Part shown: one piece after another, positions 1 to 41,690 of the stretch
How positions within the stretch are numbered: position 1 is the first letter of the stretch
How the letters are laid out: the number at the start of each line of letters is the position of its first letter
Source of the DNA: Bacillota bacterium
GTDB lineage: Bacteria; Bacillota; Bacilli; Alicyclobacillales; Alicyclobacillaceae
Assembly: GCA_027336365.1 (NCBI GenBank)
Contig: DAHWFY010000006.1
Coordinates: forward strand, 1 to 41,690
Length of the DNA stretch: 41,690 bases
Direction of reading: 5' to 3'
Position numbers and translations under genes: made by a program
The notes under the pieces: generated by a model
What the model was told of the DNA's origin: nothing
The model's database searches: none
The model's input: only the letters and a program-made list of their open reading frames with translations

Positions 1-1
1 G

Positions 2-928
2 ATGATAGTCTATGGACTGTACGACACATTTTTCGTCAAACCCATCACCCTTCCGGTGAAAGAGTCCCTTAATTCTGCTAAGGTGAGTTTGAGCACAGAA
101 TCTCGTCTACGCTTGGCTTCCGAGTTTGGTCGGGTAGAGGCTGCCGAAGAACTGGGAATTCCAGGTGTGGACCACCACCGACGACAAGAATTCGGCAAGG
201 ATGCTGACGATGTGCCAGATCCTGTAGAGGTATTGGCTGAGCGGATTCGGCCCCGACTATTTAATTTGGCTTTACCTCTAACCTTGTTGTTGGTGTTGAC
301 GGTGGCGTTCACGTGGTGGGACGGCCACGCTAAGTCCCCTTCTCTGTTTGGAGCATTGGCCACTGCCAATGCTGCCAAAGCGATGTTGGAAGCCTTGTTG
401 GTGACCTTGGTGGTGAGTGTTGTGGTTTACAGCTTGCAGCAACAGCCTATGCAGCGCACTCTCTTTGGCTTTTTGGCTGGAGGCAACGAAATGATGGGGG
501 TCATTGTGCTGTTGACCTTGGTCTGGGCGTTGTCCGCCGTTTCTACGGACCTGGGATTTACGCCCTATGTGCAGCGAACCCTGGGAGGATTGGTGCCACC
601 GTCATTCATCGCCCCAGCCCTGTTTGTATTTGGAGCAGCTATTTCCTACGTCATTGGTTCTTCCTTTGGTACCTGGGGAATGCTCATGCCCCTGGGCTTT
701 TCTTTAGCGTCCAGTACTCATGCTTCCCTGCCTCTGATTGTTGGCGCGGTGTTTGCCAGTGGTACGTTCGGCGGTTTTGCCTCTCCATTAAGTGACAACA
801 CCGTGGCCATGGCCACGGTGATGAAATTACCCATCATGGGATACGCCCGATACAAATTGAAACCCGCGTTGCTGGTGGCCGGAGCTACAACGGTTTTTTA
901 CGCGGGGGCTGGGTGGCTTTGGTCCTAG
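2..928 (+). CDS. NhaC-type Na+/H+ antiporter, C-terminal part
   Basis: Cytoplasmic-membrane antiporter that probably exchanges internal Na+ for external H+. The frame is open to the left edge, so the ATG at base 2 is probably internal; about 308 residues are visible and family members are usually 430-500 long. After a charged loop (about residues 15-85) come several hydrophobic segments. The motif GSSFGTWGMLMPLGF and the later GTFGGFASPLSDNT match the two half-repeat motifs of the NhaC/ion-transporter superfamily, with the polar SPLSDNT stretch near the ion path. It ends 80 bp before pgi on the same strand with no clear terminator between. Family membership is well supported; the ion preference is inferred. 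Confidence 0.85.
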   Translation: MIVYGLYDTFFVKPITLPVKESLNSAKVSLSTESRLRLASEFGRVEAAEELGIPGVDHHRRQEFGKDADDVPDPVEVLAERIRPRLFNLALPLTLLLVLTVAFTWWDGHAKSPSLFGALATANAAKAMLEALLVTLVVSVVVYSLQQQPMQRTLFGFLAGGNEMMGVIVLLTLVWALSAVSTDLGFTPYVQRTLGGLVPPSFIAPALFVFGAAISYVIGSSFGTWGMLMPLGFSLASSTHASLPLIVGAVFASGTFGGFASPLSDNTVAMATVMKLPIMGYARYKLKPALLVAGATTVFYAGAGWLWS

Positions 929-1008
929 GGGAACTTTTACCGCCGGGGTGCGTGGAGATTTAGAGTGTAAAGAGTTATGCTAAGAAAACAGAGGAGTGTG
1001 GTTCATCC

Positions 1009-2352
1009 ATGATAAAATTGGATTTACAGTTTGCCTCATCCTTTTTAACGGACAGGGAGTGGGAGTACCAGCAGCCTTTTATCACAGATGCGGTCGCGCG
1101 GTTGCGCAAAGCAGATGTGCCGGGATCTGATTTTTTGGGTTGGATCCACCTGGCCAGTGAAACCCTTAAACAGGGTGTCGAAAGTATTGAACGGGCCGCC
1201 GCACGCATACGGGAAGATTCTGATGCCGTGGTGGTCATTGGCATTGGAGGTTCTTACCTGGGAGCTCGGGCGGCCTTTGAGTGGTGTAAGCCGGAATATT
1301 ACAATCAGTTGCCGCCAACCAAGCGGGGAGGCCCCGAGGTGTACTTCGCTGGCAATCAACTCAGTGCGGCAGCGGTACAGGACCTGTTGCAGGTTTTGGA
1401 GGGGAAGCGGGTCAGCCTGAACGTCATCTCTAAGTCTGGTACCACCACCGAACCGGCCGTGGCCTTTCGCTTGCTGCGTCAGTGGTTGACTGAACAGTTG
1501 GGAGAGACAGAAGCGGACAAGCGTATTTATGTGACCACAGATCAGCACAAGGGGGCCTTGAAACACTTAGCCGATGCCAAGGGCTATCCTACGTTTGTCA
1601 TTCCGGACGACGTGGGCGGTCGTTACTCGGTTCTCACGCCTGTGGGGCTGTTGCCGCTGGCCGCCGCAGGAGTGGACATCCGGCAACTGTTGTCGGGGGC
1701 GGCGTTGGCCGAGGAAGAACTGACTGTCACTCATCTGCAGGATAACCCTTCTCTACGCTATGCTGCAGTGCGTAATGTGTTGTACCGCAAGGGCAAGGCA
1801 GTGGAAATCTTAGTCACCTATGAACCTGCCCTGCGCACCTTCGCGGAGTGGTGGAAACAACTGTTTGGTGAAAGCGAGGGCAAGGACCAAAAAGGGCTGT
1901 ATCCGGCATCGGTGGCGAATACCACAGACCTGCATTCCATGGGGCAGTTCATTCAAGAGGGTTCTCGTAACCTGTTTGAAACGGTTGTGCGAGTGGAAAA
2001 TTCTGATGCAGCGATATACCTACCCTCTGACCCGCAATTGGAGGACGGATTGGAATACCTCGCGCAAAAGCCACTGGCTTGGGTGAATGACCAGGCTCGC
2101 TTGGCGACACAAATGGCCCACGCGGATGGCGGAGTCCCCAATTTGACGGTAACCGTTCCAGACCGTTCCGAAAAGTCCTTAGGTGAACTGTTCTACTTTT
2201 TTGAGTTGGCCTGTGCCACTAGCAGTCAACTGCTGGGGGTGAACGGATTTGATCAACCGGGAGTGGAGGCGTATAAAACCAACATGTTTGCTCTGCTGGG
2301 GAAACCAGGGTATGAGCAACAAAGTAAGGCCATGCAGGAACGTCTGAGTTAA
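1009..2352 (+). CDS. pgi: Glucose-6-phosphate isomerase
   Basis: Interconverts glucose 6-phosphate and fructose 6-phosphate in cytosolic glycolysis/gluconeogenesis. The 447 residues match the short bacillar Pgi form. The sugar-phosphate-binding SIS segment SKSGTTTEPA lies near residue 142. Both family signatures are present: DDVGGRYSVLTPVG (about 200-213) and LLGVNGFDQPGVEAYK near the C terminus, with the conserved Gln-Pro-Gly-Val-Glu and Lys. The start is the ATG preceded by GAGGAG at 991-996. It stands between the antiporter and the ABC pair and looks like a single housekeeping gene. A GACCG/CGGTC hairpin follows at about 2356-2372 but lacks a T-run. Confidence 0.97.
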   Translation: MIKLDLQFASSFLTDREWEYQQPFITDAVARLRKADVPGSDFLGWIHLASETLKQGVESIERAAARIREDSDAVVVIGIGGSYLGARAAFEWCKPEYYNQLPPTKRGGPEVYFAGNQLSAAAVQDLLQVLEGKRVSLNVISKSGTTTEPAVAFRLLRQWLTEQLGETEADKRIYVTTDQHKGALKHLADAKGYPTFVIPDDVGGRYSVLTPVGLLPLAAAGVDIRQLLSGAALAEEELTVTHLQDNPSLRYAAVRNVLYRKGKAVEILVTYEPALRTFAEWWKQLFGESEGKDQKGLYPASVANTTDLHSMGQFIQEGSRNLFETVVRVENSDAAIYLPSDPQLEDGLEYLAQKPLAWVNDQARLATQMAHADGGVPNLTVTVPDRSEKSLGELFYFFELACATSSQLLGVNGFDQPGVEAYKTNMFALLGKPGYEQQSKAMQERLS

Positions 2353-2381
2353 TCTTGACCGTCATGGGCGGTCGCGGGAGT

Positions 2382-2410
2382 TTGACGGGCTGCAGTAGGG
2401 TACTTTTAAC
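2382..2410 (+). promoter_or_regulatory. Candidate sigma-A promoter for the ABC exporter pair
   Basis: TTGACG at 2382-2387 and TTTAAC at 2405-2410 are separated by 17 bp, about 30 bp upstream of the first possible start of the ABC gene. The -35 is one base off consensus; the -10 matches at four of six positions. Seen in sequence; activity is inferred. Confidence 0.4.
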
Positions 2411-2436
2411 TCCAGAATGGGCGCTTATCCCAGAGT

Positions 2437-4275
2437 GTGATTCGAACTTACTGTGTCGAAGCAGAAGACGACTTCGTTTCGCATCGGGGGGTGTACCTCG
2501 CTCGTAAACTGGGGGTGGAGGAAACGAGTGATCAACCGGCGCACTTGTTGCGCCAGTTTGCAAGGGCCCACCGTCGGTCCTACAGTTTGTCCATTCTGAG
2601 TATCATCGCGTCCGAGGCAATTACCGTGCAGTTTCCTAGCCTGTTGGGACGTTTCACCGATGCACTGCAGGCTGGGCGTCTAACGGGTCAATTGGTGGTG
2701 GTGTATAGCCTGTGGTTGCTGCTCGTGGGAGTGGCCTACGTGGTGCTGTATGGACTGGGTCAGTGGTGGAATGGTCGCATGGGAAGGGTGTTTGAATACG
2801 AGTTGCGCAAGCAGTTATTTGACCATTGGCAGACGTTGCCCACGGCCTACTTTCGGCACCGCAGCATTGGCGACCTTTTAAATCACGCGATGAACGATGT
2901 GCGTACCGTGCGGGAGGCCATGTCCGGCGGTCTGAACATGTTAACGAATGCTGTTTTTCTTTTGGTAGCCACGCTGGTGATGACTTTTCGCACCATAAGT
3001 ATTGAATTAACCCTGGCGAGCATCATTCCCCTTTTGTTTTTACCCTTGTTTGTTGTTTATTGGGGACCGAAAATTCGCAATGCTTCCCGGCGGGTGCAAG
3101 AAGGGCTGTCGGATATGGCAGATTTGACTGAGGAGAGTCTGAGCGCCATTCGTTTAATCAAGGCAACAGCCAACGAGGAAGTGGAAGGGGGACGTTTTGG
3201 ACAGCGGGTGCAAGAGATTGTGGGTCGACAAATGAGCGTTTTTCGTCTGCAGGCTCTGTTCCAGTCTCTCATTCCCTTGACAGGGTCCATAAGTTTTGCG
3301 ATTGCGCTACTTTATGGCGGGTACTTAACGGTCACTCATCAAATTCTCCTCGGTTCTTTTGTCGCATTCACGCTATATCTAACAATGATTATCACTCCAT
3401 TACAACAGATGGGATTTGTATTTAACTTTTTTCAGCGGGGATCCGCGTCCCTGGCTCGCCTAACGGTTCTGTTCGGGGAACGTGCCGACATTGCAGACCC
3501 GCCTCATCCAGTTTCTGTATCTCATTTGACCGGAACTCTGGAAATTGACTTGCCTGAATTCGTTTATCCGAATGCGGACACACCGTCATTGCGGAACATT
3601 CACTTCACTGTCATGGCTGGTCAGACTGTGGGTATTGTAGGCCGCACCGGAGCGGGGAAAACCACGTTGGTCAACCTGTTGCCGCGGATTTTTGATCCAC
3701 CTCCAGGAGCCGTGCGAATAGATGGATATGATGTACATGCCTTGCGCCTGCAGGTGCTGCGGGAGGCCATCGCATACGTGCCACAGGACGGCTTTTTATT
3801 TTCTACCACGATTGCCGAAAACATTGGTTTTGGCAAAGACCAGGCTAATTCGGATGAGGTAGCGCAGGCCGCCCGTCATGCGGCCTTCTGGCAAGAAATT
3901 GAGGACTTTCCTGCCGGAATGGAAACAGTAGTTGGGGAACGAGGCGTTTCTCTATCCGGAGGACAGAGACAGCGGGCATCAATGGCCCGTGCGTTTGTCA
4001 AGGATGCTCCTATTCTCATTTTGGATGACAGTCTCTCTGCGGTAGACATGAACACGGAAAAACGCATTATTGCCAACATTCATCGTCTGCGGGAGGGGAA
4101 AACCACTCTCATTATTGCTCACCGATTATCTGCCGTACGTCATGCCGACTTTATCCTCGTTTTGGATGAGGGCCGTTTGGTGGAGCGTGGCAGTCATGAG
4201 GAGTTGTTGCACCGCAACGGAATCTATGCAACCCTGTATCGTTTGCAGGAGAGTGAAAAGGGGGAGTTGGCATGA
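2437..4275 (+). CDS. ABC exporter subunit, BmrC/YheI type
   Basis: One half of a heterodimeric ABC multidrug-type exporter in the cytoplasmic membrane. An N-terminal six-helix transmembrane domain (about residues 45-350) is followed by the nucleotide-binding domain: Walker A GRTGAGKT (402-409), signature LSGGQRQR (506-513), Walker B ending LILDDSLSAVD. Asp531 stands where the catalytic Glu is expected, while the signature is canonical. This is the degenerate-site half known from BmrC and TM287-type exporters. Its stop overlaps the start of the next gene by 4 bp (ATGA). The GTG at 2437 has no good Shine-Dalgarno site; in-frame GTG codons at 2491 or 2515 are alternatives that would remove an unconserved N-terminal tail. 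The substrate cannot be told from sequence. Confidence 0.9.
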   Translation: MIRTYCVEAEDDFVSHRGVYLARKLGVEETSDQPAHLLRQFARAHRRSYSLSILSIIASEAITVQFPSLLGRFTDALQAGRLTGQLVVVYSLWLLLVGVAYVVLYGLGQWWNGRMGRVFEYELRKQLFDHWQTLPTAYFRHRSIGDLLNHAMNDVRTVREAMSGGLNMLTNAVFLLVATLVMTFRTISIELTLASIIPLLFLPLFVVYWGPKIRNASRRVQEGLSDMADLTEESLSAIRLIKATANEEVEGGRFGQRVQEIVGRQMSVFRLQALFQSLIPLTGSISFAIALLYGGYLTVTHQILLGSFVAFTLYLTMIITPLQQMGFVFNFFQRGSASLARLTVLFGERADIADPPHPVSVSHLTGTLEIDLPEFVYPNADTPSLRNIHFTVMAGQTVGIVGRTGAGKTTLVNLLPRIFDPPPGAVRIDGYDVHALRLQVLREAIAYVPQDGFLFSTTIAENIGFGKDQANSDEVAQAARHAAFWQEIEDFPAGMETVVGERGVSLSGGQRQRASMARAFVKDAPILILDDSLSAVDMNTEKRIIANIHRLREGKTTLIIAHRLSAVRHADFILVLDEGRLVERGSHEELLHRNGIYATLYRLQESEKGELA

Positions 4276-6152
4276 GCGGTGGTCACCGTATAGACCTGCA
4301 AACCAACCCTTCCGCCGCCACAGACTCATCGACCCATGCACTTGCTGGATCTGTTGGACGAGAGACTCACCCTGGGATGAGCAGTTTGCTGCAACTGTTG
4401 CCATATGCGCGACCGTACATGGGGCAATTCATTTTGGTTCTAGGACTGGTGGTAATCTATAATGCGACCAGCGTTTTGCAGCCATATTTAGTAAAAGTAG
4501 CTATCGATCATGACATTGCTGTGGCACACCCCAGTTTTCATGGTTTGCTGCAGATTTCTTTTCTATATATCGGAGTGGTGGTCCTAGGAACGGCAGCAAA
4601 TTACTTTCAAGTCCTGACCCTGCAATTTGCAGGACAGAGTATCATTCGGCGTATTCGGCTAGACCTATTTCACCATATCACGGCTCAGTCCATGAGTTTT
4701 TTTGACCGTAACTCCATCGGTCGGCTGGTGACCAATGTTTCCAGCGATACGGAGACTGTTTCCCAATTTTTCACTAATTTTTTCCTCAGCCTTATTCGGG
4801 ACGGCTTGGCTCTGGTGATGATTGTGTTTGCCATGTTTCAATTGGATGCCGCCATCGCCGCCCAGGCCATGGTGTTGTTGCCCATTTTATTTGGGATATC
4901 CCTGCTTTTTCGCAAACGCCTACGCCGTGCATATCAGACCACACGCTCTCATTTATCCAGTGTGATTGCGTTTTTGGCAGAAAATTTGGCCGGGGTGAGA
5001 ATTACCCAGATCTTTCATCAGGAGGTGCGGCAAGCCCATAAGTTTGAACAGTTAAACGGATCTCATCGCCAGGCCAATATTCACGAATATCAAACCTCTG
5101 TTTTGTTCAATCGGACTTTTGAGATGCTTGGAAACATGGCGGTGGCGGGGGTGGTGTGGATTGGTGGCAACGCGGTGTTACACCACGCCATTGAATTTGG
5201 CACTTTGTATGCGTTTATCAGCTATATTCGAAATTTTTTTCAGCCCATCAATTCCATCACTCAGCAGTGGAACACCTTGCAATCTTCCATGGTTTCCGCA
5301 GACCGCATCGGTCGTGTGTTGGCGGTAGTGCCAGCCGTGCAGGACGCGCAAGAACCTGTGGCGTTTGCAGCAGAGGACGTCCGTGGCCGGGTGGAGTTTG
5401 AACACGTCTCCTTTGGCTACCAACCTGACCAACGCGTATTGCACGACATTTGTCTGCAGGTGGAGCCAGGGGCTTTCATTGGTCTGGCGGGTCCAACGGG
5501 GGCAGGAAAAAGTTCCATCATGAGTCTGTTAACTCGTTTTTATGATCCGGACGAAGGACGCATTCTTCTCGACGGTGTGGACCTGCGGGACTTTGCCCAA
5601 GCCGACTTGCACCGCCTGGTGGGCATGGTTCAGCAAGAGGTATACCTGTTCTCCGGCACCGTGGCTGACAATATCCGCTTGTTTCGCGAGGACATCAGCG
5701 ATGAACAGGTGGTGGCAGCGGCCGAGGTGGTGGGAGCCCATCGAGTGATTGAGCGACTGCCCCAGAAGTACCAAACCTGGTTGTACGGCAAGGGAGGCAA
5801 TCTGTCCATGGGGGAGCGCCAACTGCTGTCTTTTGCGCGCATTGTTGCCTTGAACCCCAAGGTGCTCATTTTGGATGAAGCAACCGCCAACCTGGACAGC
5901 CAAACGGAAGCATTGGTGACGCAGGGGTTGCAGGCAGTTGCGAAAAATCGTACAACCTTGGTGATTGCTCATCGTTTGGCGACTCTCCGTCATGCGGACA
6001 GGATTTATCTTCTACACCAAGGTCGCATTGTTGAACAGGGGACTCATGAGGAGCTGTTGAACCTTGCGGGTCACTATTCCGAGTTGTATGCCAAATCGGG
6101 AGTAAATGACCCGAATGAAAAGACGGCACTGGGCCATTCTGCGCACAGGTGA
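4272..6152 (+). CDS. ABC exporter subunit, BmrD/YheH type
   Basis: Partner half-transporter of the preceding gene, 626 residues, translationally coupled through a 4-bp overlap. A polar N-terminal tail of about 35 residues precedes the six-helix transmembrane domain. The nucleotide-binding domain has Walker A GPTGAGKS (407-414), the non-canonical signature LSMGERQ (from 511) and Walker B LILDEATANLD with catalytic Glu536. Its intact Glu and altered signature complement the partner's Asp and canonical signature, so the dimer has one consensus and one degenerate ATP site. Gene order (C type then D type) matches yheI-yheH of Bacillus. Probably a drug or lipid exporter; the substrate is not determinable here. 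Confidence 0.9.
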   Translation: MSGGHRIDLQTNPSAATDSSTHALAGSVGRETHPGMSSLLQLLPYARPYMGQFILVLGLVVIYNATSVLQPYLVKVAIDHDIAVAHPSFHGLLQISFLYIGVVVLGTAANYFQVLTLQFAGQSIIRRIRLDLFHHITAQSMSFFDRNSIGRLVTNVSSDTETVSQFFTNFFLSLIRDGLALVMIVFAMFQLDAAIAAQAMVLLPILFGISLLFRKRLRRAYQTTRSHLSSVIAFLAENLAGVRITQIFHQEVRQAHKFEQLNGSHRQANIHEYQTSVLFNRTFEMLGNMAVAGVVWIGGNAVLHHAIEFGTLYAFISYIRNFFQPINSITQQWNTLQSSMVSADRIGRVLAVVPAVQDAQEPVAFAAEDVRGRVEFEHVSFGYQPDQRVLHDICLQVEPGAFIGLAGPTGAGKSSIMSLLTRFYDPDEGRILLDGVDLRDFAQADLHRLVGMVQQEVYLFSGTVADNIRLFREDISDEQVVAAAEVVGAHRVIERLPQKYQTWLYGKGGNLSMGERQLLSFARIVALNPKVLILDEATANLDSQTEALVTQGLQAVAKNRTTLVIAHRLATLRHADRIYLLHQGRIVEQGTHEELLNLAGHYSELYAKSGVNDPNEKTALGHSAHR

Positions 6153-6159
6153 TGGCGTC

Positions 6160-7761
6160 GTGAAATACTTGCCCTCTAAGTGTTATGATGGGCATGAACG
6201 TTTATCGGAGGGGGCATTTAACCTGGCGGAGGAGACACGGGCGACAGGAGATGTGGGACTTGACAGCAGGACTGTAAATCCGCAGGCGGAGGTTGGAGAG
6301 TGGACCCGTATTTGGCGTGCGATTTCCAGTCCCGCCTGGTTGGTGTTGGGGATGGGCTTGGTGGTATTTGCAGTTTATCAAATGAAGCCACTGGGAGATC
6401 CCGATACGCCATGGCACGTCGCCACCGGGCTGTACATTTTGCACCACCACCAGGTTCCAGCCACAGATCCCTTTTCCTGGACGGCCAAGGGTCAACCTTG
6501 GGTGACCCAAGAATGGTTATTTGAAACGATTTTGGCTTGGTTAGAGGTCCACCTGGGGTTTACTGGGGACTGGCTGTGGATGGTGGCCATTGGCACATCC
6601 ACCATGCTGGTGTTGTATCGCCTAGGCATCCGGACTGGCCAGGGTAATCGGCTGATGGCTGCCCTCACGGCCAGTGTGGGTGTGTTTGCCGGACTGTTGT
6701 ACTGGACCATGCGGCCGCAGATTTATTCTTACTTGATGTTCGCGGTGTTCTTTTACATTTTACAACGGGTGCGCGAGGGGCATTTGCGGGCGTTGTATGC
6801 CGTGCCTCCCTTGATGTGGGTGTGGGCAAACATGCATGGGTCATCCGCAATTGGTATTGTCATGCTGCTACTGGAGTGGCTCATCAGTTTTTTGCCCAGC
6901 ATTGCGCGCTTTCAGGGCCTGCGCTTGCCCCCGGGTGCTCGCTGGCGATTGCTCGCCGCTGCCGTGGTGGGAACGTTTGCTGGGCTGGTTAATCCCAATG
7001 GAATTAAGGCCTATACGTATGACTTATTGGCCGTGAATCCATTGATGACAGACAATATCATGGAGTGGCACTCACCTGATTTCCACAGCCAAGCTTATCA
7101 GTACGGGGTGCTCCCGTTTCTCATTCTCAGTTTTACCATTCTTCTCATTCGCTATCGCCCCTTGCCTTTGCGTGAAACTTTGTACTTTGGTGGCACCTTT
7201 GCCGCCACCTTGATTCACCAGCGTTTTTTGCCTTACATGGCCATCGCTTCTGCGCCTCTACTGGTGCAGGTAACCCATGACTGGGTACGCGGATTACTGG
7301 TTCCCTCTAGGTTTTTACGTACATTTGACACGGTGGTGTTGGCTGGGTTTATTTCATTTTTAGGGTATTCGCTGCCAACAGTGGCAGGCCCTTTGAATGA
7401 GCACTGGGATACCCGGGCATATCCCATCGGCGCCGTTACATACATGCAACAGCATCATCTCACACATCGGGTCTTGAATGCTTATCATTGGGGGGGCTAC
7501 TTGATTTATCGAGGTATTCCAACCTTTGTGGATGGTCGTACCGACTTGTATATTCGGAATGGGATTTTCTCGAATTACTTAGCCATCAAAAATTTGTGGT
7601 GGGATGGCCCTAGTATACTCAATTCTTACCACTTTGATGTAGCGGTATTCCCCAGTGGCTATTCAATCGTTACTTTTTTGGAGCAGATGCCCAATTGGAA
7701 AGTGGTATACACGGGTACCAATGCCGTGGTTTTGCAACGAATTCCCACATCTGTCGGTTAG
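6160..7761 (+). CDS. Polytopic membrane protein of unknown function (DPD...WGGY...DGR family)
   Basis: I do not recognise a named function. The protein (about 533 residues from this start) has an amphipathic N-terminal region of about 60 residues, then some ten hydrophobic segments. Two conserved-looking blocks flank them: GDPDTPWHVATG...PFSW...WVTQEWL after the first helix, and WGGYLIYRG...FVDGRTDLY near the C terminus. This layout recalls a widespread family of predicted membrane proteins resembling PMT/ArnT-type glycosyltransferases, with an acidic first extracytoplasmic loop. I chose the GTG at 6160 because AGGTGAT (6147-6153) gives a good Shine-Dalgarno site with 6-nt spacing and overlaps the stop of the ABC gene. 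The frame stays open upstream to 6106. Likely cotranscribed with the exporter. Confidence 0.7.
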   Translation: MKYLPSKCYDGHERLSEGAFNLAEETRATGDVGLDSRTVNPQAEVGEWTRIWRAISSPAWLVLGMGLVVFAVYQMKPLGDPDTPWHVATGLYILHHHQVPATDPFSWTAKGQPWVTQEWLFETILAWLEVHLGFTGDWLWMVAIGTSTMLVLYRLGIRTGQGNRLMAALTASVGVFAGLLYWTMRPQIYSYLMFAVFFYILQRVREGHLRALYAVPPLMWVWANMHGSSAIGIVMLLLEWLISFLPSIARFQGLRLPPGARWRLLAAAVVGTFAGLVNPNGIKAYTYDLLAVNPLMTDNIMEWHSPDFHSQAYQYGVLPFLILSFTILLIRYRPLPLRETLYFGGTFAATLIHQRFLPYMAIASAPLLVQVTHDWVRGLLVPSRFLRTFDTVVLAGFISFLGYSLPTVAGPLNEHWDTRAYPIGAVTYMQQHHLTHRVLNAYHWGGYLIYRGIPTFVDGRTDLYIRNGIFSNYLAIKNLWWDGPSILNSYHFDVAVFPSGYSIVTFLEQMPNWKVVYTGTNAVVLQRIPTSVG

Positions 7762-8086
7762 TCTGGTGAGAAAACTTTGCATAAGGACTGTTTTGCTTTT
7801 GCAAAGAGACTTTCCATTGGATCAAGATTTTACTCATTTGAAAAATCTCATTGAAAACCTCGTAATGAACCGCGAGTTTCTTTCCTTTTAAAACCCTGGT
7901 GTTTTTCCTTGTCATGTTTTGTCATCTGGGCTGTTGTCACACATCCGCCCTCTTGTTCGTATCTTGTGACATAGCATGAAATCACCGTATTCCAACGGTT
8001 GGGGTGGAAGAACCGAGGCTCCGTCCGGGATGAGTCTTCTCTAGTAAGATCAAGGCTGGTCCAATGACAGTGAGGAGAGTCGCATC
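7762..8086. other. Intergenic region upstream of the GH18 gene
   Basis: 325 bp without a convincing gene. A 7-bp inverted repeat (CTTTGCA ... TGCAAAG, about 7776-7807) with an 18-nt loop sits just after the membrane-protein gene and may be a weak terminator. GTGAGGAGAG at 8070-8079 is the ribosome-binding site of the next gene. I see no clear sigma-A promoter; a sporulation sigma factor is possible given the product, but no consensus box could be assigned. Confidence 0.5.
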
Positions 8087-9430
8087 ATGCGTATACACAC
8101 CGTGGTTGCAGGAGAAACCTTACGTACCATTGCTGAGAAAAGTGGTACCACGACGACTGAGATCGTTCGCTTGAATGAAATGGATAACCCAAACGTGATT
8201 GTGCCCGGACTGCACTTGTTGGTTCCGGGACCGCCCACGTTAGCACAGATGTATGTGGTGCGTAAGGGGGATACCCTGGAACGTATTGCAAGGCGGTTGG
8301 GTGTTCCCCAAGCTCAGTTGGCTCGGTGGCTGGGGATACCGATTGCGGGTGCTCCGACCCCCACCGACTCGGGTGCACAAGGCCAACCCATTGGCTCACT
8401 TCAACAACTGGTGGCAGGAGAGCCCATTTATCCTCCCCAGCGGGTGACAAACAAACGCACAATTGAAGTCAACGGTTACCTGCTGCCACAAGGAGGACCT
8501 AGCGACGGTGAAATCGTGCGGGATATAGGTGAGCACCTCACATACCTGAGTATTTTTAGTTATCAGGTGAGGTCTGACGGTTCCTTGGAGCCGAAACGGG
8601 ATGATACAGCCCGTCAAGGAGCGAAAGATGCTGAAGTTCAGCCCTTGATGACCATGACTAATTTTGACGGAAACCAATTTAATCCTACATTGGCGCACAT
8701 GCTTATGGCCAATCCAACGCTACGCCGGAAACTGATTGACAATGCGCTGATTACAGCAAGGAACCTGGGGTTTGGCGGTGTGAACGTGGACTTTGAACAC
8801 ATGCATCCGCAGGACCGCTCCTTGTATAACACATTTATCCGGGAATTAGGTCAGTCCCTGCGCCCTCACGGTCTGAGCCTATCTATCGCCATGGGGCCAA
8901 AAACCGCCGACATGCCGGAAGCTTCCTGGATGGGGGCATTTGACTATCGTACCTTAGGTGCCGAGGTGGACTTTCTCATGCTGATGACCTATGAGTGGGG
9001 TTGGGTAGGGGGTCCTCCAATGGCTGTCGCTCCCTTAGATAAGGTGCGTGCGGTATTACGCTATGCAGTGTCGCAGATCCCCCCCGCCAAGATTCTCATG
9101 GGTGTGAGTTTGTATGGATACGACTGGCAACTGCCCTATCCCAGTGGTCGACTGGCCGCCAGTATCTCTAACAACAGCGCACAAAATTTGGCTCTGGCTA
9201 TGAAGGTGCCCATCGCCTGGAACGCTACGGCCGCTTCTCCCTATTTCCGTTACCACAGTTCCGAGGGGCCTGAGCACGAGGTGTGGTTTGATGATTCGTT
9301 GAGTGCCGCTGCAAAGCTGCAATTGGTGTACGATTTTGGTCTGCGGGGAATTAGTGCGTGGGTGTTGGGCAATGAGTTTCCCCAACTATGGTACTTAGTG
9401 GGCGACAGTTTTGAGGTGCGTAAGGTATGA
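8087..9430 (+). CDS. LysM-GH18 spore cortex-lytic type glycosidase (SleL/YaaH-like)
   Basis: Predicted N-acetylglucosaminidase-type enzyme acting on spore peptidoglycan. Two LysM repeats (residues about 2-47 and 55-86, each with a V..G(D/E)TL start) are followed by a linker and a GH18 barrel (about 125-440). The catalytic strand reads GGVNVDFEH, with Asp235 and acid/base Glu237, as in SleL/YaaH/YdhD proteins. No signal peptide is visible, which is usual for spore-coat or cortex enzymes of this family. 447 residues fits the SleL/YaaH size of about 430. The start has a strong GAGGAG site. Solitary gene. Confidence 0.9.
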   Translation: MRIHTVVAGETLRTIAEKSGTTTTEIVRLNEMDNPNVIVPGLHLLVPGPPTLAQMYVVRKGDTLERIARRLGVPQAQLARWLGIPIAGAPTPTDSGAQGQPIGSLQQLVAGEPIYPPQRVTNKRTIEVNGYLLPQGGPSDGEIVRDIGEHLTYLSIFSYQVRSDGSLEPKRDDTARQGAKDAEVQPLMTMTNFDGNQFNPTLAHMLMANPTLRRKLIDNALITARNLGFGGVNVDFEHMHPQDRSLYNTFIRELGQSLRPHGLSLSIAMGPKTADMPEASWMGAFDYRTLGAEVDFLMLMTYEWGWVGGPPMAVAPLDKVRAVLRYAVSQIPPAKILMGVSLYGYDWQLPYPSGRLAASISNNSAQNLALAMKVPIAWNATAASPYFRYHSSEGPEHEVWFDDSLSAAAKLQLVYDFGLRGISAWVLGNEFPQLWYLVGDSFEVRKV

Positions 9431-9632
9431 AGACGAACGGAAAGGGCTTTACAAGAGGAATTGCTCTTGGAGGTCGATGTCGTCACAGATACGGGTAGCA
9501 TCGGTACACGAGTTTGGGGCACATCGGGGCACATAAGAAATAAGGATCGAAAAAGTTTTGTGGCGGTCATCTAAGATTCCTGTTGTATAGAAGTGGACAA
9601 TTTGTCTAAGACTATCCAATGGGTGATGAACC

Positions 9633-9737
9633 ATGAGAACGCGATACAAAATTTTGTATTACGCAGTGTTAGGCGCCCTGTTGGTGGTTGCTGGTCTGTA
9701 CGTTTGGATTGCATGGAGGAGACTGCACAGTTTCTAG
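9633..9737 (+). CDS. Small single-pass membrane protein (34 aa)
   Basis: A short frame with a basic start (MRTRYK), one hydrophobic helix of about 21 residues rich in Leu, Val, Ala and Tyr, and a basic tail (WRRLHSF), as expected for a bitopic micro-protein with a cytosolic N terminus. GGTGAT (9622-9627), complementary to the 16S 3' end, lies 5 nt before the ATG. A strong terminator follows about 90 bp downstream. It lies in an otherwise gene-poor stretch between the GH18 gene and the convergent hydrogenase-like operon. I do not recognise a family. Confidence 0.45.
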   Translation: MRTRYKILYYAVLGALLVVAGLYVWIAWRRLHSF

Positions 9738-9827
9738 GGAGTTCGAAACACCATGTGTGGCGTGGGGCGGTATTGATGGGCATGTACGCGCATGTGCTGT
9801 AACACTCGCATTCATAGAGCATCATCC

Positions 9828-9857
9828 AACCCCAATCTAACAGGATTGGGGTTTTAA
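9828..9857 (+). terminator. Rho-independent terminator
   Basis: A perfect 10-bp stem, AACCCCAATC (9828-9837) and GATTGGGGTT (9844-9853) with a 6-nt loop, runs into TTTTAATTA on the plus strand. It would end transcripts from the GH18 gene or the 34-residue ORF. It may also stop the convergent operon, although the minus strand lacks a T-run. Confidence 0.8.
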
Positions 9858-9913
9858 TTAATGCAAGCAGATGTTGTATACCGTGTGAAACAATAGATAC
9901 GGAGGTGATTGGC

Positions 9914-9946
9914 ATGAAGACAGAAATTTTGACGCATGAGTTGTAA
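9914..9946 (+). CDS. Possible 10-codon micro-ORF with perfect ribosome-binding site
   Basis: GGAGGTGAT at 9901-9909, a full match to the anti-Shine-Dalgarno sequence, stands 4 nt before an ATG that opens a frame of only ten codons (MKTEILTHEL, then TAA). No larger frame uses this site. It could be a leader peptide, a micro-peptide, or the 5' relic of a deleted gene. No promoter of good quality was found just upstream. Confidence 0.3.
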   Translation: MKTEILTHEL

Positions 9947-9990
9947 AGAGCTTGTCCTGTACAGTAGAGTTTTTTGCGCACAGATCTCAC

Positions 9991-12084
9991 CTAAGCAAGT
10001 CCCGCCCACAAAAGCAATGCAATGACCGCCAGGAGCATGGTCAAAAGATAACCCCACAGGTGACCGTGTTGGAGGTGTCGCACGCCGCGAACAAAAGGCC
10101 ATAAAGCGAGTAGTGGCACTCGATATACCTTCGTTTCCAGCCAGGGAACCGTTGAAGACTGTATTTCAAATCGAAGGGGCAAGGAACTACTCCCTTGCCG
10201 AATGTGGCGGATGACGCGAAAATGGAGCACAGCTCCCCACAACATACGATAGGGATTCGCGTATGCGGTTGCGGTGTACTGCGCTTGGGACACTCGTGCA
10301 TCTCGGCCTCCCAGCCAAGCGGGAACTGAGCGTGTGCCGTAAGTCCGATGGCGGGCACGCGTCAAGGCGAGTCCCAGTAAACTGAAAACGCCAAACCATA
10401 GAAGCACGTAGCTTGGAGCGATGGTGGCGACAAAGGCTCCTGGTTGAAGAATCAGTCCGCGTACAGGCAAGAAAGCACCCAATCTCGCACCTAAAGACAC
10501 GGGGATGGGATTGGCAGTGGGATTTCCAAACACGTTAGGCACCATTGTCGCGATGGCGGATACTCTGGGGGGCAAGTCGCGTACAATCTGGTTGAGGCTA
10601 AACCAAGAGAAAGTAGGAAACCAGCCAAAAAGTGCTGAAGGAATTGCCAATGCAGTCAGGGATAAGCGAACTCCCGAGTGCAAAGGCCGTGTTTGCAACC
10701 GACTGAGCCGAGAATTGCGCGGCCGACCGCTCATTGTGAAGACGAAAACTCGCAAAAATACGGTGAAGGCTAAGGCTGCACCCACGGCGGTTACAGCAGC
10801 GGCCAGAGCAACCCACATCATGGCGGCAGTGGAGGCAGTTCGATAAATTTGAAGCATTCCCTGCAGGGTTAGCCATTCTACGGTAAATCCACTGAAAGGT
10901 GCAACTGCGGCAAGTGTTAAACTGGCTATCAACAGGGAGATGGCCACTCCAGGCATGGCGGCCCACAAGCCGCCCAACTCATCTAAAGAGGTGACCCCAG
11001 TTCGACGCGACAATTCTCCGATGCTGAGAAAAGCCAAGGACTTGGCCAGGGCGTGAGAAATCAACTGCACCAGCAGAGTCATCATGGCGACCGCCGCAAA
11101 TCGGGGTTGGTTGAGTCGAGTGAACAGTATCACCAATCCTAAATTGACAAGCACCAAACCTACGTTTTCGATGCTACTGAACGCCAACACCCGCCGCAAT
11201 TGAGACTCAATGACGGCATATAGAGCTCCCAAAGCAATACCTAGTGCACCGAGCCACAGGACTACAAGACCTACCCACACTGGCAGAGGTGAAAGCCATG
11301 ACATCACGCGTAGAATTCCAAAGATACCGAGATTAAGCAATCCTCCCGCCAAGATGGCGGTTAAGTGCGATGGGGTGACATCATATGCCTCAGGCATCCA
11401 TAATTGCATCGGTAGAACACCAGATTTGGCACCAAAACCAAACAAAGAGAGCAAGAAAACTGCCACACCCACATTTGGGTGGGCATGCAGATGCGCCGCG
11501 ATGGCAACAAAACTCAGAGAGCCACTTGCAGGCGCGGCCAAAACGATGGCTAAAACCAGCAGGAGAAAGCCGATTTCGCTAATCAGCAGGGTGGTATAAG
11601 CGGCTCTCCGCACTCGCTGCAGGTGGTGGTTGACCAAAATGTAGCCATAGGCGCAAAGAGACATTCCTTCCCAAGCTACCAGCAATGGCAAGGCATTTTG
11701 GGCAGTTAATAAAAAACCGGTAAATAAAGACTGAACAGCTACCAGTGTAGCCACACCCCTGCCATTGCCAATGGCTGCATGGTGGCTGTGGGTAAAGGCC
11801 AGTATAGAAGAAGCCATGCCAATCCACCCCAACACAGCAAATAGCAATCCGGCTAAGGGATTCAGAGAGAAGGTCCAGGCGCCAAAAGTACCAATATTGG
11901 GTAGTGAAAACAAGGGAGTGGAAGTTCCTGTCGCGACAACCGTAATCCCTAGCACGGTTTGAATTAAACTGCCCAATGCCACCCACAGCCACACATCTCG
12001 ATGGGATTTTTTCCGCCAGGTCAGCAACATCCATAAGGGTACACAAGAAAACACGACTAAAGAGGCCCAATATTCTTCATTCAC
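9991..12084 (-). CDS. Ehr-type complex, HyfB-like antiporter subunit
   Basis: Last gene of the operon: a NuoL/NuoN/MrpD-like membrane subunit related to hydrogenase-4 component B, about 697 residues with some 14-16 hydrophobic segments and a cytosolic C-terminal stretch. The family motif around WEGMSL and the first conserved lysine region GFGAKSGVLP are present. In the following segment, AILAGGLLNLGIFGIL, a Leu stands where many relatives have a second Lys or His. The GTG at 12084 is preferred because GGAGGTGA ends about 6 nt before it; GTG at 12090 is possible. It overlaps the small-subunit gene by a few bases. It should contribute to ion translocation across the membrane. Confidence 0.85.
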   Translation of the reverse strand: MNEEYWASLVVFSCVPLWMLLTWRKKSHRDVWLWVALGSLIQTVLGITVVATGTSTPLFSLPNIGTFGAWTFSLNPLAGLLFAVLGWIGMASSILAFTHSHHAAIGNGRGVATLVAVQSLFTGFLLTAQNALPLLVAWEGMSLCAYGYILVNHHLQRVRRAAYTTLLISEIGFLLLVLAIVLAAPASGSLSFVAIAAHLHAHPNVGVAVFLLSLFGFGAKSGVLPMQLWMPEAYDVTPSHLTAILAGGLLNLGIFGILRVMSWLSPLPVWVGLVVLWLGALGIALGALYAVIESQLRRVLAFSSIENVGLVLVNLGLVILFTRLNQPRFAAVAMMTLLVQLISHALAKSLAFLSIGELSRRTGVTSLDELGGLWAAMPGVAISLLIASLTLAAVAPFSGFTVEWLTLQGMLQIYRTASTAAMMWVALAAAVTAVGAALAFTVFLRVFVFTMSGRPRNSRLSRLQTRPLHSGVRLSLTALAIPSALFGWFPTFSWFSLNQIVRDLPPRVSAIATMVPNVFGNPTANPIPVSLGARLGAFLPVRGLILQPGAFVATIAPSYVLLWFGVFSLLGLALTRARHRTYGTRSVPAWLGGRDARVSQAQYTATAYANPYRMLWGAVLHFRVIRHIRQGSSSLPLRFEIQSSTVPWLETKVYRVPLLALWPFVRGVRHLQHGHLWGYLLTMLLAVIALLLWAGLA

Positions 12085-12568
12085 AGACACTCACCTCCGG
12101 ACGGTGTTGCACCGCACTTAGAATTCCCTGCAGGACTGCGTAGGGGGTGGGAGGGCAACCAGGTACCCAAGCATCTACGGGAATCACACGGTCTACAGGC
12201 CCAACTACCCATGAACTGTTGCGGAAAATCCCACCGTGTAAGGCACAGACGCCAGTAGCAACCACCAGCCGAGGTCTTGGCATGGCGTTGTAGGTGGCTA
12301 ATAGCACGTCTTTCATGGCTCGAGTCACCACGCCGCTCACCAATAGGAGATCTGCGTGACGGGGAGAAGGGGTAAAGAACAAGCCTAATCGATGGAAATT
12401 GTAGTATGGGTTGGACAAGGCTAGTATCTCTGATTCACAGGCATTGCAAGATCCAACATCAATGTGGCGTACGTATATGGAACGGTGAAAAACCTTTCTG
12501 AGAGCGGCGGCCGTATTTTGCTCCAACTGCTCCCAGTCACCAAGCGGGTGGTGTGTCTCAGTGGTCAT
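12077..12568 (-). CDS. Ehr-type complex, NuoB/HyfI-like Fe-S small subunit
   Basis: Cytosolic small subunit homologous to NuoB and to HycG/HyfI of formate hydrogenlyase; it carries the proximal [4Fe-4S] (N2-type) cluster. All four ligand cysteines appear present: two in GSCNACE, one in GVCALHGG and one in PGCPPTPY. 163 residues, typical for the family. The start ATG has GGGGGGAAAG upstream; the gene overlaps the ferredoxin-like gene by 11 bp and the HyfB-like gene slightly, indicating translational coupling. An intact cluster here, opposite a large subunit with no metal ligands, suggests that the electron path is kept and the hydrogenase site is lost. Confidence 0.92.
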   Translation of the reverse strand: MTTETHHPLGDWEQLEQNTAAALRKVFHRSIYVRHIDVGSCNACESEILALSNPYYNFHRLGLFFTPSPRHADLLLVSGVVTRAMKDVLLATYNAMPRPRLVVATGVCALHGGIFRNSSWVVGPVDRVIPVDAWVPGCPPTPYAVLQGILSAVQHRPEVSVCE

Positions 12569-12902
12569 GCCTACTTTCCCCCCTTTGTCGCAACAAATCT
12601 TTTCGCGTCACGGCCAAGTCAATGTCTGCTGACCACGCGAAAACGCCCTGGGGGCATTGTGCGATACAGCGTCCACAGGCAATACAGGCTGCACGGTCCA
12701 GTTGGATTCCAGTTTTGTCCTTGCTTATAGCTCCCGTCGGGCACAGGTCTTGGCACTCACATTCGAAACGATGACAAGGTGTGATAATAGATGGTATAAT
12801 ATTCCAATTATGGTGTTTTTCTAAAACGTGTTCGCGACGGCTAGGATAATCGGTTGTAACACGCCCACTTGCCCATCCGGAACGCAACCAATTTGCAAAC
12901 AT
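12558..12902 (-). CDS. Ehr-type complex, HyfH/HycF-like ferredoxin subunit
   Basis: A 114-residue electron-transfer subunit. The second ferredoxin motif is canonical, CIACGRCIAQCP. The first is unusual, CHRFECECQDLCPTGAI, where the normal CxxCxxC spacing is replaced by C-x4-C-x-C-x3-CP, so the first cluster may be altered or bound differently. An excellent ribosome-binding site (AAGGAGG) precedes the ATG. Homologues of this subunit (NuoI/HycF/HyfH) pass electrons to the NuoB-like subunit. The gene sits between the large- and small-subunit genes, as in hydrogenase-4-type operons. Confidence 0.88.
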   Translation of the reverse strand: MFANWLRSGWASGRVTTDYPSRREHVLEKHHNWNIIPSIITPCHRFECECQDLCPTGAISKDKTGIQLDRAACIACGRCIAQCPQGVFAWSADIDLAVTRKDLLRQRGESRHDH

Positions 12903-12995
12903 CGAATTTCCTCCTTCATTGAAACGGCGACAAGGCGTTCTGACTTCACTTTCAGATGGAGTTGTCCAGAATTTGCAAATCCTGGACGGTTATCT

Positions 12996-14537
12996 TTAAC
13001 GATCCGTACCAGCGTAAGATAAACCAAAACTGGCATCAATAACGGGGAAGTCAGTTTGAATATTTCCGTTGGACACGGCCAATCCAAAGACAGGCCAAAT
13101 CCAACTGGAGGCTCCTCTGATGCGCGAATTATTCAGGTATACGTCATCCTTCAATTGCAGAACATGGCAGACACGCCCACGAGGACCCTCGACAATACCG
13201 ACGCCCCATCCGTCAGGGGGGTCGGAGTGAATGGGGTGGGTGGATGAGACAGGCCGTGGGAAGTCTTTGTATTTTCCAACGTTAGTCAATTCTTTCCCAT
13301 TGCATAAGAGGTCCAACAATTTTCTTATCATCCCCTGAGATACGTGCCATTCCAGCACTCGTACCTCGAATCTGTCCAGAGCGTCGCCTTGCCCCCGTGT
13401 AGGCAGGCAGATATGATAACCTGCAAGCTGTTCAATTTCACTTTCATTGCGGGAATCCACTGATGCTCCACAGGCTCGTGCCACCGGTCCAACCAGTCCA
13501 TAGGCGTCGACCCAATCCTTTCGCACACGTCCGGTACCCACGAGTCGATCCACGAAGGTGGGGGTATGGCGCAGCAGGTTTGTGAAATGAGTGAATCGAC
13601 GGTCGGCATTTTCCAGGACCGATTCTACCTCACTTCTCACCTGTGACCAGGTCACCTGGCAAGTATCGCCCATACGTACAGACCCGCGCAGGTAACGGGA
13701 GCCCGTCAGATCACCGTTGAGTCGTAGCAGTTCCTCTTTCACCCGGGCAAGTTGAGCCTGTCCGACACTCATTCCTGCTGCAGATGCCAGTTGAGCCAAA
13801 TCGTGAGCATGGTTGTACAGCCGTTCCATCTCAAGCCATAAAGAGCGTTCCCACTTTATTTCCACAGGAACTGTCCGATGTAACGCTTGCTCGGCTGCTT
13901 GGCAGAAAGCCATGGAGTGAGCCACCGTGGCTGTGCCAGATACCCTTTCTGCCAACAACAGGGCGTCCGCGATGGATTGATGGATGCCCAGCGTCTCAAT
14001 GTCTCGATGTTTATAGAACAACTGCGGTTGCAGGTGCATGATCTGTTCACCTATGGTTTCGAACAAGAAAAATCCTGATTCGCTCACATCCGCCCGCACG
14101 GGTCCGAGGGGCAAGCGGAAGACGCCTGCGCCAGTAACCATACCCTCTGGCAAATATTCTTCGGGATGAAGAATAGGTTGTAAATCCGGATGACCCACAG
14201 GTTCCATGCCAGTGGTCTGCCACATTTCTCGTTCTATCCAAGAAGCTGCGGGCCAGTGGGTTGCCAAAGAAGGTACTCGGCCGTCTGAGGGTGGTTGAGC
14301 GAACCGCCACTGTACCAATCCTGTGACTGGATCTCTTAGTACCGCCAGAAGATGGGGAGTTGAAGGGTAAGACACCCAGCCGTAATACAACAACTGAGCC
14401 TTAGGTAAGTTTGTTTTATCCACAGGCAGACAGTGATGGACTACCCAAGCCACCAAATCTGCAGAAGAGGACTGTGTCTCTTGCAGATTGTCGTCCAATT
14501 CCCTATTTTGTGAGGCATGAACTTGTACATCTTCCAT
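12996..14537 (-). CDS. Ehr-type complex, NuoCD/HyfG-like large subunit lacking all NiFe ligands
   Basis: A 513-residue homologue of HycE/HyfG and NuoCD. An N-terminal NuoC-like part (about 30-130) is followed by the NuoD/large-subunit domain. In [NiFe] hydrogenases the first motif is RVCGIC and the last DPCxxC. Here they read RVSGTA (Ser200, Ala203) and DASFGL (Ser503, Leu506), so all four nickel-iron ligands are absent and the C terminus ends SYAGTDR, closer to NuoD. It therefore cannot hold a NiFe centre and matches the defining trait of Ehr complexes. The ATG at 14537 has GAGGAGG 10 nt upstream; the frame extends further up but overlaps the preceding gene. No maturation genes are nearby. 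Confidence 0.9.
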   Translation of the reverse strand: MEDVQVHASQNRELDDNLQETQSSSADLVAWVVHHCLPVDKTNLPKAQLLYYGWVSYPSTPHLLAVLRDPVTGLVQWRFAQPPSDGRVPSLATHWPAASWIEREMWQTTGMEPVGHPDLQPILHPEEYLPEGMVTGAGVFRLPLGPVRADVSESGFFLFETIGEQIMHLQPQLFYKHRDIETLGIHQSIADALLLAERVSGTATVAHSMAFCQAAEQALHRTVPVEIKWERSLWLEMERLYNHAHDLAQLASAAGMSVGQAQLARVKEELLRLNGDLTGSRYLRGSVRMGDTCQVTWSQVRSEVESVLENADRRFTHFTNLLRHTPTFVDRLVGTGRVRKDWVDAYGLVGPVARACGASVDSRNESEIEQLAGYHICLPTRGQGDALDRFEVRVLEWHVSQGMIRKLLDLLCNGKELTNVGKYKDFPRPVSSTHPIHSDPPDGWGVGIVEGPRGRVCHVLQLKDDVYLNNSRIRGASSWIWPVFGLAVSNGNIQTDFPVIDASFGLSYAGTDR

Positions 14538-14578
14538 GATATTTTTCCTCCTCACACGGATCGGGCCCGTAGATTGGG

Positions 14579-16012
14579 TTACCGTCCCAAGAGAATTCCT
14601 AAAGACCATAAGACGGGGAGCAGCATCCCAAACGCGAGAGTTCCCACAAGGTGTAAGCCGGTTGGCAATGTAGCGGTCAAAGTCGGGAGTGGCCTGACTG
14701 TTCGATTAAGGCGCGTTGAGATTTCACCATATCCCATGGAAATGGAATAACGGAGAAAATTAGCAAACAGCAACGCAAGGAACAGTAGGAGTAGTGCTGC
14801 CAACAAGGGAGAGCCCGTTTTAACTAAGGCAAAAATCACCATAAATTCACTGATGAACAATCCAAAAGGAGGAGCTCCGGCAATGGCCAGCATGCCAAGA
14901 ACCAGCGTTTGTCCTGTCCACGGCAACGCTCGCGCGACTCCACTGAGGCCTTCCATCTCCGTAGAACCCCATGCATGCTGCAGTTCTCCCGAGTGGTAAA
15001 ACAGCATCGACTTGATTAAAGAATGATTCATCATCTGTAAGTATCCGGCAATGACACCCAGTGGTCCAAGGGAAAAGGCAATTGCAGCGACACCCAGATT
15101 TTCTGAACTGGAGTAAGCGAATAAGCGTTTGAAATCCTTCTGGTATAGCGTCATTAAAGTGCTGATGGCCACAGTCAAAAATCCTAATGTCGCCAATGTA
15201 TGATCTGCAAACGGGCCATTTCCTCCCCCTTGCAGGACTTGCTGGGTACGCAGGATGCCATATAGTCCACAATTTAACTTAATACCACTGAGCATGGCAC
15301 TGATGGGCGAGGGTGCCTGACTGTGTGCGTCGGGGAGCCATGCGTGAAATGGGACTAAACCAGCTTTCGTTCCGAACCCGGCAAGAATGAGCACGAATGC
15401 TAGACGCGCAACAGAGGCGGGAATGGATTTGGCGACTGCCAGAAGTCCTGTCCAAGTGGTGGCAACAGACGCATTTGGTTGTAATCCCACCAGCAACAGG
15501 AGACCCAGCAATGCCAATAATCCACCAAATTCCATGATGATAAGGTACTTCCATGCGGCTTCGTGGTTGTCTTTTGTTCCTTTCCAGTCAACCAGCAAAA
15601 CAGAGGCTAAGGCGGTCAGCTCAATGGCACCCCAGGTCATAAAAATATTGTTCAGTAAGACCACAGCCAGCAGGCTGTCGTAGAATACCAACAGCAGAAC
15701 AAAGTAGGTCCGCTCCTGACTGACCGTGTCAAGGTCCACTTGCTCTTGGCTGTGCCGACGAACGTATCCCACTGAATACAAGGCGGCTGTGAAGCCCACA
15801 AAGGCAGTAATGCCCGCAATCACGGCGCTCAATCCATTGATGGCTAGCCATGGGCCGATGCTGGGAGTGCCTTGGAGATACCCCAGGATGAGTATACTCA
15901 GGTTGAGAACCGTGGCTGTCACAGGGAGCCAGCGGCGTACTTTCCCCTGTATAAACCAGACCAGGACAGCGGTGAGGAGAGGAATGGCTAGTAAAAAAGG
16001 TTGGCTGGTCAT
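14579..16012 (-). CDS. Ehr-type complex, HyfF-like antiporter subunit
   Basis: A 477-residue, about 14-helix NuoL/M/N-like subunit related to hydrogenase-4 component F. The acidic residue in WGAIELTAL and lysines in GFGTKAGLVPFHAWLPDAH and in SGIKLNCGLYGIL match the charged residues that form the proton path in complex I antiporter subunits. The start ATG follows GAGGGGG, just after the stop of the HyfE-like gene (4-bp gap). Both antiporter-like subunits (this one and the HyfB-like one) are encoded, as in hydrogenase-4, which suggests a strong ion-pumping module. Confidence 0.9.
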   Translation of the reverse strand: MTSQPFLLAIPLLTAVLVWFIQGKVRRWLPVTATVLNLSILILGYLQGTPSIGPWLAINGLSAVIAGITAFVGFTAALYSVGYVRRHSQEQVDLDTVSQERTYFVLLLVFYDSLLAVVLLNNIFMTWGAIELTALASVLLVDWKGTKDNHEAAWKYLIIMEFGGLLALLGLLLLVGLQPNASVATTWTGLLAVAKSIPASVARLAFVLILAGFGTKAGLVPFHAWLPDAHSQAPSPISAMLSGIKLNCGLYGILRTQQVLQGGGNGPFADHTLATLGFLTVAISTLMTLYQKDFKRLFAYSSSENLGVAAIAFSLGPLGVIAGYLQMMNHSLIKSMLFYHSGELQHAWGSTEMEGLSGVARALPWTGQTLVLGMLAIAGAPPFGLFISEFMVIFALVKTGSPLLAALLLLFLALLFANFLRYSISMGYGEISTRLNRTVRPLPTLTATLPTGLHLVGTLAFGMLLPVLWSLGILLGR

Positions 16013-16016
16013 TAGG

Positions 16017-16646
16017 TTACCCCCTCAGGCTGTGGTAGTGGTCCAGTCGGACTCCTTCCGACTGATGCAGTTTTAACATTAAAACGACAAACAATATCAC
16101 AGCCAGCGCTACTTCTACAAAAACGGTGTAATCTGCAGTCGCAGAGACCCGCCAGAGCGTGGTGGCTAGAGCTAAATCCACACCATTTTCCGCAATAAGC
16201 ATTCCTAACATTTGTTTTCCGGCGTGGTGAGCAAAAGACATTAAAGCTAGCCCTGTCAAGAGGGTGGCTAAAGCCGTCCCGTAAGGCAGACCTCGTTGGC
16301 CGATGCGGCTATTCATCAAGAATATGGACAATAACCCCAGCGCCAATGAAAACAGCACTAGAAAGGTCGGCGTGATGCGGTAGGCGATGTCTCGTTCCGA
16401 TTGCAAGAGGGGAGGCAGTCGCCTGTGAATGAACCAAGGAATCCACAAGCCTCGAATGGACACTAAGCCGAATAAAGAAACCCATACACCGATGTCATGG
16501 GTGAGTAGCCCCTGACGCCCATACAGCAGGGCAACCAAAGCGGTTTGGAGCAGATAAACCCACAGCCCTGTATTAACCTCCCGTACTGCGGTGGCCCATA
16601 CCGCCAAGAGATAGACCCCTAAATAAATCCACAAGAGCCACGTCAA
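16017..16646 (-). CDS. Ehr-type complex, HyfE-like membrane subunit
   Basis: A 209-residue protein with about six to seven hydrophobic segments, matching hydrogenase-4 component E, whose C-terminal half resembles NuoK. Acidic residues within the membrane part (IAENGVDLAL and FVEVALAVILF) correspond to the NuoK-type glutamates of the proton path. It starts with TTG preceded by GGAGGGG. It lies between the NuoH-like and HyfF-like genes with 43-bp and 4-bp gaps. Confidence 0.85.
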   Translation of the reverse strand: MTWLLWIYLGVYLLAVWATAVREVNTGLWVYLLQTALVALLYGRQGLLTHDIGVWVSLFGLVSIRGLWIPWFIHRRLPPLLQSERDIAYRITPTFLVLFSLALGLLSIFLMNSRIGQRGLPYGTALATLLTGLALMSFAHHAGKQMLGMLIAENGVDLALATTLWRVSATADYTVFVEVALAVILFVVLMLKLHQSEGVRLDHYHSLRG

Positions 16647-16689
16647 AATTGTCCCCTCCGTCTGTGCACCAGAGATTCACTAGTGGTGG

Positions 16690-17637
16690 TCAGATATTTA
16701 TGACTGTCAGGACAACGGCAACCACAGCGCAAGCTGCGGCACCGGCCATGAATTCCGCGATGCGCAACAAACGCAATTTGCCAATGGAGGATTCAATCCA
16801 CACCACCACCCCATCCAGAATCAAAAATTTTGCGAATACCGCTAGTACTGCCCAGAAAACAGCTCCAAGACTTGGGGCCTTTGCAAGTCCCCAAGGTGTC
16901 GTCATCACGTTTAGGAGGATGACACCGAGAACCATGGATTTCATAGTGCCACCCCACTCAATCAATGCCAAATCAGGGCCAGAATAATCATATACCCTGT
17001 TTGCGTCAATCATGGAAAATTCCCGATGGGAGGATGGATTATCTACTGGAATACGGCCTGTTTCAGCTAACCATATGGCAAAGAAGGCCACAACAAGGAG
17101 GAGATGAACTGGAGACCAAACCATTTTGGCAAATGTCTGGTTGACCACGTAAGGAATCGTGGCATGAGTGCTGAAACTGACGGCAATGAGAACAAGCAAC
17201 AGAACCGGTTCAGTGGTCATGGACACAAATCGGGCTCGCGTACTACCGATACCTGCGTATGGGCTACCACCTGCCGTGGCGCCGATTAGCAAGGTGAATG
17301 TCCCCAATCCCAGAATAAATCCTCCTGCCAACATATCACCTGCAAAGGCCATGAACAGGGGAAAGGTCGTCAAGACGGGAATCAGTAAGGCAACAATCAG
17401 TGGTGCGGCGAAATAAATGTAGGGAGCGACGAGATAAGCAGGGCCAGCGTCTGTTGGCACGAGTCTCTCTTTGTGAAAAAGCTTTCGCAAGTCTCGGTAT
17501 ACTTGAAAAATACTTGGGCCCTGTTTTCCTTGAATGAATTCTTTCCAACGATTCAGGATGCCTTTAATGAGGGGGGAGAGGAGTAAAATGAAGAGAATTT
17601 GTATGGCCTGTAATTCGATAGCTCTACCTAGGGACAC
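16690..17637 (-). CDS. Ehr-type complex, HyfC/NuoH-like membrane subunit
   Basis: First gene of the operon. The 315-residue protein has about eight hydrophobic segments and matches NuoH/HycD/HyfC, the subunit that joins the soluble arm to the membrane arm. The motif GKQGPSIFQVYRDLRKL after the first helix and the loop ETGRIPVDNPSSHREFSMID are characteristic. The GTG at 17637 is the start because GGGAGGAGG lies 7-8 nt upstream; the frame continues to 17691 without support. The leader carries a fluoride riboswitch. Confidence 0.9.
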   Translation of the reverse strand: MSLGRAIELQAIQILFILLLSPLIKGILNRWKEFIQGKQGPSIFQVYRDLRKLFHKERLVPTDAGPAYLVAPYIYFAAPLIVALLIPVLTTFPLFMAFAGDMLAGGFILGLGTFTLLIGATAGGSPYAGIGSTRARFVSMTTEPVLLLVLIAVSFSTHATIPYVVNQTFAKMVWSPVHLLLVVAFFAIWLAETGRIPVDNPSSHREFSMIDANRVYDYSGPDLALIEWGGTMKSMVLGVILLNVMTTPWGLAKAPSLGAVFWAVLAVFAKFLILDGVVVWIESSIGKLRLLRIAEFMAGAAACAVVAVVLTVINI

Positions 17638-17699
17638 CTGGTTGCCTCCTCCCAGTGGGTGGCGAATTTTGCAAATCCGGGAGGGGTCCAAAAGGACAC

Positions 17700-17744
17700 A
17701 AATAAATAATAACCCCTACCCGGTGTAGTAACCTGGATAGGAGT
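17700..17744 (-). terminator. Riboswitch-controlled terminator of the Ehr operon leader
   Basis: On the minus strand, ACTCCTATCC (17744-17735) can pair over 10 bp, including G-T pairs, with GGGTAGGGGT (17721-17712); a TATTATTTATTT tract follows. The 5' arm contains the ACTCC that closes the aptamer helix, so aptamer and terminator exclude each other, the expected design of a fluoride ON switch. Confidence 0.8.
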
Positions 17745-17783
17745 CATCAGCCTGTTGGCACTTACGGCGAACTCCATCGCCAC
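17734..17783 (-). promoter_or_regulatory. Fluoride riboswitch (crcB motif) of the Ehr operon
   Basis: The minus strand reads GGCGATGGAGTTCGCC, a short loop stem, then GGCTGATGACTCCTA. This is the crcB consensus: the GGCG/CGCC pseudoknot, the GGAGT/ACTCC helix and the invariant GCTGATG strand. It lies about 40 nt after the promoter and about 95 nt before the first gene. When fluoride binds, the helix should form and prevent the overlapping terminator, so expression rises with fluoride. Confidence 0.95.
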
Positions 17784-17816
17784 TATGAGACAATAGCCGG
17801 AGCAACAATCAACGAT

Positions 17817-17845
17817 ATTATATACAACCTGGGTGGGTCTTGCAA
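17817..17845 (-). promoter_or_regulatory. Sigma-A promoter of the Ehr operon
   Basis: On the minus strand TTGCAA (17845-17840) and a perfect TATAAT (17822-17817) are 17 bp apart. Transcription should start near 17810, giving a leader of about 170 nt that contains the fluoride riboswitch and terminator. Confidence 0.85.
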
Positions 17846-17867
17846 GCTCCCACCATCTGCCCTAAAC

Positions 17868-18098
17868 CTAGGCTCCCTCCCGGGAAGAGGAGTCTTCCTC
17901 TTCCACGTAGGTGGGGTGTTGAACGATGTGCGTATAGTCGTAGCCATGGGTACAATGTTCGCAATGCACCCTTACGACCGTTTTCCCCACTGGAATGATG
18001 ACATGGTTCACCTTGTCACAGTGCGGACAGACCGAGTCAATCTCCCAGTGTCCGTGATGGGGGCTGTCAGCGTGTAAATTGTTATTGATGGAGTTCAT
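17868..18098 (-). CDS. Small zinc-ribbon protein, unknown function
   Basis: The C-terminal part is convincingly coding: two CxxC knuckles (VCPHC and HCEHC, 19 residues between the pairs) form a zinc ribbon, followed by an acidic Ser-rich tail. His-rich residues (HADSPHHGH) precede it. The ATG at 18098 gives 76 residues but lacks a good ribosome-binding site. The frame stays open to an ATG at 18389 (173 residues), and that upstream part shows no clear codon bias. It ends just before the -35 box of the Ehr promoter, so it is a separate transcript. I do not recognise the family; a redox or metal-handling accessory role would be a guess. Confidence 0.55.
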   Translation of the reverse strand: MNSINNNLHADSPHHGHWEIDSVCPHCDKVNHVIIPVGKTVVRVHCEHCTHGYDYTHIVQHPTYVEEEDSSSREGA

Positions 18099-18466
18099 CT
18101 GTGATGGGTGCACGGTCCTGTCATTTTTGCGGCAGAATCCCGCATCCTTCCCTCCCTTCCCGGAGACGGTTGAATGTACATCCGTGAAACATTTCGTTCC
18201 ATAAAGACCTCTGAACATATCGTGGAGTTCACTAATTTGTTTGTTCTCTCTCGCAAAAAATTTATTTTTCCCTTGTTCCTCACTGTACATGTCGCGAAAC
18301 GTATCTAAACCCATGGGCAATTTGGAGCCAAATGGAGTGAAAAATTGTGATTGCAGCCATGTCGGGCATAGGTCAGGTACAACGGTCATGTTCCAGACGA
18401 GAAACCTGTGTTTTAATCAAAGTCGTCGAGAACTTTTCACTTTAAGAGAGGTTGCCCAAAGAACGA
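18099..18466. other. Divergent region between the zinc-ribbon gene and an MFS gene
   Basis: About 370 bp. The minus strand is open as a possible N-terminal extension of the zinc-ribbon protein. No consensus promoter, riboswitch or strong hairpin was found. AAGAGAGG at 18443-18450 is a plausible ribosome-binding site for the plus-strand MFS gene. Confidence 0.4.
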
Positions 18467-19735
18467 ATGAAAGAACAACTCAGTTACGAGAGCGGATGGG
18501 TCAACCACTTAGGCTTGATATTGAAGCGGGGGACATGGACCAATTTTCGCTGGGATTTTTCAGCCGCAGTGTTTTTCAGCGTATTCAATGCCGTATTTGG
18601 ACAGTTTTACATTCCTATGGCATTGCGCAATGGGGCCACCAACCTGGAAGTGGGCCTGTTGTCTGCCGCTCCTGCCATCGGGTTATTGTTTTCTCCCCTC
18701 TGGGCAAATGCGCTGTCTGGCCGAGAATTGAAGCCTTTTGTTGTATATCCAAATCTCTTGGCGCGGGCGTCTTTGGTTGCGGTGGCGGTGTATCCCAAAC
18801 CCTGGATGTTCGTTGGTGTTTCTTTGTTGGTGAATTTTTTGGGGGGAATTCAAGCTCCAGCTTATGCAGCTTTTGTCACTCGCATGTACCCCCATCTGTT
18901 GCGTGGGCGATTGATGGGGTACGTACGTGTCGCTTTAGGTATGGCATTGGTGCCCGTGACGTATGGGGTGGGTCTGTGGTTCGCTCGCTCCGGATCCTCC
19001 GGGCCCTTAACGGCTGCGGCCGTTACGGGGGTTATTTCCATCTTGTTGTTTGCGAATGCGCAAGAGGTAGAAGCCACTGCTCATACCTCGACTCCCCGTC
19101 TGGGAGTCTCCCAGCAATGGGAAATGGTTCGCAGCAATCGCCCTTTGGCAATTTTTCTTGTGGCCACTACTCTGTCTGGATTTGGCAATATGCTGGCAAG
19201 CCCACTGTATCAGATATTCCAAATTCATCAACTGAATTTAACGGATTCGCAAATCAGTTTGACACGCATGGTGTATTACGGGGTTTTGCTAGTGGCCTAT
19301 TTTGTGATTGGCTGGGTGATTGACCATTTGTCGCCGAAAGTAGCCATGTTAGGTGGCATCGCTGCTTACATTGTGGTGCCTCTGTTGTATGCTGTTGGCG
19401 GGACTTACGGGGCGGTCATGGTTGCCAGTGGGTTTCAGGGAATGGGCGATGCCGCTTGGGACATTGGTGCAATGACTTATATCTTCAAATCCTCCCCCGG
19501 CCGAGAAGCCAGTGCTTTTGGTATGCACCTGATGTTGTTCGGAGTGCGCGGTAGCATCGGCCCTATGCTGGGTACGGCGTTGTCTCACAGTCTGTCTCCT
19601 GTGTGGATTTGGTACTCCGCCGCTGCTTTCGGTCTGATGGGCTATGTGGTGTTGTTTGACCCACATCATCGGGGAAGAGGGGTATCCACAATGTCCTGGT
19701 TGCGACGGGCTGGACTCGGAATACCGCCTCACTGA
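18467..19735 (+). CDS. MFS transporter
   Basis: A twelve-helix major facilitator of about 422 residues in the cytoplasmic membrane. Helix 1 starts near FSAAVFFSVFNAVFGQFY; a loop-2/3 motif of the PLWANALSGRELKP type and a central cytosolic loop (about 195-215) are visible, then a second six-helix bundle. Substrate not predictable. An in-frame TTG at 18452 is too close to the AAGAGAGG site; the ATG at 18467 is somewhat far. The next gene (SMP-30-like) follows after 130 bp, so a joint role in sugar-acid metabolism is possible but unproven. Confidence 0.8.
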   Translation: MKEQLSYESGWVNHLGLILKRGTWTNFRWDFSAAVFFSVFNAVFGQFYIPMALRNGATNLEVGLLSAAPAIGLLFSPLWANALSGRELKPFVVYPNLLARASLVAVAVYPKPWMFVGVSLLVNFLGGIQAPAYAAFVTRMYPHLLRGRLMGYVRVALGMALVPVTYGVGLWFARSGSSGPLTAAAVTGVISILLFANAQEVEATAHTSTPRLGVSQQWEMVRSNRPLAIFLVATTLSGFGNMLASPLYQIFQIHQLNLTDSQISLTRMVYYGVLLVAYFVIGWVIDHLSPKVAMLGGIAAYIVVPLLYAVGGTYGAVMVASGFQGMGDAAWDIGAMTYIFKSSPGREASAFGMHLMLFGVRGSIGPMLGTALSHSLSPVWIWYSAAAFGLMGYVVLFDPHHRGRGVSTMSWLRRAGLGIPPH

Positions 19736-19865
19736 TGAAACCAATTGGGCAGACAGAAGGTCCGCAGTTTGTTCTAAAAATCTCTTGAGGTCAAGATGGA
19801 TAAAGGGGAAATTGTAATAACTAACAAGCACATCAAAAGATATGAATAAGGAACGGGGAGTGTTT

Positions 19866-20750
19866 ATGGAGTCGTGGCAGAACTTGCAGTTGGTGTTGGA
19901 TGCACGGGCCGAATTGGCTGAAGGCCCCAGTTGGGACGGGGCCAACGGACGTTTGCTATGGGTGGATATTTTCGGCAAAAGAATTCACGGATTTTACCCT
20001 GAATCCGAGGAGTGGCGGGTATGGGAAATAGAATCCTATGTTTCCTCTGTGGTGCCCGTGGTCGGTCAAGAGGTGGTTGTCACTTTACCACACGAAATCT
20101 ACCGTGTGAACCTGTCTGACAGGTCTCGCAAGTTGCTTGCCGAAGTGGAGACGAGTCAAACGGGAAACCGTTGCAACGATGCCAAGTGCGATCCGAAGGG
20201 TAGACTGTGGGTGGGGACAATGGACATGACGGAACGCCAGCCCAATGGCAACCTATATTGCCTAGTTGGAGGAGAGTCGCTGCGCCAGGTCATCTCTGGA
20301 GTGACCGTTTCCAACGGGTTGGGTTGGAGCCCAGACGAAAAGGTGATGTATTACATCGATACCCCCACCCATCAGGTGATGGCTTATGACTTTGACGCGT
20401 CTACCGGTGAGTTGGCGCATCCCCGCGTAGTCATCACGGTTCCAGCGGAAATGGGTATGCCTGACGGCATGACGGTGGATAGCCAAGGGAAACTATGGGT
20501 TTGTCTTTGGGGGGGCTCTCGGGTCACTCGCTGGGACCCCCTGGACGGTCAACTGATGGACGAAATTTTTCTCCCGGCTCCAAATGTGACTTCTTGTGTA
20601 TTTGCTGGGAATTCTCTCGATGAACTTTATATCACCACGGCCCGCAGCGGACTGACCGCAGATACCCTGACCCAATTCCCTCACACCGGAGGCGTGTTTA
20701 GGGTAAAAACCCGATATCCTGGTTTACCTACACACGCCTTTATTCCATAA
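19866..20750 (+). CDS. SMP-30/gluconolactonase-like beta-propeller protein
   Basis: Predicted cytosolic lactonase of the SMP-30/LRE family, opening sugar lactones with a divalent metal. 294 residues form a six-bladed propeller. The metal-ligand motifs are in place: AEGPSWD (Glu) near the N terminus, NRCNDAKCDPKGRLWVGTM (Asn), SNGLGWSPD (Asn) and PDGMTVDSQGKLW (Asp). The ATG at 19866 is chosen because GGGGAG lies 6 nt upstream; an earlier in-frame ATG at 19842 lacks this. A TCTTGA-GG-TCAAGA inverted repeat at 19783-19796 may be an operator. The actual lactone is unknown. Confidence 0.88.
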   Translation: MESWQNLQLVLDARAELAEGPSWDGANGRLLWVDIFGKRIHGFYPESEEWRVWEIESYVSSVVPVVGQEVVVTLPHEIYRVNLSDRSRKLLAEVETSQTGNRCNDAKCDPKGRLWVGTMDMTERQPNGNLYCLVGGESLRQVISGVTVSNGLGWSPDEKVMYYIDTPTHQVMAYDFDASTGELAHPRVVITVPAEMGMPDGMTVDSQGKLWVCLWGGSRVTRWDPLDGQLMDEIFLPAPNVTSCVFAGNSLDELYITTARSGLTADTLTQFPHTGGVFRVKTRYPGLPTHAFIP

Positions 20751-20785
20751 AATAACGTGCGTGTTCAGATTCTCTTCGCGTTGTG

Positions 20786-21436
20786 TCAAATGTCTTGCCA
20801 GATGAGGGCAAACACGGCTGCAGGACCGTGCACACCGATGCTTTGGTCATTTTCGATATCCGAGGAACGACTGGGTCCGCTGACAAAATGCAGGTAAGAG
20901 GGAAGCTCGGTTTCTGCCAGCACCTCACCCAAACGAGTGCGAATTTGACTGGCTTTCAGCAGAGATATGTGAACTGTGGGAAGCAAATGCACTCCCCTGC
21001 CACGAGTGGGGGAAGCAGCCAGCACCAGCGTTCCGGTATCCGCAATCGCGTAAGCGCAGCCGGTGACTCCCACATCGGCACGGCTCACCTCGGACACCGA
21101 AACTTGTCCCCATTGCAATCGGGGATAGGTGGCGAGTACGTTCGATACACCAAACTCGTCCATCTCTTCTCCCCAAGTGGCTACCCTCTGAGGATGCAAC
21201 TGAGCCAATACCTGGGAGAGTCCTTGCTGTAGACCTTGCAATGTGTCAAACACCCGTCCCTCTCCTCCCAATGCGGTAAAGGCAGTCAGAAAATGGTCTA
21301 TTCGTGCGACCAACGTCTCCTCCCGACGGGTCCAAAACTCCGGGGCGCCGACGACTTGGCGTTGCGGGGCCATGGTCATGGGGTGAGTTCTGCCCAACCG
21401 CTGAGCGATATTTTGCAGAAATTCCTGTTCATTCAT
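20786..21436 (-). CDS. lutC: Lactate utilization protein C
   Basis: LUD-domain subunit of the LutABC L-lactate oxidizing complex, 216 residues. The conserved block with GCAYAIADTGTLVL and the following RGVHLLPTVHI matches LutC/YkgG. The ATG at 21436 has AGGAGG 7-8 nt upstream and overlaps lutB by 8 bp; the longer open frame upstream lies within lutB. Last gene of the lut operon. LutABC converts L-lactate to pyruvate. Confidence 0.93.
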   Translation of the reverse strand: MNEQEFLQNIAQRLGRTHPMTMAPQRQVVGAPEFWTRREETLVARIDHFLTAFTALGGEGRVFDTLQGLQQGLSQVLAQLHPQRVATWGEEMDEFGVSNVLATYPRLQWGQVSVSEVSRADVGVTGCAYAIADTGTLVLAASPTRGRGVHLLPTVHISLLKASQIRTRLGEVLAETELPSYLHFVSGPSRSSDIENDQSIGVHGPAAVFALIWQDI

Positions 21437-22991
21437 TCTCGGCGTCCTCCTTTTGCGTCTTTTCATTCTCTCGTATCTTTTTGTCTTCTTGTGCTGTCCA
21501 TGGAGATGAAAACGGACTGGGCTTGAGAGGGTCTGATTTGGACAGGTTCGCCGCCTCACCGCCGAGGTGAACCGACGGATGAAGGCCCAGTTCCTGCTGC
21601 AGGGATTGCCAACGCTGACGGAATGGAATTTTTGCCAGACTGGGTGCATCGCGGTGGGCGGTCCACCCAGCCAAAGGCCCCAGTTGAGCGGAGATGGCAC
21701 CGTCATGCACCAAAGGCTGCTGACCAAAACGAGCCGCACTGAGGGCGAGTCTGTATCGGCCAGGACGTGCGAAAGTTGCACCATATGCCTTGAAAATCAG
21801 TCGTTCTGCGGGGGGATTGTACCCGGCTTCGACGCTGCGTGCGCGTAGGGAGACGAGCATGTGGTGCAGAGGGATTTTCACCGGGCAGGTCTCCCAGCAG
21901 GCACCGCACAGGCTGGATGCATAGGGTAAATCCGCATACGCCGGGCCGGGATGGAGCAGAGGCGTTAAGACGGCTCCAATGGGTCCTGGATATACGGAGC
22001 CGTAACTGTGCCCACCAATTTGCCGATAAACCGGGCAGACGTTCAGGCAGGCACCGCAACGAATGCAGTGCAGTACTTCTTGAAATTGAGGGTCTCCCAA
22101 TTGACGGGAACGGCCATTGTCCAGAATGATGATGTGCAGTTCTGAGGCCCCATCCCTTTCCTGCGCCCGCCGCGGCCCCGTAAGGACAGACATGTAAGTG
22201 ATCACATTTTGGCCGGTGGCGGACCGAGGCAGTAGGTTCGAAAATACCTCCAAGTCCGCCAGGGATGGCAACAGTCGCTCCATACCCATCATCACAATGT
22301 GTACCGATGGGAGGTTGGTCACCATATCGGCATTTCCTTCATTGGTAAACAAAACCACGCTGCCCGTATCGGCAATTCCAAAATTGCAGCCAGTGATACC
22401 CACGTCGGCCTGACTGAATTTCTCCCTCATGGTCTGGCGGGCAAAGGCGGTCAGGTCCTTGGTATCGGTGGTCAGATGCTCTCCACCTGCCGCGGTAAAT
22501 AGGTCTTTAATCTGTTGTCTATTTTTATGGATGGCTGGGATAATGATGTGGGATGGAGTTTCCCCTGCCAGTTGTACAATATATTCTCCTAAGTCCGTTT
22601 CGACCACCGCAATGCCTGCCGCTTCCAGGTGGTGGTTCAGGTTTGCCTCCTCAGAGACCATGGACTTTGACTTTACCACTCGTTTTGCGCGGTGTGCTCG
22701 GGCAATGTCCAGAGCGATGTGAGCGGCCTCGTCCCCATCAGCGGCAAAGTAAACTTGTCCCCCTGCCTGGCGAACGTGATGGGCAAACTGCTGCAGGTAA
22801 TAATCCAGATGAGACACCGTGTGTGCGCGGATTTGTCGCCCTCGCTCTCGCCATTCTTCCCAATGACCGAACTCCTCCGTGACGGTCTGTTTTTTGTTGC
22901 GCAACTTATCCTGCGTAAAACGAACGGCGGCGCGTAAAAAGTCATTTTGCAAGGACTCTCTGGACCTTGCTAAAATTCCGGACGGGTTCAC
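21429..22991 (-). CDS. lutB: Lactate utilization iron-sulfur protein B
   Basis: A 520-residue Fe-S subunit of LutABC. An N-terminal LUD domain (GCNFGIADTGSVVLFTNEG, about 201-219) is followed by two ferredoxin motifs: Cys309, 312, 315, 319 (CIRCGACLNVCP) and Cys362, 365, 369 (LCGACWETCP). A C-terminal tail rich in Lys and Glu makes it somewhat longer than the Bacillus protein. GTG start with AAAGGAG upstream; it overlaps lutA by 4 bp (GTGA). Confidence 0.95.
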   Translation of the reverse strand: MNPSGILARSRESLQNDFLRAAVRFTQDKLRNKKQTVTEEFGHWEEWRERGRQIRAHTVSHLDYYLQQFAHHVRQAGGQVYFAADGDEAAHIALDIARAHRAKRVVKSKSMVSEEANLNHHLEAAGIAVVETDLGEYIVQLAGETPSHIIIPAIHKNRQQIKDLFTAAGGEHLTTDTKDLTAFARQTMREKFSQADVGITGCNFGIADTGSVVLFTNEGNADMVTNLPSVHIVMMGMERLLPSLADLEVFSNLLPRSATGQNVITYMSVLTGPRRAQERDGASELHIIILDNGRSRQLGDPQFQEVLHCIRCGACLNVCPVYRQIGGHSYGSVYPGPIGAVLTPLLHPGPAYADLPYASSLCGACWETCPVKIPLHHMLVSLRARSVEAGYNPPAERLIFKAYGATFARPGRYRLALSAARFGQQPLVHDGAISAQLGPLAGWTAHRDAPSLAKIPFRQRWQSLQQELGLHPSVHLGGEAANLSKSDPLKPSPFSSPWTAQEDKKIRENEKTQKEDAENE

Positions 22992-23749
22992 GACTTGGCC
23001 ATCTCCTTTCCATGCGATTCGGCAAACTGGATACCTTCATACAGAAGTTGTGCGAGGTGCATGACGCGGATGTTATATCCTTCGCGGCGCAGTCTACCGC
23101 CAATATTCATGAGACATCCCATGTCCAATCCCACCAGCACATCGGCCTGTGTTTCCCGAATGTGCTGAGATTTCTCCGCAACCATGGCTGCGGAAATGTC
23201 ATGCATTTTCACCGCAAAGGTGCCGCCAAATCCACAGCAGTCCTGGGCGTAGGGCAGGTCAACAAACTCCAGTCCGCGGACGTGGTGGAGCAGTTCCAGC
23301 GGCTCATCGCGAATGCCCAGCAAACGAGAGGCATGGCAGGTGGGATGATAGGTCACGCGGTGCGGAAATTCCGCCCCCACGTCGGTCACTCCCAGAACAT
23401 GGACGAGGAACTGGCTGAATTCGTACATCTTGCCTGCCAAGCTTCTGGCCTTTGGACCCCATATGGGATCGTCCGCAAACAGTTCTGGGTAGTGGTCTAC
23501 AATCATCTCATTGCAGGACCCGGAGGGAGACACCACATACGTTGCACTGTCGAAGGCCGTGAGTAGAGTTTTCGCGACTTCTCGGGTTTCGGCCAGATAT
23601 CCACTATTGTAGGAAGGCTGACCGCAGCAGGTCTGCTGGGGAGGAACGTCCATGGTGACCCCATAGCGGTTGAGAATGCGTACCATGGATTCCATCACAT
23701 TGGGGAACACGTTGTCGGCAAGACAGGTGAGAAAGAGAGAGACGTGCAC
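22988..23749 (-). CDS. lutA: Lactate utilization protein A
   Basis: CCG-domain subunit of LutABC, similar to the glycolate oxidase GlcF C-terminal half, carrying paired cysteine motifs for an unusual Fe-S cluster: TCCGQPSYNSG in the first repeat and DCCGFGGTFAVK in the second. About 253 residues. I prefer the GTG at 23749 (AAGAAGGTG just upstream), which gives the usual MHVSLFLTCL start; the GTG at 23758 is an alternative. It follows lutR by about 77 bp with no terminator, so the repressor and the enzyme genes are probably cotranscribed. Confidence 0.93.
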   Translation of the reverse strand: MHVSLFLTCLADNVFPNVMESMVRILNRYGVTMDVPPQQTCCGQPSYNSGYLAETREVAKTLLTAFDSATYVVSPSGSCNEMIVDHYPELFADDPIWGPKARSLAGKMYEFSQFLVHVLGVTDVGAEFPHRVTYHPTCHASRLLGIRDEPLELLHHVRGLEFVDLPYAQDCCGFGGTFAVKMHDISAAMVAEKSQHIRETQADVLVGLDMGCLMNIGGRLRREGYNIRVMHLAQLLYEGIQFAESHGKEMAKS

Positions 23750-23826
23750 CAGGTTCACCTTCTTTAAAGGGTATTTATTACAGAAATTTTTTCGTGCGAT
23801 TTTCTGATATGGATTCGTCTGTAAAG

Positions 23827-24543
23827 TTATGAGCGAAGAGGAGGAGGAAGGTGCAGTGCGTTTTCGACATGAGTCAGATGCTCCATCATGGCCTGTTCAG
23901 CGGCTTTGGTATCGTGGTCCGCGATGCATTGGACAATTTTGCGGTGCTGCTCCAATAAGCGCTTCGGTTCATCTGGGAGATGATACAGCGCTTGTCGGCT
24001 TGCCAATAAGGCTCCCTGAATTTCACCAGCAACGGCGTCCATTAAGGCCACCAGGTAGGGGTTGCCAGAAGCCTGAACCAGGGCGTAGTGAAATTCCCAG
24101 TCTGTCTGTTCGCCCAATTCACAGGAGGCCAAGTCTGCTTGCATTTTGCCCAGGATGTTCCGTAGAACCTGCAGTTGTTCTGTAGAGCAACGGATTGCGG
24201 CCAAATGACAGACACCCGTCTCCAGTACCTTGCGCAACTCCAACAGAGACTGAATTTCTGTGCTGTGCAGGCGCGCTGTATCCTCCAGAGTGTGGACAAG
24301 TTTTGCGGGATCATAAGATTGAACAAAGGTACCCTCTCCCTGCCGCATAGTCACGAGGCGCAGGGCTTGCAAGGCACTCAACGCCTCCCGAACCGCCGCC
24401 TGGCTGACGGAAAACTGTTGACTCAACAGACGCACCGAGGGCAACTTCGACCCGGAGGCAAAGGTACCGTCGAGGATGGCCTGTCTGAGCTGTTCTGCGA
24501 CTACTTCATACGTCTTGGTGGATTTGACCGGGGTTAAAACCAA
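23827..24543 (-). CDS. lutR: FadR-type GntR regulator of the lut operon
   Basis: A 238-residue transcription factor. The N-terminal winged helix-turn-helix (about 10-75; GSKLPSVRLLSQQFSVSQAAVREAL split over two helices) is followed by an all-helical FCD effector domain (about 85-235) with His residues suited to metal or carboxylate binding. This matches LutR/LldR repressors that respond to lactate. The TTG at 24543 is the start, with GGAGGTG 7 nt upstream; the longer frame lacks support. Its own promoter is followed by a palindromic operator, implying autorepression. Confidence 0.88.
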   Translation of the reverse strand: MVLTPVKSTKTYEVVAEQLRQAILDGTFASGSKLPSVRLLSQQFSVSQAAVREALSALQALRLVTMRQGEGTFVQSYDPAKLVHTLEDTARLHSTEIQSLLELRKVLETGVCHLAAIRCSTEQLQVLRNILGKMQADLASCELGEQTDWEFHYALVQASGNPYLVALMDAVAGEIQGALLASRQALYHLPDEPKRLLEQHRKIVQCIADHDTKAAEQAMMEHLTHVENALHLPPPLRS

Positions 24544-24651
24544 GGATGAACACCTCCACAGGTAAGAAATTTGCGGTGCGACTTTGTCCGTGTGTAAGGA
24601 GTTCAAGACTTTCACAGGTGATGGGATGGACGACAGAGTGATCGATTCACA

Positions 24652-24668
24652 GATCTGGTCATCAGATC
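24652..24668 (-). promoter_or_regulatory. Probable LutR operator
   Basis: GATCTG-GTCAT-CAGATC is a perfect 6-bp inverted repeat with a 5-bp centre, 15 bp downstream of the lutR -10 box. Its TGGTCATCA core resembles FadR/GntR-family half-sites. Binding would block initiation or early elongation of lutRABC. Confidence 0.65.
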
Positions 24669-24682
24669 AATGAATAATTGAA

Positions 24683-24711
24683 ATCGTAGCATTGCGTGAA
24701 AGCGATGTCAA
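24683..24711 (-). promoter_or_regulatory. Sigma-A promoter of lutRABC
   Basis: On the minus strand a perfect TTGACA (24711-24706) and TACGAT (24688-24683) are 17 bp apart; the start site should fall near 24675, directly before the operator. Confidence 0.8.
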
Positions 24712-24802
24712 TATTGTGTGATTGCATGGATTTTTCATCAGAATGCGTATAAGATACGGATGGCGCAGAAGGGGAAATGACCATACAGAAGGGAGTCTAT
24801 CC

Positions 24803-25756
24803 GTGAAACTGCCCTTGCGGGAGTATAAAGGGGTCTTGGCTTTGGTTATTGCTAACTTCATCTGGTCGGGTACCTTTCCGGTGACGGCCTTGGCCCTACG
24901 CCAGGTCACTCCGATTTTTTTATCCTTGGTGCGCCTGGCCGCAGGTGCGTTGTTGCTGACCCCGCTACTGTTTTATCGGCGGACGAGCTGGGATCTCTTG
25001 GTTTGGCGTTGGCAGCCTGTCCTATGGGCCTTACTACTGGGGATATTAGGATTTACGATCCCGATGTACTTGGAAATCCAAGGTTTGGCTCTGTCTAATC
25101 CGGCTTTGGCGGCTATTTTCATTGCCTTGGAGCCAGTATTCACGGTACTCATGAGCGCTCTGTGGTTGCGTGAATCTTTACCGAAAATGCGTTGGTTGGC
25201 GGTGGGTATGGCGGTGGTGGGGGCCTGGGCTACTGCTGGTTTTCCCAGACCGGGGAATACCGGACACTGGACAGGAGATGTCCTGTTGCTGGGCGCCGTG
25301 TTGTGCTATGCCGCCTATAACGTCACTTCCAAGTATCTGTTGTACTGGGTGACGCCAGAGGCCGCTGCCGCAGGTACACTATGGGGCGGGCTGGTGGGCA
25401 CCCTGCCCATGTGGTGGTGGATGGGACACTGGCTTCCCCAAACCTTGTCGACACTGAGTTGGGGAACCTTGGCCTATCTGAGCGTGCTGGGAACTGCCGG
25501 GGCTTATTTGCTGTGGATGTTTGCAGTGGCCCGAGTTCCCATGTCTTTGGCCGCTTTGTTTTTGTATGTACAGCCGGTGTTAGGGGTCATCTTATCAGAA
25601 TGGGTGGTGCCTGCTCCCTTGAAAGTGTCCTATTACGTTGGGGCGAGCCTCATCTTGGCGGCTTTGTACTTAGGCAGGCAACGCTCATTGCTGATGCCGT
25701 CTGACAGTGAATCCAGGACTTCGGCCGTCGGCCATTCGGACTCTCCAGGCGCTTAG
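24803..25756 (+). CDS. EamA-family (DMT) permease
   Basis: Ten-helix drug/metabolite transporter of about 317 residues with two EamA repeats (about 10-140 and 155-285). The ANFIWSGTFP start of helix 1 and the QPVLGVILSEW motif in helix 9-10 are typical of RhaT/YdcZ-like exporters. GTG at 24803 is preferred (AGAAGGGAG upstream); the frame extends to 24722 without support. It is divergent from lutR and shares the 260-bp control region, so lactate-linked regulation is possible. Its 3' end overlaps the convergent GNAT gene by 4 bp. Substrate unknown. Confidence 0.85.
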   Translation: MKLPLREYKGVLALVIANFIWSGTFPVTALALRQVTPIFLSLVRLAAGALLLTPLLFYRRTSWDLLVWRWQPVLWALLLGILGFTIPMYLEIQGLALSNPALAAIFIALEPVFTVLMSALWLRESLPKMRWLAVGMAVVGAWATAGFPRPGNTGHWTGDVLLLGAVLCYAAYNVTSKYLLYWVTPEAAAAGTLWGGLVGTLPMWWWMGHWLPQTLSTLSWGTLAYLSVLGTAGAYLLWMFAVARVPMSLAALFLYVQPVLGVILSEWVVPAPLKVSYYVGASLILAALYLGRQRSLLMPSDSESRTSAVGHSDSPGA

Positions 25757-26226
25757 CCCAATGATTTGCTCATGCGCACGTGTTCAATGCCAGCATCCAG
25801 GAAAACTTCCTGGCTGTTCTGTTGATATCCCAGTCGCAGATAGAATTCTGCCGCGGTACACTGGGCGTCTAGAACCAAGTGACGGTAACCTTGACGAAGA
25901 GCCAACTCCTCAATGGCTCGCATGACGATGCGGCCAAACCCTCGACCTCGAGCAGACTGGCGCACGGCAACTCGCTGCACCTTGCCGATATGTGTGGTGT
26001 CTTGGGGAAACCCATTCAGCGGGTGGTCGTAAGGAATGAGGCGGGCCGTCGCAACCGGCCGCTCACTGTCATCAACAGCCAGCACATGAATGCAACGGGA
26101 CAGGTCATCCCACTCGTCCACTTCCAAGTTATCAGGAACCCCCTGTTCCCTAACAAACACCTCCCTGCGAATCTGTAGACACTCCTGCAGGTCTTCGGGT
26201 TTATTCACTGCGAAAATTTTAGTCAT
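25753..26226 (-). CDS. GNAT acetyltransferase, YjcF/ElaA type
   Basis: A 157-residue single-domain N-acetyltransferase. Motif A reads KVQRVAVRQSARGRGFGRIVM with the (Q/R)xxGxG/A acetyl-CoA pyrophosphate loop; the N-terminal IRREVFVREQGVP matches the YjcF/ElaA branch. ATG preceded by GAGGAAGG. Substrate unknown, probably a small amine. Confidence 0.88.
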   Translation of the reverse strand: MTKIFAVNKPEDLQECLQIRREVFVREQGVPDNLEVDEWDDLSRCIHVLAVDDSERPVATARLIPYDHPLNGFPQDTTHIGKVQRVAVRQSARGRGFGRIVMRAIEELALRQGYRHLVLDAQCTAAEFYLRLGYQQNSQEVFLDAGIEHVRMSKSLG

Positions 26227-26401
26227 AATTTGAATTCCTTCCTCGTTTCGGTGTTCTATCCAACAGACAGTGCCGATGCTTCCTTCTCATCCAGTATAGT
26301 ACAAAAGACAGAAGTGGAGCAGAAGACAACACGAACCCTCCGCATGACTTGTCAAGGCACAGAGCAGGCTACGAGCAGGAAGCTTAGCGCGATCACGCAC
26401 C

Positions 26402-26430
26402 TGGACATCAGATGCTGCATTGAATATAAA
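26402..26430 (+). promoter_or_regulatory. Candidate promoter of the GH130 gene
   Basis: TGGACA (26402-26407) and TATAAA (26425-26430) are spaced by 17 bp, about 80 bp upstream of the GH130 start. Each box is one base from consensus. Confidence 0.6.
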
Positions 26431-26508
26431 GAACTGATCCGCGTTCTGCGAACTTGTGGAAACCACTGAGGTGTTGAGAACAGATTGGAAAGAAAGGGGA
26501 ACCAGGCT

Positions 26509-27576
26509 GTGGGAGTGGACCGATTTTTAGAGAATCCTTTGCTGACCCCAAGGGATGTCTCACCACACCGTCGGGATTTTGAGGTCCTCGGTGTGTTCAA
26601 TGCTGGAGTTGCCCTCTACCAGGGTGAGACCCTCTTGTTGTTGCGCGTGGCTGAACGACCCGCACAGCAAGACCAACGTCTGATTCGTGTACCCATTTGG
26701 GACGTGGCTCACGAGGCCTTGCGGGTGGAAACTTTACACAACGAGTACGGAGAATACGACGTGTCCGATCCACGATCCGTTGTCACCAAGGCCACGGGAA
26801 GGTTTGCATACCTGTCGTCCCTGTCTTATCTGAGGATTGCCCGCAGCCATGACGGAGTTCACTTTACGGTTGACTCGGAACCTTTTATGTTTCCGGCTAC
26901 GGCTTACGAAACATTTGGCATTGAAGACCCGCGGATTGCGGAAATGGAGGATGCGTATTATATCACGTACACCTCTGTGTCTCCCTTTGGCGTCTGTGCC
27001 AGTCTCGCGACCACTCGGGACTTTCAATCCGTACAGCGCTTGGGTGTGATCTTTCCACCAGAAAACAAGGACGTGGTGCTGTTTCCAGAAAAAATTGACG
27101 GTCGTTACTTTGCCCTGCATCGCCCAGTCCCTGGAGATATTGGAGGTCCGGAGATATGGATTGCAGATTCACCTGACCTCATTCATTGGGGAAATCATAC
27201 CCACTTACTAGGTGTGCGTCCGGAGCGATGGGACAGTCGACGGATGGGTGCGGGCGCCGTGCCTCTGCGGACGGAAGCTGGTTGGTTGGAGGTTTACCAC
27301 GCGGCTGACGAACAGGGCCGATATGCCTTGGGAGCGGTCCTGATGGATCTAACCGACCCACGTCGAGTGCTGGCTCGCTCCAGCAATCCCTTGTTAGCTC
27401 CGGAGTTGCCCTATGAGGTGGAAGGTTTTTACGGGAATGTGGTGTTTACCTGCGGCACCGTTTTGGTGGGAGACACGTTGCGGATCTATTACGGGGTTGC
27501 GGATAGCGCCATGGCGGGAGCAGAACTGTCCCTGTCGGAGGTCTTGTCATCCCTAGGGACGGTCCAAGTGAGGTAA
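26509..27576 (+). CDS. GH130 family mannoside phosphorylase-type enzyme
   Basis: Predicted cytosolic five-bladed propeller enzyme that phosphorolyses beta-linked mannosides (mannosylglucose or manno-oligosaccharides), about 355 residues. The family hallmark with the catalytic Asp is FGIEDPRIAE; PENKDVVLFPEKIDGRYF and RMGAGAVPLRT line the phosphate and sugar site, and YYGVADSAMAGA near the end is also typical. GTG 26509 lies 9 nt after AAGGGG; GTG 26515 or the TTG at 26485 are alternatives. The AraC gene follows after 150 bp, suggesting a regulated mannoside-use unit. No sugar transporter is adjacent. Confidence 0.87.
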   Translation: MGVDRFLENPLLTPRDVSPHRRDFEVLGVFNAGVALYQGETLLLLRVAERPAQQDQRLIRVPIWDVAHEALRVETLHNEYGEYDVSDPRSVVTKATGRFAYLSSLSYLRIARSHDGVHFTVDSEPFMFPATAYETFGIEDPRIAEMEDAYYITYTSVSPFGVCASLATTRDFQSVQRLGVIFPPENKDVVLFPEKIDGRYFALHRPVPGDIGGPEIWIADSPDLIHWGNHTHLLGVRPERWDSRRMGAGAVPLRTEAGWLEVYHAADEQGRYALGAVLMDLTDPRRVLARSSNPLLAPELPYEVEGFYGNVVFTCGTVLVGDTLRIYYGVADSAMAGAELSLSEVLSSLGTVQVR

Positions 27577-27726
27577 CACAAAATTTTCTCCGGTATTTTC
27601 CTGAAATGTGGAATCGACTTTTTTCATCATCGAAGCGACAATACAAAGGAGTCGGTAAACCGGGGAGCGTGGATTTAATGCAGAAATTGGCTTTTTCCGG
27701 ATTGGGCTCCATGGTGGTGCATTAAC

Positions 27727-28542
27727 TTGTCGACACAATCTACAAATACACAGGTTCTGTTGGCTGGGTATGGGTATCACGAGACCCCCTTCATGGCTCG
27801 GGAAGGCCGTGGGCTGGCCTGTTATTTGTTGCGTCTGCAAACGGAAGGACAGGCCAGAGCCTTGGTGGAGGGTCAGTGGCACTTGATTGAGCCTGGTGAT
27901 TTGCTGCTTTATGGTCCGAATGACCCATACGGTTTAGAAATTAATCCACATGAATCTGAGTCAGGGATTGCCAGCGTGGACTACTTCGTGTTTTGCCAGG
28001 GAGAATGGTTGGATCAGTGGTGGAAACTTCAAAATCGTCCATCTTGTGCACACATTCCCTTGGATGAAGACTTGCTGACGGTGTGGCGACAACTGGTGCG
28101 GGAACACCAGTTTGGTGGGAATTCTCATGGGGAAGTTTCGGACTACCTGTTGCGGGTCTTATGCTTATTGTTAGATCGAACCCTGGCAGAGTGTGGAGTG
28201 ATGTCTGGATTGACAAATTCCTGGGTTGTTCTGCGCATGAAGAGGTTTCTTGAACGCCATGCGGCCGAGGAATTGAGTCTCAGGGATGTGGCGGAACATG
28301 TGGGGTTAAGCGTTTCCCGGGCGGTACATGTATTTAAGGCCAGTACGGGCACAACTCTCTTTCAGTACTTGCTCACCGTGCGACTGCGCATGGCGCAGGA
28401 CCGCATCCGTTTCAGTGGCTTGACTCTCGAACAGGTGGCGGAGTCCACGGGATTTCGCAGTTACTCGTATTTTTACCGCGCGTTTCGCGGTCACTTCGGG
28501 CTCTCGCCCAAACAGTTTCGGGATGGCACGGAGAGAGGATAG
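27727..28542 (+). CDS. AraC-family transcriptional regulator
   Basis: A 271-residue regulator: N-terminal cupin-like sensing domain (about 1-130, with the GDLLLYGPNDPYGL turn) and a C-terminal pair of helix-turn-helix motifs (LSLRDVAEHVGLSVSRAVHVFK and the second around LEQVAESTGFRSYSYFYRAFR, ending SPKQFR). Starts with TTG after GGTGGTG. Its position behind the GH130 gene suggests that it senses a sugar and activates that gene. Confidence 0.88.
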   Translation: MSTQSTNTQVLLAGYGYHETPFMAREGRGLACYLLRLQTEGQARALVEGQWHLIEPGDLLLYGPNDPYGLEINPHESESGIASVDYFVFCQGEWLDQWWKLQNRPSCAHIPLDEDLLTVWRQLVREHQFGGNSHGEVSDYLLRVLCLLLDRTLAECGVMSGLTNSWVVLRMKRFLERHAAEELSLRDVAEHVGLSVSRAVHVFKASTGTTLFQYLLTVRLRMAQDRIRFSGLTLEQVAESTGFRSYSYFYRAFRGHFGLSPKQFRDGTERG

Positions 28543-28549
28543 GGGGCCA

Positions 28550-28604
28550 GCCCAAAATGCGCCACCCAACGTACGTTTCTGGTACGTGAGGGAGCATCTT
28601 GGGC
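28550..28604. repeat. Long imperfect hairpin between convergent genes
   Basis: GCCCAA and TTGGGC frame nested complementary blocks with a perfect ACGTAC/GTACGT core (28569-28574 and 28582-28587). An AATGCGCC motif recurs at 28556 and about 28616. There is no T-run on either side, so this may be a weak bidirectional stop between the AraC gene and aceA, or simply a structured remnant. Confidence 0.4.
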
Positions 28605-28679
28605 GACGACGCGGCAATGCGCCGGGGAGTTCTGACCCCTTTCCGGCAACCTCTTTAAGGACAACCGCTCTAAGGATGT

Positions 28680-29954
28680 TTATGCGAACTGTTCCACCTC
28701 GGTGGATCCGGTGAGGGCGGTGGTGGAGGAAATGCCGCTGGTGATGACCAATGCCACATCATCAAAATAGCCAGTCCCCACTTCTCGCTGATGCTTGGTA
28801 GCGGTATAGCCTAGACTCTCGTGGGCAAATTCCTGTGCTTGAAGCTCCGCGTAAGCGGCCATGCCATGGCGCTTGTATTCGTAGGCCAGGGAAAACATGC
28901 TGTGATTGAGGGCATGGAAACCTGCAAGAGTGACAAACTGGAATTTGTATCCCATTTTCCCCAACTGGTCTTGAAAAGTGGCAATTGTCTCGGAGGACAG
29001 CTTCTTTTTCCAGTTGAAGGATGGTGAACAGTTGTAAGCCAGCAGTTTGCCCGGGTACTTGGCGTGAATGCCATGGGCAAATTCTTGCGCCTCATCTAGG
29101 TTCGGTTCCGATGTCTCACACCAGATGACATCCGCATAGGGAGCGTAGGACAAGCCACGAGCGATAGCAGATTCGATGCCGCCTTGTATTCGGTAAAAAC
29201 CTTCGGAAGTTCGCTCTCCTGTGAGAAAAGCTTGGTCTGCCGGGTCAATGTCATTGGTCAAGAGAAAGGCTCCGTTGGCGTCGGTGCGAGCCACAATGAC
29301 TGTGGGAACCCCCGAAATGTCTGCGGCCAAGCGGGCGGAAATCAGATTGCGCACGGCGGTACCAGTGGGTATCAGCACTTTGCCTCCCATATGTCCACAC
29401 TTTTTCTCGGATGACTGTTGGTCTTCTAAATGAACGGCTGCGGCACCTGCCTGAATCATTTGTTTTGTGAGTTCAAACACGTTCAGATGGCCACCAAAAC
29501 CGGCCTCCGCATCGGCAACGATGGGAACAAACCAATCCATGTCTTGACGACCTTCACTGGCCTGAATTTGATCCGCCCGTTGCAGGGCTTGATTGATGCG
29601 TTGCACCACATGGGGAACACTGTTAGCTGGATATAGACTCTGGTCCGGATACATGTGACCCGATAAATTGGCGTCGGCCGCAACCTGCCAGCCACTGACA
29701 TAAATCGCTTCCAGGCCTGCTTTGACCTGTTGCACGGCCTGATTTCCCGTCAAGGCACCCAAAGCCTTGATATGGGGTTGTTCATGCAGCATGCGCCAAA
29801 ATCGCTCTGCACCATGCCGTGCCAGAGTATGTTCTATACGCAGGGACCCACGTAGGCGCAACACGTCCTGCGGGCTGTAAGGTCGTGCAATTCCCTCCCA
29901 CCTAGAATCGTTTTGCCATTGCTGCTGTAGTTCCTCGGTCTCTTGTTCAAACAC
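28680..29954 (-). CDS. aceA: Isocitrate lyase
   Basis: First glyoxylate-shunt enzyme: splits isocitrate to glyoxylate and succinate, allowing growth on acetate or fatty acids. 424 residues. The catalytic signature K184-K185-C186-G187-H188 is intact, as are the Mg-site DAEAGFGG and the later [11 protein letters not shown] start with AAAGGGAG upstream. No malate synthase is adjacent in the window. A twin palindromic operator lies upstream. Confidence 0.97.
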
Positions 29955-30024
29955 TTCTCTTCACTCCCTTTGTGAATTTTGTCTAGATAGTGACACGCTT
30001 TACGTTCACCGCAACCGGTTGTAC

Positions 30025-30065
30025 TGTTACATAACAGATATATTCCTATGTATTGTTATATAACA
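30025..30065 (-). promoter_or_regulatory. Twin palindromic operators upstream of aceA
   Basis: TGTTACATAACA (30025-30036) and TGTTATATAACA (30054-30065; a perfect 12-bp palindrome) lie 29 bp apart, about three helical turns, upstream of the aceA start. The same side of the helix and near-identity argue for a dimeric regulator controlling the glyoxylate shunt. The regulator is not identifiable here. Confidence 0.6.
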
Positions 30066-30114
30066 CAAGAATGCAAAAGGTGTAAAGGGGTTAGGAAAAA
30101 TTTTTTGATCCACA

Positions 30115-30266
30115 TGTGAGACGCCCACTTCTACAAGTGGGAGTGGAACTCCGTACCCTGCTTCGGTGGGGGTAGACTCCCCCACCGAAGTTTCGATGTT
30201 CAACTTTAGTTGAACGAGTTCACTTGCAAACCTCTTAAAGTGAGCGTCCGAAACCTCCTCGGACAA
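30115..30266 (-). mobile_element. Hairpin-rich block, possible IS200/IS605 right-end relic
   Basis: Consecutive stems: CCCACTT/AAGTGGG (30124-30141, 4-nt loop), a perfect 12-bp stem CTTCGGTGGGGG/CCCCCACCGAAG (30161-30190), GTTCAACT/AGTTGAAC (30198-30215), TCACTT/AAGTGA (30220-30243) and GTCCGA/TCGGAC (30246-30264). On the minus strand the block is an open frame whose peptide looks like the C-terminal tail of a TnpB protein, and it ends in AAGTGGGCGTCTCAC, similar to right ends of IS200/IS605 elements. No tnpA or tnpB core is present. It could instead be a structured RNA in the purU leader. Confidence 0.4.
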
Positions 30267-30421
30267 CTTCTAAACTTAAAGAAACGTGTTTGCTGAAGTT
30301 TGACAAGGTGTGTTTCAATGGGGAGTATTATGATGATTGTTTGCATGAACCATGAATCGTGGGCTGTGGGCTTGTCTTTCGTTTGGTTTCAGAAAATAAA
30401 AAGAAGAGAGTGGAGAGAATA

Positions 30422-31339
30422 GTGACTCAACATTCGATTCATGTCGAACAAGACTCTGCACAAACGCAAATGCCAATCCCAGCGTTGGAAGTGGGTCGGT
30501 TATTGATTTCCTGCCCGGATGCACCGGGTATCGTGGCTGCTGTGGCGCAATTTTTGTATAGCCAAGGAGCGAATATTTTACAATCAGATCAACATTCCAC
30601 GGATAACGGCCGTGGGCGTTTTTACATGCGGGTGGAGTTTCAAGCCGAGGAACTCAGTCAACGCTTTGCTACTTTGCAGGATACATTTGTTCCTGTTGCG
30701 CAGCGTTTTGACATGGAGTGGAAGATGACGTTGGCCGGGATAAAGAAGCGGTTTGCAGTGTTTGTTTCCAAGGAAGACCATTGCCTCCGGGAATTGCTGT
30801 GGGCGTGGCAGACCGGCGACTTGTGGGGCCAACCCGTGATGGTACTCAGCAATCATCCAGACGCAAAGGAGCTGGTGGAGCCTTTGGGAATTCCTTTTCA
30901 CCACATCCCAGTCACTTCTGATACTAAGCCTGAAGCGGAGGACAGGCAACTTCGCTTGCTGGAAAACCAAGTGGATTTTCTGATTTTGGCTCGTTACATG
31001 CAAATTGTGACGCCCTGGTTTTTGAGTCATTATCCTTTGCAGGTCATTAACATCCATCATTCTTTCTTACCCGCTTTCATCGGGCGAAATCCTTACGCAA
31101 GAGCGTACGACCGGGGTGTGAAGTTGATTGGTGCGACCGCGCATTACGTGACTCCCCAACTGGATGAAGGTCCAATTATTGAACAGGACGTACATCGCGT
31201 GGACCATCGTTATGGGGTAGAAGACTTGAAACGTTTGGGTCGTCAGATTGAGCGCACCGTACTGGTGCGTGCGGTGAGGTGGCACCTGGAAGACCGTATT
31301 CTGGTTCATGGCAACAAAACCATTGTGTTTCCGTCCTAA
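30422..31339 (+). CDS. purU: Formyltetrahydrofolate deformylase
   Basis: Hydrolyses 10-formyl-THF to formate and THF, balancing one-carbon pools. 305 residues: N-terminal ACT domain (about 25-100, LLISCPDAPGIVAAVAQFL) and a formyltransferase-like domain (from about 110). Catalytic residues follow the family pattern: Asn-His in VINIHHSFLPAF and Asp in HYVTPQLDEGPIIEQD. GTG at 30422 has GTGGAGAG upstream; the longer frame from 30359 lacks a site. It produces formate, but the Ehr complex here is not expected to oxidize it. Confidence 0.95.
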   Translation: MTQHSIHVEQDSAQTQMPIPALEVGRLLISCPDAPGIVAAVAQFLYSQGANILQSDQHSTDNGRGRFYMRVEFQAEELSQRFATLQDTFVPVAQRFDMEWKMTLAGIKKRFAVFVSKEDHCLRELLWAWQTGDLWGQPVMVLSNHPDAKELVEPLGIPFHHIPVTSDTKPEAEDRQLRLLENQVDFLILARYMQIVTPWFLSHYPLQVINIHHSFLPAFIGRNPYARAYDRGVKLIGATAHYVTPQLDEGPIIEQDVHRVDHRYGVEDLKRLGRQIERTVLVRAVRWHLEDRILVHGNKTIVFPS

Positions 31340-31402
31340 TATTCCATCGAATTGAGCATGGTCCGCATTGGGGTGGGTGTTTGTTTTGCTCAGACGGGTC
31401 AT

Positions 31403-32833
31403 TCAGGCTAGCGGGCGGTTTTCTTTGTCTTTTCCTTCTGCCACGGGAAAACGCAGAGTAAAAGTCGTTCCTTGCCCAAGAACACTTTTGACCCGAAGGA
31501 TTCCTTCATGTAGGTCTACCAATTCCTTGACGATGGCCAAGCCAAGGCCGGTCCCCCCCTCTTTACGCCCTCTGGCTTTATCGACGCGATAGAAGCGTTC
31601 AAAGATGAGGGGCAAGTCCGCCTTTGGGATACCCTTGCCTGTGTCGGTGACAGTCATTTCAACCCATCCTGGGCCATTTTTCGTCTTTACATTAACCTCT
31701 CCTTCGGCCGGAGTGTATTTAACGGCATTATTAATCAAATTGTGCATAATTTGTTTGAAGTGGACGGGTGGGACTTGAATCGCATGTTCAGTTTCCAGGT
31801 GGGTGACAAAGTGCAATTCCGGGTGTAAGGGACGCATTTCTTCAATGACATCCTGAATGACCGTGTCTGGGTGAACCCAGTAGCTGGTTTGCTTAACTGT
31901 GGCTTCCAATCCAGCTAAGGTTAACAGGTCCTCCGTCAGTTCCTGCAGACGTTGTGATTCCCGATTGATGACATCAATGGCTTTGGCCAATACCTGGGGG
32001 TCATCCTTGCCCCAGCGTTTCAGCAGACCTGCATAGCCCTGAATAGTGGTCAAGGGAGTACGAATTTCATGGGAAGCATCGGCGACAAATCGGGTCTGCT
32101 GCTCAAAGGAACGACCAATGCGCACCAACATGCGATTAAAGGTGGCAGCCAGTCGCGCAACTTCATCTTTACCACGGGGAACTTCTACCCGTTCGTCTAA
32201 ATTGCTGGCTTCAATGCGGCTGACCAAGGCAATCATCTGGTTGATGGGGCGCACCGCCAAGGCCGAGACCAAGTACCCGGCGACTGTTGCCAACAGCACG
32301 GCCCCGATGGACCCAATAATCAGCACCACAAGCAGAGTGTTCATGTAGGTGTGTACCCCAGCAGCATTGGAAATGAGCAGTGCATATCCTAGTAGATGGG
32401 ACTGAGACTCATTTGTGACAGCAACTATCGCAGTGAGGTATACCTTATGTGCAATATGCCAAGTGTCCACTTGAGCGGCTGGGCTCAGGCTGGGAGAAGG
32501 ATGGAAATTTGTTTTGATTTGATTGGGTGTTAAGTCGGTCGTTCCGGCTTGAACCAAAATTTTACCTTGAGGATTGAGGAGCACGAGTTGTTCACCTTGG
32601 CGTACAGCCTCATTCAGCCAAAAACCTGTGGCTGGGGTCCAGGAGTGTTGCTTGTGTCCCTCGTCGTCCAGGTGACTCGCTTGATACTGAGCTACCGATT
32701 CCACCTGGTTGGTCAACGAGCTTTCTTCTACGGCAATTAAGCGGTGATTGAGTGTCAAGTAGATAAAGGTGTTAAATGCTAGGAGAATCGCGCATAGCAC
32801 CGTGCCTGTCCAAACGGCAACCTTCATTTTCAT
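31403..32833 (-). CDS. Sensor histidine kinase (HAMP-HisKA-HATPase)
   Basis: A 476-residue membrane kinase: helix 1 (about 5-27), an extracytoplasmic sensing region (28-163), helix 2 (165-190), HAMP (190-243), HisKA with phosphorylated His255 in ADASHEIRTPL, then a HATPase domain with N box NLINNAVKY, DTGKGIP and GGTGLGLAIV. ATG at 32833. Kinases of this design are normally encoded just after their OmpR-type response regulator, but none is present upstream. The gene is convergent with purU. Confidence 0.93.
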   Translation of the reverse strand: MKMKVAVWTGTVLCAILLAFNTFIYLTLNHRLIAVEESSLTNQVESVAQYQASHLDDEGHKQHSWTPATGFWLNEAVRQGEQLVLLNPQGKILVQAGTTDLTPNQIKTNFHPSPSLSPAAQVDTWHIAHKVYLTAIVAVTNESQSHLLGYALLISNAAGVHTYMNTLLVVLIIGSIGAVLLATVAGYLVSALAVRPINQMIALVSRIEASNLDERVEVPRGKDEVARLAATFNRMLVRIGRSFEQQTRFVADASHEIRTPLTTIQGYAGLLKRWGKDDPQVLAKAIDVINRESQRLQELTEDLLTLAGLEATVKQTSYWVHPDTVIQDVIEEMRPLHPELHFVTHLETEHAIQVPPVHFKQIMHNLINNAVKYTPAEGEVNVKTKNGPGWVEMTVTDTGKGIPKADLPLIFERFYRVDKARGRKEGGTGLGLAIVKELVDLHEGILRVKSVLGQGTTFTLRFPVAEGKDKENRPLA

Positions 32834-32840
32834 GGTCTTG

Positions 32841-32906
32841 TTATTTACCGCTCCTCATTTGTATCTGGTTTACCAACAGTCTTTTAGAACCGATATCATC
32901 ATCCAT
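32841..32906 (-). CDS. Possible 21-codon remnant of a response-regulator gene
   Basis: Immediately before the kinase (7-bp gap), where its response regulator would end, a frame with AGGGA 4 nt upstream starts at the ATG at 32906. It begins MDDDIGSKRLLV, resembling the first strand of a receiver domain, then stops after nine more residues. This would fit an internal deletion of the regulator gene or a short leader ORF. Tentative. Confidence 0.25.
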   Translation of the reverse strand: MDDDIGSKRLLVNQIQMRSGK

Positions 32907-33174
32907 AAATCCCTGAGGACGCGCCTCTCACAAATTACTCCCTATGATGCTTTATTTCATTAAAGCATCCAGAAAGCATATTACTGGAATTTTGTCAAAC
33001 CGCACATTTCACGGTTTTCGACTGTTTGAGACAATTTTCAATCATTGAGATGGGATAAAACCCTGGTAGAAGATGGATAATGAAAACATTCTTGCACTTG
33101 TGGGCATAAAATCACCATGAGGCGCTCTTTTGGTAGAATAGAAGCAAGATCAACCATTCGCAGAGGAGTGTCTC
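32907..33174. other. Region upstream of the sensor kinase
   Basis: AT-rich and without a convincing gene. It holds a perfect 9-bp inverted repeat, GATGCTTTA-N6-TAAAGCATC (32946-32969), possibly an operator or small terminator, and a minus-strand TTGACA near 33000 without a matching -10 box. Confidence 0.4.
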
Positions 33175-33663
33175 ATGGTGTTTTTGATTGTACCACAACC
33201 TGTCTCAAGGTGTCATCGAGGTCGAAAATACATGGGTCGCCCACGACACCTTTTGAAGCAAAGGCAACCTATGGGAAGACCTATGGAAAGCAGATAAAAA
33301 CGTGTGTTCACAAAGAGGATTGTGACTGTCTCAATGTGCCTACCGAGGACAACGTCGGCATCGTTCACAACCCGCAGGTCAAGCAGAAGGGCCTACCCTG
33401 CCCCCACCACAAGCATATCGGGTGCTGCAGCGGCGCCGAACGGGGGAGGGTGTATCAGGACGACTATATGGCCACTCCACAGGATACGTATGCCCATTTT
33501 TCAAACGGGCGGGTGATTTCACAGGCTTCTGAGGAGTCCTCGGTGCCTCCGATTAAAATTCTGGGCAATGCGGACATGCATCTCAGTACTTCCCCACCGC
33601 TCACAGCAGTTTTAATATTGTCTCTTAGACAAAATATTACGCGGATTGGTCAGGAACCATCGA
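33175..33663 (+). pseudogene. Unidentified, probably broken gene
   Basis: A frame starting at ATG 33175 has a good GAGGAG site (33163-33168) but stops at 33297 after 40 residues. Another frame, open from 33117 to 33668, takes over with coding-like codon use (many G/C third bases about 33330-33480) and a Cys/His-rich stretch (LPCPHHKHIGCC). Together they suggest a gene with a frameshift near 33240-33295. I cannot assign a family; a degraded transposase or a zinc-binding protein are possible. Confidence 0.3.
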
Positions 33664-34839
33664 GCTAATCATTACAACAGAGACAAGCACGGCCAATGCG
33701 GCGAATGAGAAAGCCAAAGACATCATGTGACCGCCGAAACTCCAAAGTCCACCAACCAGCACGCCGGAAACAAGGGTTCCCCAGCCCATCACGCTGGCAT
33801 GTAGCCCTAATCCACGGCCGCGTATGGACGTCGGAAGGGCTAGACTGACATAGGTCTTTTGCACCGATTCCTGTGTCCCAGTGGAAATACCAGCAAGGGT
33901 GAACAGTACAGCATACGCTGCAATCGTAGGTGGCAGAAGGGCGAATCCTACCAGCGCTAGGACAAGGGCACCATAACCGACTAAAAGAACTGGACGCGCA
34001 CTAAATCGGTCGGCTGCGTTCCCCGCTATGAAGGCGACGATTGCGTAGACAAAATTATACCAAGTGTAAAGAAGAATGCCGATCATTGAGGCCTCAATGG
34101 CACCAAGTTTAGCAGCGAGGCTTGTAGCTGCGGCAAGAATGAAGAAACTTGGTGCCACGTTTCCTATGCTAAACACGGCGTCTGCCGCCAAAAGACGTCG
34201 AAACGCCTGTGGATAATGAATGCGAGCAGGTTTCATCGTCGCGATTCTGCCAATGTGGTGCATAGGCTGGCTGCGATTGTCGCGAACGAACCACAGAACC
34301 ATGAGCAGAGATAAAAGGCTTGGTGCAGCGCTCCACCAAAATAAGTTGCGATAACCGATTCGAGACAGTAGCCAAGCACCGAGCAGTGGTCCGGCCATCC
34401 CTCCTAATGTATCCATGCCTTCACGGAATCCAAGGGCTTTGCCATATGCCGACCGCGGAACAGTTTCGCTGATTAATGTGTCGCGCATCGGACCGCGCAT
34501 TCCTCTCCCAACCCAGCCAACGGTGCGGATTAAGACCATCCACGGCCAAAAGGAGACAAGACCATATAAAGCTTTGAGCGCTGTCGCAGCGTAACCTATA
34601 ACCAGGTAGGGAATGCGATTTTTGGTCTCGTCAGCACGTACTCCACTCCAAAGATTTGCTAGATTCTGTCCGATTCCAGACACGCCTTCAATTAAACCCA
34701 ACGCAATCGGCGGTGCACCTAGGGCTACAAGGAATCCCGGGGTCAATGCCGTTACCAGTTCGTGACCTAAATCACTGAACAAAGATGCCATGGCAAATCC
34801 AAAAATAGTTCGATTTAACCAACTTTTACCCCAATTCAA
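33637..34839 (-). CDS. MFS transporter controlled by a fluoride riboswitch
   Basis: Major facilitator of about 400 residues with twelve hydrophobic segments. The loop-2/3 region (GVRADETKNRIPYLVIGY) and GRGMRGPMRDTLISETVP after helix 4 are typical of the set of permeases that resemble resistance-type facilitators. TTG at 34839 is chosen since AGAAGGGAAGTGAG precedes it; TTG 34866 has no such site. Its leader carries a fluoride riboswitch and terminator, so it should be induced by fluoride. A direct role in fluoride export is possible but not established; no CrcB/Fluc or CLC-F channel is in the window. Confidence 0.85.
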   Translation of the reverse strand: MNWGKSWLNRTIFGFAMASLFSDLGHELVTALTPGFLVALGAPPIALGLIEGVSGIGQNLANLWSGVRADETKNRIPYLVIGYAATALKALYGLVSFWPWMVLIRTVGWVGRGMRGPMRDTLISETVPRSAYGKALGFREGMDTLGGMAGPLLGAWLLSRIGYRNLFWWSAAPSLLSLLMVLWFVRDNRSQPMHHIGRIATMKPARIHYPQAFRRLLAADAVFSIGNVAPSFFILAAATSLAAKLGAIEASMIGILLYTWYNFVYAIVAFIAGNAADRFSARPVLLVGYGALVLALVGFALLPPTIAAYAVLFTLAGISTGTQESVQKTYVSLALPTSIRGRGLGLHASVMGWGTLVSGVLVGGLWSFGGHMMSLAFSFAALAVLVSVVMISSMVPDQSA

Positions 34840-34879
34840 AGACTCACTTCCCTTCTTTAAATTCAACTGCGTTGATTAA

Positions 34880-34930
34880 AAATAAATAAGACCCCCATCA
34901 GCCAAGAAAATCCTTTGACCGATAGGAGCC
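34880..34930 (-). terminator. Riboswitch-controlled terminator of the MFS leader
   Basis: On the minus strand CTCCTATCGGTCAAAG folds back on CTTGGCTGATGGGGG (one bulged A, several G-T pairs) and is followed by TCTTATTTATTTTT. The 5' arm contains the aptamer's GGCTCC strand, giving mutually exclusive folds. Confidence 0.8.
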
Positions 34931-34964
34931 ATTAGCATTCGCAGTTGAGGCGAGCTCCATCACC
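34919..34964 (-). promoter_or_regulatory. Fluoride riboswitch (crcB motif) of the MFS gene
   Basis: Minus strand: GGTGATGGAGCTCGCC, a short stem, then GCTAATGGCTCCTA. The helix AGC(T)/GGCT region, the pseudoknot strands GGTG/CGCC and the GCTAATG strand match the crcB consensus (GCTAATG is also found in Bacillus examples). It lies about 30 nt after the promoter. Confidence 0.93.
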
Positions 34965-34997
34965 TTGGAACATTTATAGTTTTTACATTCAATTAGT

Positions 34998-35026
34998 AGC
35001 ATAGCGTGTCTCACAGGGGGAGTCAA
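34998..35026 (-). promoter_or_regulatory. Promoter of the riboswitch-controlled MFS gene
   Basis: On the minus strand TTGACT (35026-35021) and TATGCT (35003-34998) are 17 bp apart. It is divergent from the enolase promoter only 27 bp away. Confidence 0.8.
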
Positions 35027-35052
35027 TCTGATACGTTGAGGCTGTGCTCATG

Positions 35053-35081
35053 TTGCAGGAAATACGGGCACCTGGTATAAT
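35053..35081 (+). promoter_or_regulatory. Promoter of the enolase gene
   Basis: TTGCAG (35053-35058) and a perfect TATAAT (35076-35081) are 17 bp apart. Transcription should begin near 35089, about 20 nt before the riboswitch. Confidence 0.88.
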
Positions 35082-35107
35082 TCGGTGTGAATAGGATAGT
35101 TGTATAT

Positions 35108-35153
35108 GGCGATGGAGCTCGCCCAAATGCTGGCATGCTGATGGCTCCTGACT
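35108..35153 (+). promoter_or_regulatory. Fluoride riboswitch (crcB motif) of enolase
   Basis: GGCGATGGAGCTCGCCC, a short stem, then GCTGATGGCTCCTG. The pseudoknot strands GGCG/CGCC, the helix GGAGC/GCTCC and the invariant GCTGATG are all present. Enolase is a classical fluoride target, and fluoride-riboswitch control of enolase genes is known in other bacteria. Confidence 0.95.
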
Positions 35154-35193
35154 TAGCGGGTTTATGATACCTGCCTAAGTCAGGAGTCTTTTT
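35143..35193 (+). terminator. Riboswitch-controlled terminator of the enolase leader
   Basis: GGCTCCTGACTTA pairs with TAAGTCAGGAGTC (13 bp, one G-T pair), extended inward by GCGGGT/ACCTGC, followed by TTTTT at 35189-35193. The 5' arm overlaps the aptamer's closing strand, so fluoride binding should allow read-through into eno. Confidence 0.93.
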
Positions 35194-35388
35194 CGTGTGA
35201 GTGCACCATGGGAATAAGTTTCCGGGGATAACTCTACCATCACCTGGTATAGCGAAATGTATCCATGTGTTTCAATTTATGGATATAACTTCATGCTGCT
35301 TTTGCGGCACCAGCAAGGGACGTAATTCCACGTCATTGTATTTACTGGGAAAGACAGAAAGTCAATCCTAAAATGAGAGGGTGGTTTT
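35194..35388 (+). other. Enolase leader downstream of the riboswitch
   Basis: 195 nt of untranslated leader with no gene. GAGAGGGTGG at 35375-35384 is the ribosome-binding site. No second regulatory element was recognised. Confidence 0.5.
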
Positions 35389-36669
35389 ATGGAACAGATA
35401 TTGAACATTAAAGCACGTGAAATTCTCGACTCACGAGGATTTCCCACTTTGGAAGTGGATATGCAACTTTCCAATGGTTCTTTTGGCAGAGCCTCAGTGC
35501 CGTCAGGAAAATCCACAGGAACAAAGGAAGCAGTGGAGTCGAGAGACATCCATGTGAAGAGGTTTGGTGGGAAGGGTGTGACGAGCGCGGTTGGCAATGT
35601 AGAACAGGTGCTTTTCCCTGCCCTCAAAGGTAAGGCATTTGCAACTCAAGAAGACCTAGATCAATCTCTCATTGAATTGGATGGTACTCCGGATAAAAGA
35701 CATTTGGGTGCCAATGCAATTTTGGGGTGTTCCCTTGCTTTTGCTCGTGCTACGGCAAATGCAAAAAAGGTACCTTTGGTTCGTCACTTAGCCAGTTTGT
35801 ATGAAGCAACAGACCTTACTCTACCCGTGCCAATGATGAATGTCATTAATGGCGGAAAGCACGCTGATTCGGGAATAGCCACTCAAGAATTTATGCTTGT
35901 ACCACATGGCGCTCACAGTGCCGCGGAAGCGGTCTGGATGGGGGCGGAAACTTATCAAGCATTGCGGGAACTGCTTAAGACGAAAGGTTACCGCGTGTCC
36001 GTAGGGGACGAGGGGGGGTTTGCTCCACACCTGAATTCTACAGAAGAGGCACTTGAAATATTAACTTCGGCGATAGAAAAAGCGGGGTATGTGGCGGGAG
36101 AACAGATTTCTTTGGGAATTGACTTTGCTGCCAATGATTTTTACAGGAACGGTATGTACTGGTTTGAGGGTCAACGCTGGACGGCGGAGAAAATGACAGA
36201 TTATTGTATTGGGCTGGCAAAGAAGTTTCCTGTTGTGTCTATTGAAGATGGGTTGGCTGAGGACGACTGGGATGGCTGGATTTATCATACAACTCGGCTG
36301 AATGATGCGGGGCTGCAGTGTGTTGGCGACGATATTTTCGTGACCAACGCCCGTATCTTTCAAGACGGGATTGACAAAGGCGTGGCGAACGCCATTTTGA
36401 TTAAGTTGAATCAAATTGGGACGCTCACGGAAACTTTCGAGACCATGAGGTTGGCGAAAAAATCCGGATACAGGACCGTGGTTTCTCATCGGTCTGGAGA
36501 AACAGACGACGCGTTTATTGCAGATTTTGCCGTGGCTACAGGTGCTGGACAAATGAAGGCAGGAGCCCCAGCACGAGGAGAACGAGCTGCTAAATATAAT
36601 CAATTAATACGCTTGGAAGAAGAATTGCAAAGTGTCTTGTTGGCCCGAGAATTATATGCACGACACTGA
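35389..36669 (+). CDS. eno: Enolase, divergent form under fluoride control
   Basis: Converts 2-phosphoglycerate to phosphoenolpyruvate. 426 residues, with the expected catalytic set: Glu208 (GDEGG), metal ligands Asp245, Glu286 and Asp314, Lys339 (ILIKLNQIGTLTET), SHRSGET and Lys390. Several normally constant residues differ: the mobile active-site loop reads SGKST (Lys41) instead of SGAST, GGKHADSGIATQEF replaces the usual GGEHADNNVDIQEF, and KAGAPARGER replaces KTGSPSRSER. It stands apart from other glycolytic genes and is controlled by a fluoride riboswitch, so it may be a second, fluoride-tolerant enolase; a canonical copy elsewhere in the genome is expected but not visible. ATG with GAGAGGGTGG upstream. 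Confidence 0.95.
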   Translation: MEQILNIKAREILDSRGFPTLEVDMQLSNGSFGRASVPSGKSTGTKEAVESRDIHVKRFGGKGVTSAVGNVEQVLFPALKGKAFATQEDLDQSLIELDGTPDKRHLGANAILGCSLAFARATANAKKVPLVRHLASLYEATDLTLPVPMMNVINGGKHADSGIATQEFMLVPHGAHSAAEAVWMGAETYQALRELLKTKGYRVSVGDEGGFAPHLNSTEEALEILTSAIEKAGYVAGEQISLGIDFAANDFYRNGMYWFEGQRWTAEKMTDYCIGLAKKFPVVSIEDGLAEDDWDGWIYHTTRLNDAGLQCVGDDIFVTNARIFQDGIDKGVANAILIKLNQIGTLTETFETMRLAKKSGYRTVVSHRSGETDDAFIADFAVATGAGQMKAGAPARGERAAKYNQLIRLEEELQSVLLARELYARH

Positions 36670-36797
36670 GTGACGTGCAAAGCAGGTTTCAGACAAGTTC
36701 CAAGCAGTGCGAGGAAGTGGGTGCAAAGTGTGATTTGTGTGGGTCTTACAGGATGCATGCTCAATGCATGATGCGGTTTGATGGCGGAGGGGTGAGT

Positions 36798-37787
36798 TTG
36801 GTAAAAAGCTGTGAAATTACAACTCTTGAAGAAGCAATGGCTAAACTGACGAATGTCGCGAAAGCTTTAGCTCGGGTTTTGGTAGGGCAGGAACTTCTGA
36901 TACGGCAAATTCTTGCGGCTGTAACAGCCGGGGGGCACGTTCTGTTACAGGACGTGCCGGGAACCGGAAAGACAACCTTAGCTGTATCTTTAGCTAAAAC
37001 ACTGGGCTTAGAATTTCGTCGGGTTCAAGGGACTCCTGATTTGTTGCCAGGTGATTTGTTGGGTACGATGGTGTATCACCCAGGGAAAGGGGACTTTTCT
37101 TTCCGGCCGGGTCCAATTTTTACAGAGTTGTTGCTACTCGATGAGGTGAATCGAGCAACGCCGCGCACTCAGTCGGCTTTGCTCGAAGCCATGGGCGAGG
37201 GTCAAGTCAGCGTCGACGGAGAAACTCATGTCTTGCCAAATCCGTTCTTTGTTATTGCCACAGCCAATCCGTTGGAGTTGCAGGGAGTGTTTCCTTTGCC
37301 CGAGGCACAACTGGATCGTTTTATGGTACAACTTCATCCGGCTGTTTTAACGGCAGACCAGGAAGTTTCAATGCTCCAACAAAATCGTCTGCACACTCCG
37401 ATAATTCCCAAGGTTGGTGTGACACCTGCGGATGTTTTTCAAATTACGCGCTTAGTTCGAACGGTTCGGGTAATGGTGGATGTGTTGCGCTATGTGGTAT
37501 CACTGGGCAGAGCTTCTCGGGAACACCCGGCGGTGGTTTGGGGTGCGAGTCCACGAGCGCTCATTCATTTAGTGGCTTACGCACAGGCTTTAGCTTTGTT
37601 GTCTGGTCGAGACTACGTGATTCCGGACGACGTCCAGGAGGCGTGGTTGCCAGTGATGAACCATCGTCTACAGACAAAAATTCTTTGGCAGGATAGGGGA
37701 CAAGAGAGTGAACCGAAACGGGTTCTGACGGAGATTCTGGCCAATGTGCCTGTTCCCACAGAATTTTTACCTTCTGGCGAGGGGTGA
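36798..37787 (+). CDS. MoxR-type AAA+ ATPase
   Basis: Cytosolic AAA+ ATPase of about 329 residues, MoxR family, thought to act as a chaperone in maturing protein complexes. Walker A is DVPGTGKTTLA, Walker B LLLLDEVNRA, followed by the sensor stretch FFVIATANPLE and the family-typical LPEAQLDRF. TTG at 36798 is chosen (GGAGGGGTGA 7 nt upstream); ATG at 36838 is possible. It follows eno by about 130 bp without a terminator, and precedes a DUF58 gene by 3 bp, so it may share the fluoride-controlled transcript. Confidence 0.92.
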   Translation: MVKSCEITTLEEAMAKLTNVAKALARVLVGQELLIRQILAAVTAGGHVLLQDVPGTGKTTLAVSLAKTLGLEFRRVQGTPDLLPGDLLGTMVYHPGKGDFSFRPGPIFTELLLLDEVNRATPRTQSALLEAMGEGQVSVDGETHVLPNPFFVIATANPLELQGVFPLPEAQLDRFMVQLHPAVLTADQEVSMLQQNRLHTPIIPKVGVTPADVFQITRLVRTVRVMVDVLRYVVSLGRASREHPAVVWGASPRALIHLVAYAQALALLSGRDYVIPDDVQEAWLPVMNHRLQTKILWQDRGQESEPKRVLTEILANVPVPTEFLPSGEG

Positions 37788-37790
37788 ATC

Positions 37791-39005
37791 ATGGTGGTTA
37801 GCGCACTGTGGTTAGTCATGCCAGTGTTGTTGTTAATGCTGGTGTGGGGGTGGCCTTGGTTGTGGACAAGACTCATTCGGGATCGAATCGATTTGAATGT
37901 GGAATCTTTGCCCACAGAAGTAGAATCGGGGCAAACGATTCCTGTCCGTATCCTGATCCGAAATCGCTCTTGGGTGCCTTGCCCATTTGTGGAAATCCTT
38001 TTGGATTTGCCAGAAGGCCTTTCATGGCAATCGATCCCGGAGGGAACGGAATATAAGGTGGGAACCATCGAATTGACAACCAGGAGCCTTCGGGGGGATG
38101 GATTACGTCTACGGACGTTTCTCTTGCCACGTCAGGTAGTGACGATGACTGCTCGCTGCTATGGGATAACGCGCGGATTAAAATCTTTCTCCACTGCTCA
38201 TGCTTCCATACATTTGAATGAGGGATTGGGTTTGCAAAGTCTATTTCTTTCCCGCCCAGTGAGGGGCGAGGTTGCTGTGTTGCCATCACTGTTGTCGATG
38301 GGGGCCGGAGAAGCACAGTGGCAGGATCTTTTAGGAGACCTGGTCATTCATCGGTGGTTGTTTCCTGATGAATCTTTGTTGCGCGGCATTCGCCTTCATC
38401 AGCCCCAGGACCGTCACCGAGACATCGCTTGGCAGGCGGTTGCACGTACCGGACAATGGATGACCAAGGAGTACGATTCTTCGACAGAGCCGCGAGTCGT
38501 CTTTATCTTGAATGCACAGTTTTTCGACCCACATTGGTGGGGGACCCACACTACGGAACTTGACACCTTGTGTGGACTAGTCAGCGGCTTGGCTCAGTTG
38601 TTTGAACGTCAGGGTGCCAGTATTCTGTTTGCGGCAAACTGTGTGATTCCCCGGGACCCGCTCCGTCTGTGGCACGGACGCCAGACGGCAACCAGCATTC
38701 GCAGCCTGTTGGGACGTGCATACGCGGTGGCCAACGGTCCATTGGACCTTGTTTTGCATGAAGTGGAACGACATATCCCAGGACAGCCTCCTGTCTACCT
38801 TTTTTCTTCACACTTTATACCTAAGCAGTGGGAGACTTTGGCTCGCTGGTCGGCATCTGGTCGTCATGTGACTGTTATCAGTGGACCCCAACCCAATTGG
38901 CAACAAGTACCGATATCAGGCGTAAAAGTTGTCCAACCGGTGTCACAAGCTAAATTGATTCCAGATACGGATACTGCGGTTGTTCAATCTCGAGCATCCT
39001 CTTAA
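37791..39005 (+). CDS. DUF58-domain membrane-anchored protein
   Basis: A 404-residue protein: one or two N-terminal membrane segments (about 4-30), a beta-rich region and the DUF58 domain with the hallmark LRGIRLHQPQDRHRDIAWQ split around HRDI (about 200-220) and a von Willebrand A-like C-terminal half. DUF58 proteins partner MoxR ATPases. Starts 3 bp after the moxR stop. Role in the operon: inferred to form a complex with MoxR. Confidence 0.9.
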   Translation: MVVSALWLVMPVLLLMLVWGWPWLWTRLIRDRIDLNVESLPTEVESGQTIPVRILIRNRSWVPCPFVEILLDLPEGLSWQSIPEGTEYKVGTIELTTRSLRGDGLRLRTFLLPRQVVTMTARCYGITRGLKSFSTAHASIHLNEGLGLQSLFLSRPVRGEVAVLPSLLSMGAGEAQWQDLLGDLVIHRWLFPDESLLRGIRLHQPQDRHRDIAWQAVARTGQWMTKEYDSSTEPRVVFILNAQFFDPHWWGTHTTELDTLCGLVSGLAQLFERQGASILFAANCVIPRDPLRLWHGRQTATSIRSLLGRAYAVANGPLDLVLHEVERHIPGQPPVYLFSSHFIPKQWETLARWSASGRHVTVISGPQPNWQQVPISGVKVVQPVSQAKLIPDTDTAVVQSRASS

Positions 39006-39089
39006 AAACTTCCATTTCTTTGGCGGGGGACAATAGGATGTTAAAGATAACGCATTGTGATGCTTTCCCATCAAAGGGGAGGGGTACTA

Positions 39090-40232
39090 ATGAATCTGTC
39101 TTTTGCATCAAGACTTTTGTCGACAGTTTTGTCATCCTACGTTCCATACACCCTCTATATCGTTTTTATCACGATGTTTGCAGTTTCAGATCTGGTGGGG
39201 GTGAGAGAGGTTGTATGGTCCATGCTGTCTCTGATGGTCATGGTTGCGGCCTATGCAATAATACGGAGTTCATCAACACGAGCTTCAGTACTGTGGGTTG
39301 TGCTAGGGGCCCTGTGCGTGTTTTGTGGATGGTGGTGGATGGTTTCTTGGATTTCATTGGGGCTATGGGTGTTGTTAGTATTTGTTCTGTGGCTTCGGGT
39401 GCGGCGTTTGGCGGGCAACCTATTGTTACCGGGGTTGCGCTTTGATTTTCGTGTAGACAGTATTTTACTCATTTTCACAGGAGAGGTGCTAGGTCTCCGT
39501 CTTGCCAGTAGCGGTCATGGAACCGAGTGGGCGAGCGCATGGATGACTGTCACCATGTTGTATCTCATAGGTCGCATGGTTCATCTCTGGCAGTTGGAAA
39601 GGCAACTAACTGCAACACCGGGGGCCACGCATTGGACGTTACTGTGGACAGGCACGACCGCGCTACTTGTGGCACTCATCAGCCCATGGATTTTGAAGTT
39701 GTATTGGCTGATGATTATTGCAGGGGCGACTGCAGGGGGCATCTTGGGAGTACTGCTTAGTGCCCGTATTCACTTGCAGCCTCAATCTGGCATTCAATCG
39801 GTCACGCCATCCTCCGCAGTATCCTCTTTTCATGCTCAAACTGTGGTCTCTCATCCGGTGGTACCCCTAGCTGCAAAAATCGCGTTTTATATTCTGCTGT
39901 CGGTAGGCTGTCTCTTGATCACATGGTGGGCTGTCCGCAGGGTGCGGGTTAAGACAATGCGGTCTTTCGGAAAAGACGACAAAGAGCCTCCTATCTCAGT
40001 TCAGCGAGCATGGGTAAGCAACCCTTCTGAACCAAGGTTTGTCTCGACAAAGGATCCAGTCCGTCTGCAGTATCAAAATTGGTTGCGGCGCCAGTTTGCT
40101 CGCGGACTACCGATGAATGAACAAGAGTCGGCCAGACAGTATTTGCAACGATTGATTGAACTGAATAAAGAATCACCAGAGCAGATTGCAGAAGAACTGA
40201 CGCACACCTATGAGCGAGTCCGTTACCGTTGA
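39090..40232 (+). CDS. Membrane protein with C-terminal DUF4129-like domain
   Basis: A 380-residue protein with about seven to eight hydrophobic segments (about 15-240 and one near 275-295) and a cytosolic C-terminal tail rich in Arg, Gln and Glu (LPMNEQESARQYLQRL), resembling the DUF4129 tail of transglutaminase proteins in MoxR-DUF58 operons. The usual transglutaminase core (Cys-His-Asp) is absent, so this is either a reduced form or a different partner. ATG at 39090 with GGGGAGGGG upstream. Confidence 0.75.
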   Translation: MNLSFASRLLSTVLSSYVPYTLYIVFITMFAVSDLVGVREVVWSMLSLMVMVAAYAIIRSSSTRASVLWVVLGALCVFCGWWWMVSWISLGLWVLLVFVLWLRVRRLAGNLLLPGLRFDFRVDSILLIFTGEVLGLRLASSGHGTEWASAWMTVTMLYLIGRMVHLWQLERQLTATPGATHWTLLWTGTTALLVALISPWILKLYWLMIIAGATAGGILGVLLSARIHLQPQSGIQSVTPSSAVSSFHAQTVVSHPVVPLAAKIAFYILLSVGCLLITWWAVRRVRVKTMRSFGKDDKEPPISVQRAWVSNPSEPRFVSTKDPVRLQYQNWLRRQFARGLPMNEQESARQYLQRLIELNKESPEQIAEELTHTYERVRYR

Positions 40233-40241
40233 CGAAGTGCC

Positions 40242-40277
40242 AAATCACCTCCAGGGTTGATAGGTGGAGATTTTTAA
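40242..40277 (+). terminator. Probable terminator after the MoxR operon
   Basis: AAATCACCT and AGGTG...ATTTTT form a stem with a 3-nt bulge, running into a T-run at 40270-40275. It lies between the convergent MoxR operon and the HAD gene. Confidence 0.5.
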
Positions 40278-40732
40278 CTTCGCAAAGTGGCGATGAGACG
40301 TTTTGGATAGATGAGCAGTCCAAACGCATCTGCAATTTGCGTGACCAGGACATCTGCACACTGAACTGCCGACAGGGAAGCACCTTCCGGTCCTATGACG
40401 GCGATGCTTAAGGCTGCGGCTTGAAACATGTCAGCGTCGTTATTTCCATTTCCCACGGCAACCACAGTTCCATTGAGGTGACGGACAATTTCGGCCTTTT
40501 GGCGACCGGATTGGACTACTTGAATCTGACATCCAAGTCGATCCGTATAAAACTGTGCTGAATCATTTGTGTCCGCAGTGAGAACAATGGGGGTGAGGAG
40601 GGTGTGTAAATTCTTCATCCACTCGTCGATACCAGGTAGTAGGACACCCTCAAATGCCAGTGTGCCATTAAAATCGAAAACCGCATGGGTCAATCGAATA
40701 GAAGTACGTCCCGGTATATCTAATGTGTACAT
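40274..40732 (-). CDS. Soluble P-type-ATPase-like HAD phosphatase
   Basis: A 152-residue HAD-superfamily protein of the family called soluble P-type ATPase: IPGRTSIRLTHAVFDFNGTLA (split here around DFNGT) holds the phospho-acceptor Asp, TADTNDSA supplies the Thr and GNGNNDADM the metal-binding Asp residues. No membrane segments. ATG at 40732 is preferred (GAGGAGAG 5 nt upstream); a longer frame begins inside the next gene. It follows the MutS-like gene by 25 bp, so they are probably cotranscribed. Substrate unknown. Confidence 0.88.
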   Translation of the reverse strand: MYTLDIPGRTSIRLTHAVFDFNGTLAFEGVLLPGIDEWMKNLHTLLTPIVLTADTNDSAQFYTDRLGCQIQVVQSGRQKAEIVRHLNGTVVAVGNGNNDADMFQAAALSIAVIGPEGASLSAVQCADVLVTQIADAFGLLIYPKRLIATLRS

Positions 40733-40757
40733 TGTATCTCTCCTCAATAGGAATGAT

Positions 40758-41690
40758 TTAATCATTTGGTTCAAATATTTTATGATATAAATCTTCTCCA
40801 TAACTCGTTTGCAAGGGTTCGCCTATGGTTATTTTAAAAGTTCTCTCTCCATTGTTTTGTCGCTCAGCACGTAAAAAAATAGTATTTTCAATTCTTTTAT
40901 CATAGAACCCATGCGCAAATAAAAATAAATGCGTAACAAAGAAAACTTTGATATGTTTCTCTAATAATGCGCAACTTATTTGTCTGGCAATCTCTGAACC
41001 CTCTCTTTCGTTTGTCGCGGCAAATGATTCATTAAATAGTAACATGGAATTTAATGTAATATTATCCACAATACCACTCATTCTGCTGAGTTCTTCATCA
41101 AGTTTTCCGCTATTCATGGTGGTGTCTTCTTCCCGCTTGTAGTGTGTGAAGAGATTATCATAGATATTGGCACAAAACGACTCTGCGGGGACAAACATTC
41201 CACATTGCATCATGAGTTGGGCCAAACCTACGCTCCGCAAAAAAGTCGATTTACCTCCTTGATTGGCACCTGTGATCATCACGAGGTCCTTGTTGTCTAA
41301 ATTTATAGAATTACCTACGACTCTTTGTTCTACATTTAAAGATAGACAGACATCGTATAATCCCTTAAAAGAATGTCTCCGTTTTTCAGGAGCCATGGGC
41401 AGGGGGAAACACATCGGTTCGCCCTTTTGGGCAAGTCGTTCAGATAAATTCAAACATCCCATGTAAAAGGCTAATTCGGTCCGCAACGTTTTGAAAAAAC
41501 TGAGGATATGATCATTGGACTGGGCAAGGGCATTTGCGACAAGGTTGATTCCTCTATCTCTTAATTCCGATAGGGCTCTTGCGCCACTTTCATCGCGCTC
41601 ACCGATGCTAAAAGAGTAAACGGGGGGCCCTTTGGTAAAAATCCTCTCCATCCAACTCGATTTTTTATTTTGTGGTTTGCATAGTATGTA
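40758..41690 (-). CDS. MutS-family ATPase-domain protein, 5' truncated
   Basis: A MutS-like ATPase (domain V type), open to the window edge; at least 310 residues. Walker A is GANQGGKSTFLRSVGLAQ, Walker B LLFNESFAATN with the Asn-Glu pair common in this short branch, followed by the GSEIA motif and FFVTHLFLF. It lacks the visible clamp and lever features of true MutS, so a role in mismatch repair is doubtful. The ATG at 41651 is probably internal. MutS-like genes are known among crcB-riboswitch-linked families, but the leader of this gene is outside the window. The base composition is more AT-rich than its neighbours. Confidence 0.85.
   Translation of the reverse strand, partial: YILCKPQNKKSSWMERIFTKGPPVYSFSIGERDESGARALSELRDRGINLVANALAQSNDHILSFFKTLRTELAFYMGCLNLSERLAQKGEPMCFPLPMAPEKRRHSFKGLYDVCLSLNVEQRVVGNSINLDNKDLVMITGANQGGKSTFLRSVGLAQLMMQCGMFVPAESFCANIYDNLFTHYKREEDTTMNSGKLDEELSRMSGIVDNITLNSMLLFNESFAATNEREGSEIARQISCALLEKHIKVFFVTHLFLFAHGFYDKRIENTIFLRAERQNNGERTFKITIGEPLQTSYGEDLYHKIFEPND

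Follow-up and report, generated by a model that had tools for sequence, protein, structure and literature searches.

A fluoride riboswitch upstream of a hydrogenase-dead, Ehr-type membrane complex in Alicyclobacillaceae, Sulfobacillia and plasmids of other phyla

RNAs of the crcB motif have been reported in front of genes annotated as formate hydrogen lyase (Weinberg 2010), and a review of 2024 repeats this link and suggests fermentation as the underlying process (PMC11139923). The enzymes to which this annotation refers, formate hydrogenlyase and hydrogenase-4 of Escherichia coli, share their types of membrane subunit with the complex described here, which is devoid of the [NiFe] cysteines. 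Closer in this respect are the Ehr complexes, which combine the subunit set of group-4 hydrogenases with a lack of [NiFe] ligand motifs; each Sulfobacillus species studied was found to possess such a complex, to which no function was assigned and in connection with which fluoride is not mentioned (Justice 2014, PMC4378227). More distantly, complex I and Mrp antiporters share homologues of HyfC, HyfF, HyfB and HyfI as well as the proton-path Glu and Lys of HyfF, while the operon examined here lacks an NADH module and its HyfB has lost the Lys of TM8 and the His of TM7. A literature search, for which most subscription papers lay outside the scope, yielded no paper that joins a fluoride riboswitch with an Ehr-type complex.

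The present analysis concerns a contig of 41,690 nucleotides from a member of the Alicyclobacillaceae (GCA_027336365.1, DAHWFY010000006.1), referred to as the window throughout. A first-pass annotation had noted a crcB motif on its minus strand, ahead of a hydrogenase-4-like operon of seven genes, and had asked why an ion-pumping complex should be induced by fluoride.

Riboswitch and operon in the window

The Rfam covariance model RF01734 matches the minus strand over its full length (17790-17731, E 4.1e-11, gathering score 34) with zero non-standard pairs, and the motif placed at 17734-17783 by the first-pass annotation lies inside this match (Table 1). Covariation across 36 aptamer sites supports both stems and the pseudoknot, with 99.1% of cells paired and a covariation of 0.302 versus 0.167 in shuffled alignments. 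The competing terminator was likewise recovered: the 3' strand of the pseudoknot, ACUCCUAUCC (17744-17735), pairs at all ten positions with GGGUAGGGGU (17721-17712), which is followed by the U-rich UAUUAUUUAUUUGU. It was missed by a simple terminator scan and came to light through its pairing with the pseudoknot strand. The promoter is also present as claimed, but constitutes a weak match on its own statistics, because one was seen where about 0.7 are expected from shuffled sequences. Aptamer and overlapping terminator together are arranged as is typical of fluoride-ON transcriptional switches, so that, by analogy with the riboswitch family, the operon is probably switched on by fluoride. An alternative hairpin, CCGGGUAGGGGU/ACCCCUCCCGG, has a duplex energy of -20.5 kcal/mol compared with -14.1 kcal/mol for the terminator arms (17723-17677); it shares a segment with the terminator, which renders the two mutually exclusive, and could act as an antiterminator.

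Table 1. Features of the fluoride-riboswitch loci in the window
Feature	Positions	Strand	Basis
Sigma-70-like promoter TTGCAA-17-TATAAT	17817..17845	-	consensus scan, 10/12
Fluoride riboswitch aptamer (crcB motif)	17731..17790	-	RF01734 50.2 bits; own model R1 60.7 bits (training set includes this very site)
Intrinsic terminator overlapping the aptamer pseudoknot strand, U-rich tail	17698..17748	-	10/10 pairing
Alternative, putatively antiterminator-like hairpin	17677..17723	-	duplex energy
Ribosome-binding site GGGAGGAGG, likely GTG start at 17637	17645..17653	-	sequence; I2511 orthologue
HyfC/NuoH-like membrane subunit	16690..17637	-	PF00146, E 2e-31
HyfE-like membrane subunit	16017..16646	-	NF008556 hydrogenase 4 membrane subunit, E 1e-6, below cut-off
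HyfF-like antiporter subunit	14579..16012	-	PF00361, E 1e-47; TM5 Glu131, TM7 Lys216, His223 kept; Lys245 clade-specific
HyfG-like large subunit (NuoCD fusion), without [NiFe] cysteines	12996..14609	-	PF00346/PF00329; motifs GPVRADVSES, K200, DASF
HyfH-like 2x[4Fe-4S] ferredoxin subunit	12558..12902	-	Fer4 families; two Cys motifs
HyfI/NuoB-like small subunit	12077..12568	-	PF01058, E 5e-29; four cluster cysteines C41, C44, C108, C138 kept
HyfB-like antiporter subunit	9991..12090	-	PF00361, E 6e-39; TM8 Lys replaced by Asn253, TM7 His by Gln229
Second fluoride riboswitch, before MFS transporter 33637-34866 (-)	34916..34973	-	RF01734 43.4 bits
Third fluoride riboswitch, before enolase 35389-36669 (+)	35099..35157	+	RF01734 35.5 bits; overlapping terminator ending TTTTT

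Matches to Pfam and NCBIfam subunit families bear out the seven-gene operon, whose genes follow the riboswitch in the order hyfC-E-F-G-H-I-B. Alicyclobacillaceae bacterium I2511, the nearest named genome, features the same operon behind the same riboswitch, and its hyfC starts at a GTG matching the one proposed here. An open reading frame at 9571-9990 (139 aa), considered as an eighth subunit, matches neither a Pfam nor an NCBIfam family, is not recovered by tblastn in relatives, and is probably spurious.

Two further fluoride riboswitches reside in the window, where they form a divergent pair serving an MFS transporter and an enolase (33637-36669), and a fourth precedes a MutS-like gene elsewhere in the same genome. 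The RNA itself does not differ from RF01734 in aptamer, pseudoknot or overlapping terminator, and the enolase and MutS-like targets are of reported kinds; the unusual part is the target complex. Since the genome encodes an additional enolase and a standard complex I as well, the fluoride-induced copies would duplicate housekeeping functions. A cluster of the MoxR/DUF58/DUF4129 type begins within 6 bp 3' of the window's enolase. At the contig ends, an NhaC-type Na+/H+ antiporter (2-928) and a MutS-domain gene (40758-41651), both reported kinds of riboswitch target, have their upstream ends cut by the contig edge. Similarly, a contig of the same assembly with a CrcB pair (C300:50340-51100) ends 21 nt upstream of it, where a riboswitch is possible.

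The large subunit and its clade

Homology to group-4 subunits, the lack of [NiFe] ligands and the presence of antiporter-like and NuoH-like subunits place the complex among the Ehr types. In the alignment, the window's large subunit reads ERVSGTATVAH and DASFGLSYAGTDR where group-4 hydrogenases carry ERICGVCSxSH and NKSFELCYxCxDR. Throughout the clade to which it belongs, all four cysteine positions are substituted, mostly by T/S, S/A, S/T and G/S, with one stray Cys. The clade is marked by [DE]AS in place of NKS (ESS in the member of genome G426), by a gained K200 (55/55) and by the conversion of GPxHAGxxEP to GP[VI]RADVxES. In a tree computed without the columns of the ligand loop and the C-terminal motif, all 39 large subunits with [DE]AS fall on one side of a single branch, which received support of 100/99 and was recovered in every one of 200 bootstrap trees (100%). 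Mycobacterium sits on a long branch whose precise position is uncertain. Ehr types that retain NKSF are separate from this clade and themselves occupy two places in the tree. Compared with other Ehr complexes, the clade thus stands apart by [DE]AS, K200, the loss of the HyfB TM8 Lys and a dedicated fluoride riboswitch, which was not encountered with the NKSF types examined.

The nearest solved relative, by sequence as well as predicted fold, is HycE of E. coli (7z0s_E, TM 0.77). In the AlphaFold model of the large subunit, the core is well predicted whereas confidence is low precisely at the rewritten motifs (170-177 and 533-537), which leaves the new pocket unreadable. The hydrogenase maturation protein HypD was not found in any of eight related genomes, including the complete genome of Alicyclobacillus sp. 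ALC3. The assembly containing the window does hold, on a different contig (C343:11665-12048), a C-terminal fragment of HypD, which may be contamination or belong to another hydrogenase. Because the [NiFe] ligands are missing, the site is predicted no longer to make H2; the earlier statement that the target complex is not a hydrogenase stands.

Recurrence of the pairing in genomes and on plasmids

A profile of the subclade run against 84,980 species genomes returned 48 loci from Alicyclobacillaceae, Sulfobacillia and metagenome-assembled genomes grouping with them, a scan that cannot show absence elsewhere because its search motifs came from the clade itself. Overall, clade members occur in Alicyclobacillales, in Sulfobacillia and on plasmids of Mycobacterium, Burkholderia and Caballeronia. 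Testable operons, i.e. those with hyfC and some upstream sequence, numbered 44, four plasmid-borne ones included, and 43 of them have a riboswitch match (R1 E <=0.1, or an Rfam match; some weak) immediately upstream. The 44th, L105, was dismissed as a counter-example: inspection by eye reveals a sub-threshold riboswitch whose overlapping terminator pairs perfectly. In Mycobacterium branderi, a NUDIX gene lies between riboswitch and hyfC. Several Sulfobacillia matches are weak when taken singly (R1 E 0.02-0.07), and those of L074, L086, L093 and L101 fall under the Rfam gathering score. The terminator sequence varies by species and yet, in most of 23 folded leaders, pairs with its own aptamer; position and overlapping terminators therefore lend support to the weak matches. 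Translational control in Sulfobacillia, which tblastn distances placing hyfC starts right against the aptamer had brought up, was rejected on account of overlapping terminators in several of them.

No riboswitch preceded the operon at 40 control loci of Bacillota, mostly CxxC hydrogenases or Ehr types with NKSF, nor at ten NKSF-type homologues from plasmids. The 59 genomes of the order to which the window belongs gave 35 matches, which separate into 13 of the clade, scoring at least 420 bits, and 22 scoring at most 307 bits; the 17 of the latter that were read all carry the hydrogenase cysteines. An RF01734 match is listed in place for nine of the 13 clade copies and for none of the 22 others; of the remaining four clade copies, one is on a contig that is cut, and the other three, which are related, gave no RF01734 match at the stricter filter used, while their close relatives L075-L077 have weak R1 matches. 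Where both paralogues coexist in one genome (G426, G444, G001), the riboswitch is found only at the clade member. Some operons are preceded by tandem copies: two in G426 (L248) and, in G444 (L247, 3867-4171), three, each with its own terminator, directly before hyfC.

These controls bear on the published reading, according to which a formate hydrogenlyase is induced for a shift to fermentation under fluoride. Gene annotation and the statement of the 2024 review (PMC11139923) speak for it; the link itself, as stated in the first-pass annotation, agrees with Weinberg 2010. The substituted cysteines, the absence of HypD from the eight related genomes and the CxxC paralogues of the same order that lack a riboswitch run counter to this reading, which appears very improbable and, as judged from sequence, is already contradicted for the fluoride clade. 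In every case examined, the motifs indicate that the published link is to a hydrogenase-dead subclade of Ehr complexes.

The clade also resides on plasmids. An operon with its own riboswitch was found on plasmids of Burkholderia cenocepacia, B. multivorans, Caballeronia sp. and M. branderi, where the neighbouring genes, listed as a union over the islands and not all present in each, encode CrcB, a CLC-family channel, enolase, phosphoglycerate mutase, pyrophosphatase, DUF190 and MFS proteins and paired MutS-domain proteins. A plasmid of ALC3 (L070/L199) carries a stand-alone large-subunit gene with a riboswitch of its own, adjoining riboswitch-linked genes for CrcB, MFS, MutS-domain and sigma-factor proteins. 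The fluoride island of Enterobacter cloacae FRM (PMC5533749) shares with these islands riboswitch-controlled enolase, pyrophosphatase, CrcB and stress-protein genes, although its reported six-gene operon is devoid of an Ehr-type complex.

The view that the pairing arose through chance gene arrangement or common ancestry and serves no function could draw on the many matches that stem from related Sulfobacillia and hence are not independent. It is hardly credible in light of a riboswitch directly before the operon in three phyla, of two or three tandem aptamers at some operons and of the stand-alone ALC3 gene with its own switch. We are highly confident that the riboswitch controls the operon and that the latter belongs to a fluoride-resistance regulon.

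On the ALC3 plasmid, seven fluoride riboswitch matches lie within 15 kb, one of them before the gene of a sigma-70 family factor that is possibly fluoride-induced. MutS-domain ATPase genes, often paired, recur under fluoride riboswitches (L002, L199, L200, L201, L207), and on the M. branderi plasmid (L207) a riboswitch of 53.6 bits (10498-10558, minus strand) directly precedes a run of PE/PPE/WXG100 genes, an unexpected neighbour. Riboswitch-linked proteins of ALC3 (412 aa) and Burkholderia (432 aa), considered as homologues, showed no similarity, and a search of plasmid DNA with the aptamer alone as query gave zero matches.

Possible roles of the complex under fluoride

Taken up as HF, fluoride acidifies the cell interior and diminishes the proton-motive force; Fluc channels require an inside-negative potential, and Na+/H+ antiporters are the next most common targets of fluoride riboswitches (PMC11139923). 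Acidophiles, whose potential is inside-positive, have to expel protons when exposed to HF (PMC12831704). An ion-moving complex induced by fluoride would fit this background. In the reading that we favour, the 3' half of the aptamer would pair with the downstream sequence in the absence of fluoride and transcription would terminate, while fluoride, as in other members of the riboswitch family, would allow the pseudoknot to form and release the operon. The seven-subunit, hydrogenase-dead complex thus induced would then most likely move protons or other ions, counter the acid load and the loss of membrane potential caused by HF, and thereby let CrcB and other exporters work, with electrons passing through HyfH and HyfI as a possible power source in the window's version. 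We consider the chances evenly balanced that ion movement by the complex defends pH and membrane potential in this way. Acid adaptation alone was discarded as the reason, given that Burkholderia, Caballeronia and Mycobacterium, from which plasmid members come, are not known as acidophiles.

The claim of the first-pass annotation that the complex pumps ions finds support only in part. HyfF keeps the antiporter residues, with TM5 Glu and TM7 Lys conserved in 49/49 members and Lys or Glu at a TM8 site in 47/49; this extra charge is lacking in M. branderi and Caballeronia. In HyfB, on the other hand, the TM8 Lys is replaced in 52/52 clade members, compared with Lys in 40/42 others, the TM7 His is lost in 51/52 and the TM5 Glu in 12/52, while the TM7 Lys is kept. 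The electron wire is equally uneven: the four cysteines of HyfI persist in nearly all members and Alicyclobacillaceae keep HyfH, but no canonical ferredoxin cluster motif was found at any of 38 Sulfobacillia-type loci, where those read closely have a cluster-less N-terminal remnant fused to HyfI. This loss is not unique, as HyfI lacks a ferredoxin domain in some other Ehr operons too (L195, L202). The losses in HyfB and of the Sulfobacillia clusters make an ordinary redox pump doubtful, and the latter loss implies that the link to the riboswitch does not depend on a full electron path.

An alternative electron-transfer enzyme, which would pass electrons from ferredoxin or another donor to an acceptor other than hydrogen and so bypass fluoride-blocked metabolism while pumping protons conventionally, would account for the intact cysteine motifs of HyfH (two) and the four cysteines of HyfI in Alicyclobacillaceae, and would make the complex a stress-specific duplicate alongside the complex I and second enolase of the genome. 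It appears rather unlikely in view of the absent [NiFe] ligands, the altered proton path of HyfB and the ferredoxin clusters missing from all Sulfobacillia loci.

With these clusters gone, an ion transporter that is gated by, or independent of, redox reactions deserves serious consideration, and together with the losses in HyfB this leaves room for a secondary transporter or even a fluoride carrier. The complex would then itself carry F-/HF, or couple F- export to proton flow, via remodelled HyfB/HyfF channels and a new charged site at the former [NiFe] position, its redox parts being relics. The clade-wide rewriting of both the former active site and the TM7-TM8 charges of HyfB and HyfF, the electron wire lost in Sulfobacillia and the constant link to fluoride across phyla are consistent with such a carrier. 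Nevertheless, it is quite unlikely, as the islands of Burkholderia, Caballeronia and ALC3 already contain a CrcB or CLC-family gene for an exporter, and the HyfF of M. branderi and Caballeronia does without the extra charge; moreover, we know of no precedent for anion transport in the superfamily of the complex. Rather unlikely, too, is the wider notion that a machine resembling complex I and derived from a hydrogenase was converted, in one clade that spans at least three phyla and also travels on plasmids, into a complex dedicated to handling ions under fluoride, its former [NiFe] site rebuilt as a charged one; such a complex would possibly be independent of redox reactions and possibly a carrier of F-/HF.

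Irrespective of how the complex works, a published puzzle can be re-read: "formate hydrogenlyase" targets of fluoride riboswitches have been listed since 2010, and the riboswitch-linked complexes examined here are all hydrogenase-dead members of one clade. An orphan complex of the Ehr type thereby gains a physiological context, fluoride, and a clear predicted condition of induction, which renders its function testable. Recurring in acid-loving bacteria and in plasmid islands of other phyla, the pairing suggests that this poorly understood complex belongs to bacterial fluoride survival, and it may have a bearing on the fluoride tolerance of bioleaching acidophiles.
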